A DNA stretch of 64,000 bases from Mycolicibacterium madagascariense (GTDB lineage: Bacteria; Actinomycetota; Actinomycetes; Mycobacteriales; Mycobacteriaceae). Each line of letters opens with the position of its first letter. The stretch's first letter is position 1. Where the stretch lies: assembly GCF_010729665.1 (NCBI RefSeq), contig NZ_AP022610.1, forward strand, positions 1,860,001 to 1,924,000, in the 5' to 3' direction. The notes beneath the pieces are model-generated. The model worked only from the letters and a program-made list of their open reading frames with translations, was not told where the DNA came from and ran no database searches. The translations under genes and the position numbers were made by a program. Positions 1-64,000 of this stretch are shown here, one piece after another.

Positions 1-917
1 AGGAACTCCTGCCACAGCCGCGCCGCCGCCGGGTGGGGGCCGTCCTTGTTGATGGCCTGGAAGTAGTAGCCGCCGACGAGCGCATTGGACGGCACGACGA
101 CCTTCCAGCTCGGCAGCTTCTTCGTCTCGGCCGAGTTGAGGTAGTCCCAGTCGATGACGACGGGCGTCTGCCGGGATTCGATGGTCGCCGGCGTCGGGTC
201 GACCGGCAGGAAATTGCCTGCGGCCTTGAGCTTCCCGAAGAAGTCGACGCCGGGGGCGATGTCGTCGGCCGAGCCGCCGTTGGCGATCGCGGCCATCAGC
301 ACGCCGTTGGCGGCGGCGTTCGCGGTGGTGGGGTCGCCGTTGAGTGCGACCTGCCCCTTGAACTCCGGACGCAGCAGGTCGTCGACCCCGGTGACGGCGG
401 GAAGTTTCGCCGAGTCGTAGCCAATCGACATGTAGCCGCCGTAGTCGTTGACCCAGGTGCCGTTGGGATCCTTGAACGTGGCCGGGACGTCGTCGAACGT
501 CGCCACCTTGTAGGGCGCGAACATCGAGGTGTTGGCCAGGGCGATCGCCTGGCCCAGGTCGAACACGTCGGGCGCGGTGCTCTTGCCCTTCTGCTGGTTG
601 GCGGCGTTGATCTCGTCCTGGCTGTTGGCGTCGGGCTGTGCGGAGTTCACCTTGATGCCGTACTTCGCCGAGAACGTATCGATGATCTCCTTGTAGTTGG
701 CCCAATCCGGGGGCAGCGCAATGACATTCAGGCCGCCCTCGTCCTTGGCGGCCTTCACCAGACCGTCCATCCCGCCGAAGTCGGCGGCCGACGTGGCCGC
801 GTTGGCGTCCACGCCCGACTGGGTCTTGGGGGTCTCCTTCTCGGGGGGCGCGCACGCCACCAACCCGACGACGACGAAGGTGGACGCGGCGGCTGCGAGC
901 AGCCGTGATGTCTTCAT
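1..917 (-). CDS. ABC transporter substrate-binding lipoprotein (partial, C-terminus outside window)
   Basis: Reverse-strand gene cut by the left edge; about 305 codons are visible. The ATG at 917 follows an AAGG-type ribosome site. Residues 1-22 form a lipoprotein signal ending in the lipobox LVAC, so the mature protein should be anchored outside the membrane through Cys22. The body reads as a family-1 extracellular solute-binding protein (for example APDVFDLGQ, VNDYGGYMSIGYD, VVIDWDYLNSAE), the class serving polyamine, iron or thiamine-type ABC importers. Permease and ATPase genes would lie to the left, outside the window, so the substrate cannot be assigned. Confidence 0.8.
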   Translation of the reverse strand, partial: MKTSRLLAAAASTFVVVGLVACAPPEKETPKTQSGVDANAATSAADFGGMDGLVKAAKDEGGLNVIALPPDWANYKEIIDTFSAKYGIKVNSAQPDANSQDEINAANQQKGKSTAPDVFDLGQAIALANTSMFAPYKVATFDDVPATFKDPNGTWVNDYGGYMSIGYDSAKLPAVTGVDDLLRPEFKGQVALNGDPTTANAAANGVLMAAIANGGSADDIAPGVDFFGKLKAAGNFLPVDPTPATIESRQTPVVIDWDYLNSAETKKLPSWKVVVPSNALVGGYYFQAINKDGPHPAAARLWQEF

Positions 918-1007
918 GCCTGACCTTTCGACGAGCCGCACCTCCGGCGGGCGATCGAACACTATCGCGGGATCGCGCCGTTGGCAGCCGATTCCCAGGG
1001 AGGCCGC

Positions 1008-1841
1008 TCAGTCCTGGAGCGCCTTGGCGATCGCCACGTAGCGGGTCAGGTCGGCGCCGTCGTCGATCGCGCGGGTCGCGGCGTGCACCACCTGAATGAA
1101 GGTCCAGGCGCGGGCCAGGTCCTCGTCGAGACCGGCCGCGTCGACCAGGGCGTAGAAACGGGCCCGGATGCCGTCGCGCAGCCGGCCGCCGAGGTCGTCG
1201 AGGCGGTGCAGGAGCATCGGGGCGAGTTCGGCATGCCGATCGCCGTTCACCGGTCGTGGCGAGATGGCCAACCATGGTTCGCGATCCGCGGCGAGCACGC
1301 TGCCGTGGTGCAGGTCGCCGTGCAGCAGGACGTCGGTGGTGGCCGTCTCCACGGCGAGTTCACGCGTCGAGGCGACGGCCTGCTCGATCAACCGGCGGGG
1401 GAGCGCCGCGTTGCGCGGCCGCTCGTCGACCTGGTGCGCCCACTGCGCGACGACCGTCGTGAGCGAGGGCACTTGGGGCAGCGGCGCGACGTGCAGACGC
1501 CGGTAGAGGCCTGCCACCACCTCGCAGGCCGCCGCGTCGGGCAGGTCGTCCAGGGTGCGCGGCCGCAGCCGCTCGAGCAGGACGGCGTGGCGGTGCGGAT
1601 CGGCGCGCAGCAGGCGCACCGCGCCATCGCCGCCCCAGCGTCGCAGGGCCAGATGTGCCTGCCCCGACCCCGCGGTCGGTGAACTCACCTTGAGCACGGC
1701 CGCGGCCCCCTCGGAGGTCCGCACCGGCAGGGTCAGCGCGACGGCGCCGTCGTGGGCGGCCCCGTCCTGGCGCAACCCCCACACCCGGCACTGTTCCTGC
1801 GCCGCGCCCGCGAGGTCGGCGTCGGCCGGGGTGTGGGTCAA
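1008..1841 (-). CDS. APH(6)/hydroxyurea-kinase-like protein with altered Mg-binding residues
   Basis: A 277-aa protein resembling the aminoglycoside/hydroxyurea phosphotransferase (APH_6_hur) family: an N-terminal VWGLRQDGAAHDGAV segment, a kinase-like core with LKVSSP, and the catalytic loop HGDLHHGS near residue 190. Family members normally have HxDxxxxN and a later Asp (AIDPKP); here these read HGDLHHGS and AISPRP, so both expected metal ligands are Ser. It may be a weak or inactive kinase. The start is a TTG at 1841 overlapping the stop of the upstream doxX-like gene (TTGA), which implies translational coupling in the VOC-doxX-kinase operon. Longer readings upstream only shadow doxX. Confidence 0.7.
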   Translation of the reverse strand: MTHTPADADLAGAAQEQCRVWGLRQDGAAHDGAVALTLPVRTSEGAAAVLKVSSPTAGSGQAHLALRRWGGDGAVRLLRADPHRHAVLLERLRPRTLDDLPDAAACEVVAGLYRRLHVAPLPQVPSLTTVVAQWAHQVDERPRNAALPRRLIEQAVASTRELAVETATTDVLLHGDLHHGSVLAADREPWLAISPRPVNGDRHAELAPMLLHRLDDLGGRLRDGIRARFYALVDAAGLDEDLARAWTFIQVVHAATRAIDDGADLTRYVAIAKALQD

Positions 1842-2242
1842 CGGCGCCTGGCGTCGAGCGCGAAAGCCCCTGCACCAGTGAAGATCAGCAGGAAGAAGCC
1901 GAAGCAGTACAGCACGGAGAGCTCGCCGCCGTTGATCAGCGGAACGAACCCCTTGGGCAGGTGGACGGTGAAGTAGGCAAAGGCCATCACCCCGGAGGCG
2001 ATGAAGGCCGCGATGCGGGTGAACAGCCCGACGGTGATCAGCACCCCGGTGACGAATTCGAGGACGCCGGCGTAGAAGCTCGGCCACTGGCCTGCGGGTG
2101 CCGCGGGACCCGACGGCCAGCCGAACAGGAGTGCGGAACCGTGGCACAGGAAGAGCAACCCGAACACCACTCGATACAGGCTGAGGATGGCGGGCGCGTA
2201 GGACGTCAGACGGGCGTCGAGGTTGCGGTTGGTGGTGGTCAC
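1838..2242 (-). CDS. DoxX family membrane protein
   Basis: A 134-aa protein with four hydrophobic segments (beginning near SLYRVVFGLLFLCHG, FYAGVLEFVTGVLI, AAFIASGVMAFAYF and SVLYCFGFFLLIFTGAGAF), the DoxX layout. DoxX proteins are small inner-membrane proteins linked in mycobacteria to redox and thiol stress; the exact role here is unknown. The GTG at 2242 is chosen because AAGGAG precedes it and it overlaps the stop of the upstream VOC gene as GTGA. Its own stop overlaps the TTG of the kinase-like gene, so the three genes form a tightly coupled operon. Confidence 0.82.
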   Translation of the reverse strand: MTTTNRNLDARLTSYAPAILSLYRVVFGLLFLCHGSALLFGWPSGPAAPAGQWPSFYAGVLEFVTGVLITVGLFTRIAAFIASGVMAFAYFTVHLPKGFVPLINGGELSVLYCFGFFLLIFTGAGAFALDARRR

Positions 2243-2757
2243 GGTCGGTGCTCCTTGGTGGGGTGGGTGAGTTCGCCTGCGGTCCGGGTATCGGGCCAGT
2301 CCCGCAATTCCGTTGTCAGATCGAGCCGTTCGACGACGGCGGTGTCCTCGTAGCGGCCCCATTCTCGACGCGGCAGCATCCACATCACCTCGAATTGGTT
2401 GCCGTCGGGGTCGACGCCGTAGACGCTCTTCGTGGCACCGTGGCTCGACTCCCCGCGCAGGGCGCCGGCGTCGAGCAGGATGCGACGGAACTCGACGAGT
2501 TCCTCGACGGTGTCGAGCTGCCAGGCCAGGTGGTAGAGCCCGACCGATCGCGGCGGGCGCGGGATGGCGCCGGCGATCTCGAACAGGCCGAGGTCGTGGT
2601 GGTTGCCCGACCGGGGCAGGCGCAGGAACGCGGCGCTGATGTCGGGCTCCCGGCTGATCAGCTGCATGCCGAACACGGTCGTGTAGAAGGCGGTCGAGCG
2701 GTCGAGGTCCGCGACGAAGAGCACCGCGTGGTTCAGGCGGACGGGTGAGACGACCAT
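2239..2757 (-). CDS. VOC (glyoxalase/extradiol dioxygenase-like) family protein
   Basis: A 172-aa vicinal-oxygen-chelate protein: RLNHAVLFVADLDRSTAFY at the N-terminus, VGLYHLAWQLD in the middle, and DPDGNQFEVMW near residue 130. His in LNHA, His in LYHLAW and Glu in NQFEVMW are the metal-ligand positions in this fold. The reaction is unknown; relatives include catechol 2,3-dioxygenase-like and glyoxalase-like enzymes. The ATG at 2757 is preceded by GGAGG; an upstream in-frame extension lacks such a site. It leads the operon with doxX and the kinase-like gene and is divergent from the MarR gene at 2852, its likely regulator. Confidence 0.82.
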   Translation of the reverse strand: MVVSPVRLNHAVLFVADLDRSTAFYTTVFGMQLISREPDISAAFLRLPRSGNHHDLGLFEIAGAIPRPPRSVGLYHLAWQLDTVEELVEFRRILLDAGALRGESSHGATKSVYGVDPDGNQFEVMWMLPRREWGRYEDTAVVERLDLTTELRDWPDTRTAGELTHPTKEHRP

Positions 2758-2818
2758 GGGCTGCACCTCCGTCGGGAAGGTAGTCGACGCTACCGGCAAA
2801 ACCGTAGCAGAAAGTCAG

Positions 2819-2849
2819 TTGTAGCTACAACCATCATGCGATGATGGTT
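2819..2849. promoter_or_regulatory. Overlapping palindromes in the VOC/marR divergent region
   Basis: TTGTAGCTACAA (2819-2830) is a perfect 12-bp palindrome. It runs into a second perfect inverted repeat, AACCATCAT and ATGATGGTT around GCG (2829-2849). The pair lies two bases before the GTG of the MarR gene and about 60 bp upstream of the divergent VOC gene. This is where a MarR dimer controlling both genes would be expected to bind; binding is an inference. Confidence 0.6.
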
Positions 2850-2851
2850 GG

Positions 2852-3346
2852 GTGAACGCCAAGGGGCTCGACCGCGCCGAGCTGGCCGCCTGGGTGCGGC
2901 TCGCCTCCGTCCTCGAACTGCTGCCGGGTGCTCTCGACGCGCAGCTGCGGCGCGACGCGGACCTCATGCACTTCGAATACTTCGTGCTGGCCATGCTGTC
3001 GGAGGCGCCCAAGCGCACGCTCCGGATGAGTGCACTTGCGGCGCAGACGAATTCGACCCCACCCCGGCTGTCGCACGTCGTGCGGCGGCTGGAGGAGCGC
3101 GGCCTGGTCGAGCGATACTCCGACGCGCACGACGCCCGCGCCACCAACGCCCGGCTCACCGCCGCGGGATGGCGGAAGGTCCGTGCGGCCGCGCCGGGTC
3201 ACGCCGCGCACGTGCGGCACCTCGTCATCGATGCGCTGACGCCCGAGCAGATCGACCAGTTGGCCGTCATTGCCGAGGCCATCCTGGGCCGCCTGGACCC
3301 CGACGGCGCCATGGCGGTGACCTACCACCGCTACGACCCGAGTTAG
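2852..3346 (+). CDS. MarR family transcriptional regulator
   Basis: A 164-aa winged-helix regulator. The core is MHFEYFVLAMLSEAP, then RMSALAAQTNSTPPRLSHVVRRLEE (recognition helix), then the wing RYSDAHDARATNARLTAAG. MarR proteins bind palindromes as dimers and usually repress adjacent genes until a ligand or oxidant releases them. GTG at 2852 is the only sensible start; no Shine-Dalgarno sequence is visible, so the transcript may be nearly leaderless. It is divergent from the VOC-doxX-kinase operon and sits beside two palindromes, which supports autoregulation and control of that operon. Confidence 0.85.
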   Translation: MNAKGLDRAELAAWVRLASVLELLPGALDAQLRRDADLMHFEYFVLAMLSEAPKRTLRMSALAAQTNSTPPRLSHVVRRLEERGLVERYSDAHDARATNARLTAAGWRKVRAAAPGHAAHVRHLVIDALTPEQIDQLAVIAEAILGRLDPDGAMAVTYHRYDPS

Positions 3347-3406
3347 GCGGTCGTTCCGGCCCGTGCGTAGCCGGCCGAGGTCGGCTGGGCGGCGCCGGCT
3401 CGGAAT

Positions 3407-3452
3407 GTTAGGGCCCTAACGATTAGCGTACGATGGAAAGCGTACGATGGAA
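3407..3452. promoter_or_regulatory. Palindrome plus tandem 14-bp duplication at the start of the OhrR-like gene
   Basis: GTTAGGGCCCTAAC (3407-3420) is a perfect 14-bp palindrome. Five bases later the 14-mer AGCGTACGATGGAA occurs twice in direct tandem (3425-3438 and 3439-3452). The second copy contains the ATG at 3447; the ATG of the first copy (3433) is out of frame. The palindrome is a plausible self-operator for the MarR-type product. Confidence 0.6.
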
Positions 3453-3920
3453 ACCGTGACGACCGACGTACTGGCCCTCGAACGGCAGGTGTGCTTCGCG
3501 CTGGCGGTGACCAATCGGGCCGTGCTGGCCGTGTACCGCCCCCTGCTCGAACCCCTGGGCCTGACGCACCCGCAGTACCTGGCGATGCTCGCACTGTGGG
3601 AACACCGCACCTCGGATCGACCGCCGCTGACCGTCAAGCAGATCGCCGTTGCGCTGCAGATGGATTCGGCCACGCTGTCGCCGATGCTCAAGCGGCTAGA
3701 GGCGCTCGGTCTGATCACGCGCACCCGCAGTTCCTCCGACGAGCGAGCCACCCACGTCGAGTTGACGGCTGACGGGCGAGCCCTGCGCACGCGGGCGTTG
3801 GAGATCCCGCCGGCGGTCGTCGCACGACTCGGCGTCGCGATGACCGAGCTCGAGGAACTGCGCAGCGTGCTGACCCGAATCAACGCCGCCGCGCTCGCGG
3901 CCGACGCTGCCGCCGTCTGA
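3447..3920 (+). CDS. OhrR-like MarR family regulator
   Basis: A 157-aa MarR protein with the OhrR signature QVCFALAVTNRAVLAVYRPL followed by LGLTHPQYLAMLALWEH. Cys16 sits where OhrR senses organic hydroperoxides by Cys oxidation. The HTH is LTVKQIAVALQMDSATLSPML and the wing contains SSDERATHVELTADG. No ohr peroxiredoxin gene is adjacent, so the regulated gene may lie elsewhere or be the DUF5313 gene 13 bp downstream. Start ATG at 3447 lies within the second copy of a tandem repeat. Confidence 0.82.
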   Translation: METVTTDVLALERQVCFALAVTNRAVLAVYRPLLEPLGLTHPQYLAMLALWEHRTSDRPPLTVKQIAVALQMDSATLSPMLKRLEALGLITRTRSSSDERATHVELTADGRALRTRALEIPPAVVARLGVAMTELEELRSVLTRINAAALAADAAAV

Positions 3921-3933
3921 TCGAGGAGGACCC

Positions 3934-4347
3934 ATGACCGACCGCCCCAACCCCCTGCAGTACCTCGGCTACTCCTACGGCCGGCGGTTGCCCGCCTCGA
4001 TGAAGGAGTGGGTCGCCCACGATCTGGCCGATTACGGCGCGGTGCGCAGGCACATGATCCGGATGGCCATCCCGCCGTTGCTCGTCCTCGCGCCGCTGTG
4101 GCTGCTGCCTGCGTCGCTCTACGTGCACCTGGAGATGACGGTGCCGATCTACGTCTGGGCGCTGCTGATGTCGATGGCGCTCAACAAGATCTGGCGGCGT
4201 CACCGGCTCGCGCAGCACGGGCTGGACCCCAACCTCGTCGACGCCATCCGGCGCCAGCGCGATGCGCGGCTGCACGAGGACTACGTGCGCCGGTTCGGTC
4301 CGCGCCCGGAGTCGGCCAAGTTCCAGGCGAACAGCAGCCCGTTCTAG
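3934..4347 (+). CDS. DUF5313 family small membrane protein
   Basis: A 137-aa protein with the mycobacterial DUF5313 pattern: an N-terminal NPLQYLGYSYGRRLP, two adjacent hydrophobic segments near residues 48-80 (PPLLVLAPLWLLPASLYVHL and PIYVWALLMSMALNKIW), and a basic charged C-terminus ending PRPESAKFQ. Function unknown. The ATG follows GAGGAGG, and the gene lies 13 bp after the OhrR-like gene, so the two are probably cotranscribed. Confidence 0.8.
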   Translation: MTDRPNPLQYLGYSYGRRLPASMKEWVAHDLADYGAVRRHMIRMAIPPLLVLAPLWLLPASLYVHLEMTVPIYVWALLMSMALNKIWRRHRLAQHGLDPNLVDAIRRQRDARLHEDYVRRFGPRPESAKFQANSSPF

Positions 4348-4389
4348 CGCGGCGCACCCGTTTGCGGTCTCGGCCGTAGGCTCATTGCC

Positions 4390-5301
4390 GTGAGCTGCCT
4401 GCTGCGCCTCCTGCTCGTCGTCCTCACCGTTCTCGGCGGCGTCCTCGGGTCGACGGGGCTCGCCGCGGCCGCGGGCACCACCAGCGGCCAGCTCGACTAC
4501 GGCGGGTTGACGCGCACCTACCTGGTCCACACCCCGGCCGCCGACGCTCACCCGTCGGGCCTGGTGCTCAACCTGCACGGCGCGGGCCAGACCGGCGCCG
4601 CGCAGGAGGCCGTCTCGAACTACGACGCCGCTGCCGATGCCATGGGCTTCGTCGTCGCCTACCCCGACGGCATCGACGAGAGCTGGGCCGACGGACGCGG
4701 TGCCTCGACCCCCGACCGTCAGGGCCTCGACGACGTGGGCTTCCTCGTCGCGCTGCGCGACCGACTCGTCCAGGACTACGGCATCCCACCGGGGCGCGTC
4801 TTCGCCACGGGCATGTCGGCCGGTGCGTTCATGGTCGACCGGCTGGCCTGCGACCGGGCCGACGTCGTCGCGGCGATCGCTCCGGTGTCGGGAACGCTGG
4901 GCTCCAACGTGCCGTGCGCACCGTCGCAACCGGTGTCGGTGTTGCAGTTCCATGGCACCGCCGACCCCGTCGTGCCGTTCGGCGGCGGCGGCATGGTGGG
5001 TCGCGGCGGGGCGAGTGACATCCTCTCCGCACCCGAGCTGGCGGCGCGGTGGCGCGCGATCGACGGGTGCGCCGACGCGCCGGTCGAGGACGTGCTGCCC
5101 GCCACGGGCGACGGCACCGACCTGCACCGCTTCAGCTCGGTCGGCTGCGCGCCCGGCACGGCCGCGGTGTTCATCCGCATCGATGGCGGCGGCCACACGT
5201 GGCCGTCGGGGAGCTTCGCGCTGCCCGACGTCGGACCGACCACGACGGGGACGGACGCATCGCTGGCCAGTGCGCAGTTCTTCGCCGCGCACGGCAGGTG
5301 A
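4390..5301 (+). CDS. Secreted PHB depolymerase/feruloyl-esterase-like hydrolase
   Basis: A 303-aa exported alpha/beta hydrolase. Residues 1-28 are a Sec signal peptide ending AAAAG with no lipobox Cys. The body follows the LpqC/PHB-depolymerase family: oxyanion region NLHGAGQTG, nucleophile GMSAGAFM (Ser about residue 144), acid in HGTADPVVPF, and catalytic His in GGGHTWPSG. Such enzymes hydrolyse polyester or feruloyl esters outside the cell. The start is GTG at 4390. It converges on sdaA; the stop at 5301 directly abuts the sdaA stop. Confidence 0.8.
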   Translation: MSCLLRLLLVVLTVLGGVLGSTGLAAAAGTTSGQLDYGGLTRTYLVHTPAADAHPSGLVLNLHGAGQTGAAQEAVSNYDAAADAMGFVVAYPDGIDESWADGRGASTPDRQGLDDVGFLVALRDRLVQDYGIPPGRVFATGMSAGAFMVDRLACDRADVVAAIAPVSGTLGSNVPCAPSQPVSVLQFHGTADPVVPFGGGGMVGRGGASDILSAPELAARWRAIDGCADAPVEDVLPATGDGTDLHRFSSVGCAPGTAAVFIRIDGGGHTWPSGSFALPDVGPTTTGTDASLASAQFFAAHGR

Positions 5302-6690
5302 TCAGCACTCCACGCGGTTGACCGGAACGTGCAGGGCCAGCCCGCCGGTCGACGTCTCCTTGTACTTGGAGTTCATGTCCAGGCCCGTCGCCCGCATCGT
5401 CTCGATGACCTGATCGAGGCTGACGCGGTGAAAGCCGTCCCCGCGCAACGCCATTCGGGCGGCGTTGATCGCCTTGCCCGCCGAGATCGCATTGCGCTCG
5501 ATGCACGGGATCTGCACCAGCCCGGCAATGGGATCGCACGTCAGCCCCAGGCTGTGCTCCATGGCGATCTCCGCGGCGTTCTCGACCTGTTGCGGTGTGC
5601 CACCGAGGATTTCGGCGAGCGCGGCCGCGGCCATGGCCGCCGCGGACCCCACCTCGCCCTGGCATCCGACCTCGGCGCCCGAGATCGACGCGCGTTGCTT
5701 GAACAGCGACCCGACCGCGCCCGCGGTGAGGAGGAACCGCACGACGGTGCCGTCGCGGTCGGCGCGGCCCTGCCGGGTGTAGTGCAGTGCGTAGTGCAGA
5801 ACGGCCGGAATGATGCCCGCCGCACCGTTCGTCGGCGCGGTGACCACCCGCCCGCCCGAGGCGTTCTCCTCGTTGACGGCGAGCGCGACGAGGTTGACCC
5901 AGTCCTCGGCGAACGCCACGTCGCGGTCGGGGTCGTCGAGTGCGAGGCGTTCGTGCCACTCGTGGGCCCGCCGACGCACGCCGAGCGAGCCGGGTAGCTC
6001 ACCGGTGCGCTCGATGCCCTTGCGCTGGCACTGCACCATGACGTCGTAGACGTGCAGCAGTCCCGCGCGCACGTCGTCCTCGGATCTGGTGGCGCATTCG
6101 TTGGCGAGCATGATCTGGCTGACCGACAGGTCGTGCGTCTCGGCGATCCGCAGCAGCTCCTCAGCGCTCGCGAATGCCAGCGGGACGTCGGCGGGCGCGG
6201 GCTCGGCGGCCTCGTCGTCGGCGGTCACGACGAATCCGCCGCCGACGGAGAAGTACGTGCGGGCATGCAGCTCGCGCCCGTGCGCGTCGAGCGCGCTCAG
6301 GGTCATGGCATTGGCGTGCCGGTCGTGAACGGTCAACGGGCGCAACGTCATCGCATCCTCGGTCAGGGGAATGCGCTGGGTGCCGGCGAAGCTGATCCAG
6401 CCCTGCTCGCGCACGGTCGCCAGCCGCGCCTCCATCTCGTCGGTGTCGATGGTCTCGGGATGAAAACCCTCCAGCCCCAGCAGGATCGCCGCCATGGTGC
6501 CGTGCCCGGCGCCGGTCGCGGCCAGCGACCCGAACAGGTCCACTGCCACGGTAGCTGTCGTGCCGACCAGGTCGCGTCGGGTGCATTCCTCGGCGAAGCG
6601 GACCGCGGCGCGCATCGGACCGACGAAGTGTGAACTCGACGGGCCGATGCCGATCGAGAACAGCTCGAAGACGCTGATGGTCATGGGCAC
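5302..6690 (-). CDS. sdaA: L-serine ammonia-lyase (single-chain SdaA)
   Basis: A 462-aa iron-sulfur L-serine dehydratase converting L-serine to pyruvate and ammonia. The N-terminal beta domain begins [17 protein letters not shown]. The alpha domain has [26 protein letters not shown], and the Cys-containing [19 protein letters not shown] region that ligates the 4Fe-4S cluster. The usual PSSSHTVGPM reads [10 protein letters not shown] here. GTG at 6690 has GAGAGG at good spacing; ATG at 6684 is an alternative. It is preceded by a tandem glycine riboswitch, so expression should respond to glycine, the metabolic neighbour of serine. Confidence 0.93.
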
Positions 6691-6714
6691 GGTGAACCTC
6701 TCGTCTGCGGGGAC

Positions 6715-6903
6715 GGGTCACCTCCCCGCTCTGTCCTGGTGACCTGAGAGTTTCGGCGACGCCGGAGCGCACCATTCACCTTCGGTAAGCGCGGATTCGG
6801 TCCGCGCTTTCTCCAGAGTTGCCTCGGCACTGCGGTATTGGGCCTGAGAGATTCCTGGGGAGGACATTGCTCCTACGGCACCCGACGTCGGGATCTCCCG
6901 CTG
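6715..6903 (-). ncRNA. Tandem glycine riboswitch upstream of sdaA
   Basis: Read on the minus strand the 5' region holds two successive gcvT-type glycine aptamers. The first starts GCGGGAGATCC near 6902, with GCCGTAGGAGCAA and CAGGAATCTCTCAGGC. The second follows a short linker, with GAGGCAACTCTGGAGAAAGC, ACCGAAGGTGAAT and AAACTCTCAGG, ending about 30 bases before the sdaA start. The paired GGAGA...CTCTCAGG cores are diagnostic. Glycine riboswitches typically switch expression on when glycine is high, which fits disposal of serine made from glycine. Confidence 0.88.
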
Positions 6904-6975
6904 TGCGTTGACGGCTATTGAGTTGTCCGCAGTAACTTACCCGCGATCCGTCCCGGTGGCGAGAGCTGTGCCTTC

Positions 6976-8433
6976 TTAGAGCTGAGCCCAGACCGTCTTC
7001 TGCTTCAGGTAGGCGTCGAGGCCGTCCTTGCCGAACTCGTGGCCCCAGCCCGACTGCTTGTACCCGCCGAACGGCACGTCGTGGTCGAACACCAGCTGGC
7101 AGTTGATCTGAACGCTGCCGGCCTGCAGCCGCTTGACGATCCGATGGGCGCGCGTGACGTTCGTCGTCCAGGCGGTGGCCGCCAGACCGTAGGTGGTGTC
7201 GTTGGCCATCGCGACGGCCTCGTCCTCGTCGTCGAACGGGATGATGGAGACCACCGGCCCGAAGATCTCCTCCTTGTACAGCCTGCTGGTGGCGGGGTCG
7301 ACGTTGGTGAGCACCGTCGGGTGCACGAAGTAGCCCTTGCGGTCGAGGCGGAAGCCGCCGGTCACCACCTCGACGCCGTCGCGCTTGCCCTCGTCGATGT
7401 AGCCGAGGACGCGACTGAGCTGCTTGGCGCTGATCAGGGGCCCGCTCATGACGCCCTCCTCGGTGGGCCCGCCGTACTTCATGAAGTTCGCGACCCCGGC
7501 GATGCCCTCGACGACCTGGTCGTACACGCCGCGCTGGACGAAGATCCGCGAACCGCACACGCACCCTTGGCCGGAGTGGACGAAGATGCCCATCGCCGCG
7601 CCGAAGATCGCCTTGTCGAGGTCGGCGTCGTCGAAGATGAGCACCGGTGACTTGCCGCCGAGTTCGAGCATGACCTTCTTGAGGTTGCCCGTCGAGGCCT
7701 GCACGATCATCTTGCCGACCTCGGTGGACCCGGTGAAGGCGACCTTCTCGACGTCGGGGTGGGCGCTGATCGCTGCGCCCGCGGTGTGACCGTAGCCGGT
7801 GATGAGATTGACCACGCCGTCGGGCACGCCGGCCTCGTGGATCAACCGGTCCAGCAGCAGGGCCGAAAGGGGTGTCTCCTCAGCGGGTTTCACCAAGCTG
7901 CTGCACCCCGCGGCGAGCGCGGGGGCGATCTTGGCGCAGGCGTTGAAGATGGGTCCGTTCCACGGGAAGATCAGCCCGACGACGCCGTAGGGCTCCTTGA
8001 GCGTGTAGGCGTGATGGTCGACGTACCCCGCTCCGGCGATGCCGGTGGACCTCACGTCGTAGGCGGTGCCGTTGATCTTCGTGCACCAGCCTGCGTAGTA
8101 GCGGAAGAATTCCGCGCAGGTGGGGACGACGAGCTCGGACTGCATCTTCATCATGCCGGTGTTGGCGGAGTCGATCTCGGCGAACTCGGCGGCGTGCTCG
8201 TCGATGAGGTCGGCGATGCGCCACATGACCTTGGCCCGCTCGGCGCCCGGCAGCCCGGACCAGACCTCCGCCTCGAACGCCGCCTTGGCGCGGGCGACCG
8301 CCTCGTCGACCCCTGCGGCGCCGCAGTCGGTGAATTCGGTGAGCTGTTCCTCGGTGACGGGGTCGATGATCGGGATGACGTCACCCGTGCCGGGGCGCTT
8401 GCGAATGTCGTCCAATACGTCCTGCAGCGTCAT
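6976..8433 (-). CDS. NAD(P)-dependent aldehyde dehydrogenase
   Basis: A 485-aa aldehyde dehydrogenase of the betaine/phenylacetaldehyde type. Motifs: IFPWNGP in the cofactor domain, VAFTGSTEVG, general base Glu in LELGGKSP, nucleophilic Cys in GQGCVCGSR, and EIFGPVVSI. It oxidises an aldehyde to an acid in the cytosol; the substrate cannot be read. The ATG at 8433 lies about 30 bp from paired TGCTNAGCA palindromes that look like a TetR-type operator. It is codirectional with sdaA, but the riboswitch between them suggests a separate sdaA promoter. Confidence 0.87.
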   Translation of the reverse strand: MTLQDVLDDIRKRPGTGDVIPIIDPVTEEQLTEFTDCGAAGVDEAVARAKAAFEAEVWSGLPGAERAKVMWRIADLIDEHAAEFAEIDSANTGMMKMQSELVVPTCAEFFRYYAGWCTKINGTAYDVRSTGIAGAGYVDHHAYTLKEPYGVVGLIFPWNGPIFNACAKIAPALAAGCSSLVKPAEETPLSALLLDRLIHEAGVPDGVVNLITGYGHTAGAAISAHPDVEKVAFTGSTEVGKMIVQASTGNLKKVMLELGGKSPVLIFDDADLDKAIFGAAMGIFVHSGQGCVCGSRIFVQRGVYDQVVEGIAGVANFMKYGGPTEEGVMSGPLISAKQLSRVLGYIDEGKRDGVEVVTGGFRLDRKGYFVHPTVLTNVDPATSRLYKEEIFGPVVSIIPFDDEDEAVAMANDTTYGLAATAWTTNVTRAHRIVKRLQAGSVQINCQLVFDHDVPFGGYKQSGWGHEFGKDGLDAYLKQKTVWAQL

Positions 8434-8461
8434 CGGTGCTCTCTTCCCGTCGTCGGCGTAT

Positions 8462-8481
8462 TGCTGAGCACTTGCTTAGCA
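8462..8481. promoter_or_regulatory. Paired TGCTNAGCA palindromes upstream of aldehyde dehydrogenase
   Basis: TGCTGAGCA (8462-8470) and TGCTTAGCA (8473-8481) are two odd-length palindromes separated by two bases; their inner halves form a further AGCA-CT-TGCT palindrome. The block is 29 bp before the start of the aldehyde dehydrogenase gene and resembles a TetR-family operator. No tetR gene is adjacent. Confidence 0.5.
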
Positions 8482-8514
8482 CCCGCGGCTCGGCGGGGTC
8501 AAGCGTCGCAGCCC

Positions 8515-9276
8515 TCAGGCGTCTCGCGTGCGGATCCGCGGCGCCAGCTGCACGACCTCCGGAACGACGGTCGGGTTGCGGTAGGCGAGGTCGACCAGCG
8601 ACACCAGCGCGTCCGCGACGTCCTCGAGCGCCGACATCTGAGCCGGGAGCTGGCCGTGCGCCACCCACGACTCGAACAGCTGCGCCAGCAGCTCGCGGTC
8701 GGCGCCGCGCAGGATCTCGGTGTCCTGGGTGGGCCCGATGCCGACGCGCACGATGCAGAGTTCGGGATGCTCGCCGCGCCACGATCGCAGGATCTCCTCG
8801 AGGGCGGCCTTGCTGGCGTCGTAGGCCGCCACGCCGGCCCGCGGCCTGCCGACGTCATTGCTGGAGGCGACCAGCACGACGCCGTTCTCCGACAGGTGCG
8901 GCAGTGCGGCGCGCACGACGCCGTTGGCGCCGAGGGTGTTGACGCTGAAGGCGTGGATCCAGGTCGCGACGTCGGTGTCCTCGATGTGGGCCATCGGCAC
9001 GACGGTGCTGGTGAAGACCACGGCGTCGAGTCCGCCGAGCACGTCGGCGGCGGAGTCGACCACGCGCGTGATGGCCGCGGAGTCCTCGACGTCGAGCTCG
9101 AAGGCCGTGCCGCCGATGTCGTCGGCGAGCTTGGTCAGCAGGTCCATCCGGCGGGCGGCGACGGCCACCTTGGCGCCGCGGGTGGCCGCGCTGGCGGCGA
9201 CCGCGTGGCCGATGCCCGACGATGCCCCGACGACGAGCAGACGCAGACCCTTCGACGCCTCGTGTGCAGCACTCAC
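8515..9276 (-). CDS. SDR family oxidoreductase
   Basis: A 253-aa short-chain dehydrogenase. Cofactor motif LLVVGASSGIGHAV lies near the N-terminus, FELDVED and SVNTLGANG follow, and the active site is Ser in VLVASSNDV with YDASKAALEE supplying Tyr and Lys. The substrate is unknown. The GTG at 9276 is chosen because the longer frame upstream is anti-sense to the PTS gene region and lacks an SDR-like sequence. It shares orientation with the aldehyde dehydrogenase 80 bp downstream, and an inverted repeat lies in its promoter region. Confidence 0.82.
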   Translation of the reverse strand: MSAAHEASKGLRLLVVGASSGIGHAVAASAATRGAKVAVAARRMDLLTKLADDIGGTAFELDVEDSAAITRVVDSAADVLGGLDAVVFTSTVVPMAHIEDTDVATWIHAFSVNTLGANGVVRAALPHLSENGVVLVASSNDVGRPRAGVAAYDASKAALEEILRSWRGEHPELCIVRVGIGPTQDTEILRGADRELLAQLFESWVAHGQLPAQMSALEDVADALVSLVDLAYRNPTVVPEVVQLAPRIRTRDA

Positions 9277-9294
9277 CGGAAACCACCTTCTCGA

Positions 9295-9311
9295 TAACGG
9301 CAATACCGTTA
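9295..9311. promoter_or_regulatory. Inverted repeat TAACGG-N5-CCGTTA upstream of the SDR gene
   Basis: TAACGG (9295-9300) and CCGTTA (9306-9311) form a perfect inverted repeat with spacer CAATA, 19 bp upstream of the SDR start on the minus strand. It has the size of a dimeric regulator site. The cognate regulator is not evident in the window. Confidence 0.4.
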
Positions 9312-9371
9312 CCACCCTAGGGCCTCGGCGGCGGGCGGCCTTTGCTGACCCGCGGGCCGTCCGCCCGGCCG

Positions 9372-10931
9372 TCAGAGGATCGCGGTGATGTCGTTCTTCA
9401 GGGCCTCCGCCTGGGTGCCGAAGACGGCCTGGACGCTGTTGCCGACCTCGATAACGCCAGCCGCTCCCAGGCTCTTCAACCGGGCCTGATCCACCTTGCC
9501 GGGGTCGGCCACCTCCATGCGCAGCCGGGTGATGCAGGCGTCGACGGTGACGAGGTTGGCCCGGCCGCCGAAGGCGTCGATGAGCTGCTCGGCCGTGCTG
9601 CCGGTCGGTGCGGTCGTCGGGGTCGTCGGCGACACGACCGTGGCGGCGTCGGTGCCGTCGCCGAGGTTGGCCTGCTCCTCGGTCTCGAACTCGTCGTCGG
9701 GTTCCCGGCCGGGCGTGCGCATGTTCCACCGAGTGATCGCGAAGCGGAACAGGACGTAGTAGACGACGAAGAAGACCACGCCCATGCCGATCAGCAGCGG
9801 GACGTTCTTGGCCGCCGGGGCGGTGCCGTAGAGCAGGAGGTCGATCAGTCCCGCCGAGAACGAGAACCCGAGGTGGATGTCCAGCAGGTAGGCGATCGCC
9901 AGCGACAGACCCGTGAGGACGGCGTGGATGACGTACAGCGGGAACGCCACGAACATGAAGGCGAACTCCAGCGGTTCGGTCACGCCCGTCAGGAACGCCG
10001 TCAGGCCGGCGGCGGAGAGGATGCCGACCGCGACCCTGCGCTGTTTCTTGTTCGCCACGTGGATCATGGCGAGCGCGGCCGCGGGCAGGCCGAACATCAG
10101 GATGGGGAAGAAGCCCGACGTGAGGAGACCTGCCGACGGATCACCGGCGGCGAAGCGGGTGAGTTCGCCGGTGACGACCTTGCCGTCGGGAGCCCGGTAG
10201 TCGCCGTAGATGAACCACACGTACGAGTTGACGATGTGGTGCAGGCCGACCGGGATCAGCATGCGGTTGGCGAAGCCGTAGACGAACGCGCCGATCGCGC
10301 CGGAGCCGCCGATGAACTCGCCGAGACCGGTCAGGCCCGCATCGAAGAGCGGATAGCAGTAGCTCATCGCGAACGCCAGGAACAGACACGCCAGCGATAC
10401 CACGATGGGAACGAAGCGGCGGCCGCCGAAGAAACCGAGATACGAAGGCAATTGGATGGTGTGGTAGCGATCGAAGAGCCACGCGGTGAGCACGCCGACG
10501 ACGATGCCCGCGAAGACGCTGTAGTTGATCTGCGCCTGCTCGCCCGCCTTGTCGACCTGTCCGGCCAGCACGATCGGCGACATGGTCTTGAACACGGCCT
10601 GCACCACCAGGTAGCCGACGACGGCGGCCAGCGCGGTGGAACCGTCTGCCTTCTTGGCGAATCCGATGGCGACACCGACCGCGAAGAGCAACGGCAGATT
10701 GCTGAAGATGGCATCGCCCGCCGCGCTCATGGCGTGGAAGAACGGTCCGATGACGGGCGCCTTTATCCTGCCGAGCAGATCGTCCTGACCTAGGCGCAGA
10801 AGGATTCCCGCCGCGGGCAACACCGCGATCGGCAGCATGAGGCTCTTGCCGAGGCGCTGCAGTTGCGCGAACCCCGGTATGCGTAGACCCGACTTGGGCT
10901 GTGCCGCAGGGTCATTCATGGTTTCATTCAT
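9372..10931 (-). CDS. PTS transporter EIIBC, N-acetylglucosamine/glucose type
   Basis: A 519-aa PTS permease. Residues 1-380 form the multi-spanning EIIC domain (SLMLPIAVLPAAGILLRLG, NRMLIPVGLHHIVNSYVW, LTGVTEPLEFAFMF). A linker rich in Thr/Pro leads to an EIIB domain whose phosphorylated Cys is in VDACITRLRM. It imports and phosphorylates a sugar; the divergent EIIA-nagB-nagA genes point to GlcNAc, yielding GlcNAc-6-phosphate. The ATG at 10931 follows GAGG. EIIA is encoded separately at 11046. Charged, low-complexity linker EPDDEFETEEQ lies between the IIC and IIB domains. Confidence 0.9.
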   Translation of the reverse strand: MNETMNDPAAQPKSGLRIPGFAQLQRLGKSLMLPIAVLPAAGILLRLGQDDLLGRIKAPVIGPFFHAMSAAGDAIFSNLPLLFAVGVAIGFAKKADGSTALAAVVGYLVVQAVFKTMSPIVLAGQVDKAGEQAQINYSVFAGIVVGVLTAWLFDRYHTIQLPSYLGFFGGRRFVPIVVSLACLFLAFAMSYCYPLFDAGLTGLGEFIGGSGAIGAFVYGFANRMLIPVGLHHIVNSYVWFIYGDYRAPDGKVVTGELTRFAAGDPSAGLLTSGFFPILMFGLPAAALAMIHVANKKQRRVAVGILSAAGLTAFLTGVTEPLEFAFMFVAFPLYVIHAVLTGLSLAIAYLLDIHLGFSFSAGLIDLLLYGTAPAAKNVPLLIGMGVVFFVVYYVLFRFAITRWNMRTPGREPDDEFETEEQANLGDGTDAATVVSPTTPTTAPTGSTAEQLIDAFGGRANLVTVDACITRLRMEVADPGKVDQARLKSLGAAGVIEVGNSVQAVFGTQAEALKNDITAIL

Positions 10932-11045
10932 CCTCGAAGCCCCTTCTTCGCCGTGCCGGCCGGGCGCCGCCCAGGCTGCGGGAGAGCTTAGACGAGAAGA
11001 CGTGACTGCGAGACCCGCTTGATCGGCCCTCGTATTGTTGGGCGC

Positions 11046-11510
11046 ATGAGTCCGACACGAATCCTTGCCCCGGTGCCCGGCCGCGCGATCGCGCTTCGAG
11101 ACGTGCCCGATCCGGTGTTCTCGCAGGGGATGGTCGGCTACGGCGCCGCGATCGAACCGCCGCACCAGGTCCTCGATGCGGTGGCCCCGGTCGGCGGCGC
11201 CATCGTCCGGCTCCTGCCGCACGCCTACGTCGTCATGACCGCCGACGGCGTCGGCGTCCTGGTCCATCTCGGACTGGACACCGTCGCGCTCAAGGGCGAG
11301 GGTTTCACGGTGCACGTGGAACAGGGCGACCAGGTCAGCGCCGGGCAGCGCATCGTCACCTACGACGTGCCCGCGATCGTCGCCAAGGGACTGCGCCCCG
11401 TCGTGCCCGTCGTGGTGATGGACGAACGCGAGGAGGGCAACGTCGTGCCGGCCGAGTCGGTCGGCACCGAGATCGCCTGTGGCACAGACCTCTTCACGGT
11501 GAACAGCTAG
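11046..11510 (+). CDS. PTS EIIA component, glucose/GlcNAc family
   Basis: A 154-aa EIIA(Glc)-fold protein: ILAPVPGRAIALRDVPDPVFSQ at the start, and the phosphorylated His in GVLVHLGLDTVAL near residue 77. It passes phosphate from HPr to the EIIB domain of the divergent EIIBC protein. ATG at 11046 has no clear ribosome site, so a leaderless or short-leader transcript is likely. It is the first gene of EIIA-nagB-nagA; nagB starts immediately after its stop codon. Confidence 0.9.
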   Translation: MSPTRILAPVPGRAIALRDVPDPVFSQGMVGYGAAIEPPHQVLDAVAPVGGAIVRLLPHAYVVMTADGVGVLVHLGLDTVALKGEGFTVHVEQGDQVSAGQRIVTYDVPAIVAKGLRPVVPVVVMDEREEGNVVPAESVGTEIACGTDLFTVNS

Positions 11511-12296
11511 ATGGAGGTCGTCGTCTGCCAGGACGCCGCGGAGATCGGAGACATCGCCGCCGACGCCATCGTCGCCCTCCTCGACCGCCGGCCCGACGCC
11601 GTTCTCGGGCTGGCCACCGGGTCGTCACCGCTGGCGATCTACGACGAGTTGGCGGCGCGCTACGACGCCGGGCTGGTCTCGTTCCGGCAGGCGCGCGGCT
11701 TCACCCTCGACGAGTACGTCGGGCTGCCGATCGACCACCCCGAGCGGTACCGGACCGTCATCGACACCGTCTTCGCCTCGCGCGTCGACTTCGCCCCGGG
11801 GGCGGTGCAGGGGCCCGACGGCGCGGCGAGCGACGTGCCTGCGGCGTGCGCGGCCTACGAGGAGGCGATTAGGGCGGCCGGGGGCGTCGACCTCCAGATC
11901 CTCGGCATCGGCACCGACGGGCACGTCGGCTTCAACGAACCCGGTTCCTCGCTGGCGTCCCGCACGCGCATCAAGACGCTGACCAAGCAGACGCGCATCG
12001 ACAACGCCCGCTTCTTCGGCGGCGACCTGGACGCGGTGCCGACCCACTGTCTGACCCAGGGGCTCGGAACCATCATGGAGGCCAGGCATCTGATCCTGGT
12101 GGCGACCGGCCGCAGCAAGGCCGAGGCGGTGCACCACCTGGTGGAGGGACCGGTCAGCGCGATGTGGCCGGCGACCATCCTGCAGCACCATCCGCACGTG
12201 ACGGTGCTGCTCGACGAGGCCGCCGCCCGCCGGCTCCAACTGATCGACTACTACCGGGAGACCTACCGCTCCAAACCCGCTTGGCAAGGCATCTGA
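11511..12296 (+). CDS. nagB: Glucosamine-6-phosphate deaminase
   Basis: A 261-aa NagB converting glucosamine-6-phosphate to fructose-6-phosphate and ammonia. It shows GLATGSSPLAIYDEL, the catalytic Asp in FTLDEYVGL, and ILGIGTDGHVGFNEPGSS with the ring-opening Asp-His pair and Glu. Length matches the family. The start ATG directly follows the EIIA stop, so the two are cotranscribed. With nagA and the PTS it completes GlcNAc uptake to glycolysis. Confidence 0.95.
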   Translation: MEVVVCQDAAEIGDIAADAIVALLDRRPDAVLGLATGSSPLAIYDELAARYDAGLVSFRQARGFTLDEYVGLPIDHPERYRTVIDTVFASRVDFAPGAVQGPDGAASDVPAACAAYEEAIRAAGGVDLQILGIGTDGHVGFNEPGSSLASRTRIKTLTKQTRIDNARFFGGDLDAVPTHCLTQGLGTIMEARHLILVATGRSKAEAVHHLVEGPVSAMWPATILQHHPHVTVLLDEAAARRLQLIDYYRETYRSKPAWQGI

Positions 12297-12304
12297 GCGC
12301 CGCC

Positions 12305-13450
12305 ATGCTCCTGACCGCCGACACGGTGCTCACGGGCCGAGACCTGTTGCGGCCCGGCTGGATCGACGTCGCCGACGGCGTCGTTCGGGCCATCGGAGGG
12401 GGAGCGGCGCCACGGGTCGCCGATCACGACCTCGGAGCGGTGACGGTCATGCCGGGGTTCGTCGACACCCACCTGCACGGCGGTGGCGGGGTCGACTTCT
12501 GCGCCGCCTCGTCCACCGCGACCGAAACCGCGGTGAACGTGCACCGCGCGCACGGCAGCACGGCGCTGATCGCCTCCCTCGTCACCGCGGCCCCCGACGA
12601 AATGCTCAGGCAGGTAACGACATTGGCCGACGACGTCGACGCCGGCCGCATCGACGGAATCCACCTCGAGGGGCCGTGGCTGTCGACCGCGCGGTGCGGC
12701 GCCCACCAGCCGGACCTGATGCGCGACCCCGACCCGGGGGAGATCGACCGCGTGCTGCGGGCGGGCCGGGGGGCCGTGCGCATGGTGACCCTCGCGCCGG
12801 AACGCGAGGGTGCGCTCGACGCCATCGCCCGGATCGTCGGCGCGGGCGTGGTCGCCGCGATCGGCCACACCGAGGCCACCTACGCCCAGACGGCGGTGGC
12901 GATCGACGCCGGAGCCACCGTGGCCACACACCTGTTCAACGCCATGCGCCCGATCGACCGCCGGGAGCCGGGTCCCATCGTCGCGCTGCTCGAGGATCCG
13001 CGGGTGACGGTCGAGGTGATCACCGACGGCGTTCACGTCCACCCCGCCGTCTACCGCCACGTCGTGCGCAGCGCAGGCCCCGACAGGGTGTCGCTGGTGA
13101 CCGACGCGATGGCCGCGACCGGCATGACCGACGGCCGGTACGGCCTGGGCCCGCTGGAGGTCGACGTCGTCGACGGGGTGGCCACGGTGGCGGGCACCGA
13201 CACCATCGCAGGCAGCACCGCGACGATGGACGCGGTGTTCCGGTTCGCCGTCGAGCACGCGGGCCTGCCCCGCGACGACGCTCTGCGGTGCGCCGTCGCG
13301 CAGGCGTCGCTCAACCCCGCCCGGGCGCTGGGACTGCCCGGTCGTGGTCTGACACCCGGCGCTGCGGCCGACGCCGTGGTGCTCGACGAGGACCTGCGCG
13401 TGGCGCGCGTGCTGCGCGGCGGATCGTGGATGGTGGCCCCCGATCAGTAA
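12305..13450 (+). CDS. nagA: N-acetylglucosamine-6-phosphate deacetylase
   Basis: A 381-aa amidohydrolase that removes acetate from GlcNAc-6-phosphate. Motifs: GFVDTHLHGGGG (metal-binding His pair), HLEGPWLS (Glu ligand), GHTEATY, THLFNAM, and the catalytic Asp in LVTDAMAATG. The start ATG is eight bases after the nagB stop; the longer upstream frame only overlaps nagB. It is the third enzyme of the GlcNAc operon. Confidence 0.94.
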   Translation: MLLTADTVLTGRDLLRPGWIDVADGVVRAIGGGAAPRVADHDLGAVTVMPGFVDTHLHGGGGVDFCAASSTATETAVNVHRAHGSTALIASLVTAAPDEMLRQVTTLADDVDAGRIDGIHLEGPWLSTARCGAHQPDLMRDPDPGEIDRVLRAGRGAVRMVTLAPEREGALDAIARIVGAGVVAAIGHTEATYAQTAVAIDAGATVATHLFNAMRPIDRREPGPIVALLEDPRVTVEVITDGVHVHPAVYRHVVRSAGPDRVSLVTDAMAATGMTDGRYGLGPLEVDVVDGVATVAGTDTIAGSTATMDAVFRFAVEHAGLPRDDALRCAVAQASLNPARALGLPGRGLTPGAAADAVVLDEDLRVARVLRGGSWMVAPDQ

Positions 13451-13483
13451 CGTGGTGGCGGTGACCGGCCCGGGACTGCTTCC

Positions 13484-14851
13484 GTGGCAGCGATAGTGGA
13501 GCTCAACGACCGGGTGTACCGGTTGCTGCGCCCGCTCATTCGCGTGCTGTCGCTGCGGGCGATCGTCGTGGTGGCCGCGTTGGCGGTCATCGTGCTGGTG
13601 CTCGTCCTCGGCACGTGGGTGTGGGTCGGGGTGACCGACGACCAGTACAGCCAACTCGACCGGCGGCTGGATTCGGTCAGCAGCCTCGGCAACGTGAGCG
13701 ATCTGCTGAACAGCACGCCGGCGAACACCGCCTCCCAGCCCATGCCGGACGGCAACGTCGTGCGCACCGCGAGGATCGGCGGCATCACGGTCTCGGTGCC
13801 CAGCGACGTCGTGCTGCCCGTGCTGCCCGACGGCTACGCCACCACCGAGATCGGGGGCGTGCAGTACCGGGTGCGCACGTTCAGCGCCGGGGTGGGATCC
13901 ATTGCGCTCGGGGCACCCGTGGCCGAGACGCAGCACCGTATCGACGAGCTGCACCTGAGGGTCCTGCTGATCTGCAGCGGCGTCATCTTGGGCACCGTGC
14001 TCGTCGGCTACGTCATCTCGCTGCTGATGATCAACCCGTTCCGCCTGCTGGCCCAGCAGGCCCGCGCGATCAACGCCCAGTCGATGCCCGACGAGGTGCA
14101 GGTGCGCGGCGTGCGGGAGGCCGTCGAGATCGCCGAGGCCGTCGAGGGCATGCTGGCGCGCATCGGCCGGGAGCAGCAGCGCACCAGGGCGGCGCTGGAG
14201 TCCGCGCGCGACTTCGCCGCCGTCGCCTCGCACGAATTGCGGACGCCCCTGACCGCCATGCGCACCAACCTCGAGGTGCTCTCGACCCTGGACCTGGCGC
14301 CCGAGCAGCGCGACGAGGTGATCGGTGACGTCGTGCGCACGCAAGGCCGGATCGAGGCGACGCTGACGGCGCTGGAGCGGCTCGCCCAGGGCGAGTTGAC
14401 GACGACCGACGACTTCGTGGCGTTCGACGTCACCGAAATGCTCGACCGGGCGGCGCACGACGCCGCGCGGATCTATCCGGGTCTGCGGGTGACCCTGACG
14501 CCGTCGCCGTCGAAGTTGATCGTGGGTCTGCCCGCCGGGCTGCGGCTGGTGATCGACAACGCCATCGCCAACGCCGTCAAGCACGGCGGCGCCACCGAGA
14601 TCCGCCTCAGCGTCGTCAGCTCGAGCGCCGGCGTCGAGATAGCGGTCGACGACGATGGGGCGGGCGTCCCCGAGGAAGAGCGCGCAGCGGTCTTCGAACG
14701 GTTCGCCCGCGGCAGCACCGCGTCACGGTCGGGCTCGGGTCTCGGTTTGGCGTTGGTCGCACAGCAGGCCGAATTGCACCGGGGGACCGCGCAGCTCGAC
14801 GTCAGCCCCCTCGGGGGCGCGCGGCTACTGCTGCGCCTGCCCAGCTCGTGA
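13484..14851 (+). CDS. prrB: PrrB-type sensor histidine kinase lacking a partner regulator
   Basis: A 455-aa membrane sensor kinase closely matching mycobacterial PrrB. It has TM1 at about 25-50, an extracytoplasmic sensor domain, TM2 at about 155-180, a HAMP region, the H-box ASHELRTPLTAMRTNLEVL with phospho-acceptor His about residue 250, N-box DNAIANAVKHGG, and the ATP-lid motifs DDDGAGVP and SGSGLGLALVAQQ. In other mycobacteria prrB follows its response regulator prrA; here nagA is immediately upstream and no regulator gene is near. GTG at 13484 is used; GTG at 13496 is possible. It is probably a paralogue acting with a distant regulator. Confidence 0.85.
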   Translation: MAAIVELNDRVYRLLRPLIRVLSLRAIVVVAALAVIVLVLVLGTWVWVGVTDDQYSQLDRRLDSVSSLGNVSDLLNSTPANTASQPMPDGNVVRTARIGGITVSVPSDVVLPVLPDGYATTEIGGVQYRVRTFSAGVGSIALGAPVAETQHRIDELHLRVLLICSGVILGTVLVGYVISLLMINPFRLLAQQARAINAQSMPDEVQVRGVREAVEIAEAVEGMLARIGREQQRTRAALESARDFAAVASHELRTPLTAMRTNLEVLSTLDLAPEQRDEVIGDVVRTQGRIEATLTALERLAQGELTTTDDFVAFDVTEMLDRAAHDAARIYPGLRVTLTPSPSKLIVGLPAGLRLVIDNAIANAVKHGGATEIRLSVVSSSAGVEIAVDDDGAGVPEEERAAVFERFARGSTASRSGSGLGLALVAQQAELHRGTAQLDVSPLGGARLLLRLPSS

Positions 14852-15114
14852 TGGTGACCACACCGCGCGCGTGACTGGGCGTCGGAGACGGCGGCCGGTT
14901 CGCCAAAGCCGCCGTCCAACAGGCGTTTTGGTCGGACCTGCCGCGCGCGGCCCTCGCCGGCCGCCGACCGGCGGAATGGGCCGCCCGGTTCGGGAATGTC
15001 CCGGGGGGTCAATCGGTTTCACCCATTGGGTCGGAGATACCACCGAGCTACCGGGTCGAATCGCACCAACCGCGATACGACTTACACCTAAATAATGAAG
15101 AAGAAGGCATCACC

Positions 15115-15279
15115 ATGAAGAAGTTCGGATTCGCTGGCATCGTCGCAGGTGGACTGGTCGCGGCGGTCGTAGGACTCGCAGCGCCGGCTCAGGCCGACCT
15201 CAGCCACAACATCTGGGCCAACCAGCAGAACCAGACGAGCCAGTCGACGCCGTCGGTCAGCACCCAGGCACACGGCTAG
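15115..15279 (+). CDS. Small secreted peptide
   Basis: A 54-aa ORF with AGAAGG before its ATG. Residues 1-27 form a signal peptide (MKKFGFAGIVAGG..., cleavage near AQA-D). The mature part is only about 27 residues, rich in Asn, Gln, Ser and Thr (NIWANQQNQTSQST). Short exported proteins of this kind are common in mycobacteria; function unknown. A strong terminator follows 24 bp after the stop, which supports a single-gene transcript. Confidence 0.7.
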   Translation: MKKFGFAGIVAGGLVAAVVGLAAPAQADLSHNIWANQQNQTSQSTPSVSTQAHG

Positions 15280-15302
15280 ACCGCCTGTCACAGGACGCAA
15301 CT

Positions 15303-15337
15303 GAGAAGGGGCACCCGCACTGCGGGTGCCCCTTCTC
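15303..15337 (+). terminator. Strong intrinsic terminator after the small secreted peptide
   Basis: GAGAAGGGGCACCCGC (15303-15318) and its exact complement (15322-15337) form a 16-bp perfect stem with loop ACT, followed by TTGTTG-rich sequence. It lies 24 bp downstream of the secreted-peptide stop. Confidence 0.85.
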
Positions 15338-15498
15338 GTTGTCGTGATGAGGTTGGATGCCAATGGACGGTGCCGTCGCACAGCTCTCGAAGAGGAACGA
15401 ACGCCGCCCCGGTGATCGCGGCTACCTCGGCACGGCGGCTGCCGTCGGCGAGGCGCCGTACACACCTGGGCGCGGCGGGCCGCCACGGGACCGAGGCG

Positions 15499-15535
15499 AT
15501 GACGCCCGGCCGACCGTTGCCGGTCGACCGGGGCG
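15499..15535 (-). terminator. Hairpin terminator downstream of the DUF4193 gene
   Basis: GACGCCC (15499-15505) pairs with GGGCGTC (15529-15535), and the inner arms GGCCGACC and GGTCGACC pair with one G-T mismatch. The stem begins 18 bp past the DUF4193 stop on the minus strand. No U-tract is evident, as is usual in mycobacteria. The 160 bp between the two hairpins contains no gene I can support. Confidence 0.55.
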
Positions 15536-15552
15536 TCCGAGCCGGCCCGGGG

Positions 15553-15852
15553 TCAGGCGCAGTCGGTGCAGATCAGCCGGTCGCCGACGTGGCGGGCCAG
15601 GCGGTGGCTGTGCTGCACCAGGAAGCAGCTCGAGCAGGTGAACTCGTCGCGCTGCTTCGGGATGACGCGGACGGTGAATTCCTCACCGGACAGGTCGGCG
15701 CCCGGAAGCTCGAAGTCCTCCAGTTCGTCGCCGTCGTCGACGTCGAGCACCGCGGTCGCGGCGTCGTTGCGACGACCGGCCAGCTGTTCGAGCGACTCAT
15801 CGACGACGTCGTCTGTTTCCTTCTGGCGGGGCGCGTCGTAATCAGTGGCCAT
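15553..15852 (-). CDS. DUF4193 domain protein
   Basis: A 99-aa actinobacterial DUF4193 protein: the N-terminus is MATDYDAPRQ, the middle is strongly acidic (VDDGDELEDFELPGADLSGEE), and the C-terminus has CSSCFLVQHSHRLA and ICTDCA, four Cys suggesting a zinc ribbon. Function unknown; it is widely conserved in mycobacteria, usually as a single-gene unit. A hairpin terminator follows. Confidence 0.9.
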   Translation of the reverse strand: MATDYDAPRQKETDDVVDESLEQLAGRRNDAATAVLDVDDGDELEDFELPGADLSGEEFTVRVIPKQRDEFTCSSCFLVQHSHRLARHVGDRLICTDCA

Positions 15853-15993
15853 ATTCGTCCTTCCGGGAGCTGTGTTGGCGTCCTCACAACGTGAGCAGTG
15901 GCCAGGATGTTCCCACGCCCCAGGGGGCCGAAACGCCCGGGGTCGCGATTGCCGCGCATGCGGGGGCCGGATGAGCCGAATCTCACTGTGGCC

Positions 15994-17103
15994 TTAGGTC
16001 TGAGCCTCCCCTGCGAGGTCTCCCGACGGCGCCAGGACGGTCCGTTGGAAGGGCAGACCGTGCGCCGCGGCGTGCTCGACCGCCTCGTTCGCAGCCGTGA
16101 GCGGAAACACCGTCACCGCTTCGTGGGACAGGTCGAGGACGCCACTGCGAATCATGGCGATCAGCTGGTGGTTGGCCATCCGTGGATACATCCACTGGCC
16201 GCGCACCGTCACCGAATTGCGCATCAGCCACGGGTAGGGCAGCGCGAGATCGTCACCGCCGAGCATTCCGACGCCACCCATCAGGACGATGCGGCCATAG
16301 GGACGCACCGTCAGCGCCGCTGCCCGCACCGGACCGGTGCCCGCGCTCGGGGGCAGCAGGTCCAGCACGACGTCGACCGCCGCGGGGGCCGCAGCCTGTA
16401 TCGCCGCCCGGTCCGCCTCACCGTCCCCGGTCAGGGTGACCGTCCGGATCCGCTTGCCGAACCGCGATTCGAGGTCCCGCAGTACGGCGGCGTTGCGACC
16501 GGGACACACCACGCAGGCGGCGCCCATCGCGAGTGCGACCGCCACGCCCGCGCTGCCGAAGTTGCCCGTGGCGCCGCTGACGACGACCGTCTCGCCCGCC
16601 TGCAGATCCGCGGCGAGCAGGCCGCCGTAGGGCACCAGCAGGATGCCGAGGGCCGACCACCGCGCCACGTCGGCCAGGTCGACGTCGCCGAGTGCGACGG
16701 CGTTCTCGGTCGGCACCCGCATCCGCTGCGCGAACGGCCCGTCGTGGAAGTAGCGCGACAACGTCAGCCCGCCCTCGCCCGCCGAACTCCAGCCTTGCAG
16801 GGTGATGTCGGGCGCCGCGGCGTCGTCCCGCGATCGCACCGTCGCGTCGCACCACACCAGGTCACCGGGGTGCAGCCGGGTGGCGTCGGGGCCGGTGCGC
16901 ACCACCCGGCCGATCGCCCCCACGCCCGAGATGACCGGTGGCTCAAGGGGATACCGGCGGGCGCCGCTGAACACCTCGGCGGCATAGGGCGGGATGCACG
17001 TGGCCAGGACGTCGACGAGGACCTCGCCCGTCCCGATCTGCGGGTCCTCGACCTCGGTGATGGTCAGTGGCGTTCCAAAGCGTTCGAGCAGGGCGGCAAG
17101 CAC
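15994..17103 (-). CDS. Zinc-less MDR-type alcohol dehydrogenase-like oxidoreductase
   Basis: A 369-aa medium-chain dehydrogenase/reductase. The N-terminal GroES-like half has IGTGEVLVDVLATC and ISGVGAIGRVVRTG; the Rossmann half has VVSGATGNFGSAGVAVALAMGA. Typical catalytic-zinc Cys/His ligands are not obvious, so quinone-reductase-like chemistry with NADPH is more likely than a classical alcohol dehydrogenase. GTG at 17103 has AAGGAGAG at good spacing. It is divergent from the LysR gene at 17201, its likely regulator, across 97 bp. Confidence 0.82.
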   Translation of the reverse strand: MLAALLERFGTPLTITEVEDPQIGTGEVLVDVLATCIPPYAAEVFSGARRYPLEPPVISGVGAIGRVVRTGPDATRLHPGDLVWCDATVRSRDDAAAPDITLQGWSSAGEGGLTLSRYFHDGPFAQRMRVPTENAVALGDVDLADVARWSALGILLVPYGGLLAADLQAGETVVVSGATGNFGSAGVAVALAMGAACVVCPGRNAAVLRDLESRFGKRIRTVTLTGDGEADRAAIQAAAPAAVDVVLDLLPPSAGTGPVRAAALTVRPYGRIVLMGGVGMLGGDDLALPYPWLMRNSVTVRGQWMYPRMANHQLIAMIRSGVLDLSHEAVTVFPLTAANEAVEHAAAHGLPFQRTVLAPSGDLAGEAQT

Positions 17104-17200
17104 GAGTTCTCTCCTTCGTCGTCGATGCCGGGGACAACGCGTCGCGAACGCGTGGCCATGCCATGCGGATGCCGACAGTTGCGCATGGGTGGTATGACGT

Positions 17201-18106
17201 ATGAGCATGGAACCGTCGATGACCGCTCTGCGCGTCCTGCGCGCGACCGCCGAACGGGGGAGCTTCACCGCCGCCGCTGCGGAGCTCGGCTATACGCAGT
17301 CCGCGGTGTCACGTCAGGTCGCCGCACTCGAACGCGAGGCGGGCGTCGCACTCTTCGAACGTCACCGCGGCGGGGTGCGGCTCACCGACGGCGGGCTCAT
17401 CCTGCTCCGGCACGCGCGCGTCGCACTCGATGAAATCGACGCTGCCGCAGCCGAACTCGACGGCGCGGCACCCGACGTGCACAAGGTGCGGGTGGGTGCG
17501 TTCATCAGCGCCGGTGCGTTCCTGCTGCCCCGCGCCCTGCGGGCGCTGCGCGAGCGCAGGCAGGACATTCGGGTGACCACCCGCGAGGGCACCACGCCGG
17601 CGCTGGTGCGGGCCCTGCGGGCGGGCACCCTGGACCTCGCGGTGATCTCCGCCAGGGCGCCCTACCGCGCCCCCGACGCGGAACTACCCGCGCTGGTGGT
17701 CGAGGTGATCGACAAAACCGGTCTGGTGCTCGCCGCGCCGGCGACGGGTCGATTCGCGGGTCGGGCGTCCGTCCGCGTCGAGGAACTCACCGACGTCGAC
17801 TGGATCGCGAGCCCGGCCAGTGGCGGTGACCCGCTGATGGGGGTGTGGCCCGGGGTGGCGGGACGCCCGCGCATCGCCCACACGGCCAGAGACTGGCTGA
17901 CCAAGCTCCAGCTCGTCGCCGCCGGATGCGGTATGACCACCATCTCGCCGAGTCTGGCCGACGTCCTGCCCGACGGCGTGCAGCTGATGCGCGTCGAGGG
18001 CGGACCCGAGGAACGCCGCAGGGCCCTGGTCGCGCGGTTGCCCGGCCGGCCGTCGCAGGCCGTCGTGGCCGTCGTCGACGCCCTGCGCAACGGACATCCC
18101 AGCTGA
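17201..18106 (+). CDS. LysR family transcriptional regulator
   Basis: A 301-aa LysR regulator. The HTH AAAAELGYTQSAVSRQVAALER is at about 24-45, and the remainder is the two-lobed effector-binding domain (VRVGAFISAGAFLLPRAL, LDLAVISARAPY, AAGCGMTTISPSLAD). LysR proteins usually activate a divergent neighbour when a small effector binds, here the MDR oxidoreductase. ATG at 17201 is used; ATG at 17207 is a close alternative. Confidence 0.9.
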   Translation: MSMEPSMTALRVLRATAERGSFTAAAAELGYTQSAVSRQVAALEREAGVALFERHRGGVRLTDGGLILLRHARVALDEIDAAAAELDGAAPDVHKVRVGAFISAGAFLLPRALRALRERRQDIRVTTREGTTPALVRALRAGTLDLAVISARAPYRAPDAELPALVVEVIDKTGLVLAAPATGRFAGRASVRVEELTDVDWIASPASGGDPLMGVWPGVAGRPRIAHTARDWLTKLQLVAAGCGMTTISPSLADVLPDGVQLMRVEGGPEERRRALVARLPGRPSQAVVAVVDALRNGHPS

Positions 18107-18168
18107 TCGCGCGTGCACGCCGTCGTTCCCGTCTACTGGACGAGACCGACCAGGGAGGAGACCCGACC

Positions 18169-18747
18169 ATGGCAACCGTGACCGGCCGAGCCGTCGATGC
18201 GCTGGCCGACGCCGAACGCGACGGCATCGTCGACGTCGTCTACCGCACCGTCGACGGCCCGCTCGGACCGCTGCTGGTCGCGGCGACCGACGTCGGTCTC
18301 GTCCGCGTCGCGTTCGCGGTGGAGGGGCACGACGACGTGCTGCAGCACCTGGCCGACCGGATCAGCCCGCGAGTGTCGGCCGCACCGGGCCGTCTCGACG
18401 CCATGGCACGAGAGCTCGACGAGTACTTCGCCGGTGCGAGAACGACGTTCGACGTCGCGCTGGACTGGCGGCTGTCGTCGGGGTTTCGCGCCACCGTGCT
18501 GCGGCACCTGCCCGAGATCGGCTACGGACGCACCGCGAGCTACGCCGCCGTCGCCCAACTGGCCGGAAACCCGAAGGCCGTGCGCGCGGTCGGCAGCGCC
18601 TGCGCCACCAACCCGCTCCCCGTCGTCGTGCCGTGTCACCGGGTGGTGCGCAGCGACGGCGCCCTGGGCGGCTACCTCGGCGGCGTCGACGCCAAACGCA
18701 CGCTGCTCACGCTGGAGGCAGCGGGGCGTCGCCCCAGTCACCCTTGA
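18169..18747 (+). CDS. ogt: Methylated-DNA--protein-cysteine methyltransferase
   Basis: A 192-aa suicide DNA-repair enzyme that transfers alkyl groups from O6-alkylguanine to its own Cys. The active-site motif is VVPCHRVV near residue 155, with the Asn-hinge region NPLP just before it and GSACATN upstream. The N-terminal domain has YRTVDGPLGPLLVAAT. ATG at 18169 is preceded by GGGAGGAG. Its 3' end overlaps the convergent GntR gene by 41 bp. Confidence 0.93.
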   Translation: MATVTGRAVDALADAERDGIVDVVYRTVDGPLGPLLVAATDVGLVRVAFAVEGHDDVLQHLADRISPRVSAAPGRLDAMARELDEYFAGARTTFDVALDWRLSSGFRATVLRHLPEIGYGRTASYAAVAQLAGNPKAVRAVGSACATNPLPVVVPCHRVVRSDGALGGYLGGVDAKRTLLTLEAAGRRPSHP

Positions 18748-19378
18748 TGTGTTCGAGGTGGCGCAGCATCAGCGTGCGCGTCTTCTCGGCGTCGCCTGCC
18801 ACGATGGCGTCGAGGATCGGCAGGTGTTCCTCGGCGGACGCGGTGAGGGTGCCGCGGTCGGAGAGTTCCTTCAGGCCGAACAGCCGGGTCTGGTCGCGTA
18901 GCCCGTCGACGAGCTCGAGAAGGCGTTCGTTGGTGGTGTGTGCGAGCAGGCCCATGTGGAAGCGGCGGTCGGCGTCGAGATAGTCGATGAGGTCACCGTC
19001 GCGGGCGGCGTCGACGATCTCGGCGGCCACGGCCGCGTGCTTCGCGTATTCGGCGGTGATGGCGTCGTTGCCCGCGAGCTTCTCCATGGCCGGAATCTCG
19101 AGCAGCACCCGTAACTCGAAGATCTCCCGGCGATCCGAGTCGTCGATCGGCAGGACGCGAAATCCGCGGTTGCGGATCGGCTCCATCAGTCCCTGGTTCA
19201 CCAGTGTCAGCATCGCTTCGCGGACGGGGCTGGCCGAGACGCCCAACTGATTCGCTAGTGCGGTGACCGAATAGATCTCGCCCGGCGCCAGTTCACCGGA
19301 AACCATGCCTTCGCGGAGCACGGCCAGCGCCTGGTCCCGCAGGCTCGCGCGCTTGAGGCTGGGGGTGTTGCTGAGCAT
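18707..19378 (-). CDS. GntR family regulator (FCD/FadR subfamily)
   Basis: A 223-aa regulator. The N-terminal wHTH is LANQLGVSASPVREAMLTLVNQGL (about 42-65); the C-terminal FCD effector domain carries the Asp/His set DADRRFHMGLLAH, EEHLPIL and RHLEHIKGD expected to bind metal and a carboxylic acid. It lies at the downstream end of the leftward catabolic run 19.4-29.9 kb and is the best candidate to bind the two GGTA-N6-TACC sites there. A TACGTCGTA palindrome lies in its own promoter region. Its 3' end overlaps ogt. Confidence 0.9.
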   Translation of the reverse strand: MLSNTPSLKRASLRDQALAVLREGMVSGELAPGEIYSVTALANQLGVSASPVREAMLTLVNQGLMEPIRNRGFRVLPIDDSDRREIFELRVLLEIPAMEKLAGNDAITAEYAKHAAVAAEIVDAARDGDLIDYLDADRRFHMGLLAHTTNERLLELVDGLRDQTRLFGLKELSDRGTLTASAEEHLPILDAIVAGDAEKTRTLMLRHLEHIKGDWGDAPLPPA

Positions 19379-19450
19379 CGTGCCTCCGATCGCGGTGAAC
19401 GTACTATGTTACGTCGTACACAGCGTCAGAGGCCTGGTGGCGGCCGAGTG

Positions 19451-20677
19451 TCAACCAAACAGTGCGCGCAGGTGTGGGTTGAGGAAGATGCCGCTGGGGT
19501 CGAACTGTTTGCGGAGACGCTGAAAGTCGTCGTACCGCGGATAGAGGGCCTCGACGCGATCGCGGGTGAGGAAGTGCACCTTGCCCCAGTGCGGGCGAGC
19601 GTCGAACGGCTGCAGCACGCGATCCAGTTCGCGCAGGAACGGTTCGTAGACGGTGCCCACCTGCCCCGACACCGACAGCGACATGGTGTCCCGCTGATAC
19701 TGCGCCGACAGGTACGCCTCGTCGGCCCGTTGCCACCGGACCTGAACCGGGGAGATCTGCTCGGGGTGCCGCGTCAGCATGAGGTCGCGCACCACGTCGA
19801 GCGCCTCGCGACCGCGGTCGGCGGGCACCATGTACTCGAGCTCGTGGAAACGGGCCTCGGTGGTGGCGTCGGGATAGATGAGGTGGGCGCGACCGGTCCT
19901 GGCGCCCGGTTCGGCGTCGACGTCGTCGGCGTCCGCAGGCGCCTCGCTGAGCAGTTTGACGACGCAGTGATCCTGCGGCACCGTGCCGAGGTCGTACATG
20001 GCCGACGACGCGGGTGTCGGCATCCACCAGAACGAGAAGTGGCGGTAGTCGGCGAGGAACCGAGCCCAGTTGGCGTCGACCTCGTCGAACGGTAGGACGG
20101 CGTTCTGTTCCCGAATCTTGTACGCGGGCACGGCCTGCAGGTCGAGTTCGAGGAACACCCCGAGCATGCCGATCGACACCTGAGCGGCGTGCAACGCGTC
20201 GTCGTCGTCCTCGGTGATCGAGACGATCTCACCTGATCCGTCGACCAGCCGGACGCCACGCACCATCGACGACAGGTTGCCGAACGCGGGCCCGGAACCC
20301 TTGGTGCCGGTCGCGATGGCGCCCGCGATCGACTGGGCATCGATGTCACCCTGATTGGCCAGCGCCATCCCGTGTTCCCATAGGGGCGCGCCGACGTCCC
20401 ACAGTCGCGTCCCGCCGCGGAGCCTCGCGCGCAGGGTGACGTCGTCGGCGGTGACGAGCCCCGTCAGGCGCTCCATGGTCACCAGGGTGTGGTCGGTCTG
20501 CACGATCGGGGTGAACGAATGGCCGCTGCCCGCGACTCTGACGCCGCGTCCCGTGGAGGCCGCGCGGGTGACGGCCCGGACGACGTCGTCCTCCGTTGCG
20601 GCGTCGACGAACTCGTCGTAGTCGAAACCCTGGTTGCCGCCCCAGTTGTCCCAGTGGCCACCGGTCTGCCTGGTCAT
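19451..20677 (-). CDS. FAD-linked oxidase, sugar-lactone/alditol oxidase type
   Basis: A 408-aa VAO-family flavoprotein. The FAD domain contains GVRVAGSGHSFTPIV (a potential His-linked FAD site), NQGDIDAQSIAGAIATGTKGSG and VSIGMLGVFLELDL. The C-terminal ALO domain includes PHWGKVHFL and FDPSGIFLNPHLRALFG. The family contains D-arabinono-/L-gulono-1,4-lactone oxidases and alditol oxidases. ATG at 20677 follows GGAGAGG. It begins 27 bp beyond a GGTA-N6-TACC site overlapping the end of the next upstream gene, so it has its own regulated promoter or is part of the larger leftward transcript. Confidence 0.83.
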   Translation of the reverse strand: MTRQTGGHWDNWGGNQGFDYDEFVDAATEDDVVRAVTRAASTGRGVRVAGSGHSFTPIVQTDHTLVTMERLTGLVTADDVTLRARLRGGTRLWDVGAPLWEHGMALANQGDIDAQSIAGAIATGTKGSGPAFGNLSSMVRGVRLVDGSGEIVSITEDDDDALHAAQVSIGMLGVFLELDLQAVPAYKIREQNAVLPFDEVDANWARFLADYRHFSFWWMPTPASSAMYDLGTVPQDHCVVKLLSEAPADADDVDAEPGARTGRAHLIYPDATTEARFHELEYMVPADRGREALDVVRDLMLTRHPEQISPVQVRWQRADEAYLSAQYQRDTMSLSVSGQVGTVYEPFLRELDRVLQPFDARPHWGKVHFLTRDRVEALYPRYDDFQRLRKQFDPSGIFLNPHLRALFG

Positions 20678-20703
20678 GAGTCGCCTCTCCGTAAGATGTA
20701 ATC

Positions 20704-20717
20704 GGTAAGATACTACC
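20704..20717. promoter_or_regulatory. GGTA-N6-TACC operator-like site before the FAD oxidase
   Basis: GGTAAGATACTACC is an inverted repeat GGTA-N6-TACC, 27 bp upstream of the FAD oxidase start. The word GTAAGAT is also repeated at 20691-20697. It matches 12 of 14 bases with the site upstream of the permease at 29944, which supports binding by one regulator, probably the GntR protein. Confidence 0.55.
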
Positions 20718-22224
20718 CTGCAGGATGCAGCACGCCGTCGATGCGGCGCGGGATGCGGTCGTAGCCGTCGCGCAGTTCTGCGGGTAGCACGTGCGCGGGT
20801 GCGTTCTGGTAGGTCACCGGCCGCAGGAAACGTCGGATGGCGGTGGCGCCCACCGAAGTGTGCAACGCGTTCGTCGACGGCCACGGACCGCCGTGGTGCT
20901 GCGCCCACGACACCGCGACGCCGGTGGGAAAGGCGTTGAACACCACGCGGCCCGCCCGGGCCGACGCGAGCGCGGTGAGTGCGGTGAGCGCGTCGTCGGA
21001 CTCGCTGTGGTGCACGGTCGCCGTCAGCGACGGCGGCAGGCTCTCCAAAGCCGTTGTCGCCGAATCGATCACGGCGCCAGCCGGGTACCTGACGATGACC
21101 GTCACGGGGCCGAACACCTCGTGCACGAGGTGCGGGTCCAATTCGGCCAGCGCCGTCTCGACAACCATTGGCGCCACGGCGAACCCGGCGCCGTCACCAC
21201 CCGGCCCCGTGGTGGTACGCACGTCCGCCCGGCCCCGCAGGGCAGCTGTCTCCGCGGCGTAGGCGGCGTGGATGCCCTCGTTCAGCAGCACGTGGTCCGA
21301 GGATTGCACCACCCCGGCTCGCACGGCGGCGACGAGGCGATCCCCCTCGGCGGAGTCGGGCACCAGCACGAAGCCGGGCTTCGTGCAGAGCTGACCCGAC
21401 CCGAGAGTGAACGAGCCGACCAGACCCGCACCGATGTCCTCGGCGCGTTCGGCTGCCGCCGCCGGTGTGACGACGACGGGGTTGAGACTGCTCAACTCGC
21501 CGTAGAAGGGAATGGGTTCGTCGCGGGCGTTGACGACGTCGAGCAGTGCCCGGCCGCCGCGCAGCGATCCGGTGAAGCCGACGGCCTTGATCGCGGGCTG
21601 CGCCACCAGCGCGATCCCGGCCTGGGTGCCGTGGACGATGGCGACGGCACCGTCCGGCACGGCCGTCGCGAGGACCTCGAAGGACCGCTGTGAGGTCGCG
21701 GGGTGCGACGGGTGCGCCTTCAGCACGACGGGGCAACCGGCCGCGAGCGCCGACGCGGTGTCGCCGCCGAGCACGGAGAACGCGAACGGGAAGTTGCTCG
21801 ACCCGAACACCGCTACGGGTCCGATCGCCGTGAGGATGCGTCGCAGATCCGGCCGCGGCCCCATCGGGGTCTCGGCGGCCGGGTCGATCGCCGCCTCCAG
21901 GTAGCTGCCCTCGCGCACGACGTCGCCGAAGAAGCGGAATTGGAACGCCGCGCGGGTGAGCTCACCCGCCAGCTTGGCGGTGGTGAATCCCGTTTCGGCA
22001 GAGGCGATCTCGATGAGTTCGTCGCGGTGGTCCTCGATGCCGTCGGCGACCGCGTCCAGCACGTGCGCGCGCGCCGCGCGGTCCAGCCCCGCCAGCCCCG
22101 GAGCCGATGCGGCCGCCGCGGTGACGAGCGCGGCCACCTCGGCGCCAGTGGTCTCGACGGCGACCGGTGGGAGTTTCGCACCGGTGCGGGGATTGGTTCC
22201 GAAGACTGCGACGGTGTCCGTCAT
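20713..22224 (-). CDS. Alpha-ketoglutaric semialdehyde dehydrogenase (NADP-type)
   Basis: A 503-aa aldehyde dehydrogenase of the 2,5-dioxovalerate dehydrogenase group. Distinctive motifs: GSSNFPFAFSVLGGDTASALAAGC, general base Glu in FYGELSSLNPVV, and nucleophilic Cys in GSGQLCTKPGF. This group oxidises 2-oxoglutarate semialdehyde to 2-oxoglutarate, the last step of hydroxyproline, pentose and sugar-acid degradation. It starts at ATG 22224, overlapping the exonuclease stop (ATGA). Together with the DHDPS-family lyase at 25867 it defines the pathway's end. Confidence 0.88.
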   Translation of the reverse strand: MTDTVAVFGTNPRTGAKLPPVAVETTGAEVAALVTAAAASAPGLAGLDRAARAHVLDAVADGIEDHRDELIEIASAETGFTTAKLAGELTRAAFQFRFFGDVVREGSYLEAAIDPAAETPMGPRPDLRRILTAIGPVAVFGSSNFPFAFSVLGGDTASALAAGCPVVLKAHPSHPATSQRSFEVLATAVPDGAVAIVHGTQAGIALVAQPAIKAVGFTGSLRGGRALLDVVNARDEPIPFYGELSSLNPVVVTPAAAAERAEDIGAGLVGSFTLGSGQLCTKPGFVLVPDSAEGDRLVAAVRAGVVQSSDHVLLNEGIHAAYAAETAALRGRADVRTTTGPGGDGAGFAVAPMVVETALAELDPHLVHEVFGPVTVIVRYPAGAVIDSATTALESLPPSLTATVHHSESDDALTALTALASARAGRVVFNAFPTGVAVSWAQHHGGPWPSTNALHTSVGATAIRRFLRPVTYQNAPAHVLPAELRDGYDRIPRRIDGVLHPAG

Positions 22225-22871
22225 GACGATCCTTCCGACAGGGCGATCAGGTGGGCGGTGGTCAGGCTGATGTCGCGCTCGAGCCGGCCGGCCAGCGCGA
22301 GGAACAGGCTCGCCGTGGTGACGGCGTCGCCGAGGGCGTGGTGCGGGGAGTGCACGGGGAGACCGAGTTCGGTCGCGGCGTATTCGAGCGACACCGCCTG
22401 CCCGGGGTCCAACTCCACCTCCAGCACGCGGCGGGCCAGGACGGCGGTGTCGATCATCGCACTCGTGAAGCTCAGGTATGAACGTCGAAAGGCCTTGCGC
22501 AAGAACGACCGTTCGATCCATGCGCAGTGCGCGACCACGGGATGCTCGCCGATGAGGCCGTCCAGGGTCGCGACGCAGTCCGCCAGCGGGGGTGCGCCGT
22601 CGAGGTCCTGGGTCCGCAGACCGTGGAACATGATCGAGCTGCCCGGCACGTCACCGGGCACGTGCACCAGGCCATAGACCGACTCCGACGTCATGACCCG
22701 CCCGGCGCGGATCGGCACCGCGCCGTAGGACACGACGTGATCGTGGCGGGCGTCGAGGCCCGTGGTCTCCAGGTCGATCACCACGAACGTGTCGGCGCGC
22801 CAGTCGACGTCGGCCGCGGCGGACCGGCGCGGCCGACGCAGGCGACGCGTCCAGTCGGTCGCCACGCTCAC
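22221..22871 (-). CDS. DnaQ-like 3'-5' exonuclease
   Basis: A 216-aa DEDDh-fold exonuclease: ExoI FVVIDLETTGLD, ExoII AHCAWIERSFL, and ExoIII SPHHALGDAVTTA. ExoII usually reads HNAxFDxxF; here the Asp position is Glu, a conservative change that may alter activity. GTG at 22871 overlaps the stop of the cNMP/CBS/DUF294 gene (GTGA). Exonuclease-DUF294 pairs recur next to carboxylate-metabolism genes in many bacteria, so they may form a regulatory unit rather than a repair one. Confidence 0.85.
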   Translation of the reverse strand: MSVATDWTRRLRRPRRSAAADVDWRADTFVVIDLETTGLDARHDHVVSYGAVPIRAGRVMTSESVYGLVHVPGDVPGSSIMFHGLRTQDLDGAPPLADCVATLDGLIGEHPVVAHCAWIERSFLRKAFRRSYLSFTSAMIDTAVLARRVLEVELDPGQAVSLEYAATELGLPVHSPHHALGDAVTTASLFLALAGRLERDISLTTAHLIALSEGSS

Positions 22872-24701
22872 CGACCCTCGTAGTCGAACCACTTGCGGCT
22901 CAACCGTTCCTGGATGCCGTTGATCGTGCGGAACGCATTCCTGAGGTGGCGTCGCTCGAGCGGGTCCAACGTGGCGGGGTCGATCGACGACGCCACCGGC
23001 GCGCCCACCTTGATCGCGGCGATCTGGCTGTCGAAGACCAGGTGGTAGCAGAGGCTGAAGGCGCCCGTCAGCGCATCGGCCTCGTCGGCGGTGAGCAGGC
23101 CGCTGCGCTGGGCGCGCTCGAGCCGTTGCGGCGTGGAACCCGTTGGGTCGCCGGTCCGTTGCGCCAGGGCACGCGCCAAGGAGGCCACCGGCCGCAGCCC
23201 GGACTTCTTGAGGTTGAGGTGGCCCTTCTGCTCCCCGAAGTGCTCGACGACGAACCCGCGGACGAAGCCGCTCGGCGGTCGGTCGGTCATCGAGAAGCGA
23301 CTCAACGCCCTGGTGAAGCCGTCACGGCCGAGGCCACCGACGAGTGCGCTGCGCAGCGGCTGGATCAGGACGGGCCGGGTGATCGGCCGGGCGTCGAGCA
23401 CCGTCGAGGCCATCAACAAATAGTCCACGTTGTCCGGGTGTGCCCGCCACACGTCGGCGATCTCGCGCCACTGCCGCTGCGAGCGGTTGAACAGCGGCGT
23501 CGAGGCGTTGAGCCCCTGTGGACACGTGGCCAGCCCGCACCGGGTCAGGGCGGTCATCAGCGGGGGCGGTCGCCGCGGCCACCTGCTCGCGGGTGTACTC
23601 GATGTCGGACGTGCCCCGCACGGCCCACGCCAACGCGGTGTCGACGTCGGAATTGGGCAGCGGCTCGCGGCGGCCGAGGGAACCCATCAGCAGCCACGCG
23701 CAATCCAACTCCGCCAATGGTGATGTCGTCGAATGGAATTCGATGATCTTGCGGTAGATCGCCTCGATCATCGCCGACAGCAGGGCGCCGACGTGTTCGA
23801 CGGGCAGGCCGGCGTCCCACAGCTCGACGGTCGTGGGGGTCAGCAGGCGGCACGCCTCGACGAGCTCGTCCATCGTCGTCGCCCCGGCGACGGCGGAGCG
23901 AATCACCAGTGGGTTGCGGACCTCCGCCGCCGCCATGTCCACGACCCGCACGACGCCGACGGCGGTGCCGACCGCGTCGACCACGACGAGGTGGTGGATG
24001 CCCTGCTCGACCATGAACAGATAGGCCGTGCTGACGGTGCGGTCGACGCTCATCGCGATCGCCGGGGTGCTCGCGATCGCCGAAATGGGGGCGTCCACGC
24101 CGATCTCACCCGTCGCCACCCGGCGGCGGAAGTCGTCGTCGGTGACGATGCCGATCTGGCCGTCGCGCAGGAACAGTGCGCACGACCGGCCCGCCTCGGT
24201 CATGGTCGCCGCGACGGTGCGAATCGAGTCGTCGGCCTCGCACCACGTGATCGGGTGCGCCACGCTGCCGATGGGACGTTCCAGTCGCGCCGCGGCGTCC
24301 GCCGGGTTGAGCAGGCGTTCCCTGGCCACCAACCCGCCGTAGTGGGCGAATCGCAGGCGCTCGGGGTGGGCCAGCAGCGTCCGCGGATCGGGCAACCGGT
24401 AGCAGAGCGTGTCCTCGGCGGCGCGAACCTGCAGGGGCGGGGGCAGACCGGACAGCACCGAGATGTGGCCGAAGGTCTCCCCCGGGCCGAGGACGTCGGT
24501 GACGCGCCCGCGGTCGACGATCTCCACCGCGCCGACCCGCACCACGTAGAGACAGTCCAGTGGAGCGGCTTCGGCCTCCACGATCACCGTGCCCGCCACG
24601 AAGTACTCCACGTCGACCGCCTTGGCGAGACGGTTCAGGTCGAGGTCGTCGAGGCGGTCGTAGGGGGACTGCGCGCCGAGGAAGTCGAGGAATTCCTTCA
24701 C
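22868..24701 (-). pseudogene. cNMP-binding/CBS/DUF294 nucleotidyltransferase-like gene, split by a frameshift
   Basis: The reading starts at GTG 24701 with a cyclic-nucleotide-binding-like domain (VIVEAEAAPLDCLYVV, LGPGETFGHISVL), then a CBS pair (about 140-265), then the DUF294 nucleotidyltransferase signature GSLGRREPLPNSDVDTAL. Just after EYTREQVAAATAP the frame runs into Arg/Pro-rich sequence. The continuation (TALTRCGLATCPQGLNAS ... KWFDYEGR), ending at 22868, is in the frame shifted by one base. The join falls at a run of five G on the plus strand (23562-23566); removing one G restores a single family-like protein of about 610 aa. It is either a real inactivating mutation or a sequencing error. 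Confidence 0.75.
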
Positions 24702-24705
24702 GGCA

Positions 24706-25812
24706 TCAAAACTCGACGACGGTCAGCGGCTCGCCGAGCCTGCCGACGTCGACGGTGATGCCGAGCCCAGGGCCGGTGGGCGCCGACCCGCGCCCATCGA
24801 CCGAGCGGGGCAGGTGGCCCGCGACGTGGCCGTCGGTCCAATCGTTGAAGAACGGGGTCATGAGCAGTGCCTCGGTGCGGGTGCTCGCGGCGAGATGACT
24901 GGTCGCAGCAGTGATTACGTCACCACCCCACATGTCCTCCACGGACACCAGCAGATTCAGCTCCTGGGTGAGATCGCGCATCCGCGCCGCGTTCGACAGA
25001 CCGCCCAGCTTGCCGAATTTGATGTTGATCGATGCGGCACGCGCCTCGTACTTCGCCCGAAACACCCCGGCCGAGTCGACGATCGACTCGTCCAGCACCA
25101 GGGGCAGGGTCGAATGGGCATGGGCCAGAATGGAATCCGTGGTAGTGCGGCAGGGCTGTTCGACGAAGATCGGCAGCTCCTCCATACCGCGCAACGCGAT
25201 CTGGGCGTCGGCGACGTTCCAGCCGCCGTTCGCGTCGGCCACGACCACGGTATTGCCGTCACCGGCCTCGACGCACGCCTTCGCCCGTGCGACGTCATCG
25301 CGGGGGTGGTTGCCCACCTTCAGCTGAAACCGGTTGATGCCGGCGCTGCGGCGCGCCGTGACGAACTCGGCCATCGTGGCCGGCGTACCCAGCGGCACGG
25401 CCTCGTAGAGCGCGAAGTCGTCGTTCAGTACGCCGCCGAGCAGCGCCGAGATCGGCAATCCGACGCTCTTGCCGAGCAGGTCCCAGCACGCGATGTCGAT
25501 CGCGCTCTTCGCGAATGTCTGGCCCATCAGCGTGGCGTCCATGGTCGCGTGAATCTGGTTCAGGTTGGTCGGATCCGAGCCGAGCACCGCCCGCGCCAAC
25601 TCACCGAGCGCGGCCCTGATGCCCGCGGGAAAGGTCGGAAGATAGGTGGCCCCGAGGGTGGTGATCTCGCCCCAGCCGTCCAGACCCTCGTCGGTGCGGA
25701 TGCGTACCAGGGTGCCGTCCTCGGTGGCCGCCGCCCGGTCACCCGACATCACGTACACGCCATGGGCGTAGCCCACGTCGTAGCGGTAGACGTCGACACC
25801 GGTGATCTTCAC
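24706..25812 (-). CDS. Enolase-superfamily enzyme (MLE/mandelate racemase-like)
   Basis: A 368-aa enolase-superfamily protein. The capping domain starts KITGVDVYRYDVGYAHG. Barrel motifs are NRFQLKVGN (catalytic Lys), metal ligands Asp in VVADANGGW, Glu in IFVEQPC and Asp in LVLDESI, and the second catalytic Lys in INIKFGKLGGL. The two-Lys arrangement suits racemases, epimerases or dehydratases acting on the carbon next to a carboxylate, such as hydroxyproline(betaine) epimerase or cis-3-hydroxyproline dehydratase; galactarolactone cycloisomerase is an alternative. GTG at 25812 is preceded by AAGGAAG. It is four bases upstream of the DUF294 gene. Confidence 0.82.
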   Translation of the reverse strand: MKITGVDVYRYDVGYAHGVYVMSGDRAAATEDGTLVRIRTDEGLDGWGEITTLGATYLPTFPAGIRAALGELARAVLGSDPTNLNQIHATMDATLMGQTFAKSAIDIACWDLLGKSVGLPISALLGGVLNDDFALYEAVPLGTPATMAEFVTARRSAGINRFQLKVGNHPRDDVARAKACVEAGDGNTVVVADANGGWNVADAQIALRGMEELPIFVEQPCRTTTDSILAHAHSTLPLVLDESIVDSAGVFRAKYEARAASINIKFGKLGGLSNAARMRDLTQELNLLVSVEDMWGGDVITAATSHLAASTRTEALLMTPFFNDWTDGHVAGHLPRSVDGRGSAPTGPGLGITVDVGRLGEPLTVVEF

Positions 25813-25866
25813 GAACTCGCTTCCTTTCTCGGGCAACCCTACGCCGGGCGGGTGGCCCCACCGGAG

Positions 25867-26754
25867 TCAGACGACGGCGGTCAGTGCCAGTTCGACGTCC
25901 TTGATGACCTGCGCGCGGTCCTCGTCGCTGAGCGGCAGCCGCGGCGGCCGGGTCGGTCCGCCGTAACCGCCCGCGACCTCTTGCGACAGCTTGATTGCCT
26001 GGACGAAGGTGTGCTTGGTGTCCCACTGGAACGCCGGCTGCAGCAGCGAGTACAGCTCGCGGGCCTCTTCGACCTGGCCGGTAGTGCCCAGTTCGTAGAT
26101 CTTCGCGCAGGCCTTCGGCAGCGAGTTCGAAAAGCCGCCGATCCATCCGACCGCGCCCATCAACGTGGCCTCCAGCACGTTGTCGTCCGCGCCGGAGAGC
26201 ACGTCGATTCCTGGCGCCAGCCGCTGGATCGCGGTAATGCGACGGACGTCGCCGGAGAACTCCTTGACCGCGACGACGTTGTCGAATTCGCCGATGCGCG
26301 ACAACAACTCTGGAGTCAAGTCGACCCGGGTGTCGAACGGGTTGTTGTAGGCCACGATGGGCAGACCGACGCGATCGAGCGCCCGGTAATGTTCGACGAC
26401 CTCGTCGTCGTTGGCCCGGTAGGAGTTCGGCGGCAGCGCGAGCACACCATGCGCGCCGGCCTGCTGCGCCTGCTCGGTCCAGCGGACGGACTCCGCCGAG
26501 CCGTAGGCTCCCACCCCGGGAATCACCGAAAACCCCTCCGGCGCAGCCTCGATCGCGAGTTCGACGATGCGGGCCCGCTCCTGCGCGGTCAGCACCTGGT
26601 ATTCGCCGAGGGACCCGTTCGGGGTGATGCCGTCGGCGCCGTTCTCGGCGAGGAAGCGGACGTGGTCCTGGTAACGGTCGTAGTCCACGGTCAAGTCGGC
26701 GGTGAAGGGCAGGGTGGCGGCGACGACGATGCCGCGCCAGGGAGTAGTGGTCAT
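25867..26754 (-). CDS. Dihydrodipicolinate synthase-family lyase/deaminase
   Basis: A 295-aa class-I aldolase-fold protein. Schiff-base Lys is in VVAVKEFSGD, Tyr in IVAYNNPFDTR, and the substrate loop is TPNGSLGEYQ in place of the DHDPS GTTGE. In this setting, with a ketoglutaric semialdehyde dehydrogenase, it probably performs the step making 2-oxoglutarate semialdehyde: deamination of pyrroline-4-hydroxy-2-carboxylate (HypD role) or dehydration of a keto-deoxy sugar acid. It is not expected to be the lysine-pathway DapA. ATG at 26754. Confidence 0.82.
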   Translation of the reverse strand: MTTTPWRGIVVAATLPFTADLTVDYDRYQDHVRFLAENGADGITPNGSLGEYQVLTAQERARIVELAIEAAPEGFSVIPGVGAYGSAESVRWTEQAQQAGAHGVLALPPNSYRANDDEVVEHYRALDRVGLPIVAYNNPFDTRVDLTPELLSRIGEFDNVVAVKEFSGDVRRITAIQRLAPGIDVLSGADDNVLEATLMGAVGWIGGFSNSLPKACAKIYELGTTGQVEEARELYSLLQPAFQWDTKHTFVQAIKLSQEVAGGYGGPTRPPRLPLSDEDRAQVIKDVELALTAVV

Positions 26755-26785
26755 GTGCGTTGCCTTCGATCGATGGTGGGCGGAG

Positions 26786-28258
26786 TCAGCGGATGCTGAT
26801 CCAGATGGTCTTGAGCTCGGTGTACTGGTCGAACGCCTCGAGGCCCTTGTCGTGGCCGCCGAAGCCGGAGATGCCGAATCCTCCGAACGGAGTGGAGATG
26901 TCGCCCTCGCTGAACCCGTTGACGGCAACCGTGCCCGCCCGGATGGCCTTGGCCACCCGCAGCGCGACGTTGACGTCGCGGGTCCAGACGTTCGCCGCCA
27001 GGCCATACTCCGTGTCGTTGGCGAGCGCGACGGCCTCTTCCTCGGTGTCGAAACCGAGCACGGCGACGACCGGTCCGAAGATCTCGTCGCGGACGACCGC
27101 GGAGGCGGGGGAGACGTCGTCGACGACCGCCGGCGCGACGAAGAAGCCTCCGGTGTCGGGCAGTATCGCGCCGCCGCCGTGCACGGTGGCGCCGTCGGAC
27201 CTCGCGGCCTCGAGGTAGCGCAGCACGCGGTCGCGCGCCGACGCCTCGATGAGCGGGCCGATCTCGGTGCTCGGATCGAGCGGGTCGCCCACCCGGCGCG
27301 CAGCGGCCAGCGCGGCGAGCTTGTCGACGAACGCGTCCTTGATCGATCGGTGCACCAGGATCCGGCTACCCGCCGAGCAGTTCTGTCCGCCGTTCCAGAA
27401 CGCCGCTCCCGCAAGGTCTTCGGCAATGGAGTCGAGCTCGTCTGCCATGTCGGCGAAGACGATCTGCGGGCTCTTCCCGCCCATCTCGAGCGCGATCTGC
27501 TTGAGGTTGCTGTCCGCGGCGTACCTGAGGAACATCCTGCCCACCTCGGTGGACCCGGTGAAGCTGATGACGTCGACGTCGGCGTGCAGTCCGAGTGCCT
27601 TGCCTGCGACGTGGCCGAGGCCGGGCACGACGTTGAAGACACCGTCGGGAATGCCTGCCTGCGTTGCCAATTCGGCGTACCGCAGTGCGCTCAGCGGCGA
27701 CAGCTCGGCGGGCTTGACGACCACGGAGTTACCGGCCGCCAGCGCAGGCCCGATCTTCCAGGACAGGGTGTTGGATGGAAAGTTCCAGGGCACGACGATT
27801 CCGACGACACCCGCGGGCTCCCGTACGACGAGGCCCACATTGTCCGTGCCCGTTGGCGATACCTTGCCGAACATCTTGTCGATGGCTTCGGCGTACCAGC
27901 GGATGGTGAGTACGACGTCGGGGATGTCGAGGTCGTTGCAGTCGCTGATCGGCTTGCCGGCGTCGATGGCGTCGATGAGGGCAAGCTCGGCAGCGTTCTC
28001 CTCGATCAGTTGGGCGAAGCGGAGCAGCACCGCCTTGCGCTCGGCGGGGGCGATCCGGCTCCACGTTCCGGCGTCGAAGGCGCTACGGGCCGCGGCGACG
28101 GCGGCGTCGACGTCGCGCTCGGAGCACGCGGCGACCGCGTTCAGCACGGCCCCGGTGGCGGGGTTGACGTTGTCGAACGTCGACCCGTCGACGGCGTCGA
28201 CGAAGCGACCGTCGACGTAGGCACGGGTCTGCACCGTCGTGGGAAGTGTTGCGGTCAT
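26786..28258 (-). CDS. NAD(P)-dependent aldehyde dehydrogenase (PuuC/GabD-like)
   Basis: A 490-aa aldehyde dehydrogenase. Motifs: VVPWNFPSNTLSWKIGPALAAGN, ISFTGSTEVG, Glu in ALEMGGKSPQ, Cys in GGQNCSAGSR, and EIFGPVVAVL. The closest types act on amino-aldehydes such as gamma-glutamyl-gamma-aminobutyraldehyde. It gives the cluster a second aldehyde-oxidising activity. ATG at 28258; it lies between the DHDPS-family gene and the permease, all leftward. Confidence 0.86.
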   Translation of the reverse strand: MTATLPTTVQTRAYVDGRFVDAVDGSTFDNVNPATGAVLNAVAACSERDVDAAVAAARSAFDAGTWSRIAPAERKAVLLRFAQLIEENAAELALIDAIDAGKPISDCNDLDIPDVVLTIRWYAEAIDKMFGKVSPTGTDNVGLVVREPAGVVGIVVPWNFPSNTLSWKIGPALAAGNSVVVKPAELSPLSALRYAELATQAGIPDGVFNVVPGLGHVAGKALGLHADVDVISFTGSTEVGRMFLRYAADSNLKQIALEMGGKSPQIVFADMADELDSIAEDLAGAAFWNGGQNCSAGSRILVHRSIKDAFVDKLAALAAARRVGDPLDPSTEIGPLIEASARDRVLRYLEAARSDGATVHGGGAILPDTGGFFVAPAVVDDVSPASAVVRDEIFGPVVAVLGFDTEEEAVALANDTEYGLAANVWTRDVNVALRVAKAIRAGTVAVNGFSEGDISTPFGGFGISGFGGHDKGLEAFDQYTELKTIWISIR

Positions 28259-28325
28259 TGGAGAAGACTCCTTGGTGTCTCGAGTCGCATCGGTGGCGCG
28301 GTTCAGCACGGGTACCCCGCGAGGG

Positions 28326-29867
28326 TCATCCCACCGATTCCCGCCGGTCAGTCAGCCCGACCGCGGAGGCGGGCGCAGCGGTGGTGCGGTGGCGCGCGAC
28401 GTAGATGGCGAGCCCGGCGAGGATGACGACCGCGACCGTGATGACTCCGCCCCACTGCAGGTACCAGTGGAAGGGTGCGACGGGGTTGTAGATCTCCTGG
28501 CGCGGCCAGACCATGTTGACGACGGCGAACAGTCCCATCGCGATCGCGACGAGGTTGACCGGCACCCCCCAGCGGCCCAGGCCGAAGTACTCCTGGTCGC
28601 CGCGGCCGGCCACCGGCCAGCGTCCGCCGAAGCGGCGCACCAACATGGGCACCGTCACCAGCAGGTAGGCCAGATAGGCCAAGACCACGACGACACTGGT
28701 GACGACGGTGAAGATCTGCGGCTGGCGAATGTTGATCAGCAGGATCACAACGGCGACGACGCCGACGACGAGGGTCGGGACGACGGGCGTGCGGGTGCGC
28801 TCGGAGACCTTCGCGAGGTACTCGGATTTGGGGAGTGCCCCGTCACGCGCGAGAGCGAACGCGATGCGCACCGTGCCCGTCTGAACCGTCAGGCAGCACA
28901 CGAAGATGCTGGTGGCGGCCGCGGCGAGGAAGATCTTGCCGAGCACGTCGCCGAGCACGTTAGTGATGACGTAGGGCAGGCCCGACACCGACAGCTCCTG
29001 GGCGTTGACGTCGCCGACGGCCATCATCGCGAACAGCATGATGAGCCCGCCGGTGATGCCCGCCGCCAAGAGCGCCTGAATGATTGCCCGCGGAGAGCGC
29101 CGCCGCGGGTCGATGGTCTCTTCGGCGACGGACCCCGCCGTGTCGAAGCCCCACAGGATGTAGGTCGCGAGCAGGCTGGAGGCCAGCAGCGCGCCGAAGA
29201 TCGCACCGGAGCCGCCGGACGTGTGGCCCGCGGTGCTCGTGATGACGCCCGGCCCGCGCTTGACGTGAATGGCCAGGAGCACGATCAGCAGTATCGAGGC
29301 GACGAGTTCGACCGCGACGCCAATGTTGTTGATGATCGAGATCAGTCGAACGCCGACGACGTTGATGACGGTGGTGGCGATGATGAGTATGGAGCCGAGG
29401 ACCACGGCGTTGCCCGCGAAGTCATAGGTGCCGGTACCGTCGCCGACGAGCTGGAACACCGGCGAGATGGCGGGCAGGACCACCTGCATCGCCAGTGCGA
29501 CCCCGGCTACGGTCACGGTGCAGGCGATGAACATGAGCCAGCCGGCCATGAACGACACCAGCCGCCCTGCCAGCTGTTTGCTCCAGGCGTACACCGAGCC
29601 GGCCAGCGGGTGATGGGCCGACAATTCGGCAAAGCATAGGCCCACGGCCAGCTGGCCGATGACGACCACCGGCCAGGTCCAGAGGAACGCCGGGCCTGCG
29701 AAACCAAAAGCGACGTAGAACAGCTGGAACGCCCCGGTGAGGATCGAGATGTAGCTGAAGCCCGCGGCGAACGTCGAGAACGACCCCAGCTTGCGATCGA
29801 GCTGCTGTTTGTATCCGTACTTCTGCAAGTACTCGGCGTCTGCGCTGCGGGAGTCGTCGTGGAGCAC
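28326..29867 (-). CDS. APC-superfamily amino acid/amine permease
   Basis: A 513-aa transporter with about twelve hydrophobic segments. It has the APC features FSTFAAGFSYISILTG, AELSAHHPLAGSVYAW and WGFDTAGSVAEETIDPRR, which resemble GABA/choline/polyamine permeases. It is the first gene of the leftward catabolic run, and its amino-compound specificity argues for a nitrogen-containing substrate of the pathway. GTG at 29867. A GGTA-rich operator-like block lies 60-90 bp upstream. Confidence 0.88.
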   Translation of the reverse strand: MLHDDSRSADAEYLQKYGYKQQLDRKLGSFSTFAAGFSYISILTGAFQLFYVAFGFAGPAFLWTWPVVVIGQLAVGLCFAELSAHHPLAGSVYAWSKQLAGRLVSFMAGWLMFIACTVTVAGVALAMQVVLPAISPVFQLVGDGTGTYDFAGNAVVLGSILIIATTVINVVGVRLISIINNIGVAVELVASILLIVLLAIHVKRGPGVITSTAGHTSGGSGAIFGALLASSLLATYILWGFDTAGSVAEETIDPRRRSPRAIIQALLAAGITGGLIMLFAMMAVGDVNAQELSVSGLPYVITNVLGDVLGKIFLAAAATSIFVCCLTVQTGTVRIAFALARDGALPKSEYLAKVSERTRTPVVPTLVVGVVAVVILLINIRQPQIFTVVTSVVVVLAYLAYLLVTVPMLVRRFGGRWPVAGRGDQEYFGLGRWGVPVNLVAIAMGLFAVVNMVWPRQEIYNPVAPFHWYLQWGGVITVAVVILAGLAIYVARHRTTAAPASAVGLTDRRESVG

Positions 29868-29929
29868 GGGAGTCGCCTCTCTGGACCTGTGATGGGGTGG
29901 CGCGGCTGAGCGACGTGTCCTAGCTCACC

Positions 29930-29957
29930 GGTAGCCGGTAATGGGTAATATTCTACC
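29930..29957. promoter_or_regulatory. GGTA array with GGTA-N6-TACC site before the permease
   Basis: GGTA occurs at 29930, 29937 and 29944, exactly seven bases apart. The last copy is the left arm of GGTAATATTCTACC (29944-29957), an inverted repeat GGTA-N6-TACC matching the one at 20704. The site lies upstream of the permease and within the divergent gap to the GH13 gene. The rest of that gap (29958-30166) shows only a possible TATACC -10 element near 30101. Confidence 0.55.
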
Positions 29958-30166
29958 TAGCGAGCGGTTTGTCAACCGGGGACGCGCTGCCCGGTCGCTC
30001 GCCTCCGTGCCTGGTAGAGGTCTGCCGTCACTCGCACGCGACCCGATTGGGGTAGAACCGTCCCGGTAGGCGCACGCGTTTCAACCTCCAATCAACGGCT
30101 ATACCGCGCACGGGCGGGCCACGGCGCAAACTCGTCCGCGAGTGCAACGACACGGTGAGGAAGTAC

Positions 30167-32392
30167 ATGACGGACACGGCCGGTGACGACCAGGCGCGGG
30201 AACCCACCGACATCACCTACGACGAACATCAATACCCCGCTCGGCCGCGGACGCTGCGCTTCCGGCCGCGGGTGCGGGCACCGTTCGCGCGTCGGTCGGT
30301 GGCCCACGACGGGTCGGCGACGGGCGACAACCCGGCCTACGTGTCGTGGCTGCTGAGTCAGTCGATGCTTTCCGACGCCAACGAGATCAGTCAGCAGTTC
30401 TCGGGCCAGGGCTCGATGTGGCAGAACCCGTTCGCCAACCCCGACCCACGCGCCGCCGTCACCGCGGCGTCGGTGTGGTTCACGGCCTATCCGCTGTCGC
30501 TGATCACCCGGCCCGAGGAGTCGTTCCTCACCGCGATGGCCGACGAGGAGATGTGGAAGGCGTTCGCCGAGATCGGCATCGAGGGCATCCACACCGGCCC
30601 GGTCAAGCGGGCGGGCGGCATCTCCGGCTGGGAGTACACCCCCAGCGTCGATGGTCACTTCGACCGGATCAGCACCCAGATCGACCCGGCCTTCGGCACC
30701 GAGGACGAGTTCCGCAAGATGTGCGCGACGGCGAACTGGTACGGCGGTACCATCATCGACGACGTCGTGCCCGGCCACACCGGCAAGGGCGCGGACTTCC
30801 GGCTCGCCGAGATGAAGTACGCCGACTATCCCGGCATCTATCACATGGTCGAGATCGACCCGCGGGACTGGCACGAGCTGCCCGAGACCCCGCCCGGGGT
30901 GGACTCGGTGAACATCGACGCCGCGACCGAGGAGTGGCTCGACAAGGCCGGCTACATCATCGGCCGACTGCAGCGCGTCATCTTCTACGCCGAGGGCGTC
31001 AAGGAGACCAACTGGAGCGTCACCCGGCCCGTGCTGGGCGTCGACGGCGTCGAACGTCGCTGGGTGTACCTGCACTACTTCAAGGACGGCCAACCGTCCA
31101 TCAACTGGCTCGACCCCACGTTCGCCGGGATGCGCATGGTGATGGGTGACGCGCTGCATTCGCTGACCGACCTGGGCACCGGCGCGCTGCGCCTGGACGC
31201 CAACGGCTTCCTGGGCGTGGAGAAGAGCACGGGCGAGGGCAACCCCGCCTGGTCGGAGGGCCATCCGCTGTCCGAGGCGGCCAACCACCTCATCGCCAGC
31301 ATGGTTCGCAAGGTCGGCGGATTCACCTTCCAGGAGCTCAACCTCACGATCGACGACATCCGCGAGACCAGCCAGGCGGGTGCCGACCTGTCCTATGACT
31401 TCATCAACCGGCCCGCCTACCAGCACGCGCTGGCGACCGGTGACACCGAGTTCCTCCGGCTCACCCTCAACACGTCCAACGAACTCGGCGTCGACCCGGC
31501 CTCGCTGGTGCACGCACTGCAGAACCACGACGAGCTGACCTACGAGCTGGTCCATTGGTCGACCGGGCACCGCGACGACGTCTACACCTACAAGGGCGAG
31601 CAGATGACCGGCGAGGAGCTGGGGGAGTCCGTCCGCCAGGATCTGCTCGACGCGCTCACCGGTCCGAAGGCGCCGTACAACCAGGTGTTCACGACCAACG
31701 GCATCGCCTCCACGACGGCGACCGTCGTCGCCGCGTCGCTGGGCATCTCCGACCTCGACTCGATCACCGACATCGACCCGATCCGTCGCGCCCACCTGCT
31801 GCTGGCCATGTTCAACGCGCTTCAGCCGGGGGTGTTCGCACTGTCGGGCTGGGACATGTGCGGGATGCTCACGCTCCCGCCCGCCGAGGTCTCCGAACTG
31901 CTGCGCGGCGGGGACACCCGGTGGATCCACCGGGCGGGCCACGACCTGATGGGCGTCAACAAGGGGGCGACGCGATCGATGGCGGGCATGCCGCGCGGGC
32001 GCAGCCTCTACGGCTCCATCCCCGAGCAGCTCGCCGACGAGACGAGTTTCCTACGGCAGCTGCAGGCGATCCTGCGGGTGCGGTCGCACTACGGCATCGC
32101 CACCAGCCGCCAAGTCGACATCCCCGAGGTCTCCAACCGCGGCATGCTGGTCATGGTGCACCAGCTCGAGGATCCCAGTCAGCATCAGTTGACGCTGTTG
32201 AACTTCGCCGGGGAGGACATCGCCGGCACCGTGCGCTCGGAGCACCTGCCACCGCAGGGTCGCGTGATGGACATGTTCACCGGCAAGACGGTCGGTGCGG
32301 TCGACGATCTGCACAGCTTCGCCGTGGAAATGCCGCGCCACCACGGCATGTCGCTGCTCGTCGAGGCGCCTCCCGAGGAGGAGGCGGAGTAG
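30167..32392 (+). CDS. GH13 alpha-glucan enzyme, trehalose synthase-like
   Basis: A 741-aa GH13 protein. The catalytic triad is present: nucleophile Asp in ALRLDANGF (region II, about residue 343), acid/base Glu in FQELNL (region III), and Asp in LQNHDEL (region IV). Region I reads [14 protein letters not shown] instead of the usual DVVxNH, so it is an atypical member. The long N-terminal part (about 1-110) differs from classical TreS. It probably acts on maltose/trehalose or a related disaccharide; isomerase and hydrolase are both possible. ATG at 30167 follows GAGGAAG. Confidence 0.8.
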
Positions 32393-32393
32393 C

Positions 32394-32915
32394 TCACCGG
32401 CGGGCGGACGTCGTCAGCGGGCCGCCGTCGGGAGCCTGCAGCAGGCAGATGACGGTGCTTGGCTCGGGGTCGGACGCGGTCCGGTTCTGATTGGAGTCGA
32501 TGAGGTAGGTGATCGCGAACCGGCCGTTGCCGACGGGCTCGCCGGTGTAGGCGGTGAACCCCTCGTTGCACTTGCGGGTGGCGACGCTCACGACGGCGGC
32601 GTTCACCGCCAGCGGCGCGCGGCGGTAGACCTCCGCCCGGTGCGGGCTGGTGCAGTCGACCACGGCCACGGTGACGACGTTGGGGTCGGTGGGCGGCGGG
32701 TCGGCCAGGCAGTCGCCCACGTCCAGGTCGAACCAGGCCACCGAGCGCGGAGCTGGGGGTACAGCGACCGTGCTCGAACGCGGTTGTGGCGCAGGTGATG
32801 TCGACGTCGTGACCGACGTGGGCGGCGTGCTCGCCGTGCAGCCTGCGCCCAGGAGCATTCCTGCGGCGGGGAGCATCAGCCGCTGCCATCGTCGACCGTG
32901 TCGTGTCGGGGCCAC
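32394..32915 (-). CDS. Putative lipoprotein with septum-formation-like domain
   Basis: A 173-aa exported protein. The signal segment LMLPAAGMLLGAGC ends in a lipobox with Cys near residue 25, followed by a Thr/Ser/Pro-rich linker. The folded part has FDLDVGDCLAD, VVDCTSPHRAEVYRR, KCNEGFTAYTGEPV and VICLLQAP. This four-Cys pattern resembles the septum-formation (Septum_form) domain of actinobacterial membrane proteins. GTG at 32915 is chosen as the start that leaves a compact signal peptide. It converges on the GH13 gene with one base between stops. Confidence 0.7.
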   Translation of the reverse strand: MAPTRHGRRWQRLMLPAAGMLLGAGCTASTPPTSVTTSTSPAPQPRSSTVAVPPAPRSVAWFDLDVGDCLADPPPTDPNVVTVAVVDCTSPHRAEVYRRAPLAVNAAVVSVATRKCNEGFTAYTGEPVGNGRFAITYLIDSNQNRTASDPEPSTVICLLQAPDGGPLTTSARR

Positions 32916-33021
32916 CCCCCGAACGTAGCCGCAGCACGCCGTCGCCGGTCGCGGTCTGCGGTGGAACGTCGTCCGGTCGGGATCATTCATGCTGCCCGTC
33001 GGCGCGTGAGACGATGAACGA

Positions 33022-33894
33022 ATGCGCCTCGGGTTGCACGCGCTCGGAATCGGTTCCGGTGCCAGACGCGACGTCATCGACGCCGTGGCGAGGGCGGCCG
33101 AACGCTGCGGCTTCGCACGACTCTGGGCGGGCGAACACGTCGTGATGGTGGATCGGTCCGTCTCGCGCTATCCGTACTCCGCCGACGGCCAGATAGCCGT
33201 TCCGGCCGAAGCGGACTGGCTGGACCCCATGATCGCGCTGAGCTTCGCGGCCGCGGCGACGTCGACCATCGAGATCGCGACCGGTGTGCTCCTGCTCCCC
33301 GAACACAATCCGGTCATGGTCGCCAAACAGGCTGCCTCCCTTGACACTTTGTCCGGCGGTCGGTTCACCCTTGGCATCGGGGTCGGCTGGTCGCGCGAGG
33401 AATTCGACGCGCTCGGCGTTCCCTTCGCGCGACGGGCGGCGCGGACCGCCGAGTACGTCGCCGCGATGCGCACGCTGTGGCGCGACGACGTCGCCACGTT
33501 CGACGGCGAGTTCGTCGCCTTCGACTCCGTGCGGGTCAACCCCAAGCCCGTCCGGGATCGTCGCATCCCGATAGTGCTGGGCGGCAACAGTGATGCCGCC
33601 CTGCGCCGCGTGGCCGACTGGGGTGACGGCTGGTACGGCTTCAACGTCGAGGACGTAGCGGCAGCGAAGCGTCACGTCGCCTGCATCCGCGCGCGGTGTG
33701 ACGAGCAGGGCCGCGACGGGACGGAGTTGAGTCTTGCGGTGGCCCTGCGCGATCCGCGACCGTCCGACGTCGAGCCGCTCGCCGCTCTGGGTGTCGACGA
33801 GTTGGTGCTCGTCGTGGGTCCGCCGGACGATGCGCACCGGGCGGCGGACTGGATCGCCGCACTCGCCGACGACTGGCGTGCCGCGTGCCCGTGA
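33022..33894 (+). CDS. LLM-class F420-dependent oxidoreductase
   Basis: A 290-aa luciferase-fold protein with the mycobacterial LLM features GFARLWAGEHVVM, IEIATGVLLLPEHNPVMVAKQAASLD, GGRFTLGIGVGWSREEF and IPIVLGGNSDAALRRVA. Proteins of this group commonly use F420 to oxidise or reduce small molecules; the substrate is unknown. It begins at ATG 33022 and its stop overlaps the first crcB gene. Confidence 0.88.
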   Translation: MRLGLHALGIGSGARRDVIDAVARAAERCGFARLWAGEHVVMVDRSVSRYPYSADGQIAVPAEADWLDPMIALSFAAAATSTIEIATGVLLLPEHNPVMVAKQAASLDTLSGGRFTLGIGVGWSREEFDALGVPFARRAARTAEYVAAMRTLWRDDVATFDGEFVAFDSVRVNPKPVRDRRIPIVLGGNSDAALRRVADWGDGWYGFNVEDVAAAKRHVACIRARCDEQGRDGTELSLAVALRDPRPSDVEPLAALGVDELVLVVGPPDDAHRAADWIAALADDWRAACP

Positions 33895-34376
33895 ACGACT
33901 CAGGTGGGACGGATTCGCACGGCGAACTGCCGTCGGATCCCGACACCGGTCCCGCGGGACGGCCGCTTCATCTCCGGCCGTCGGCCCTGGCCCTGGTGTT
34001 CGCGGGTGGCGTCGTCGGCACGGGGTTGCGGTACGTCGTCGAGGACCTCCTGCCCCACGATGCCGCGGGGTGGCCGTGGGCGACCTTCCTGATCAACCTC
34101 GTCGGCGCCTTCGTCCTCGGCGGTCTGCTGGAGTCGCTCGCACGTCTGGGTGACGACTCGGGGTGGCGCCAGCGTGCCCGGCTCTGCGTCGGCACCGGCG
34201 GCTGCGGGGCGTTCACCACCTACAGCACCCTGGCCCTGGAGGCGGCGCTGCTCGGCAGGAGTGGGCACGTCGGCATGGCGATCGGCTACGGCGTCGGCAG
34301 CGTCGTCGGCGGGCTGGTGACCGCGTGGCTCGGCATCGTGCTCGCCGCAGCCGTCCACGCCCGGAGGCGCGCGTGA
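33891..34376 (+). CDS. crcB: Fluoride ion channel subunit CrcB/FluC, first copy
   Basis: A 161-aa four-span membrane protein. The CrcB/FluC signatures are FAGGVVGTGLRYVV, PWATFLINLVGAFVLGGLLE and the pore segment GTGGCGAFTTYSTLALEA. FluC exports fluoride as a dimer; actinobacteria often carry two different subunits in tandem that assemble as a heterodimer. The N-terminal 30 residues are a polar extension. GTG at 33891 overlaps the preceding stop; GTG at 33885 is an alternative. The second crcB overlaps its end. Confidence 0.92.
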   Translation: MNDSGGTDSHGELPSDPDTGPAGRPLHLRPSALALVFAGGVVGTGLRYVVEDLLPHDAAGWPWATFLINLVGAFVLGGLLESLARLGDDSGWRQRARLCVGTGGCGAFTTYSTLALEAALLGRSGHVGMAIGYGVGSVVGGLVTAWLGIVLAAAVHARRRA

Positions 34377-34741
34377 TTCCCCTCCTCACCCTCGTCGCCG
34401 GTGCGTGCGGTGCCGTGGCGCGGTTCCTGCTCGACTCGTCGATCAAACGGCGATGGCAATCGCCGTTCCCGTGGGCCACCGTGCTCATCAACGTGACCGG
34501 ATCGCTGCTGCTCGGGATCCTTGCGGGCCTGGTGCTGTTCCACGGCCAGCCCACCACGTGGCAGACCGTGATCGGGACCGGCTTCTGTGGTGGCTACACG
34601 ACCTTCAGCACCGCGAGCTTCGAGACGGTGCGGCTGGTCGAGCAGGGCCGTCGTCTGCTGGCACTGCTGAATGCGGTTGGCTCCCTTGTGTTGTCGGTGG
34701 CCGCGTGTGCGGTCGGCCTCGCGCTGGTGTGGGCGCTGTGA
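34373..34741 (+). CDS. crcB: Fluoride ion channel subunit CrcB/FluC, second copy
   Basis: A 122-aa CrcB/FluC subunit: VAGACGAVARFLLDS, PWATVLINVTGSLLLGILAGL and GTGFCGGYTTFSTASFETVRL, with four hydrophobic spans. GTG at 34373 overlaps the stop of the first crcB as GTGA, which implies matched translation of the two subunits. It is shorter than its partner because it lacks the polar N-terminal tail. Confidence 0.92.
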   Translation: MIPLLTLVAGACGAVARFLLDSSIKRRWQSPFPWATVLINVTGSLLLGILAGLVLFHGQPTTWQTVIGTGFCGGYTTFSTASFETVRLVEQGRRLLALLNAVGSLVLSVAACAVGLALVWAL

Positions 34742-34819
34742 CGCTCCGCAAGCCTGCGTCCGGCTGAATTCTTGGTGACGCCGACGTGTGGGGCGCGGTG
34801 AAGGGGCAGAATCTCATCC

Positions 34820-36454
34820 ATGGCTGCCAACCCCCGTGCCGGACAACCGGCGCTCCCGGAAGACCTCATCGACGTGGCCCAGGTGGTCACCGCCTACTAC
34901 AGCGTGGTGCCCGACCCGGAGAACGTCGATCAGCAGGTCGCCTTCGGGACGTCGGGGCATCGCGGGTCCAGCCTGGATGCCGCGTTCAACGAGGCGCACA
35001 TCCTGGCGACGACGCAGGCCATCGCCGAATACCGCGCCGCCCAGGGCACCACCGGCCCACTGTTCATCGGCCGCGACACCCATGCGCTGTCCGAACCGGC
35101 CTGGGTGTCCGCGCTGGAGGTGCTCGCCGCCAACGACGTCGTCGTGATGATCGACGGCGCCGATCGCTATACGCCCACCCCCGTGGTGAGCCATGCGATC
35201 CTGTCGTTCAACCGCGGCCGTGACAGTGCTCTGTCCGACGGCATCGTCGTCACCCCCTCGCACAACCCGCCCCGCGACGGCGGCTTCAAGTACAACCCGC
35301 CCAACGGCGGCCCCGCGGACACCGATGCGACCGGGGCAATCGCCAAGCGCGCCAACGAGATTCTGCGTGGTGGCCTTGCCGACGTGAAGCGGGTCCCACT
35401 CGCGAAGGCACTGCAGACCGCGCAGCGCCACGACTACCTCAACGCCTACGTCGACGACCTGCCCAACGTCGTCGACATCCATGCGATCCGGGCCGAGGGC
35501 ATCCGGATCGGGGCCGACCCACTGGGCGGGGCCAGCGTCGACTACTGGGGTGCGATCGCCGAACGGCACCAGCTCAACCTCGAGGTCGTCAACCCGCTCG
35601 TCGACGCCACCTGGCGGTTCATGACGCTGGACACCGACGGCAAGATCCGGATGGACTGCAGCTCGCCCAACGCGATGGCGTCGCTCATCGGGAAGATCGG
35701 CGAGTACCAGATCGCGACCGGCAACGACGCCGACTCCGACCGGCACGGCATCGTCACCCCCGACGGCGGGCTGATGAACCCCAACCACTATCTCGCCGTT
35801 GCCATCGACTATCTCTACTCCCATCGGCCGAACTGGCCGGGCTCGACCGCCGTCGGGAAGACCGCCGTCAGCTCGTCGATCATCGATCGCGTGGTGGCAG
35901 GCTTGGGGCGCAAGCTGATCGAGGTGCCCGTCGGCTTCAAGTGGTTCGTCGACGGATTGATCAGCGGCACAATCGGATTCGGCGGCGAGGAGAGTGCGGG
36001 CGCATCGTTCCTGCGCACCGACGGCTCGGTCTGGACCACCGACAAGGACGGCATCATCCTCGCCCTGCTGGCCTCGGAAATCCTTGCGGTGACCGGAACT
36101 TCGCCCTCGCAGCGGTATGCCGAGCTGGCGGAGAAGTACGGCGCGCCCACCTACGCGCGCATCGACGCGCCCGCAGACCGCGAGCAGAAGGCGCGCCTGG
36201 CGAAGCTGTCGCCGGATCAGGTGAGCGCGACCGAGTTGGCGGGGGAGGCCATCACCGCCAAGCTGACGACCGCACCCGGCAACGGCGCGCCGCTCGGCGG
36301 ACTGAAGGTCACCACCGAGAACGCGTGGTTCGCGGCGCGGCCGTCGGGCACCGAGGACGTGTACAAGATCTACGCCGAGTCGTTCCACGGTCCCGAGCAT
36401 CTGGCCGAGGTGCAGGCGGCGGCCAAGGAGCTGGTGAATACAGTCATAGGGTGA
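34820..36454 (+). CDS. pgm: Phosphoglucomutase (alpha-D-glucose phosphate-specific)
   Basis: A 544-aa cytosolic enzyme interconverting glucose-1-phosphate and glucose-6-phosphate. It has [10 protein letters not shown] near residue 42, the phosphoserine loop [12 protein letters not shown] about 148, the Mg loop NDADSDRHG about 302, the sugar loop GGEESAG, and the phosphate-binding [15 protein letters not shown] at the end. The length fits the bacterial pgm family. Its order with LLM-crcB-crcB resembles the pgmA region of other mycobacteria. Confidence 0.95.
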
Positions 36455-36485
36455 GTTGCCAGCGAGAAGCGAAGCGGGATCGCGC

Positions 36486-37751
36486 ATGAGCTCGGTTGCG
36501 GAGGGTGACTGTCCGGCTCCCTCGAAGCCCAAGCTGCCCTCCGAAGTCTGGGTGCTCGTCACGGCGAACGCGGTCATCGCGCTCGGATACGGGGTCGTCG
36601 CGCCGGTCCTGCCGCAGTACGCGCGCAACTTCGGCGTCAGCATCGCCGCCGCGACGTTCGTCATCACCGCCTTCGCCCTGATGCGGCTCTGCGCGGCGCC
36701 CGCCAGCGGCGTCCTGGTGCAGAAGCTGGGGGAGCGGCGCATCTATCTCACCGGCCTGCTGATCGTCGCGCTGTCGACGGGGGCCTGCGCGTTTGCCCAG
36801 ACCTACTGGCAGCTGCTGGTGTTCCGCTCCCTCGGTGGCTTCGGGTCGGCCATGTTCTCGGTGTCGTCGCTGGGCCTGATGATCAGGATCTCGCCGACGG
36901 ATGCGCGGGGCCGGGTCTCGGGGATGTTCTCGAGTGCGTTCCTCGTCGGCTCCGTCGGCGGGCCGATCCTCGGCAGCCTCACCGTGGGACTCGGCCTGTC
37001 GGCGCCGTTCGTCATCTACGGCATCGCCCTGCTGATCGCCGCGGCCGTGGTGTTCATTCGGCTTCGGCATTCGGCGCTCGCCGCGGTGGACGTGCAGACC
37101 GAACCCGCCATCGCGCTGCGGGTCGCCCTGGGCAACCGCGCCTACCGGGCAGCGCTGTTCTCCAACTTCTCGACGGGATGGACGGCGCTTGGCCTGCGCG
37201 TCGCGTTGGTGCCGCTGCTCGTCGTCGAGGTGCTCCACCGCAGTCCCCGGATGGCCGGCGTGGCGCTGGCGACCTTCGCGATCGGCAACGTCTCGGCCGT
37301 CATCCCCAGTGGCTACCTGTCCGATCGGATCGGTCGACGCAAGCTGATCCTTGTCGGGCTCACCGTGTCGGCGGTGACGACGGCTTTGGTCGGGTTCACC
37401 GACTCGCTGCCGCTGTTCCTGGCGACCGCGTTCGTCACCGGCCTGGCGACCGGCATGTTCATCTCGCCGCAGCAGGCCGCCGTCGCGGACATCATCGGCA
37501 GCAAGTCCCGCGGCGGCACCGCGGTGGCCACGTTCCAGATGATGTCGGACTTCGGGGCCATCCTCGGCTCGCTGGCGGTCGGCCAGATCGCCGAACACCT
37601 CACCTACGGGTCGGCCTTCGTGATCAGCGGTGTGATCCTGGCGGCGGCCGCGGTGGGTTGGTCGATCGCACCGGAGACCCGCCAGCAGACCAGCGCCGAG
37701 CACACGCCGGCCCGGCCGCTGGGTCCGGAGGTCGGCGGCGAGGTCCCCTGA
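36486..37751 (+). CDS. MFS transporter (drug/metabolite efflux type)
   Basis: A 421-aa protein with about twelve transmembrane segments. MFS motifs: VVAPVLPQYARNFG in TM1, the loop 2-3 motif (GVLVQKLGERR), and the loop 8-9 copy (GYLSDRIGRRKLILVG). The pattern fits DHA1-type drug:proton antiporters; the substrate is unknown. ATG at 36486 lies 31 bp after pgm. Downstream is the tRNA-Ala gene. Confidence 0.88.
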   Translation: MSSVAEGDCPAPSKPKLPSEVWVLVTANAVIALGYGVVAPVLPQYARNFGVSIAAATFVITAFALMRLCAAPASGVLVQKLGERRIYLTGLLIVALSTGACAFAQTYWQLLVFRSLGGFGSAMFSVSSLGLMIRISPTDARGRVSGMFSSAFLVGSVGGPILGSLTVGLGLSAPFVIYGIALLIAAAVVFIRLRHSALAAVDVQTEPAIALRVALGNRAYRAALFSNFSTGWTALGLRVALVPLLVVEVLHRSPRMAGVALATFAIGNVSAVIPSGYLSDRIGRRKLILVGLTVSAVTTALVGFTDSLPLFLATAFVTGLATGMFISPQQAAVADIIGSKSRGGTAVATFQMMSDFGAILGSLAVGQIAEHLTYGSAFVISGVILAAAAVGWSIAPETRQQTSAEHTPARPLGPEVGGEVP

Positions 37752-37807
37752 CGACCGGTTTTGAACCCCGCGCGGTGGTTGGTGTACCGTCGACCAGCAC
37801 GACACGA

Positions 37808-37880
37808 GGGGCTATGGCGCAGTTGGTAGCGCACCACACTGGCAGTGTGGGGGTCAGGGGTTCGAATCCCCTTAGCTCCA
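37808..37880 (+). tRNA. tRNA-Ala (anticodon GGC)
   Basis: A complete cloverleaf: acceptor GGGGCTA pairs with TAGCTCC (one G-T), D arm GCGC...GCGC, anticodon stem CCACA/TGTGG with loop CTGGCAG giving anticodon GGC (37841-37843), and T arm AGGGG-TTCGAAT-CCCCT. CCA is not encoded. It is the probable integration site of the adjacent tyrosine-integrase element, since such integrases commonly use the 3' half of a tRNA gene. Confidence 0.96.
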
Positions 37881-37937
37881 CCCGAAACGGGCGGGAAACG
37901 CCTGATAGATGACCCGGACACAGTCCGAGCATAGCGC

Positions 37938-38012
37938 GACAGCACCGTCGCGACAGCACGTACGGGTTTATGCTGTTCACGTGGGTTCACCAACTGACGA
38001 CGCAGACAGCAC
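37938..38012 (+). repeat. Three GACAGCAC direct repeats next to the attachment site
   Basis: GACAGCAC occurs at 37938-37945, 37952-37959 and 38005-38012. The first two are part of a longer GCGACAGCAC repeat with a 14-bp period. Their position between the tRNA end and the integrase gene is where arm-type integrase or excisionase sites occur in tyrosine-recombinase elements. Confidence 0.4.
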
Positions 38013-38102
38013 GGAACCGGTTCCGCTGAGTACGCCAAGCCGTCCGACATCAGCACCGAAGCGTTCCTCGAGGCCGGTTGGCAGGCAGGCGGGGGCTACG
38101 TC

Positions 38103-38306
38103 CACTTGCATGAGATCGCGTGGCGTCTGTCCGACTACGGCGTGCCTGACACCCTCAAGCCGGCGCCGGACGTGAGCGAAGCGGCGCTCCAGCAAAAGGC
38201 AAACAGGCTTGCCCTCCTTGGCGTGATCACCCACGCGAAGGGCACGCTCTACTTGATACCACCGAAACCGGCAGCGGCACCGGCGCCCGACGAGCCCAAA
38301 GCCTGA
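38103..38306 (+). CDS. Small hypothetical protein, possibly 5'-frameshifted
   Basis: A 67-codon reading from TTG 38103 (ATG 38106 also possible) with HEIAWRLSDYGVPD and LALLGVITHAKGTLYLIPPKP, a compact winged-helix-like pattern, then a Pro/Ala-rich tail. In the same frame, protein-like sequence (EYAKPSDISTEAFLEAG) continues upstream to a stop at 37995 without an ATG or GTG. A GTG at 37981 opens another frame reading GSPTDDADSTEPVPL that would join it after a one-base shift near 38030. Its stop is 17 bp before the integrase. Function unknown. Confidence 0.45.
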   Translation, partial: HLHEIAWRLSDYGVPDTLKPAPDVSEAALQQKANRLALLGVITHAKGTLYLIPPKPAAAPAPDEPKA

Positions 38307-38322
38307 ACGGGGTTCCGGCCCG

Positions 38323-39456
38323 ATGGCATACATCCGCAACCGCACCCGCAAGGACGGCTCGGCCTACTTCTCCGTCTACTGGCGCGACGGAGGTCGGCAA
38401 GGTCGCCAGGAATGCCTGTCGTGGAACGACTATGCCGACGCCGTGCACTGCAAGCAGCTCGTCGAGCAGGTCGGTCCGGACAAGGCCCGCGAGATTCTGC
38501 GCATCGTCCAGGCCCCTCGCCAAGCCCAGACCGTCCGGCAGTTCCTGCTCAAACACATCGACCACCTGACCGGCGTCGAGGCCGGCACCGCTGCCCGCTA
38601 CCGGGCCTACGTGAAGAACGACTACGGCGCCCTGGCCGACATCCCGCTGACAGCGTTGTCGCGCGACGACGTCGCCAACTGGATCGCCAAGCAGCACGCC
38701 GCCGGCGCGTCCGGCAAGACCATCGCCAACAAGCACGGCTTCCTCGCCGGTGCCCTCAATGCCGCAGTCCGCGACGGCAAGCTCAAGTCCAATCCCTGCG
38801 ACGGGAACAAGCTTCCCCGATGGGATCGCGACGAGATGGTCTTCCTCGAGCGCCAGGAATTCCGCACACTGCTGTCAGCCGTCCCGGATTACTGGAAACC
38901 GTTGGTCCAGTTCCTCGTCATGTCGGGCTGCCGCTGGTCTGAGGCGACCGCGCTCACTCCCGCAGCGGTCGACCTCGCCGCCGGTACCGTCCGCATCACC
39001 AAGGCATGGAAGACCGGGCAAGGCGGCTACGTCCTCGGCGTACCCAAGACCAAGATGTCGGTGCGCACCATCAACGTGCCCAAGCGCACCCTCGACCTAC
39101 TCGACCTCTCCGGGGACTGGGTGTTCACCAACTCCGGCCGCGGCCGCGGACAATTCGCCGACGGCCTCGTCCGTGACGACGACGGACCCGTCCGGATCCA
39201 CTCGTTCCACCCCAACGTGTGGGCGCCGGCGATCGACCGCGCCCGACAGGCAGGGCTGCGCAAGAAGCCCCGCGTGCACGATCTCCGCCACACGTGCGCG
39301 TCGTGGCTGATTCAATCGGGCCGGCCGCTCCCGGCCGTGCAGGCACACCTCGGCCATGAGTCGATCTCCACGACGGTCGGCGTGTACGGCCACCTCGACC
39401 GGTCCTCTGGTCGCGGCAACGCCGACGCGCTGGACGCCATGCTCGACGACGCCTGA
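38323..39456 (+). CDS. Tyrosine-type site-specific integrase
   Basis: A 377-aa phage-type integrase. An N-terminal arm-binding region starts AYIRNRTRKDGSAYFSVYW, followed by a SAM-like core-binding domain (about 65-165). The catalytic domain has the full set: Arg in SGCRWSEATAL, Lys in VPKTKMSVRTI, HDLRHTCASW (His and Arg), LGHES (His), and nucleophile Tyr355 in VGVYGHLD. All active-site residues are present, so it should be functional. It lies about 440 bp from tRNA-Ala. Confidence 0.95.
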   Translation: MAYIRNRTRKDGSAYFSVYWRDGGRQGRQECLSWNDYADAVHCKQLVEQVGPDKAREILRIVQAPRQAQTVRQFLLKHIDHLTGVEAGTAARYRAYVKNDYGALADIPLTALSRDDVANWIAKQHAAGASGKTIANKHGFLAGALNAAVRDGKLKSNPCDGNKLPRWDRDEMVFLERQEFRTLLSAVPDYWKPLVQFLVMSGCRWSEATALTPAAVDLAAGTVRITKAWKTGQGGYVLGVPKTKMSVRTINVPKRTLDLLDLSGDWVFTNSGRGRGQFADGLVRDDDGPVRIHSFHPNVWAPAIDRARQAGLRKKPRVHDLRHTCASWLIQSGRPLPAVQAHLGHESISTTVGVYGHLDRSSGRGNADALDAMLDDA

Positions 39457-39491
39457 GCAAGAGCACGCCGCAGACCTCATCCTGACTTGGG

Positions 39492-39821
39492 TTAGCGGCC
39501 TGGGCTTCTCGTCGAACCCGTGATCTTCTTGTTCCTCCAATAGGTCTGCGACCTCGCGGACAACCCGGATAAGAAGTCGTCATCAACGTCCAGATCGATG
39601 GGCTCCTTTGGTGCCTGACTCGGTCTAGCCGTGGTGCTCATCTGCTCAATGGCCGCGAGCACCTGATGTTCGGTCATGGCCCACTTGCCGGCGCGCTTCA
39701 TGGCTGCAAACCGGCGCTCCGCCAACTGAATCCGAAGCCAGGTCTTGCCCACCCCGAGCGTTTCTGCGGCCTCCGCCAGCGAGTAGATCCGCGGAATCGG
39801 GCTCTTGTGCTGATCGGGCAT
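39492..39821 (-). CDS. Excisionase-like helix-turn-helix protein
   Basis: A 109-aa protein beginning with a MerR/excisionase-type HTH: YSLAEAAETLGVGKTWLRIQL, then a wing with RRFAAMKRAGKWAMTEHQV. The tail (DVDDDFLSGLSARSQTYWRNKK) is acidic then basic. Proteins of this type next to phage integrases act as recombination directionality factors or repressors. It is convergent with the integrase. Confidence 0.7.
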   Translation of the reverse strand: MPDQHKSPIPRIYSLAEAAETLGVGKTWLRIQLAERRFAAMKRAGKWAMTEHQVLAAIEQMSTTARPSQAPKEPIDLDVDDDFLSGLSARSQTYWRNKKITGSTRSPGR

Positions 39822-39935
39822 TCGCCGATGCTAGGCCCGCTGCCGAACCTTGTGCACTTTGGCCACGAGTTGCCCACCGCGAGTCAGGCCCTAGACTGAA
39901 CCCTTCACTTCCGGTGGAGTCCCACATGGAGTCCG

Positions 39936-40091
39936 ATGCCCAATCATCATCCGTCGCGCTCATGGCGTGGCTGCGCAATGTGCAAGCCCCACAAGCGCCG
40001 TGGGTCGGGCCGCTCGACTAAAGAACCCGTTGCCGTCCTCCGTAAGCTCGGCAAGCGCAAGCGCCTTAGCCGTCGCGACTTGGGCGCCTGA
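39936..40091 (+). CDS. Small basic CxxC phage-type protein
   Basis: A 51-aa ORF (ATG 39936, stop 40089-40091) with a single CxxC, GCAMCKPHKRRG, and a Lys/Arg-rich C-terminus, KLGKRKRLSRRDLG. The CMCKPxK...G pattern recurs in small proteins of actinobacterial prophages; the function is unknown. A GGAG lies about 16 bases upstream of the start. It is convergent with and overlaps the end of the DUF3263 gene by 26 bp. Confidence 0.6.
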   Translation: MPNHHPSRSWRGCAMCKPHKRRGSGRSTKEPVAVLRKLGKRKRLSRRDLGA

Positions 40092-40287
40092 CCCGCTGCA
40101 ATCGATGGACCGTGACGGCGGCGTAGGCCATTGCCTTCTCGGTACCGAGGAGCCGACTGAGCAGCTGGTAGTACCGGACGGGTGTCATGCCGAGCTCGCG
40201 GATGGCGCGTTCCTTGCCGCCGGCGGTCTGCCACCACCGCGTTTCGAGGTCGAGCATCGCGCGCTCTTGGTTGGTCAGGGAATCCAT
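40066..40287 (-). CDS. DUF3263 family protein
   Basis: A 73-aa protein with the DUF3263 pattern: LTNQERAMLDLETRWWQTAG, then KERAIRELGMTPVRYYQLLSRLL (an HTH-like region), then a basic tail. DUF3263 proteins occur in actinobacterial phages and chromosomes and are thought to be small DNA-binding proteins. ATG at 40287 overlaps the end of the ImmA/IrrE-like gene by 13 bp, so the two are cotranscribed. Confidence 0.8.
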   Translation of the reverse strand: MDSLTNQERAMLDLETRWWQTAGGKERAIRELGMTPVRYYQLLSRLLGTEKAMAYAAVTVHRLQRVRRPSRDG

Positions 40288-40718
40288 AGCCAGTCGTCCG
40301 CAAGGTCGTGCTCGAGGTCGGCGACCTCGATCGGGTCGAGTGTCGTCATGCGTGTCTGCAGGGTGGGTTCGTCGACCCACAGGTGCTCGGCGAGCTCGCG
40401 GGGATGGCGACTCCAGCGCAGACCTTCGGCGAGCGCCTCGTACGTGATCAGTCGGCGGGCCGCGATCTCGTCGACGACGCGCTCCTCGCGCGCCGCGGCT
40501 GTCGGCTCGGTCGGCACGGGCCCGCGCTCGCGGTGCACCAGCTCATGGGTGAGGGTGCAGCGGCGCTCCGCCTGCGTCAGACCGCGCGCCAACCAGATCC
40601 GCCGGCCCAGCTGCAACCCCATGATCCGGTCCGGCAACCGGTAGCGGCAAGACACGACGACGTCATCGTGATGATCGCGGAGCATCCGCCACGGATGCCA
40701 AAAACTCCCCCATGACAA
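40275..40718 (-). CDS. ImmA/IrrE-like metallopeptidase-fold protein
   Basis: A protein of up to 147 aa with the zincin motif LTHELVHRERG (HExxH) near residue 60, preceded by IWLARGLTQAERRCT. The C-terminal half has EIAARRLITYEALAEGL. ImmA-type proteins in mobile elements cleave a repressor to induce excision or lysogeny switching. The start is uncertain: TTG at 40718 keeps a conserved-looking FWHPWRMLRD segment; ATG at 40685 would remove most of it. It overlaps DUF3263. Confidence 0.72.
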   Translation of the reverse strand: MSWGSFWHPWRMLRDHHDDVVVSCRYRLPDRIMGLQLGRRIWLARGLTQAERRCTLTHELVHRERGPVPTEPTAAAREERVVDEIAARRLITYEALAEGLRWSRHPRELAEHLWVDEPTLQTRMTTLDPIEVADLEHDLADDWLWIP

Positions 40719-40797
40719 CGCACGCTAGGGGAGACCTCTCAGATGACCGCCACCAACGAATTACACCTTTGAAGTTCGACGTTCAGTGTGGCGACAC

Positions 40798-41001
40798 TCA
40801 TTTGCGAGGCGGCTCTCGCTTCAGCAGATTCGACAGGCCGAGAGTGACGGCGACAACAGATGGGACGATGACAAGTACGTTCATGTGCCTGTCAGCGACA
40901 AGCCAGTATGCGAGAAGACCAAAGATTATCCCCACTAGCGCCAGAGACAAGCTGGCCAGGTCAATCCGAAGTTGGGTTGGCTTCCTGTGATTCGTTGTCA
41001 C
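40798..41001 (-). CDS. Small two-span membrane protein
   Basis: A 67-aa reading from GTG 41001: a polar start (NHRKPTQLRID) followed by two hydrophobic stretches, LASLSLALVGIIFGLLAYWLV and MNVLVIVPSVVAVTLGLSNLL, and a basic end KREPPRK. It overlaps the end of the 328-aa cargo gene by 41 bp and is probably the last gene of that operon. Function unknown; a holin-like or toxin-like role is possible but unsupported. Confidence 0.5.
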   Translation of the reverse strand: MTTNHRKPTQLRIDLASLSLALVGIIFGLLAYWLVADRHMNVLVIVPSVVAVTLGLSNLLKREPPRK

Positions 41002-41947
41002 CGGCCGCCCTTCTGTACGTCTCGACCTTCTCAACGGTCCAGTGCGTTTGCGTGCGCCCATTCGTAACGGTCTTGTCTTCTCGTATCCGAAGCCAGAAGA
41101 TATCGGTGCGACGGATGGCCAAACCGTGCGCAACGCGCCCAAGGAATGCTGAGTCTTCCACAGCTACGTTACGGGTTCGATTTCTCGTTTTCACCCTCCA
41201 CTTGGTGGGATCGTCGAAATTGATAGCCGCCATCTGGGCCTCTGCGCTGAAGATCTCAGAACTTTGCTGAACCTCGTCTTCGGGTCGCACGGCGTCGTAG
41301 TCGCTGCGTCTGAGCACGAACGACTGTGGGCTGGCCGTAGTTTGTGCGTTCTTGTCCGTTGCTTCGTAGTGGTCTGGGGCGGACGGGTTCGCGACGTCAA
41401 CCTCAGTCACTCGCGTGTCCGAGAGCGGCGCCATGATCTGTCGCAGTTGCTTCTTTCGCCGGGTTTTGCGCGTCTTAAGTTCATTCCAGGCAGCGGCCGG
41501 CACCTCGTCAACTGTGTCGTCTTGCCAATTGATTTTGACGTTGCCGTTGTCCAAGTACGTGACGTCTTTGACCTGTGCTCGCGTTGACTTCGTCGCCCAC
41601 CAGAGTATGGATGACAATGACGGCACCCCGACCACCGCTGCTTCGGCGGTGGCGGCTGCGATCTTCGCGGCGTCCCAGTTGTCCGTCGCCATCCGTACAA
41701 CTTCGATAATGAAGGACCCCTCTCTGGGGGGTCTCACCAGAACTTCGGAACCACTCGGGCCGTCTTCATGAAAGACGCCAGCCTTCTCGAAGTCGCTGGT
41801 AAGTCCAACGAGGCCCTGCAGCACTTCGGCGACGTGCGCGGCTCGTAGCTCCTGGAGCGCGACGCCGTTCTGGTCAGTCCCGACGAACCGCAGAATCATC
41901 GCGTCGGCGGCGGCAACGCCGTCGTCAGCTGGTGTGGTCTCCGTCAC
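40961..41947 (-). CDS. Unknown cargo protein, 328 aa
   Basis: I do not recognise this protein. Residues 15-110 read like a compact domain (ILRFVGTDQNGVALQELRA, AEVLQGLVGL, VLVRPPREGSFIIEVVRMA), followed by a hydrophobic segment near 115-130 (AAVVGVPSLSSILWWA) that may enter a membrane, then a basic linker KTRKTRRKKQLRQ and a C-terminal beta-rich part (WRVKTRNRTRNVAVED, DIFWLRIREDKTVTNG). The layout resembles uncharacterised proteins of mobile islands. GTG at 41947 overlaps the upstream stop as GTGA, so it is coupled to the 325-aa membrane-anchored protein. Confidence 0.65.
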   Translation of the reverse strand: MTETTPADDGVAAADAMILRFVGTDQNGVALQELRAAHVAEVLQGLVGLTSDFEKAGVFHEDGPSGSEVLVRPPREGSFIIEVVRMATDNWDAAKIAAATAEAAVVGVPSLSSILWWATKSTRAQVKDVTYLDNGNVKINWQDDTVDEVPAAAWNELKTRKTRRKKQLRQIMAPLSDTRVTEVDVANPSAPDHYEATDKNAQTTASPQSFVLRRSDYDAVRPEDEVQQSSEIFSAEAQMAAINFDDPTKWRVKTRNRTRNVAVEDSAFLGRVAHGLAIRRTDIFWLRIREDKTVTNGRTQTHWTVEKVETYRRAAGDNESQEANPTSD

Positions 41948-42921
41948 TCCCGCCCCTCCGCGTCCTCTGATCCCTCGCCGCCCGCTTCGCCTTGCTCGGA
42001 CTTGCCTGGCGTGTAGCCGGGGAGCGGGATGTCTTCGATCTCAGTCTCGGCGTCCTGTTGATCAAGTAGCACCTGACCACCAGTCGGGTGGGCCGCCTCC
42101 AGCGGGAGTTCCTCGTCTGTTTGGGGGACAGCACGCAGGCCCGTCTTGTGCCCGCTAGAAGTGCCCGACGACTCGACGGCGTCAGGTTTGTCGGCAGGAC
42201 GTACGTCGGCCGTAGAAGAGCTATCTGCGAGTAGTTCGGTGTCCAGCCATCGTCGAGACGGTTTTAGTCGCGGGAAGTGGGCCATCGGATTGGTTAAAGC
42301 CCGTTCATATGCGGTATCAGCCTGTTCTGTCCATTCAAACCTTGAGTTCCCTTTGCGCAAACGATCAAGTTCGTTAAGGGGAATCCGTTCCGTCATGTGA
42401 GCGAGCAAATCACCCTCCCCCGTCCAGGCGACTAAAGATCTTGCGGAAATCTTGAGAGGTACCGAGTACTTGCTTACAACGTAGCCAACACCGAATGCAT
42501 GGACAGTGTGAGTAGGTTTTAGTCGTGACCCTGCTTCCTGGCAACGTCGCCAAGCGCCGGCGACGGCAGCGGCGCAGTCACTCAAATGTGCGACCACGCG
42601 CCAAGTCAAAACGATCTCAGCATCGTAGCAAGCCCGATGAATTTCTCGATAAGGCGGCCAATCTTCGGCGAACCAATCGAGTTGGGCCCTTCTCCGACTT
42701 TCCAAGTCATCCAGCGCCTCAAGAATGAAATTGCCGAGCCGGGTAGCGGCCTCCCGTCTTTGGTCGGCGAGTCGAAGCTCTCGATCGCTGCGCAATTGGC
42801 GCCGGAGGAAAAAGTACGCAATCAGAAGACCGATCAATGTCGCGAAAAGTGGAAGCCCTGTGTCGGCCATCCACTGAGGGTTGGTGAGTGCGGCAAGGAC
42901 AGTCGATAAGTAGTTTGTCAA
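41944..42921 (-). CDS. Unknown membrane-anchored cargo protein, 325 aa
   Basis: One N-terminal transmembrane helix (about 20-40: GLPLFATLIGLLIAYFFL) is followed by a charged coiled-coil-like segment (RRQLRSDRELRLADQRREAA). A large cytoplasmic domain has DWFAEDWPPYREIHRAC and ALTNPMAHFPRL, and the C-terminus is acidic and low-complexity, ending in PLPGYTPGKSEQ. The same GYTPGxSEQ tail ends the next upstream gene. TTG at 42921 overlaps that gene's stop as TTGA. The DNA is less G+C-rich than the chromosome. Function unknown. Confidence 0.62.
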   Translation of the reverse strand: MTNYLSTVLAALTNPQWMADTGLPLFATLIGLLIAYFFLRRQLRSDRELRLADQRREAATRLGNFILEALDDLESRRRAQLDWFAEDWPPYREIHRACYDAEIVLTWRVVAHLSDCAAAVAGAWRRCQEAGSRLKPTHTVHAFGVGYVVSKYSVPLKISARSLVAWTGEGDLLAHMTERIPLNELDRLRKGNSRFEWTEQADTAYERALTNPMAHFPRLKPSRRWLDTELLADSSSTADVRPADKPDAVESSGTSSGHKTGLRAVPQTDEELPLEAAHPTGGQVLLDQQDAETEIEDIPLPGYTPGKSEQGEAGGEGSEDAEGRE

Positions 42922-43391
42922 CCTTCCTCACCGTCTTGACTTACCTCACCGCCACCGTCGCTCTGCTCAGATTGGCCGGGCGTGTAGCCCGCCGGAGCCG
43001 TACGGGCGGCGGCCGGCTGGTGCGGCTCCTCATCGTCGGTCGGTGTCAAGTTAGCCGCGTCCGGAACAAAATCAGCAAGCGCCGTCTCGACATCATCCAG
43101 CGACGCAACAACGTTGTCTTGCAACAGCTTTAAGAGGCGTCCGTTGAAGGCACCCCAGTCGATACCGCTGTCCCGTCCCCAGGGCTCCGCTTGACGAAGA
43201 ACGCTTCCAAGGCCACGCTCGTCGGCCGCCTGAGTGACTTTCCGTTGATCGTTCCATACCCGTCGTTCCTCCGCCTCGCGCTTGCGGTTCCCATGGACGC
43301 GATCGATGTCCCAGTCAGGACGGCCGATCTGATGAATTCCCAGGTTATACGCGTTCGTCTCCCCCTGGAAGGCCACCAGTCGCGCTTCCAT
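42918..43391 (-). CDS. Unknown cargo protein, 157 aa (probable 3' part of a frameshifted gene)
   Basis: Starting at ATG 43391 the reading has RPDWDIDRVHGNRKREAEERRVWNDQ, WGAFNGRLLKLLQDN, and an acidic tail ending APAGYTPGQSEQSDGGGE. The tail is shared with the 325-aa neighbour. A stop lies three codons before the ATG in this frame, yet protein-like sequence continues upstream in another frame (43392-43639). The gene may therefore have lost its N-terminus by a one-base change, or may start internally by coupling. Its stop overlaps the next gene as TTGA. Confidence 0.55.
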   Translation of the reverse strand: MEARLVAFQGETNAYNLGIHQIGRPDWDIDRVHGNRKREAEERRVWNDQRKVTQAADERGLGSVLRQAEPWGRDSGIDWGAFNGRLLKLLQDNVVASLDDVETALADFVPDAANLTPTDDEEPHQPAAARTAPAGYTPGQSEQSDGGGEVSQDGEEG

Positions 43392-43639
43392 GGTTCGTCA
43401 GCAGGCACGAAAGCTGCGCCTGGATTCCACGGAGGAGTCCTAGGCCGGCCTGACTCTTCGTCGGTCGTCATCTCAAGCACGTTATGCAGTTCGCGCTCCG
43501 CGACCTCAAACCGAGCTCTTGGCGCTGCAGCCGCCCCCCGTCGCGCACCGGACTGCCACCGGCGGTGCGTTCGTATGTCGAAGTCCACATCGCCGTTTAG
43601 CTCAACGACATACCTCACACTGCCCCCCGGCGATCGCAT
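43392..43639 (-). pseudogene. Probable 5' part of the frameshifted cargo gene
   Basis: From ATG 43639 the frame reads RYVVELNGDVDFDIRTHRRW, ARFEVAERELHNVLEMTTDEES and PPWNPGAAFVPADEP, which looks natural. Beyond about 43390 the same frame becomes Arg/Ser-rich and antisense-like, while the other frame becomes protein-like. A single-base change near 43390-43410 would fuse the two into one protein of about 240 aa. No regulatory or gene-like sequence is evident in 43640-43853. Confidence 0.4.
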
Positions 43640-43853
43640 TGCCCGTGCTGATCTGCGCAGCGCATTCTATGCGCTGAGGAGTGGCGCTTTTGGGATTAGG
43701 GTCGGTTATGGCCTCGCAAGTGTTCGGCGTGTTGGTTGTGGGGTCCGCAACGTTCATCGGACGACGCTGATGGCCCGCGTGGCGATCTCGTCCCGCTCAC
43801 AGGGCCTGGTCGCCGACCGCCCTTAAATTGCCTCGCTGGATGCGCAATAAGGC

Positions 43854-44363
43854 GTGCTATTGACGACAGCGCCATTTTTTAGCCCGGCTGGTCGCGACTG
43901 GCAGCGCTCGACGCGACTCATCGTTGATTCGCAAGTTCGGAAGGCCAATCGCCAGAAGGCGGCTGCCCGGCGCCTGGGCAACCTCCGCCACGATCCGCGC
44001 ATCGACGTGCTGGCCGTAGATCCCGTCAACCCCATGCGATACGTCGAGATACGTGGGACGGCGACGCTGCAGGAGATCTCTGATGACCAGAGCAAGCTGG
44101 GTCCGTTGAAGGAACACGCCGAGAAGTACGCGCTTCCGGAGGAAGCTGCGCGCATCCCCGCTGGGGTGCACGTCGCGCAGATCCGCATCACGCCGCACAA
44201 GGTGAACTACTTCGACCGGCAGCGATCTCAGATGGGCCCAGCTACCCAACAAGTGCGACCCGGCGATCCCCAGCGGACCGGTCCGTCGCGCGAATCGTCA
44301 TGCCTCACAGGCGAAGACGTGGCAGGCGACACGTCGCTCCCCAGCCGGAGTGTCGAGCGATGA
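43854..44363 (+). pseudogene. N-terminally truncated PPOX (pyridoxamine-phosphate-oxidase fold) protein
   Basis: The central part KAAARRLGNLRHDPRIDVLAVDP and MRYVEIRGTATL matches F420/FMN-dependent PPOX-fold proteins, and RITPHKVNYFDRQ is the usual family ending. The expected first 40-50 residues (LATVxxDGxPHxxPVWF region) are missing and replaced by unrelated sequence, and about 45 extra residues follow the normal end. It abuts the putative right end of the integrative element, so it may be a remnant. Its stop overlaps the next gene as ATGA. Confidence 0.55.
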
Positions 44364-45016
44364 TCATCGGTGACGTCGACCGGCTGCAGATTCTGACGAC
44401 GTACGACGTGCTCGTGGACGACCAAGAATCGTTGGTGACGTCCCTGGCCGCGCATGCCGAGGACCACCTTGCAACCCTGCGCGGCTTCGCTGGCGTGGCC
44501 TGGCTGGCGCAGTTGCCTGGGCCCGGCCAGTCGGAGAGCAGTGCCGCGGCGGGTGTCGTACAGATCCTGCAATGGGACGACCCCGAGGCCGCCCGGAATG
44601 TCCTCGCCGACCCGGGGTCCCTTTCTCCGCAGGCCGGTCTGCAGGGGTTCTCGTCCACGATTTCCGCCGCCTGCTCTGAGCTCTACCGGCTGGACGCCGT
44701 GATCAGCGAGGACGGTCGCGACCGCGCGGTTCTCGAGGTGCAGCCGACGGGGACCCAAGTGGCTACTGCGATCATCGTGACCGAGCCGGCGCCAGGGAAG
44801 CGAGGTTGGCTCGCGGAATACCACCACAGCGAAACCAGTGACCACATTCGCCATCTTCCGGGGTTCGTATCCGCGAGCTTCTTCGCCGCCGAAGACAGTC
44901 AGCGACTCGCCGAGATCGTGCAATGGAGATCGTTCGGTCACTTCAGCGCTGCCTTCCACGACCACCGGTTCAAAGAGCATGTCGACGTCGCCGCCATTAC
45001 TCGACGTCCACGGTGA
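44360..45016 (+). CDS. Antibiotic-biosynthesis-monooxygenase-like (dimeric alpha/beta barrel) protein
   Basis: A 218-aa protein with two successive ferredoxin-like ABM repeats. The first includes SLAAHAEDHLATLRGFAGVAWL and QILQWDDPEAARNVL; the second includes ATAIIVTEPAPG, HIRHLPGFVSASFFAAED and EIVQWRSFGHFSAAF. Such domains act on aromatic or polyketide substrates or simply bind them. ATG at 44360 overlaps the upstream stop. Role unknown. Confidence 0.7.
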   Translation: MIIGDVDRLQILTTYDVLVDDQESLVTSLAAHAEDHLATLRGFAGVAWLAQLPGPGQSESSAAAGVVQILQWDDPEAARNVLADPGSLSPQAGLQGFSSTISAACSELYRLDAVISEDGRDRAVLEVQPTGTQVATAIIVTEPAPGKRGWLAEYHHSETSDHIRHLPGFVSASFFAAEDSQRLAEIVQWRSFGHFSAAFHDHRFKEHVDVAAITRRPR

Positions 45017-45159
45017 CCTCCTACGAGGTTCTTCGAACCCTTGAAGGACGGCGATGATGTCGATCGCGAGTCGTTTCCGGGACCCCACCTCGGGCCACGA
45101 CAGCACCGCCTTCGCGGCGCCACACGTGTCGACCACCACGGATTGGAGATAGCCGCGAG

Positions 45160-45807
45160 ATGGGCACTGTTGCGATATTCGGCGCTACCGGCCGCACGGG
45201 TGTTCTGCTGCTGGATCGAGCACTCACCTGTGGTCATCACGTCGTAGCGGTCGCCCGCCGTCCCGAGTCGCTCGCCGACTCGATGGCGAGGTGGGCGCAT
45301 ACCGACCGGTTGAGGATCGTCGCAGCAGACGTACGCGACCCGGCTGCGGTGGAGGCCGCCGTTGAGGGCACGCAGGCCGCGATCTCGGCGATCGCGTCCA
45401 CGGGCCGTCATCCGGACCGAGTGTTCTCCGAGGGCACGCGCAACATCGTGAATGCCCTTCAACGTCAGCAGGTTTGGCGATTCATTTGCATCTCCTCGCG
45501 GGGTGTCAACTACCACGATCCCGCTTTGCCGCTGCCGTACCGCGCGGTGATCCGTCCCCTGTTCTTGGGCGAGGTCTACGCCGACATGCAGCAGATGGAG
45601 TCGATCGTGCGGGGCAGTGACCTTCGGTGGACACTGATACGGGCGCCTCGGTTGCGCGACGGTCCGGCGCGCGGCGGCTACCGCATCGAGGATGGTCACA
45701 ACCCGCGCAGGGGCTGGTCGATATCGCGAGCCGATCTCGCGGCCTTCACCGTCGACCAGGTGGACTCCGTCGACTGGATCCACCGCGCGCCGACCCTGGC
45801 GTACTGA
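45160..45807 (+). CDS. NAD(P)H-binding atypical SDR protein (NmrA-like)
   Basis: A 215-aa Rossmann protein. GATGRTGVLLLDRAL is the dinucleotide motif; VAADVRDPAAVEAAV, FICISSRGVNYHD and WTLIRAPRLRDGPA follow the SDR a5/NmrA pattern. It may reduce flavins, biliverdin or quinones or serve as a redox sensor. It is 143 bp from the ABM gene in the same direction; the start is ATG 45160. Confidence 0.8.
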   Translation: MGTVAIFGATGRTGVLLLDRALTCGHHVVAVARRPESLADSMARWAHTDRLRIVAADVRDPAAVEAAVEGTQAAISAIASTGRHPDRVFSEGTRNIVNALQRQQVWRFICISSRGVNYHDPALPLPYRAVIRPLFLGEVYADMQQMESIVRGSDLRWTLIRAPRLRDGPARGGYRIEDGHNPRRGWSISRADLAAFTVDQVDSVDWIHRAPTLAY

Positions 45808-45900
45808 GGATCTGGTTACGCAGCAGCCGTCCGCTCGGCGTGTCAGGCCGGAAACGGCACTCGACCCGTCTTCGGGCTGCGCCATCGAATACTGTTGTCT

Positions 45901-46125
45901 TCAAACAACATTCAGCCTCATGACGGTGTCGTGTGCGCGCGTGCGGTCGACGCCGACGATGAGCAGTGCGGTCATCGCGACGTGTTGGGCGTCGATGAGC
46001 GGGTCGGTCGCTGATGCCTCGTGCAGGGCTGTTGCCGCGGCTGCGAGTACGTCTCGCAGAGCAGCAGCAGGGAGGTGTGTGGAGAATTGTCCGCGGGCTT
46101 GACGGCTCGCCACGATGGTCATCAC
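45901..46125 (-). CDS. Small hypothetical protein
   Basis: A 74-codon ORF: TIVASRQARGQFSTHLPAAALRDVLAAAATALHEASATDPL ends in a moderately hydrophobic VAMTALLIVG segment. No family is recognised and no ribosome site is obvious. It could be a fragment of a larger regulator. The remaining sequence to 46286 holds nothing I can support. Confidence 0.3.
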   Translation of the reverse strand: MMTIVASRQARGQFSTHLPAAALRDVLAAAATALHEASATDPLIDAQHVAMTALLIVGVDRTRAHDTVMRLNVV

Positions 46126-46286
46126 GGCGGTAGCGATGCGGCGTACTGCGCGAGCGAGTCAGGAGACGTACCGAGCAGGGAGGTCCAGCGTGTCGGGGTT
46201 TTCCTCGGAGGTTGGGGTGGTGCAGTGCTCGGGTACCGAACCCTGCACGGCGTCTTGCTGCCGGCAAGGTGTGGTCTCTGCGTCGA

Positions 46287-46835
46287 CTAGGTGCCTGTCC
46301 ATCGTGTGGTGGTCTGCACGTTTGCCGATCGGGGAAACACTGTCTCGGTGAGTGCGTGGTGGACGCCGGGGTTGGGGTCGGCGCAGGCATCAGAGAGCAC
46401 GGTCATGTGCAGATCGTGGGTTTCGGCCTCGGTGAAGGCACCCAGGACGACGCCGCTGGTGCTCACCCCGGCCAAGACGACGTGAGTCACCAACTGAGAC
46501 CGCAGGATCGACGAAAGCTTGCTTCCGGCAAACGGATTGAACCTGTTCTTGTCGACGAGTGCCTCACCGGCCGTCGGGGCGAATTCGTCGATCAATAGAC
46601 TGGCTTCCGGCGCCAGTGCGTCCTTTTCGCGATTGGGCCAGAACGCCTTACTGGACGGCGCCACGTCCACGTAGCCCGGTTCGAAGGCGACCTTGCTGAA
46701 CACCACCAGCAGTCCTTCGTTGCGGGCGGCGGTCAGGGCGATGTGGGCGTTGGCGACCGCGTCGCGGGCCCACGATTGATCGCCCAGACCAACCTGAAAG
46801 TCCAGTAGCAGCAGTGCCGTTCGGCTTTCGGTCAT
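46287..46835 (-). CDS. Isochorismatase-family protein without the catalytic cysteine
   Basis: A 182-aa protein with the family core ALLLLDFQVG (Asp), DKNRFNPFAGS (Lys) and VVLAGVSTSGVVLGAF. Cys hydrolases of this family have the nucleophile at GxxTxxCV; here the aligned residue is Val (STSGVV), so a Cys-dependent amidase reaction is unlikely and an isochorismatase-like or noncanonical mechanism should be considered. It is the last gene of the leftward hydrolase-PrpF-PrpD block, 30 bp after the PrpD gene. Confidence 0.78.
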   Translation of the reverse strand: MTESRTALLLLDFQVGLGDQSWARDAVANAHIALTAARNEGLLVVFSKVAFEPGYVDVAPSSKAFWPNREKDALAPEASLLIDEFAPTAGEALVDKNRFNPFAGSKLSSILRSQLVTHVVLAGVSTSGVVLGAFTEAETHDLHMTVLSDACADPNPGVHHALTETVFPRSANVQTTTRWTGT

Positions 46836-46865
46836 GTGGGGCCAGCAGTCCGATCGTCACTAGGG

Positions 46866-48350
46866 TCAGAAGAGTCCACGACCGCCCTCACGGATGACGC
46901 CGGGCTTGACGATGGGGTAGAGGTCGTGCAGTTCGGCGTTGCTCAGTTGGGGCAATCGTTGGACCAAGGTGAGGAAGCGGGCGCTTTCGCCGTCGTCGAG
47001 GTAGCGGTCGGCGACGGTCATGAACTTGTCGATGTAATCTGCGCGCCCCCACGGGGTGGGATAGATGAACGCGTTCGCGTTGTCCTTGATGTAGGTATTG
47101 GTGGTGCCGTCGGCGAACGTGATGTCGACTCGGCCGCCAAACTTGCGCTTGGTGAGGTCGGGCGATGAGTAGGCCTTCGTCCACGTTGGGTCGGCTTGGG
47201 TGCGGATCTTGCGCCAGAGTTCCCTGGTGCTGGGCTGGTGGATCCGTTCGTTGCTGAAGGACTTCTCGAAATCCCAGGTACCGTCCTGCAGTGCCACGGC
47301 CAGCATGTAGGGCAACGAGTGGTCGATGGTGCCGCGCGGGGCGTCCGGGTCGTACTTGAGCGGATCGGTGGAGCCGATGACGTCGTGGGTCTCCTCCGAG
47401 GCGGTCACGACGATGGAGTCGATCAGGGTCAAATCACCGATCTCCGAACGGATGTCGAAGGCCAGGTCCATGAATGGTTGGGCCAGATAGTCCGCGGACC
47501 ATTGCTTGGGGATGGACTGGGTCATGTATCTCGGGGACTCTCCAGGTTCGAGGATCTCGACCGTGAAGTCCGCGCCGTCCAGGAGCACGGCGATCGTGCC
47601 GAATGGACCCTCGTAGACCGGTGTGGGGGACTCCTCGCCACGCAGCGCGCGGTCCATCGCTTCGATGGCGGTCTTGCCAACGAAACCGGGGGCATTGCCC
47701 TTCCAGGTGGAGATCAAGCCGGTGCGCATTTGAAAGGTGATGGTGGACAGGAAGGAGCTGAGCTGAACGGCTTGGTAGGCAACGTCGATCGGTACCTGCA
47801 GCAGGGCGGCGAGTCCCACCGGCACGGCGGTGCCTAGGTTGCACATTTGGTCGACCCCGTGATGGTGCAGATCGAAACCGGCGACCAGCCCGAGCATGGC
47901 CTGGTAGCCGTGCACGATGCCGCGGATGGCGTCGCGGCCGGTGCGTCCGGACTGCTGGGCCGCCGCGATCATCGTGCCCATGACGTCGCTGGGGTGTGAG
48001 AGGTCGCGGCCGCCGAACGCGTCGCTCCAATCCAGATGACGCACCGCCGTGCAGTTCGCGTACGCCGCCCACTCGGCGTGCACCGTCACATCTGGGGTCA
48101 GTCCGATGAGCGTGGCGCCGCCGGAACGTGGATGTCCCTTGGCGGCGGCGTGCGCCCGGGCCGGGGGTTCGGTGCTCAGCGCCGCGATCGCCACCGACAC
48201 CGAGTCGATGACCCGGTCGATCACCAAGTCGGTGACGTCGTCCTCGATGTCACCGGCCCGCAGTGCGGCTTGCGCCAGCAGGAACGTCAGTTGCCGCTCC
48301 CGGGGGATCTGGGCGCCGGCCTTCACCGTCGTGACGTGGTGGGTCTTCAT
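46866..48350 (-). CDS. MmgE/PrpD family dehydratase
   Basis: A 494-aa protein of the 2-methylcitrate dehydratase (PrpD/MmgE) family. It shows YANCTAVRHLDWSDAFGG, HPSDVMGTMIAAAQQSGRTG, STWKGNAPGF and ERIHQPSTRELWRKI, with a length typical of PrpD. No citrate-synthase-like PrpC, PrpB lyase or AcnD gene is present, so the methylcitrate cycle is unlikely. Together with PrpF it more probably hydrates, dehydrates or isomerises a branched di- or tricarboxylate made from an opened ring. It is 40 bp downstream of prpF. Confidence 0.85.
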   Translation of the reverse strand: MKTHHVTTVKAGAQIPRERQLTFLLAQAALRAGDIEDDVTDLVIDRVIDSVSVAIAALSTEPPARAHAAAKGHPRSGGATLIGLTPDVTVHAEWAAYANCTAVRHLDWSDAFGGRDLSHPSDVMGTMIAAAQQSGRTGRDAIRGIVHGYQAMLGLVAGFDLHHHGVDQMCNLGTAVPVGLAALLQVPIDVAYQAVQLSSFLSTITFQMRTGLISTWKGNAPGFVGKTAIEAMDRALRGEESPTPVYEGPFGTIAVLLDGADFTVEILEPGESPRYMTQSIPKQWSADYLAQPFMDLAFDIRSEIGDLTLIDSIVVTASEETHDVIGSTDPLKYDPDAPRGTIDHSLPYMLAVALQDGTWDFEKSFSNERIHQPSTRELWRKIRTQADPTWTKAYSSPDLTKRKFGGRVDITFADGTTNTYIKDNANAFIYPTPWGRADYIDKFMTVADRYLDDGESARFLTLVQRLPQLSNAELHDLYPIVKPGVIREGGRGLF

Positions 48351-48390
48351 GATCGACTGCTTCCTTCGCGGATCGTTGTTCGATGACGAC

Positions 48391-49608
48391 TCAATCGCCT
48401 TCGTGGACGGCGCCCGTTCCGGTCGGCGCGGCGGTCGGGATGGGGTGGTCTTCGCGAGGGATGTAGGCCGCGCCGCTCATGAGGCGCCGCGCCGTGCGGA
48501 TCATGGCCAGCTTGGTGAAGGTCGGCACCTCGTCGCCCTCTTCGGCGGCGGTCTGGACCTGGTTGGTCATCACCCCGCCGGGATGTCCGATGCGGAGCTC
48601 CCCTGAATCAGCCGAGGCGGCGCTGGCCCGCGCCACGACCGAACCGGGGACACGGGAGGCGGCGGTCAAAGCGATCGACCCCGTTCCGGCGATGGTGGGG
48701 TGTAGCCGGTCCAGGAATATCAGCCGCACGCGTACATCCATTGCCGTGGAGGGGATCTCGTCGCCGTTGGCGGCGGTGTAGTCCCCGGGGCCGGCGACCA
48801 CCCCGGTCAGCGGCAGACCACGGTTGGGGCTGTTGGCCTCGGTCCACTCATCGACCAGGCCTGCCGCAGCGGCTGCCTTGGCGCGGATCTCGAACAGGGT
48901 CTTCATGGCCGCGGTGTCCTTCTCGATCTCGGCGGCCTGCTCGCTGCCGGTCAGCCCGACGTCGGCGGCGGTGATCCAACAGGTGATGTTGCCCGCGTCG
49001 ACGATGGACACGCTCACCGTGTCACCCGACTCCAGGGTGATGTCGTCGGTCACGTTTCCGGTCGGTAGCAGCGACCCGGTGGCAGAACCGACGGTGCCCT
49101 TCCAGTCCATCGTGATCGGCGCTCCGGTTCCCGGGACGCCGGCGATGGCGGCATCGCCCAGCACCGCGGCGCGTCCACCGACGACCGGGACCTCGGCGAC
49201 GAGGATCTTGTCGGTGTTGGTGTTGTGGATGCGCACCGTCGTCACGGGGACGGTCGGCGTGATCAGTCCTTCGTCGATGGCGAAAGGGCCCACCCCGGCG
49301 GAGATGTTGCCGCAATTGCCGGTGTAGTCCACGCTTGCCTGGTCGAGCTGAACCTGCCCGAACGTGTACTCGACGTCGGCGTCGTCCCGGGTCGAAGGGG
49401 CGACGATTGCCAGCTTGGACGTGACCGGTTTGGCGCCGCCGAGTCCGTCGATCTGGTTGAGGTCCGGTGACCCCATCAAGCGGCACAGCACGGCATCGCG
49501 TTCTGGTCCGGCCGGCGGGATGTCCTGTTCGTGGAAGTACAGTCCCTTGCTCGTCCCCCCACGGGCCAATACCAGGCGCAGGGTTTCTTGATCGGTCGGA
49601 ATCAGCAT
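48391..49608 (-). CDS. PrpF-family isomerase/tautomerase
   Basis: A 405-aa DAP-epimerase-fold protein. It contains LARGGTSKGLYFHE, the catalytic-type DYTGNCGNISAGVGPFA, and RVPGSVVARASA with IGHPGGVM near the C-terminus. Relatives are 2-methylaconitate isomerase PrpF, methylitaconate isomerase and 4-oxalomesaconate tautomerase, all moving a double bond in unsaturated di- or tricarboxylates. Pairing with PrpD suggests a two-step isomerisation-hydration. ATG at 49608. Confidence 0.85.
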   Translation of the reverse strand: MLIPTDQETLRLVLARGGTSKGLYFHEQDIPPAGPERDAVLCRLMGSPDLNQIDGLGGAKPVTSKLAIVAPSTRDDADVEYTFGQVQLDQASVDYTGNCGNISAGVGPFAIDEGLITPTVPVTTVRIHNTNTDKILVAEVPVVGGRAAVLGDAAIAGVPGTGAPITMDWKGTVGSATGSLLPTGNVTDDITLESGDTVSVSIVDAGNITCWITAADVGLTGSEQAAEIEKDTAAMKTLFEIRAKAAAAAGLVDEWTEANSPNRGLPLTGVVAGPGDYTAANGDEIPSTAMDVRVRLIFLDRLHPTIAGTGSIALTAASRVPGSVVARASAASADSGELRIGHPGGVMTNQVQTAAEEGDEVPTFTKLAMIRTARRLMSGAAYIPREDHPIPTAAPTGTGAVHEGD

Positions 49609-49768
49609 GGCGACAAGCCTTTCGGGTCAGGTTGGGTCTGCGCGTGCTTCAGGACATCGCGCGCTCAGCCGCCGTGACGGTGCGCCGTGCCCCAAACCCA
49701 TTGTGTCCGCGGCTGGGGTGCCGGTCATGCCGTGTCGAGGTCGGCATCGTCGCAATCCTTCGGCGGTG

Positions 49769-50632
49769 CTAGAGGGTGAGACCGCTGAGGAAGTCGTCGA
49801 TGAGGGCGTTGACCGCGTCGGGGTTCTCGCGGGCGGCGAGGTGGCCGGTGTACTTGATGATCTCGAAGCGGCCGTTCGGAATGGCCTCGGCCATGCGCCG
49901 TACGACGTGCACGGGGAATTGGCTGTCTTCCTCGCCGGCCACGATCATCACCGGTGTGTCGGTGATGGTGGCGAGCAGGCTGTGTTCGTCGCGCCGCCCA
50001 ATGAGGATGCTGCGCAGCGCCCACGCCACGGACTTGGGATCATCGCGCAGCGGGAAGGACAGGAATTGCAGGAATTCCGGGCGGGTCGCGCGGGCGGTGG
50101 GTCCGGCGAAGGCGTTGGTCGCAGCGGTGACGATCAACTTCGGCATCCGCTCGTGCAGTGAGAGGAACGTGGCCAGCGAAGTGGCCCAAATGGATTCGTA
50201 GGTGGTGGGTAGCGACGCCGTGGCGTTCATGCCGATCGTCGCGTGAACCCGCCCTGGGTAGTAGGCGGGGAATACCCCGGCCAGCATGCCGCCCCAGCTG
50301 TTGCCGATGAGGACGATCTTGTCGACCCCGAGTGCGTCGAGTACCTCGACGAGCACGTCGGCGGAGTCCTTGAGGTCGATGTTCTTGCGCAACGCATCGG
50401 ACTGACCGTGGCCGGGAGAGTCCAGCAGGATGATGCGGTAGCGGGTCTTGAAGTGCTCGTACTGGTAACGCCACATCGTGCCGTCCATCATCAGAGATGG
50501 CCAGAACAACAGGACGGGGCCGTCGGGTGTGCCGCCGAGGCGTACGTGGATCACACCGAGCCGGGTACGAATCTTGCGGTCTTCCACACCCTCGAGCCAG
50601 CCTTCGTCGAACACCGAAATGACATCTGCCAT
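49769..50632 (-). CDS. Alpha/beta hydrolase (ring-fission-product hydrolase-like)
   Basis: A 287-aa alpha/beta hydrolase with nucleophile Ser in LIGNSWGGMLAG, acid region VAGEEDSQFP and His in YTGHLAARENP. This matches carbon-carbon and ester hydrolases such as meta-cleavage-product or enol-lactone hydrolases. ATG at 50632 follows AAGGAG; the upstream in-frame extension lacks hydrolase-like sequence. It is first in the leftward block with prpF, prpD and the isochorismatase-like gene, preceded by a 314-bp gap containing a palindrome. Confidence 0.82.
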   Translation of the reverse strand: MADVISVFDEGWLEGVEDRKIRTRLGVIHVRLGGTPDGPVLLFWPSLMMDGTMWRYQYEHFKTRYRIILLDSPGHGQSDALRKNIDLKDSADVLVEVLDALGVDKIVLIGNSWGGMLAGVFPAYYPGRVHATIGMNATASLPTTYESIWATSLATFLSLHERMPKLIVTAATNAFAGPTARATRPEFLQFLSFPLRDDPKSVAWALRSILIGRRDEHSLLATITDTPVMIVAGEEDSQFPVHVVRRMAEAIPNGRFEIIKYTGHLAARENPDAVNALIDDFLSGLTL

Positions 50633-50828
50633 TGCGACTCTTGCTCCTTCACCATGTTGAAGCCGTTCAGAGGCAGACACTTTCGCAGGCGTGACGTCTC
50701 GTCGTCGTGGCCATGCCGCTGCGGTGGCCGAATAGTCCTCGCCACCGTCTACCGCACCCCGGGTGAGGTGCCGACACTCTGGGCTAGCTGTACCAACCGA
50801 CAGTAGCGCCGCGGTTGGTGCCCGGTCA

Positions 50829-50848
50829 TTGTGCTGCAGCACAGACAT
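50829..50848. promoter_or_regulatory. TGTGCTGCAGCACA palindrome upstream of the hydrolase-prpF block
   Basis: TGTGCTGCAGCACA (50830-50843) is a perfect 14-bp palindrome in the gap between the first PucR gene and the hydrolase. The core GTGCTSCAGC and following CA-rich bases recur at 52351 and 59130, in the two other regulatory gaps of this region. No gene is supported in 50633-50946. Confidence 0.45.
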
Positions 50849-50946
50849 GACGACTCGTTCTGCACATCGCGGAAGGGTCCCGCGACCAATGTTTCACCGT
50901 CGCCGGTGCGGTGTTCGGTGTCGCGTCGGTCCGCCTGCGCGAGATG

Positions 50947-52182
50947 CTATGGGCGCGAGGATGAGTGGCGACGTTCGCGCTCGAGAGCGGTGACCAGTTG
51001 TGGGGAGTTCACGGCGAGTGCGACCCGCCGAGTCCAGGATTCGTCGGTGAAGCGGCCACCGGCGAGGACCTCGAATCGACGCAACCGGTAATTGACCGTG
51101 TTGCGATGACAGTAGAGAGCCGCGGCGGCGGCATTCACGGATCGGTTGTGCCGCAACCACGTTCGGACCGTGTCCACCAACGGGTGAGACCGCTCGGGGG
51201 GAAGGTTCAGTACCTGTCCCAGGCTCGTCACGACCAGGGTGTTGGTAACGCGGGGGGAGCTTGCCAGCATGATGTCGAGGATGTCTGTGTCGTAGCGGAC
51301 GACGGGCTTGCGTGCCGACGTGCTGGCTACCGCGACTCCTGCCTCGGCGCAGGCCGCCGCTGCGTGTTCGATGGACGTGAACGGGGAGCTCAGACCTACA
51401 GGGCTCGCGGCGCGCTCGTACACCGCCGATGCGATGTCCTCGATGCGCGCTGCGGCGTGGCGCAACGACAGAAGGACGGTCTGAGAGCGAGTTCCGCGTC
51501 GCACCCAGGCCGAGTCCACTGCCCTCAGGGCACTCATGAAGAGCTCCAGATCAGTCTGTGCCGCAGGAGAGGTGTGGTGTGCAACGTCGAGGACGACGAA
51601 ATGGCCGCGTCGTGGAATGTGAAGCGCGGCAATGCCGTCCCAGTACTTCGGGTCCTGCAGTGGTGTGCAGGAGAGGACGGTGTCGAGAAGAGACGCCTTC
51701 ACATCCGCCTGCCGGCGAGCCGTTGGGCCTCCCAGTTCTGAGTACCTGGCCTCCACGTGTAGCGAATATTGGTCGAGCAATCCGAAGATCCGCGGCGTCA
51801 GCGCGATGAGGGCCTTGCCGTCTGCTACCTCGTCGCTCACCTGTCGGGCGAGGTGTCGCCAGATGCCGGCCCCGCCCACGCGATGACTGTGCAGCACGTC
51901 GGGCAGCGTCGCGCCCTGGTCCAGTCGGAGATGGATCGCCCTGTCGATCGTTTCGATGTTTGCAGCAGTCATGCGTTCGGACCCTCTGCCGACTGAACCG
52001 AGAAACTCGGTGAAGACGTCTCGCATGACGAAACGAACGGCCTCGCCGAGGCCATCGTCGGGTTGCCAGCCGGGAACGTCGTCGGCGCGCAAGGTGGTGA
52101 CGACGTCGTCGACGAGGTCCATGACGCCGCTCGACGCGCGCCGGGTCAGGCTCTCGACATCCGCGGTGGAGGACATTGCCAA
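50947..52182 (-). CDS. PucR-family transcriptional regulator, first copy
   Basis: A 411-aa regulator. The N-terminal half has LRLDQGATLPDVLHSHRVGGAGIWRHL; the middle has a GGDEF-like fold typical of CdaR/PucR proteins (RRGHFVVLDVAHHTS). The C-terminal PucR HTH is NAAAAALYCHRNTVNYRLRRFEVLAG. PucR proteins activate catabolic genes in response to a pathway compound. It sits between the leftward hydrolase-prpF block and the divergent ubiD operon, ideal for controlling both. ATG at 52182; a second ATG two codons later is possible. Confidence 0.9.
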   Translation of the reverse strand: MAMSSTADVESLTRRASSGVMDLVDDVVTTLRADDVPGWQPDDGLGEAVRFVMRDVFTEFLGSVGRGSERMTAANIETIDRAIHLRLDQGATLPDVLHSHRVGGAGIWRHLARQVSDEVADGKALIALTPRIFGLLDQYSLHVEARYSELGGPTARRQADVKASLLDTVLSCTPLQDPKYWDGIAALHIPRRGHFVVLDVAHHTSPAAQTDLELFMSALRAVDSAWVRRGTRSQTVLLSLRHAAARIEDIASAVYERAASPVGLSSPFTSIEHAAAACAEAGVAVASTSARKPVVRYDTDILDIMLASSPRVTNTLVVTSLGQVLNLPPERSHPLVDTVRTWLRHNRSVNAAAAALYCHRNTVNYRLRRFEVLAGGRFTDESWTRRVALAVNSPQLVTALERERRHSSSRP

Positions 52183-52337
52183 ATATTAGCTGTCGAAACC
52201 GAAGGCCGGTTGTGTCGAATCTTGGAGGTCGCTGCCTGGCGGCCGTGCGGCGCCATGATCGATCGGTCGCCGTTCGTGTCGCGGACCGGTTCGCCACACA
52301 CCGTTGTCAACGCGTGGCGCGTCGTGACGTCGAAGAA

Positions 52338-52370
52338 CGTGCTCCGATTCTCGTGCTCCAGCACAAAGAC
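52338..52370. promoter_or_regulatory. CGTGCTCC repeats and GTGCTCCAGCAC element in the pucR-ubiD gap
   Basis: CGTGCTCC occurs at 52338-52345 and 52352-52359; the second copy is part of GTGCTCCAGCAC (52353-52364), an inverted repeat followed by AAAGACAG. The element resembles those at 50830 and 59130. The rest of the 512-bp divergent gap (52183-52694) holds no gene I can support; it should carry the pucR and ubiD promoters. Confidence 0.45.
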
Positions 52371-52694
52371 AGCGCCCTGTGCGGTGGGCTAACTTCGGTC
52401 AGTGATGGCATCCGGATCGGATCCTTCGGCAGCCGTCACGTCACAGTCCCGCGACACCGAGGTCGAAACGTTGACCAGGATGGCCCAACGGGACGCTCGC
52501 GGTGTTTGCCCAAAACGCACCATCGGGGCCGCGCCGTCGCCGTCGCCGTCGCCCGAGTGACGAAGGGCACGGCAGGTGATGCCTCGTCGCGTCCCGGCTC
52601 GTGACGCGCGAACTCGGCACGGACGAGACGTCGTGCCGACACTCAACCATCAGCGCGCACCAACGCGCCATCTCGAGAGGCGGGAAGCAACTTC

Positions 52695-54269
52695 ATGGCG
52701 AACATGACGCTCAAGGAATGGGTGCAGAAGCTCGACGACGCCGGCCTGTTGAACCGGATCACCGACGAGACCCGGGTCGACGAACTCCCACAGATCATGG
52801 AGGACAACCCCTCCCAGGCCGTGCTGGTGGAGAACGTCAAGGACTGCCAGGTTCCCTTCCTGTCCAATGCCTACGCCACCGAGGAGATGTTCACTCTGGC
52901 GCTGGGCTGCACGGCCGAAGAGCTACCCGCGGAGATCGCGCGCCGCAAGAAGGCTCCCCGCGACACGGTGACGGTCCAGACGTCGCCGTTGAAGGACAAC
53001 GTCATCACCGGTGACGACCTGGACCTGGCGATGCTGCCGTGGTTCTGCCACCACGAGCACGACGGCCATGCATTCATCAACGATTGCAACGTCGTCAGCC
53101 GCAACCTCGGCACCGGCCTGCTCGACACCGGCGAGTACCGGTTGCAATGGCGCAAGCGCAACGAGACCGGCATCTCGCTGTCGAACCCGTCGCGCAACAC
53201 TCGGCTCAACATTCAGGCCTATGTCGATGCTGGTCGAGAGATGCCGGTGGCGTGCGTGATTGGCGGCACCCCGCATCTCAAACTCTCGCAGATGTACACC
53301 GTCGAGGGCTACGACGACTGGCAGGTGCTGGGTGGGCTGCTCGGCGAGCCCGTCGAATTGGTGAAATGCGAGACCAATGACCTGATGGTGCCGGCCAGCG
53401 CCGACATCGTGCTCGAGGGCCGAATGATGGTCAGCGAGGGCCCCGTTCACGACGAAGGGCCCTACGGCGAGTACATGGTCACCTACGGCGGGGGCCTGCA
53501 ACACATGTGGCGGATCGTGTGGGACTGCATCACTCACCGCAACGGCGCGATCTACGAGTATGCGTCCATCGCGGGCCTTCACCCGGGTAGGTCGGACATG
53601 GTCGACATGACCTTCACCCTCGCCGCCGACATCTACGATGCGCTCAAGAGCGCAGCCATCGACGTCGTCGACCTCTACTTGCCCCCAGACGCGGTAAGCC
53701 AAATCGCCTACCTCAAGATTCGACCCCATCGCGCGGGAGATGCCAACAACGCCTTGGCATTGATGCTGACCTGTTCGCGACAGATGGTCCCCAAGATCGC
53801 CTACGTGTTCGACGACGACGTCGACATCCGCGATCCAGGCGACGTCTCCTGGGCGTTCGGCCTGCGGTTCAACCCCGAACAAGGCACGCTGATCCTGCCC
53901 CGGCAGAACGTCAACTTCCTCGACCCCAGCCTGACCACGTCCGAGCCACCGTTCTTCATCTCCAAGATCGGATTCGACTGCACCAAGCCGACGGTGGGCG
54001 ACCTGAGTCGATTCGACCGGGCGGTGGTCGTGCCCCCAGCCGTCGTGCCCGACGACCTCACCATTCTGGACACCGATCAGCTGACCGACGCGCTGGAGAA
54101 GTTCATCCGTCAGGCGCCCCGGGCGTGGCGCGAGGTGGTGGCCGAATTCGCCGGGCACCCCTACCCGGCGCTCTATCACGCCTTCGGTCGGCTACGGGAT
54201 CGGCTCGGGCGGCGTGAGGAGGACTCGCCCACGTTCCCCTACCGATTCATCGACACCGGCTCAGAGTGA
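52695..54269 (+). CDS. UbiD-family prenylated-FMN decarboxylase
   Basis: A 524-aa UbiD-type enzyme. It reversibly decarboxylates aromatic, heteroaromatic or alpha,beta-unsaturated acids using prenyl-FMN. Motifs: SNPSRNTRLNIQAYVDAGREMP, CVIGGTPHLKLS (substrate and cofactor region) and HDEGPYGEYMVTYGGG, where Glu254 and Glu259 match the E-x4-E/D part of the catalytic E-R-E network. It starts the rightward operon that also encodes UbiX, which makes the cofactor. Its actual substrate is not identifiable from sequence. ATG at 52695; ATG 52704 is an alternative. Confidence 0.88.
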   Translation: MANMTLKEWVQKLDDAGLLNRITDETRVDELPQIMEDNPSQAVLVENVKDCQVPFLSNAYATEEMFTLALGCTAEELPAEIARRKKAPRDTVTVQTSPLKDNVITGDDLDLAMLPWFCHHEHDGHAFINDCNVVSRNLGTGLLDTGEYRLQWRKRNETGISLSNPSRNTRLNIQAYVDAGREMPVACVIGGTPHLKLSQMYTVEGYDDWQVLGGLLGEPVELVKCETNDLMVPASADIVLEGRMMVSEGPVHDEGPYGEYMVTYGGGLQHMWRIVWDCITHRNGAIYEYASIAGLHPGRSDMVDMTFTLAADIYDALKSAAIDVVDLYLPPDAVSQIAYLKIRPHRAGDANNALALMLTCSRQMVPKIAYVFDDDVDIRDPGDVSWAFGLRFNPEQGTLILPRQNVNFLDPSLTTSEPPFFISKIGFDCTKPTVGDLSRFDRAVVVPPAVVPDDLTILDTDQLTDALEKFIRQAPRAWREVVAEFAGHPYPALYHAFGRLRDRLGRREEDSPTFPYRFIDTGSE

Positions 54270-54304
54270 CTGACACACCGTCGATCAGATGAAGGGAGAG
54301 GTCG

Positions 54305-54343
54305 ATGCCAACAACGATGCCCCGCGCAGGTGCTCGGGTATGA
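54305..54343 (+). CDS. Twelve-codon leader ORF before the LLM gene
   Basis: A mini-ORF (MPTTMPRAGARV) with a strong GAAGGGAGAGG ribosome site 4-14 bp upstream. Its TGA (54341-54343) overlaps the ATG of the LLM gene (54340) as ATGA, while the LLM start itself has no good ribosome site. This fits translation of the monooxygenase by termination-reinitiation from a leader peptide. Confidence 0.45.
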   Translation: MPTTMPRAGARV

Positions 54344-55449
54344 AGCTGGGTGCGCTACTGATGCCGTCGCATCCGCCGGGACGATCCATCCGGCGAGGCC
54401 AACAGTGGGATCTCGAGGAGCTCGTCCGATTGGATCGCTACGGTTTCAGTGAAGCTTGGATCGGTGAGCACTTCACGGCTCCCTGGGAGCCGTGCCCCGC
54501 ACCCGACCTGCTCATCGCCCAAGCCCTCGCCAGTACGCACGACATCCTGCTGGGTCCGCTGGGTCACCTGCTTCCGTATCATCATCCGGTCGAATTGGCC
54601 CACCGCGTCGCCTATCTCGACCACATGGCGCAAGGGCGATATCAGCTGGGCGTCGGCATCAGCGCACTGCCCACCGACCACGACATCTTCGGACTCGACC
54701 CGAGCGGCGGACGCAATCGCCGCATGACGTTCGAGGCGCTGGAGCTCATGACGACGCTCTGGCGTGACGGTGGGGGAGCGTTCCGGGGTGAGTTCTGGAC
54801 CAGCAACCAGCCGGGGCGCTGGCCCGTGGACATCCGCCACCACCTCCTGCCGTATCAGCGGCCACACCCGCCGATCGCGATCTCTGGAATGACACCCGAT
54901 TCGCAGAACCTCAAGCTCGCCGGTGAGAAGGGCTATCTCCCAGTGAGTTTCGGCATCAGCCCCGACCCGGCTGTCACCGCAGCCCACTGGGATTCAGTGG
55001 CCGAAGGAGCAGCGCGATCCGGCCGGATCGCGGATCGCACGCAGTGGCGGGTCGTGCGCGACGTCTACGTCGCACCCTCGGACGCCGAGGCCCGATCGTT
55101 GGCGATCAACGGCATCATGGGCCGATGCTGGCGCGAGTTCCTCCTGCCCCTCTACAAGGCCAGCGGACTGACACCGCTGCTCAAGCATGACCAGGCGGTC
55201 TGCGACGACGACGTCGACGTCGACTACGTGGCCGGGCACCTATGGTTCGTCGGCTCACCCGAGACGGTTTCGACGCGAATCAACGAACTACAAAGCGCCA
55301 CCGGTGGTTTCGGTCATCTCCTGATGGTGTCCTACGATGCGACCGACGAGTTCGAGCAGTGGGATCGCAGCCTGCATCTGCTGGTGAACGAGGTCCTGCC
55401 CACGTGCGCGATGCCCCGTCCCGCGGGTGTCACCGGGGGCCCTCGATGA
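54340..55449 (+). CDS. LLM-class flavin-dependent monooxygenase
   Basis: A 369-aa bacterial-luciferase-like oxygenase: KLGALLMPSHPPG, FSEAWIGEHFTAPWEP, LGPLGHLLPYHHPVELAHRVAYLD, GRYQLGVGISALPTDHDIFG and PPIAISGMTPDSQNLKLAGE. This subgroup (limonene/alkanesulfonate monooxygenase types) uses FMNH2 from a separate reductase; RutA-type members open N-heterocyclic rings. No reductase gene is adjacent. ATG 54340 is preferred over 54289 because the conserved N-terminus begins there and it overlaps the leader ORF stop. Its own stop overlaps the VOC gene. Confidence 0.85.
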   Translation: MKLGALLMPSHPPGRSIRRGQQWDLEELVRLDRYGFSEAWIGEHFTAPWEPCPAPDLLIAQALASTHDILLGPLGHLLPYHHPVELAHRVAYLDHMAQGRYQLGVGISALPTDHDIFGLDPSGGRNRRMTFEALELMTTLWRDGGGAFRGEFWTSNQPGRWPVDIRHHLLPYQRPHPPIAISGMTPDSQNLKLAGEKGYLPVSFGISPDPAVTAAHWDSVAEGAARSGRIADRTQWRVVRDVYVAPSDAEARSLAINGIMGRCWREFLLPLYKASGLTPLLKHDQAVCDDDVDVDYVAGHLWFVGSPETVSTRINELQSATGGFGHLLMVSYDATDEFEQWDRSLHLLVNEVLPTCAMPRPAGVTGGPR

Positions 55450-55823
55450 GTTACGTCGCGTTGGCCACGCAGAACTTCGACGAAGTCACCCAGTTCTACC
55501 GCGAGGTCCTGGGTTTCGACGTGGTCACCGAGTGGGATCGACCACGGGGCCGGGGAACTCGGTTCGACCTCGGCGGCGGACTTCGTCTGGAGATCCTCGA
55601 CAATTCCCGCGAACCGGTTCCCCGCGCGCTGGGCGAGGGCGGCGATCGCGTCCACGTCGTCGTGGAGGTGGACGACGTCCACGCCACGTGGTCCCAACTG
55701 TCGATCGACGCACCGGCGCCCGCGGCGACGTCCTGGGGCGCCAGTCTCTTCGGCATCCGCGACCCCGACGGAACCGCAATCACGTTCCTGCAGTGGACGA
55801 CCAGTGAGGGGAGCCGACGATGA
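55446..55823 (+). CDS. VOC family protein
   Basis: A 125-aa single VOC module pair: YVALATQNFDEVTQFYREVLGFDVV, GTRFDLGGGLRLEIL, VHVVVEVDDVHATW and GIRDPDGTAITFLQW. Metal-ligand positions are less clear than in true dioxygenases, so it may be a binding or isomerase member. It overlaps the LLM stop (ATGA) and the UbiX start (ATGA), so all three are translated as a coupled unit. The longer upstream frame is only a shadow of the LLM gene. Confidence 0.82.
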   Translation: MSYVALATQNFDEVTQFYREVLGFDVVTEWDRPRGRGTRFDLGGGLRLEILDNSREPVPRALGEGGDRVHVVVEVDDVHATWSQLSIDAPAPAATSWGASLFGIRDPDGTAITFLQWTTSEGSRR

Positions 55824-56464
55824 CGGTGGCGCGGCGAGTCATCATCGGGATGTCCGGCGCCAGCGGCGCCATCTACGGCATCCGGCTCTTGGAGGTCCTG
55901 CGCCGGGTCGAGGACGTGCAGACCCACCTGGTGATCAGCGCGGCCGGGCGCCGGACCATTGCCTTGGAGACCGATACCTCGCCCCAACAGGTCGAGGCGC
56001 TGGCCGATGCGGTGCACAAGCCCGGTGACATCGCAGCCTCGATCTCGTCGGGGTCGTTTCGCACCGCGGGCATGATCGTCGCCCCGTGCTCGATGAAGAC
56101 GGTCTCGGGAATCGCCACCTCGTACTCCGACAACCTGCTCCTACGCGCGGCCGACGTGGTTCTCAAGGACCGCCGGCGCCTGCTCCTGCTGGTTCGCGAA
56201 ACGCCGTTGCATCAAGGACACCTGCGGCTCCTGTCTCAGGTGTCGGAGATGGGCGCCATCGTGATGCCCCCTGTCCCGGCGTTCTATCACCGGCCGCGCA
56301 CCCTGGGCGACGTCATCGATCAGACGGTGAACCGCGCACTGGACCTGATGGACATCGACCTTCCCGCCGACCTGTTCCCGCGGTGGTCGGGACCTGGCGG
56401 ACCAACCGTCCCTAATGCGACCGAGCTCAACGGCAATGGCTACCAACATCATCCGATGGCATGA
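55820..56464 (+). CDS. ubiX: UbiX-family flavin prenyltransferase
   Basis: A 214-aa flavoprotein that attaches dimethylallyl to FMN to make prenyl-FMN for UbiD. It has GMSGASGAIYGIRLLEVL, CSMKTVSGIATSYSDNLLLRAADV, RRRLLLLVRETPLHQGHLRLL and MPPVPAFYHRPRTLGDVIDQTVNRALD, the classic UbiX/Pad1 set, with a C-terminal tail slightly longer than usual. Its location in the ubiD operon makes the decarboxylase self-sufficient for cofactor. Start ATG 55820 overlaps the VOC stop. Confidence 0.93.
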   Translation: MTVARRVIIGMSGASGAIYGIRLLEVLRRVEDVQTHLVISAAGRRTIALETDTSPQQVEALADAVHKPGDIAASISSGSFRTAGMIVAPCSMKTVSGIATSYSDNLLLRAADVVLKDRRRLLLLVRETPLHQGHLRLLSQVSEMGAIVMPPVPAFYHRPRTLGDVIDQTVNRALDLMDIDLPADLFPRWSGPGGPTVPNATELNGNGYQHHPMA

Positions 56465-56499
56465 GCCAACGGATGCCACCACCGAAGGAGGAGAACCAC

Positions 56500-56922
56500 A
56501 TGTCCACGATTTCGCATGCCATCCGGATCCGCGCACCCCGCGACGAGGTGTTCGAGGCCATCGCGACGACGAAGGGTCTGCAGGGCTGGTATGCCCCTCG
56601 GGTCACCGGTGAGCTCGCGGTCCACGAAGAGATCGTCGCCGAGGCAGCCGACGGCGAGGTGTTCCGTTGGAAGTTGCTGAGTCAAAACCCCGGGACGTCC
56701 GCGGAGTGGGAGTGCGTGTCCGGCCCCGGATCATCGGCCGGAACCCGAGTCATGCACCGGCTCTCCGAGACCGATGACGGTCGGACGGCCGTGGAGGTCG
56801 ATCACGATGGGTGGAGCGAGGAGGATGACGCCATCCCCACCTGCAACACCCTGTGGGGAATCCTCATCGGCCGACTTCGCGACTATGTCGAATCAGGTTC
56901 GGCGACACACGCATTGGGTTAG
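56500..56922 (+). CDS. SRPBCC/AHSA1-like ligand-binding protein
   Basis: A 140-aa START-like protein: STISHAIRIRAPRDEVFEAIAT, LQGWYAPRVTGELAV, FRWKLLSQNPGTSAEWEC and TLWGILIGRLRDYVESG. These hydrophobic-pocket proteins bind or act on ring compounds, or assist polyketide and aromatic enzymes. ATG 56500 has GGAGGAG at good spacing; the upstream in-frame ATG (56461) overlaps the ubiX stop but has no site. Last but one gene of the ubiD operon. Confidence 0.82.
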   Translation: MSTISHAIRIRAPRDEVFEAIATTKGLQGWYAPRVTGELAVHEEIVAEAADGEVFRWKLLSQNPGTSAEWECVSGPGSSAGTRVMHRLSETDDGRTAVEVDHDGWSEEDDAIPTCNTLWGILIGRLRDYVESGSATHALG

Positions 56923-56950
56923 GTTGGCGCTCTGCTTAGGAGACACGCCG

Positions 56951-57748
56951 ATGAGCGCTCGACGGCGACGTGATCTGTCATCTCGGGAGGACGCCGTGAC
57001 GGTAGTACTGGTTCACGGGGTGCCCGAGACGTCGCTGGTGTGGGACGAGCTGGTCGCGGCATTGTGCGAGGGCGGCGTTGTTGCACCAATTCGGCTGTCG
57101 CCGCCGGGGTTTGGCGTCCCCATCCCGCAAGGATTCGAGCCCACGCGTGAAGGCTATGTCCGGTGGCTGATCGACGAGCTCGAATCGCTCGGTGAACCGG
57201 TGCGGCTGGTGGGGCACGATTGGGGCGGTCTGCACGTCGTGGGGGTAGCCATGACCAGGCCTGACCTCATCGAGTCCTGGGTGTCGGACGTCGTGGGCAT
57301 CTTCGACCCCGGGTACCGGTGGCATCCGTTGGCGCGACGATGGCAACGACCCGGCGCGGGCGAGCAGGCATTGAGTGCACTGGTGTCCATGTCTGATGAC
57401 GAGCGCATCGCCTATCTATGCGGCCAGGGCATGCCGCGACACCTTGCCGGCCGTCTCGAATGTGCGATCGACGCCACCATGAGTCGATGCATTCTGTCGC
57501 TCTACCGATCCGCGATTCAGCCTGCGATGGCCGAAGCAGCGGGGTCGTTGCCCGCAGCGGCAGCACGCCCAGGACTGGCCATCCACCCCACCGAAGACCA
57601 CAACTCGGGGACCCGGGAGGACGTCGTGCGCTCGGCCCGCCGCGCAGGCGCACGGGTGGCGGAGTTACCAGGGCTGGGTCACTGGTGGTTCGCCCAGGAG
57701 CCGCGGCGTGCGGCCACCGCCCTCCACCACTTTTGGGGCTCTCGGTGA
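56951..57748 (+). CDS. Alpha/beta hydrolase with aspartate nucleophile
   Basis: A 265-aa alpha/beta hydrolase: VLVHGVPETSLVWDEL, nucleophile elbow LVGHDWGGLHVV with Asp instead of Ser, and His in GLGHWWFAQEP. The HDWGG elbow is typical of epoxide hydrolases and haloalkane dehalogenases. ATG 56951 follows AGGAG; GTG 56996 (after GGGAGG) is an alternative that starts right at the first beta strand. It ends 18 bp from the convergent second PucR gene. Confidence 0.82.
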   Translation: MSARRRRDLSSREDAVTVVLVHGVPETSLVWDELVAALCEGGVVAPIRLSPPGFGVPIPQGFEPTREGYVRWLIDELESLGEPVRLVGHDWGGLHVVGVAMTRPDLIESWVSDVVGIFDPGYRWHPLARRWQRPGAGEQALSALVSMSDDERIAYLCGQGMPRHLAGRLECAIDATMSRCILSLYRSAIQPAMAEAAGSLPAAAARPGLAIHPTEDHNSGTREDVVRSARRAGARVAELPGLGHWWFAQEPRRAATALHHFWGSR

Positions 57749-57766
57749 CCGCCGGTCGGGGGCGGT

Positions 57767-58963
57767 TCACTCGCGTTCGCGTGTGCCCTTCGCATCGGAC
57801 AGGGTCAACCCGGGGCTCCTGACGGCGAGCAGTACCTGTGCGAGCCAGGTGTTGTCGGACAGCGATCGTCCGCTCAACGCCTCGAACCGCCGGAGCCGGT
57901 AATTGACGGTATTGCGGTGACAGTGCATCACCACTGCCGTCGACGCCACCGACTGTTCGTTCTCCAGCCACGCCCGTACCGTCTCGATGAGGGGCAGGGC
58001 CCGATCCGCCGGAAGCTGCAAGACGCTGCCGATGGTGGCGTCGATCAGGCTGTTCGCGGCCTCCGGCGAGCTCGCCATCAAGACGTCCAGCACGTCCTGG
58101 CCGTAACGCATCACGGGTCGCTGTGTCGACGTCGCCGCAGCAGCAGTAGCTGCCTGCACACGCGCTCGTCGACAGTCCGACACCGCGCGAAAGGGGGCAC
58201 TCAATCCCACCGTCGCCGAGGCACGCTCTGCCACGGACTGTCCCAGTGAGGTCAGATCGCACCTCCTGGCGTTCAGCGAGACCAAGCCGACCTGTGAGCG
58301 TGGGCCGAGCCGAAACCACGCCGCCTCAACGGCGTTCGATCCGGCGACGATCTTCTCCCAGTCGGTTTCCACCACCGTCGTGTTCGCGGCGGTCACCTCC
58401 ATCACGCAGAACTGCCCTTGTCGCGGGATCCCCAATGTGCCCACCGCGTCCCAATAGGGCGCCCCTTGTGCTGGGTCACCGCCGAACAGGACGTCGAGCA
58501 GAGCCGCGCGCACCTGTTCTCGGCGACGTGCACTGTTCACGGCCAGATCTCGGTAGATCTCGTTGGCGCGCTGGGAGATGCGATCGACCATCTCGAAGAT
58601 GCGCGGGGTCGCCGCGAGCAGCGTCTTGCTGTCGGCGGGTTCGTCGTCGACCATCGCGGCCCACTCCTCCCAGATCGCAGCGACACCAATCCGATAGGTG
58701 TGCAGCAAGTCCAGCAGAGTCACACCTTGATCGAACCGGCGGGAGATGACCTCGTCCAAGGCGCTGGCGTCGTAGGCGTGTTGGCCTTGCAACACCTCCA
58801 ACAGCTCCCGCAGCGTCATGGTCAACGCCCACGCGGTCTCGCGGTCGTCGAGGTGGTCGGCCGACGAACGCGCGCGGACCGTGGGCAGGATCTTCGCGAC
58901 CTTCTCGTCGATCTCGACCGCTGCGGCTGCCGCGAACCGGGCGATGTCGTCATCGATGGTCAC
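57767..58963 (-). CDS. PucR-family transcriptional regulator, second copy
   Basis: A 398-aa paralogue of the regulator at 50947. It has SRRFDQGVTLLDLLHTYRIGVAAIWEEW, GIPRQGQFCVMEVTAAN and the C-terminal HTH MHCHRNTVNYRLRRFEALSG. Shared organisation and near-identical HTH core suggest the two recognise related DNA sites, perhaps with different effectors. It is convergent with the ubiD operon. Upstream lie TACCGCGGTA and a CCAACA-CCA-TGTTGG inverted repeat. Confidence 0.9.
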   Translation of the reverse strand: MTIDDDIARFAAAAAVEIDEKVAKILPTVRARSSADHLDDRETAWALTMTLRELLEVLQGQHAYDASALDEVISRRFDQGVTLLDLLHTYRIGVAAIWEEWAAMVDDEPADSKTLLAATPRIFEMVDRISQRANEIYRDLAVNSARRREQVRAALLDVLFGGDPAQGAPYWDAVGTLGIPRQGQFCVMEVTAANTTVVETDWEKIVAGSNAVEAAWFRLGPRSQVGLVSLNARRCDLTSLGQSVAERASATVGLSAPFRAVSDCRRARVQAATAAAATSTQRPVMRYGQDVLDVLMASSPEAANSLIDATIGSVLQLPADRALPLIETVRAWLENEQSVASTAVVMHCHRNTVNYRLRRFEALSGRSLSDNTWLAQVLLAVRSPGLTLSDAKGTRERE

Positions 58964-58977
58964 GGTCAGATCCTCCG

Positions 58978-59019
58978 TACCGCGGTATCACGCCGGTGCC
59001 ATGCCAACACCATGTTGGC
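58978..59019. promoter_or_regulatory. Two palindromes upstream of the second pucR gene
   Basis: TACCGCGGTA (58978-58987) is a perfect 10-bp palindrome 15 bp from the pucR start. GCCAACA and TGTTGGC around CCA (59003-59019) form a 7-bp-arm inverted repeat. The core CACCATGTTG also appears just upstream of the alpha/beta hydrolase at 50632. They are candidate autoregulatory sites. Confidence 0.4.
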
Positions 59020-59128
59020 CCCCTTGCTACTTCGACCGACGGCAACTGCCCCCGCGCCGAGCATAGATAGTTGACTCATCGGACCAGAATGGTGAGACGA
59101 GCATAACGCCGATTGCGATGGGACATCT

Positions 59129-59148
59129 TCGTGCTGCAGCCCAAAGCA
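59129..59148. promoter_or_regulatory. Third GTGCTGCAGC-type element
   Basis: TTCGTGCTGCAGCCCAAAGC resembles the elements at 52351 (TCGTGCTCCAGCACAAAGAC) and 50829, with one palindrome position changed. It lies in the 713-bp gap between the second pucR gene and the small HTH gene (58964-59676). Short ORFs in that gap show no family-like sequence, and I support no gene there. Confidence 0.35.
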
Positions 59149-59676
59149 GACCGAGATCTGTCGAGGGTGGGATCGCTGGGTGGCGCTCTTAGGTGCATGT
59201 CATCGTGTCGTCGAGTGAACGGGCGGCGACGGTATGCAAAGTTCGAGACCCGAATGCACTCGCACACCCACCGAGTCCTCGTCGATGCCGAGGCGGGGGT
59301 CCGGCATCCGTCCGAAGACTTGTGCGGCCGAAATCTCAATCTGGAGCTTGCCCAGATGCGCAACGGCACAACGATGTGTCCGGGCCAACGATGCCGGTCA
59401 GATCACCCACGACGTCGTTGACCGTCTGAGGCGTCCTAGGCCAGCTGAGACCGCCCCTCGTGTCGAACAGCCGTGGCGGAGGGAAACGACTAACGACTGG
59501 CCGACGGCCCGTTTGTCACTGTTTGCTCTGCGCCCGCTCGCTCGAATGTTTCCCGCCAGCCCAATCCTGTCAAAGGGCTGAATCCTGCCGCTGGCAGTGT
59601 CATCCTTGACGCGAAGACGTACACCGTCAGCAAACCCCAGGCTAGCCCAGACCCCGTTCAGCCATGAGGACCGCGC

Positions 59677-59928
59677 ATGATGCACCACGTCGTTGACGAC
59701 AACCCTGTACTGCAGCGTTTGATCCGCGCCCGCCAGGCCTGTGAGCAGGCCACTGGCGGGCAGGAAGCCGAAGCGGCGCACCGCAACCTTCGCCTTGCAG
59801 CGGAGGCTGCCCGCGACGCCGAGGTGAGCTGGTCCATCATCGGCGAGGCCCTCGGAATCGCGCGGGGCAACGCCTATAAGCGGTACCGGCGAAAGCCCGC
59901 ACGACGAAGGGGCGCCAGTCCCCGGTGA
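59677..59928 (+). CDS. Small helix-turn-helix protein
   Basis: An 83-aa protein. The N-terminal half is an Ala/Arg-rich helix (LQRLIRARQACEQATGG, EAAHRNLRLAAEAARDAE), and the C-terminal half is an HTH, SWSIIGEALGIARGNAYKRY, ending in a basic tail RRKPARRRG. It may bind DNA. No ribosome site is clear; ATG 59677 or 59680. Its link to the ammonia-lyase-like gene 123 bp downstream is unproven. Confidence 0.55.
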   Translation: MMHHVVDDNPVLQRLIRARQACEQATGGQEAEAAHRNLRLAAEAARDAEVSWSIIGEALGIARGNAYKRYRRKPARRRGASPR

Positions 59929-60051
59929 CGGCCGCGCCCCCGATCGGCGGCGCGCCGTGATCGTCGGTGGTCTCGGCGCGCGATAGCCTGCCCGCACGGA
60001 GCGCGTCTGACCCCGACGAGCACGTCGTTGGTCTGGTCGGAGGAAGAGCCC

Positions 60052-61776
60052 ATGAGCGTTCGACGTGCATCGGGGGCCTCCCGGCTGCTGATCGGGGCCG
60101 TCGCCGTCGTATTGGTCGCTGCCGCAATGGGTCCCGGGGCGGGCGCGCCGGTGACGCAGGCGGCACGGATACCGTGCGAGCACGGCGGCGCCCCCGTCAC
60201 GCTGGACGGAGCTCACCTCACGATCGCCGACGTGGTGGCGATCGGCCGAGGGGGAGCGTGCGTCGACATGCCTGCCTCGGCGATGCAACGGGTGCAGCAG
60301 TCCTTCGACGTCCTATTGGAGGCGGCCCGTGAAGACAAGCCGATCTACGGCCTGACGCGCGGCGTCGGAGAGAACAAGGACAAGACGGTCTTCCCCGGCG
60401 GCCAGATCACCGACGAAGGACGATCACTGTCGGAGGCGTTCAACGCCAACCTGTTACGGGTGCAGGCGACGGCGACGGGACCGCCGGCGCGCGTCGAGAT
60501 CGTCCGCGCCGCAATGGCCATTCGGCTCAACGCCATGCTCGTCGGGCACACCGGCGTACGGGGCGTCGTCGTGCAAGGGCTCGTCGACTTCCTCAACCGC
60601 GGCATCACCCCGGTGGTGCCGACGCAGGGAACGGTCGGCGAGGCGGACATCGACCTTCTGGCGCACGTCGGTCTGGCGCTGATGGGGGAGGGCGACGTGT
60701 CCTATCGGGGGCGCACGGTGCCCGCCGCGACTGCGTTGCGCGACGAGGGGTTGCGGCCGGTGACCCCGTTCGGCAAGGACGCCTTGTCGACGTTCAGCTC
60801 CAACGCCTACTCAGCGGCCGTCGCGGTGTTCTCGACCTACGACGCCGGCACGGTGCTGGCACGGGCGCGGCAAGTCTTCGCGCTGAGCATGGAGGGGCTC
60901 AACGGCAACGTGGCGCCGTTCCTCGCCGAGGTGCAGCAGGTGCGGGCCTTCCCTGGGCAGGCGGCTGCCGCCGCGGCCGTGCGCGACGAACTCCGCGGCA
61001 GCTTCCTTTACTCGGTGGATCCTGCACGCGCGCTTCAAGATCCGTTGAGCTACCGGACGTTCAGTCAGGTGTCCGGCAGCGCCGAGGACGACCTCGCGCG
61101 CCTCGTGAATCTGTTGCAGACCCAGCTCAACAGTGCCGATGACAATCCCACCGTGCTCATCGGGGCGGTTCCACCGCCGGATGCCGCGTCACAGGAACGG
61201 GCCTACTACGTCGACGGCAACGGCGTGCGCGGTGCGGTGATTCCCACCGCGAACTTCGAGCCGCTTGCGTGGGTGTTGCAGCTGGAGTCGCTCTCGGCGG
61301 CCCTGGCGCACGTGTCCAGCACGGCGACCGAGCGCATCCTGCGTCTCGGCACACCCGAATTCACCCACCTATCGCGGTTTCTCACCGCCAACCCGTCGAT
61401 GATCGGCTACGCCGCCATCCAGAAGATTCCGGCTGACTTGAGCGCGAGGAACCGACGATTGGCCGAGGGGGCGTCGCTGGACGTGATCCCGGTGGCCGGC
61501 GACATCGAAGACACCTCGACCAACGCGGCGGCAGCGGCGACGAATCTTGGTGACATCGCCGACAATACGTTCGCGATCCTGGCGGTGGAGTTGATGCACG
61601 CCGCCCAGGCGGTCGATCTCCGGCTGCGGACCAACGGGGCATTGCCCTTGGGTCGGGGAACCCGGCCGTTCTTCGAGGCGTACCGCCGAGTGGTGCCGTT
61701 CCTGGACGCGGACCGCAATCTCAGCCCCGACGTCGCCCGGTCGGTGGCGTTCCTCCAAGGACCCGACGACACCTGA
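60052..61776 (+). CDS. Secreted aromatic amino acid ammonia-lyase homologue lacking the MIO triad
   Basis: A 574-aa protein of the HAL/PAL/TAL superfamily with an N-terminal signal peptide (RLLIGAVAVVLVAAAMGPG, cleavage about 31-38). Family landmarks: IYGLTRGVGENKD with Tyr99, ITPVVPTQGTVG, LAHVGLALMGEG, LQDPLSYRTFSQVSGS, SADDNPTVL, ALAHVSSTATERI and DTSTNAAAAATNLGDI. The cofactor triad Ala-Ser-Gly, expected after GTVG, is Glu197-Ala198-Asp199 (GTVGEADIDLLAH), so MIO cannot form. Deamination by the known mechanism is therefore unlikely; binding, isomerase or another lyase role is possible outside the membrane. ATG 60052 follows GGAGGAA. Confidence 0.85.
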   Translation: MSVRRASGASRLLIGAVAVVLVAAAMGPGAGAPVTQAARIPCEHGGAPVTLDGAHLTIADVVAIGRGGACVDMPASAMQRVQQSFDVLLEAAREDKPIYGLTRGVGENKDKTVFPGGQITDEGRSLSEAFNANLLRVQATATGPPARVEIVRAAMAIRLNAMLVGHTGVRGVVVQGLVDFLNRGITPVVPTQGTVGEADIDLLAHVGLALMGEGDVSYRGRTVPAATALRDEGLRPVTPFGKDALSTFSSNAYSAAVAVFSTYDAGTVLARARQVFALSMEGLNGNVAPFLAEVQQVRAFPGQAAAAAAVRDELRGSFLYSVDPARALQDPLSYRTFSQVSGSAEDDLARLVNLLQTQLNSADDNPTVLIGAVPPPDAASQERAYYVDGNGVRGAVIPTANFEPLAWVLQLESLSAALAHVSSTATERILRLGTPEFTHLSRFLTANPSMIGYAAIQKIPADLSARNRRLAEGASLDVIPVAGDIEDTSTNAAAAATNLGDIADNTFAILAVELMHAAQAVDLRLRTNGALPLGRGTRPFFEAYRRVVPFLDADRNLSPDVARSVAFLQGPDDT

Positions 61777-61840
61777 CGGTGGGCCGGGTATCGAGTACCG
61801 GCGGGCGTCCGAGTCGTGCGCGCACCGCAGCCTGCCGTGC

Positions 61841-62809
61841 CTAGACGAGCTCGTCGCGTCGGACCCGCACCTCCCGGTGGAGTGCATCCCGCACGACTTG
61901 TATTTCCGGCCGCTTCAGCGCATCCCGGCGAGCCGCCAAGAGGACTGCTACTCGAGTGGGCCGCAGGTAGGTCGCGACCTGCTGCAATTCTGGCGCGGTG
62001 TGCGCAACGAACTTGCCCAGAAGTCCAATTCCGATGCCTTGGCGGGTGGCCTCGAGCTGGGCGAAGATATTCGTCGAACTGAAACCCAGGGAAACGTTGG
62101 GAAGGATGGACGCCAAGTCTATTTCGCGCACCTTCTCCAATTCCTCGACGAACGAGATGATGGGGTGCTCGGCGAGTTCGGCCACGGAACTCGGGTTGCC
62201 ATGCTCTGCAAGATATTTCTCACTCGCGTAGAACGCATTGTCGTATTCACAGAGCAATTCGGTGTGCAGCCGGGTCGAGGCCGGCGGCGGTCCGGGAGTC
62301 ACGGCGACGTCGAACGTCGTGTCGCGCAGGGTCAGCTCCCGCGCGCCCGTCGCCAATTCAATGCGAAGTCCTGGGTGCTGCTGGCGGACACGCGCCATTG
62401 CCGGAGTGACGAAGAGAGTGCCAAAGCCGTCTGCCGCGGTGATCCTGACGGTGCCCGCCAGCGCTGGTGGCTCCGACGAACGGGCGGCGTGCGCGGCGAG
62501 CCCAACGGCGCGCTCGATCGACCTCGCGTGCTCGACGACGGCGCGGCCCGGCTCGGTGAGTACCCACCCCCCGTCGACGCGGGCCAGCAATCGGGCGCCC
62601 AGGGTTTGTTCGAGCGCCTGCAGGCGCCGCGACACCGTCGAGTGATCGACACCCAGGTGCTTTGCCGCCGAGGTCAACCGACCGGTGTCGGCGACGGCCG
62701 CGAGATAGCGCAGGTCATCGGCTCGCACCGACCGTGGGTCATTCAACGCAGCAATCCCTGGCTCGCCGTCGCGTGCATTATTGCGGGCTCCGTGTGCGCA
62801 TCTGGGCAT
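61841..62809 (-). CDS. LysR family transcriptional regulator
   Basis: A 322-aa LysR protein. The HTH LTSAAKHLGVDHSTVSRRLQALEQ lies about residues 44-67, followed by the effector domain (VRITAADGFGTLFVTPAM, DVAVTPGPPPASTR, GIGIGLLGKFVAH). The start is uncertain: ATG 62809 leaves a 30-residue polar lead; no ribosome site is visible. It is divergent from the tautomerase-SDR genes at 62998, which it probably controls. Confidence 0.85.
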   Translation of the reverse strand: MPRCAHGARNNARDGEPGIAALNDPRSVRADDLRYLAAVADTGRLTSAAKHLGVDHSTVSRRLQALEQTLGARLLARVDGGWVLTEPGRAVVEHARSIERAVGLAAHAARSSEPPALAGTVRITAADGFGTLFVTPAMARVRQQHPGLRIELATGARELTLRDTTFDVAVTPGPPPASTRLHTELLCEYDNAFYASEKYLAEHGNPSSVAELAEHPIISFVEELEKVREIDLASILPNVSLGFSSTNIFAQLEATRQGIGIGLLGKFVAHTAPELQQVATYLRPTRVAVLLAARRDALKRPEIQVVRDALHREVRVRRDELV

Positions 62810-62997
62810 TGAGAATCCGTCGTTGGTCGACCTAATTTCACATCGAGCCCTTTCCGACCTCGCACGCCGCCGTGTCGACGGTCGCCCTGGGTTCATACCG
62901 CTATTCACGGCCCAGCACGTCCCGTTGTCTGCCTGGGGGCAGACGTCAGTGACTGTGACATGCGGGCGACGCGCTGCCAACTCGTGAAGGAGTATCC

Positions 62998-63420
62998 ATG
63001 CCGCTGGCTCGTATCGATCTCATCAAGGGCAAGTCAGCGCATTATCGCCGCACCATCGCAGACGTCGTGTACGACAGGATGATCGAATGCCTCGGCGTCC
63101 CCGAGGATCGATTTCAGACCATTCACGAGCACGAGGCGGAGAACTTCCTCTTCGATGCCGACTATCTCGGCATCTACCGTTCCGAGAACTGCATCTTCAT
63201 CCAGTTGATCTTCCTCGACGTCGCCAGCGCCGAGCAGAAGGCAGACTTCTACCGTGCCGTCGTCGACGATTTGCAGGACAAGCTGCAGGTGCGGCCCGAG
63301 GACGTGTTCTTCAACCTCGTGACGGTTCAGCCCGCGGACTTCTCCATGGGTCTGGGGGTGGCGACCTATGTCAGAGGTGTGCCTTCCGACCGCCTCGACC
63401 CCAATTCCATCCCGGACTGA
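62998..63420 (+). CDS. Tautomerase-superfamily protein (MSAD-like)
   Basis: A 140-aa tautomerase-fold protein. Met1 removal would expose the catalytic Pro (PLARIDLIKGKSAHYRR), and Arg residues near 72-75 and a long C-terminal part (KLQVRPEDVFFNLVTVQPADFSMG) fit the malonate-semialdehyde-decarboxylase/tautomerase_2 group rather than the 62-residue 4-OT type. Such enzymes tautomerise, decarboxylate or hydrate keto acids. ATG 62998 follows GAAGGAG. Cotranscribed with the SDR downstream is likely. Confidence 0.83.
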   Translation: MPLARIDLIKGKSAHYRRTIADVVYDRMIECLGVPEDRFQTIHEHEAENFLFDADYLGIYRSENCIFIQLIFLDVASAEQKADFYRAVVDDLQDKLQVRPEDVFFNLVTVQPADFSMGLGVATYVRGVPSDRLDPNSIPD

Positions 63421-63562
63421 CGACAGCTGCTTCGGTCCTCGCGGAGCCCACCGCGGTGGACCGCCTCCGTCCGACCATTTCTGCCCATTGCGGGCACATT
63501 GGTAGGACGCTGGACTGGCGCCGGCAGTCGGTCGGCGCTCTTCGACCCGGAAAGGACGCGTC

Positions 63563-64000
63563 ATGGCAAGTCCCGCAACGACTTTGAAGAAGGTGCTCAT
63601 CACCGGAGCCGGCACCGGCTTTGGTTACGAGGTCGCGATGCGACTGGCCGAGAAGGGCTTCGACGTGGTCGCTGCCGTCGAGATCTACGGTCAGGTGCAG
63701 ACCCTCAAGCGGCAGGCCGCCGAACGCGGGGTGAGTCTTCAGGTGGAGAAGCTCGACGTCACCCATTCCGGTGACCGCCGCAAGGCGCTGGACTGGGGCA
63801 TCGAGATCCTGGTCAACAACGCCGGTGTCGGCGAGGGCGGTTCCACGGTCGACATTCCCGCCGCCAACATCCGCCATCAGTTCGAGGTCAACGTCACCGG
63901 ACCGCTGCTGCTGACCCAGGGCATCGCCAAGCAGATGGCCAAGCGTGGGTCCGGACGCATCATCTGGGTGTCCTCGCGAGAAGGGCTCAACGTCAACCCG
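63563..64000 (+). CDS. SDR family oxidoreductase (partial, cut by right edge)
   Basis: The first 146 codons of a short-chain dehydrogenase. It has VLITGAGTGFGYEVAMRLAEKG (TGxxxGxG), LDVTHSGDRRKALD, ILVNNAGVGEGG (NNAG) and FEVNVTGPLLLTQGI, then Ser in IIWVSSREGLN just before the edge. The start ATG 63563 follows GGAAAGGA. Catalytic Tyr and Lys lie outside the window. It probably reduces a keto product of the tautomerase. Confidence 0.85.
   Translation, partial: MASPATTLKKVLITGAGTGFGYEVAMRLAEKGFDVVAAVEIYGQVQTLKRQAAERGVSLQVEKLDVTHSGDRRKALDWGIEILVNNAGVGEGGSTVDIPAANIRHQFEVNVTGPLLLTQGIAKQMAKRGSGRIIWVSSREGLNVNP

Follow-up and report, generated by a model that had tools for sequence, protein, structure and literature searches.

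In the histidine, phenylalanine and tyrosine ammonia-lyases (HAL, PAL and TAL), the MIO cofactor enables the amino group, otherwise a poor leaving group, to leave; a quaternary trimethylammonium group leaves without it. Ergothionase converts ergothioneine to trimethylamine and thiourocanate without MIO, as described in a 2026 paper (PMC13405746). The same paper judges the enzyme to be rare, BLAST having returned only proteins named HAL, PAL or TAL, and warns of poorly annotated ergothionase homologues (PMC13405746). A literature search covering titles and the beginnings of abstracts found nothing on exported ergothionases.

Here we analyse a lyase gene in a 64,000-nucleotide stretch of Mycolicibacterium madagascariense DNA (contig NZ_AP022610.1, positions 1,860,001 to 1,924,000 of the forward strand), the whole of which we call the window. 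The product is to be filed under the MIO-less ergothionase-type family and not as an ergothionase in the strict sense. A cofactor-free enzyme of this kind is already known in ergothionase; what is unusual here is an export signal combined with an altered substrate pocket.

Results

An earlier note on this DNA described an open reading frame at 60052-61776 with Glu-Ala-Asp at residues 197-199 and ammonia-lyase homology along its full length, all of which we confirm. The frame is intact, the TTG at 60028, earlier than the ATG at 60052, being a mechanical ORF start only, and the GC content of the gene is 68.6%, against 67.5% for the window. PF00221 (Lyase_aromatic) is the single full-length Pfam match (residues 56-545, E 3.8e-124). 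NCBIfam gave matches below cut-off only; the highest-scoring were to HAL models that require 524 and 539 bits and reached about 301; the score of 300.6 bits against TIGR01225 (hutH, cut-off 539.15) leaves the protein outside the curated hutH family. The genome (two contigs, 5.94 Mb) holds two PF00221 genes, the window lyase and a normal HutH with a Cys-Ser-Gly triad at C1:4650920. The features of the gene, all on the + strand, are as follows.

60052..61776, + strand: coding sequence of a predicted exported, MIO-less ergothionase-type lyase, 574 aa (ORF, Pfam, PDB sequence and fold matches)
60039..60043, + strand: Shine-Dalgarno-like GGAGG, eight bases 5' of the ATG at 60052 (sequence)
60052..60162, + strand: predicted N-terminal export segment, residues 1-37, likely cleaved after Thr-Gln-Ala37 (hydropathy; cleavage by eye)
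60346..60381, + strand: Tyr99 to Asp110, covering the putative catalytic Tyr and, at Lys109 and Asp110, the NKD stretch that marks ergothionase-type rows (alignment)
60460..60465, + strand: Val137-Gln138, putative substrate-selectivity pair, Ser-His in HALs and most cytosolic rows (alignment)
60637..60648, + strand: Gly196-Glu197-Ala198-Asp199, replacing Gly-Ala/Cys-Ser-Gly-Asp and making MIO impossible (alignment)
61045..61047, + strand: Leu332, Tyr in HALs (alignment)
61423..61425, + strand: Lys458, the ergothionase-type Lys, Tyr in 19/20 HALs (alignment)
61507..61509, + strand: Glu486, common to HAL (alignment)

The best PDB sequence match is the ergothionase of Treponema denticola (6s7j; E 3e-92, 313 bits), followed by a probable HAL at 172 bits. 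An AlphaFold2 model built from 54 sequences has a mean pLDDT of 90.8, with residues 1-31 mostly low, and a fold search with this model ranked three 6s7j chains first to third (TM 0.92-0.93 by target length, rmsd 2.6-2.7); HALs and aminomutases of the same fold came after them.

To place the protein we used 120 homologues listed of 1198, a second listing of 120 of 1881, and 79 loci taken from 80 of 133 relatives. Flanks of these loci never exceeded 7 kb and were often shorter, and start codons of locus proteins were picked by rule. A tree of 147 rows (quick method, midpoint root) splits 139 ergothionase-type rows from 8 HAL rows with an SH-aLRT of 100. The ergothionase-type rows comprise a cytosolic group that includes T. 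denticola, C. symbiosum and Blautia (21 tree rows, support 87) and, beside it, a clade that includes the window lyase (118 tree rows, support 98) and whose inner branching is only partly resolved. Within the clade, the 21-row subclade of the window lyase has a support of 100; its 20 distinct sequences share 62-74% identity with the window protein. A larger alignment, which omitted proteins shorter than 480 aa and the partial loci L046 and L056, held 187 clade rows (182 distinct), 125 cytosolic rows and 20 HALs of the window's order. In this alignment the cytosolic group was defined by list as P0122 onward plus six loci; the tree contains 15 of the former and all 6 of the latter.

The triad that forms MIO, required of HAL, PAL and TAL ammonia-lyases, is absent from the window lyase. 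HALs of the same order read G-(A/C)SG-D where the window reads G-EA-D, and MIO cannot form because the triad Ser is gone and one residue is deleted. The claim that Glu-Ala-Asp at this site precludes the cofactor is thus borne out, with the qualifications that the replacement is family-wide and that the one-residue deletion, said to follow the triad, lies within it, Asp199 aligning with the Asp after Ala-Ser-Gly. In ergothionase-type rows Gly-Glu-(Ala/Gly)-Asp takes the place of the Gly-(Ala/Cys)-Ser-Gly-Asp of ammonia-lyases. Glu occupies column 197 in 174/187 clade rows (the others having Gln in 12 and Ala in 1) and in 123/125 cytosolic rows (one Gln, one Ala); the column is Ser in 20/20 HALs. 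The earlier note named close homologues with Ala-Ser-Gly as what would refute it, and none has this triad in 122 aligned rows (the window protein, the 120 homologues listed of 1198 and the T. denticola enzyme; one row is gapped there). These homologues and the tree refute the idea that a single HutH copy has recently lost MIO. Since the genome has a second, normal HutH, a decaying copy that lost its triad by mutation might have been imagined; with a motif that is family-wide and deep in the tree, an intact frame and only 32-37% identity to HALs of the same order, we regard it as extremely improbable.

The active site differs from that of HALs in further residues. The position of Tyr99 is Tyr in all 332 aligned rows, as the earlier note's statement that this residue is retained would have it, and Tyr99 and Glu486 are common to ergothionase-type rows and HALs. 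The accompanying statement that the other active-site landmarks are retained was wrong, for relative to the 20 HALs the window has Lys109 (Ala in 20/20), Ser249 (Asn in 20/20), Leu332 (Tyr in 20/20), Gln138 (His in 20/20) and Lys458 (Tyr in 19, Val in 1), all of them changed, and Asn131 likewise stands where 20/20 HALs have Gln. Of these, Lys109, Asn131, Leu332 and Lys458 are ergothionase-type residues, at columns by which ergothionase-type rows can be told from the 20 HALs. Asp110 is constant in ergothionase-type rows, yet is also found in 3/20 HALs. We take the ergothionase-type residues, among them Lys109, Leu332 and Lys458, to correspond to catalytic residues of the T. denticola ergothionase. 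A signature of Tyr99, Lys/Arg109, Leu/Ile332, Lys458 and Glu486 is matched by 180/187 clade rows and 120/125 cytosolic rows and by 0/20 HALs, and its sites match in 21/21 rows of the window subclade. It is not absolute, with Arg109 in 6/187 clade rows and Lys458 absent from 7/187 clade and 5/125 cytosolic rows.

These residues bear on what the kept fold might do, for which a secreted binding protein, a MIO-independent lyase or an isomerase had been suggested. The lyase stands, in the form of the ergothionase family. The isomerase is backed by no relative that we found, and the binding protein fits poorly with a subclade in which the residues held invariant are ones typical of ergothionases and not of ammonia-lyases. 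A catalytically dead secreted protein that binds ligand, or an isomerase, would account for the lack of MIO, the export segment and the lack of a linked pathway; given the invariance of the ergothionase-type residues in 21/21 rows and the activity of MIO-less relatives as enzymes (PMC13405746), we find it unlikely.

Export was assessed by a crude test that takes the highest mean hydropathy over any 12 residues of the N-terminal extension and sets a threshold of 1.8. The window extension scores 3.14, so the export segment called in the earlier note is, by this hydropathy test, present as a prediction. The test is passed by 175/187 clade rows, 0/125 cytosolic ergothionase-type rows and 1/20 HALs; the 12 failing clade rows include two from Enterococcus in which the extension is lacking, some with a late start and some that narrowly miss the threshold. 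Predicted export is a trait of the clade and not of the window copy alone. To the earlier note's question whether the Gly-Glu-Ala-Asp motif and the signal peptide mark a clade, the answer is that Gly-Glu-(Ala/Gly)-Asp defines one and that the export trait extends over a large part of it.

The second unusual feature lies at residues 137-138, which are Val-Gln in 21/21 rows of the window subclade. Position 138 is His in all Ert-linked (20/20), flavocytochrome-linked (19/19), cytosolic (125/125) and HAL (20/20) rows, and over the 187 rows of the whole clade it is His in 107, Thr in 59 and Gln in 21. Six subclade positions depart from the residue common to Ert-linked and cytosolic rows, and only 138 is 100% His in the four groups. 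We take the Ser-His pair of HALs to be the counterpart of the selectivity residues of MIO enzymes, and Glu486 presumably occupies the position of the marker that is Glu in HAL and Gln in TAL and PAL. Two residues at the selectivity region of MIO enzymes are reported to steer substrate choice strongly, and a His-to-Phe change turned a Tyr lyase into a Phe lyase (PMC9002059); the Glu/Gln difference is given as a second selectivity marker (PMC3992019). By this alignment, Glu486 appears to favour an imidazole ring in the substrate.

The window lyase looks like a standalone, sporadically held gene. Upstream of it lie genes for UbiD, a luciferase-like monooxygenase, a UbiX-type flavoprotein, an alpha/beta hydrolase and a PucR-type regulator, and downstream genes for a LysR regulator, a tautomerase and a short-chain dehydrogenase (the last by eye). 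No genes of ergothioneine-pathway type adjoin it. The host genome has no thiourocanate hydratase (its sole urocanase is HutU), thiohydantoin desulfurase or BCCT transporter, and no ErtD over cut-off, the best score being 127 of 600 bits. It does encode EgtD (TIGR03438, 364 bits, cut-off 291), with which the host can make hercynine and probably ergothioneine. No orthologues of the lyase were found among 36 same-genus relatives, three of which gave matches, all HAL-like at 32-34% identity, and at E 1e-70 only the genome itself matched among 396 of the phylum. Close copies exist in other assemblies, because two shorter database proteins, P0026 and P0033, match the window protein at 100% identity over 47% and 88% over 53% of the query, respectively. 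Orthologues are also present in the soil-type MAGs L023 and L024. An operon with the flanking genes was considered and rejected: genome G035 keeps the LysR-tautomerase-dehydrogenase set at 81-83% identity, and the 11-kb stretch taken from it contains nothing that matches the lyase. Among the other 59 genus genomes, the flanking PucR gene has no match at E 1e-100 and the LysR gene is matched in one at E 1e-80. The lyase gene may have been acquired by transfer; base composition gives no sign of a foreign origin and so does not show it.

Other parts of the window surroundings can be described briefly. UbiD and UbiX-type genes at 52695-56464, which enclose a luciferase-like monooxygenase gene and a glyoxalase-like ORF, likely form a prenylated-flavin decarboxylase cluster. 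MmgE/PrpD and PrpF family genes adjoin each other at 46866-49608, the PucR-type regulator is at 50947-52182, and the PucR and lyase genes have between them a small helix-turn-helix-like ORF of about 82 aa (59680-59928).

The DNA of the 79 loci was searched by tblastn with six query proteins. A urocanase-type hydratase was found at 30 loci, a thiohydantoin desulfurase type at 25, an ErtD type at 16 and an ErtE type at 10, with two or more of these four ergothioneine-catabolism-type genes at 25/79; a BCCT betaine-family transporter was found at 6/79, exactly the six loci of the cytosolic group (6/6). Six of nine hydratases scanned exceed the thiourocanate hydratase cut-off (L094, L035, L050, L072, L091 and L078), those of L028 and L058 are HutU, and that of L069, clipped by the locus end, falls short. 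All four desulfurases scanned (L084, L035, L073 and L050) pass the curated cut-off, as do the ErtD of L089 and the ErtE of L091 for theirs. For the wider clade, such neighbour genes support a chemistry that yields (thio)urocanate.

Several arrangements recur among these loci. A flavocytochrome-c-like reductase lies near the lyase at 20/79 (L071:6929-10209 and 19 in Shewanella, Campylobacter, enterics and Sutterellaceae); that of L071 passes TIGR01813, small cytochromes accompany some of the reductases, and the reductase may take the lyase product as electron acceptor. Exported MIO-less lyases adjoin histidine-utilisation genes in L028:4316-8590, L058:56-5801, L065:5229-8602 and L070:6314-10736, with HutC over cut-off in all four and HutU next to the lyase in L028 and L058, which suggests that these enzymes make urocanate from hercynine (histidine betaine). 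Cytosolic Clostridium and Blautia lyases (L081, L083, L087, L090, L095 and L096) have a BCCT transporter on one side and, judged by eye, a large xanthine-dehydrogenase-like protein on the other. The locus in a record titled Bacillus subtilis SK6B4 (L097) is near-identical to that of Pseudochrobactrum, and the record is probably contaminated or mislabelled.

When neighbours are set against position 138, the 55 of the 79 loci (from 80 of 133 relatives) with any of the six neighbour types all have His138. None of the five loci with Gln (two) or Thr (three) has such a neighbour, and 17 of 72 His loci likewise have none. The association (Fisher p 0.0013) is a lead only, the rows being related and the flanks short. 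Position 138 may divide ergothionase-type lyases by substrate.

Discussion

Starting from its homology, predicted fold, lost MIO triad, ergothionase-type residues and hydrophobic N-terminal segment, all of which the analysis shows, we consider it likely that the window lyase is an exported, MIO-independent imidazole-betaine lyase that releases trimethylamine outside the cytoplasm. Like ergothionase, it would use the HAL fold without MIO, eliminating trimethylamine from an imidazole amino-acid betaine by acid-base catalysis in which Tyr99, Lys109/Asp110, Lys458 and Glu486 would take part, and its product would be of (thio)urocanate type; Glu486 is what points to this substrate class. MIO could be lost in the ergothionase branch because trimethylammonium leaves without it, which is established for ergothionase and presumed for the branch of the window. 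Counted against the betaine-lyase reading are the lack of adjoining pathway genes, the absence from the genome of thiourocanate hydratase, thiohydantoin desulfurase, BCCT and an ErtD over cut-off, Gln138 in place of His, the exceptions to the signature, and a prediction of export drawn from hydropathy alone.

The PAL/HAL fold, the Gly-Glu-(Ala/Gly)-Asp motif, Lys109/Leu332/Lys458 and the tree grouping all place the protein in the ergothionase-type family. For ergothionase in the strict sense, the pocket pair is Val-Gln and not Ser-His, and pathway or betaine-transporter genes are neither adjoining nor elsewhere in the genome, in a search that did not include ErtE. With Val-Gln as the selectivity pair, the substrate may be ergothioneine itself or a relative of it, and the betaine-lyase reading takes two narrower forms.

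In one of them, the enzyme would be a plain ergothionase that tolerates Val-Gln and acts on ergothioneine, its export giving the cell access to environmental ergothioneine as a nitrogen source. Family membership by PDB match, tree and fold, together with Ert-type neighbours in the wider clade, makes this a serious possibility, though Val-Gln in 21/21 subclade rows and the absence from the genome of the Ert genes searched for weigh against it, as does the lack of Ert-type neighbours at all five Gln/Thr loci, a small sample to be read beside the 17/72 His loci that also lack them. In the other form, which we advance tentatively, the same chemistry would act on another betaine, such as hercynine, S- or N-methylated or oxidised ergothioneine, or an indole or phenol betaine. 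The changed pair aligns, on our assumption, with the region that governs substrate choice in the superfamily, and the genome encodes EgtD, which makes hercynine, and HutU; yet the HAL-type Glu486 is kept, Gln could still hold an imidazole, and no co-located pathway names a substrate. With similar reserve, the Val-Gln subclade might be regarded as an exported MIO-independent lyase acting on a non-ergothioneine betaine, a new activity in this fold encoded by a standalone gene in a host with EgtD.

The observation holds up, and a known enzyme accounts for most of it; the remaining interest lies in the exported, pocket-altered subclade. Many family members among the homologues listed (120 of 1198) are named histidine ammonia-lyase, and no NCBIfam model exceeded its cut-off on the four family members scanned. 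The short residue signature sets ergothionase-type members apart from the 20 HALs tested, and makes it testable how common the breakdown of ergothioneine or other betaines is and what the exported forms cleave.

Of the systems compared, the T. denticola ergothionase (PDB 6s7j/6s7q) shares with the betaine-lyase candidate its fold, Gly-Glu-(Ala/Gly)-Asp and the equivalents of Tyr99, Lys109, Leu332, Lys458 and Glu486. Relative to that enzyme, to which it is about 36% identical, the window lyase is extended at the N terminus by its export segment, carries an insert near residues 370-397 and reads Val-Gln in place of Ser-His at 137-138. The exported Ert-linked relatives, for example those of Pseudochrobactrum, Agrobacterium, Paracoccus, Achromobacter and Comamonas loci, belong to the same clade and likewise have an export segment and no MIO, but differ in carrying His138 and having pathway genes alongside. 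HutH has the same fold and the equivalents of Tyr99 and Glu486, and is distinguished by its MIO triad and by a second Tyr where the window lyase has Leu332.
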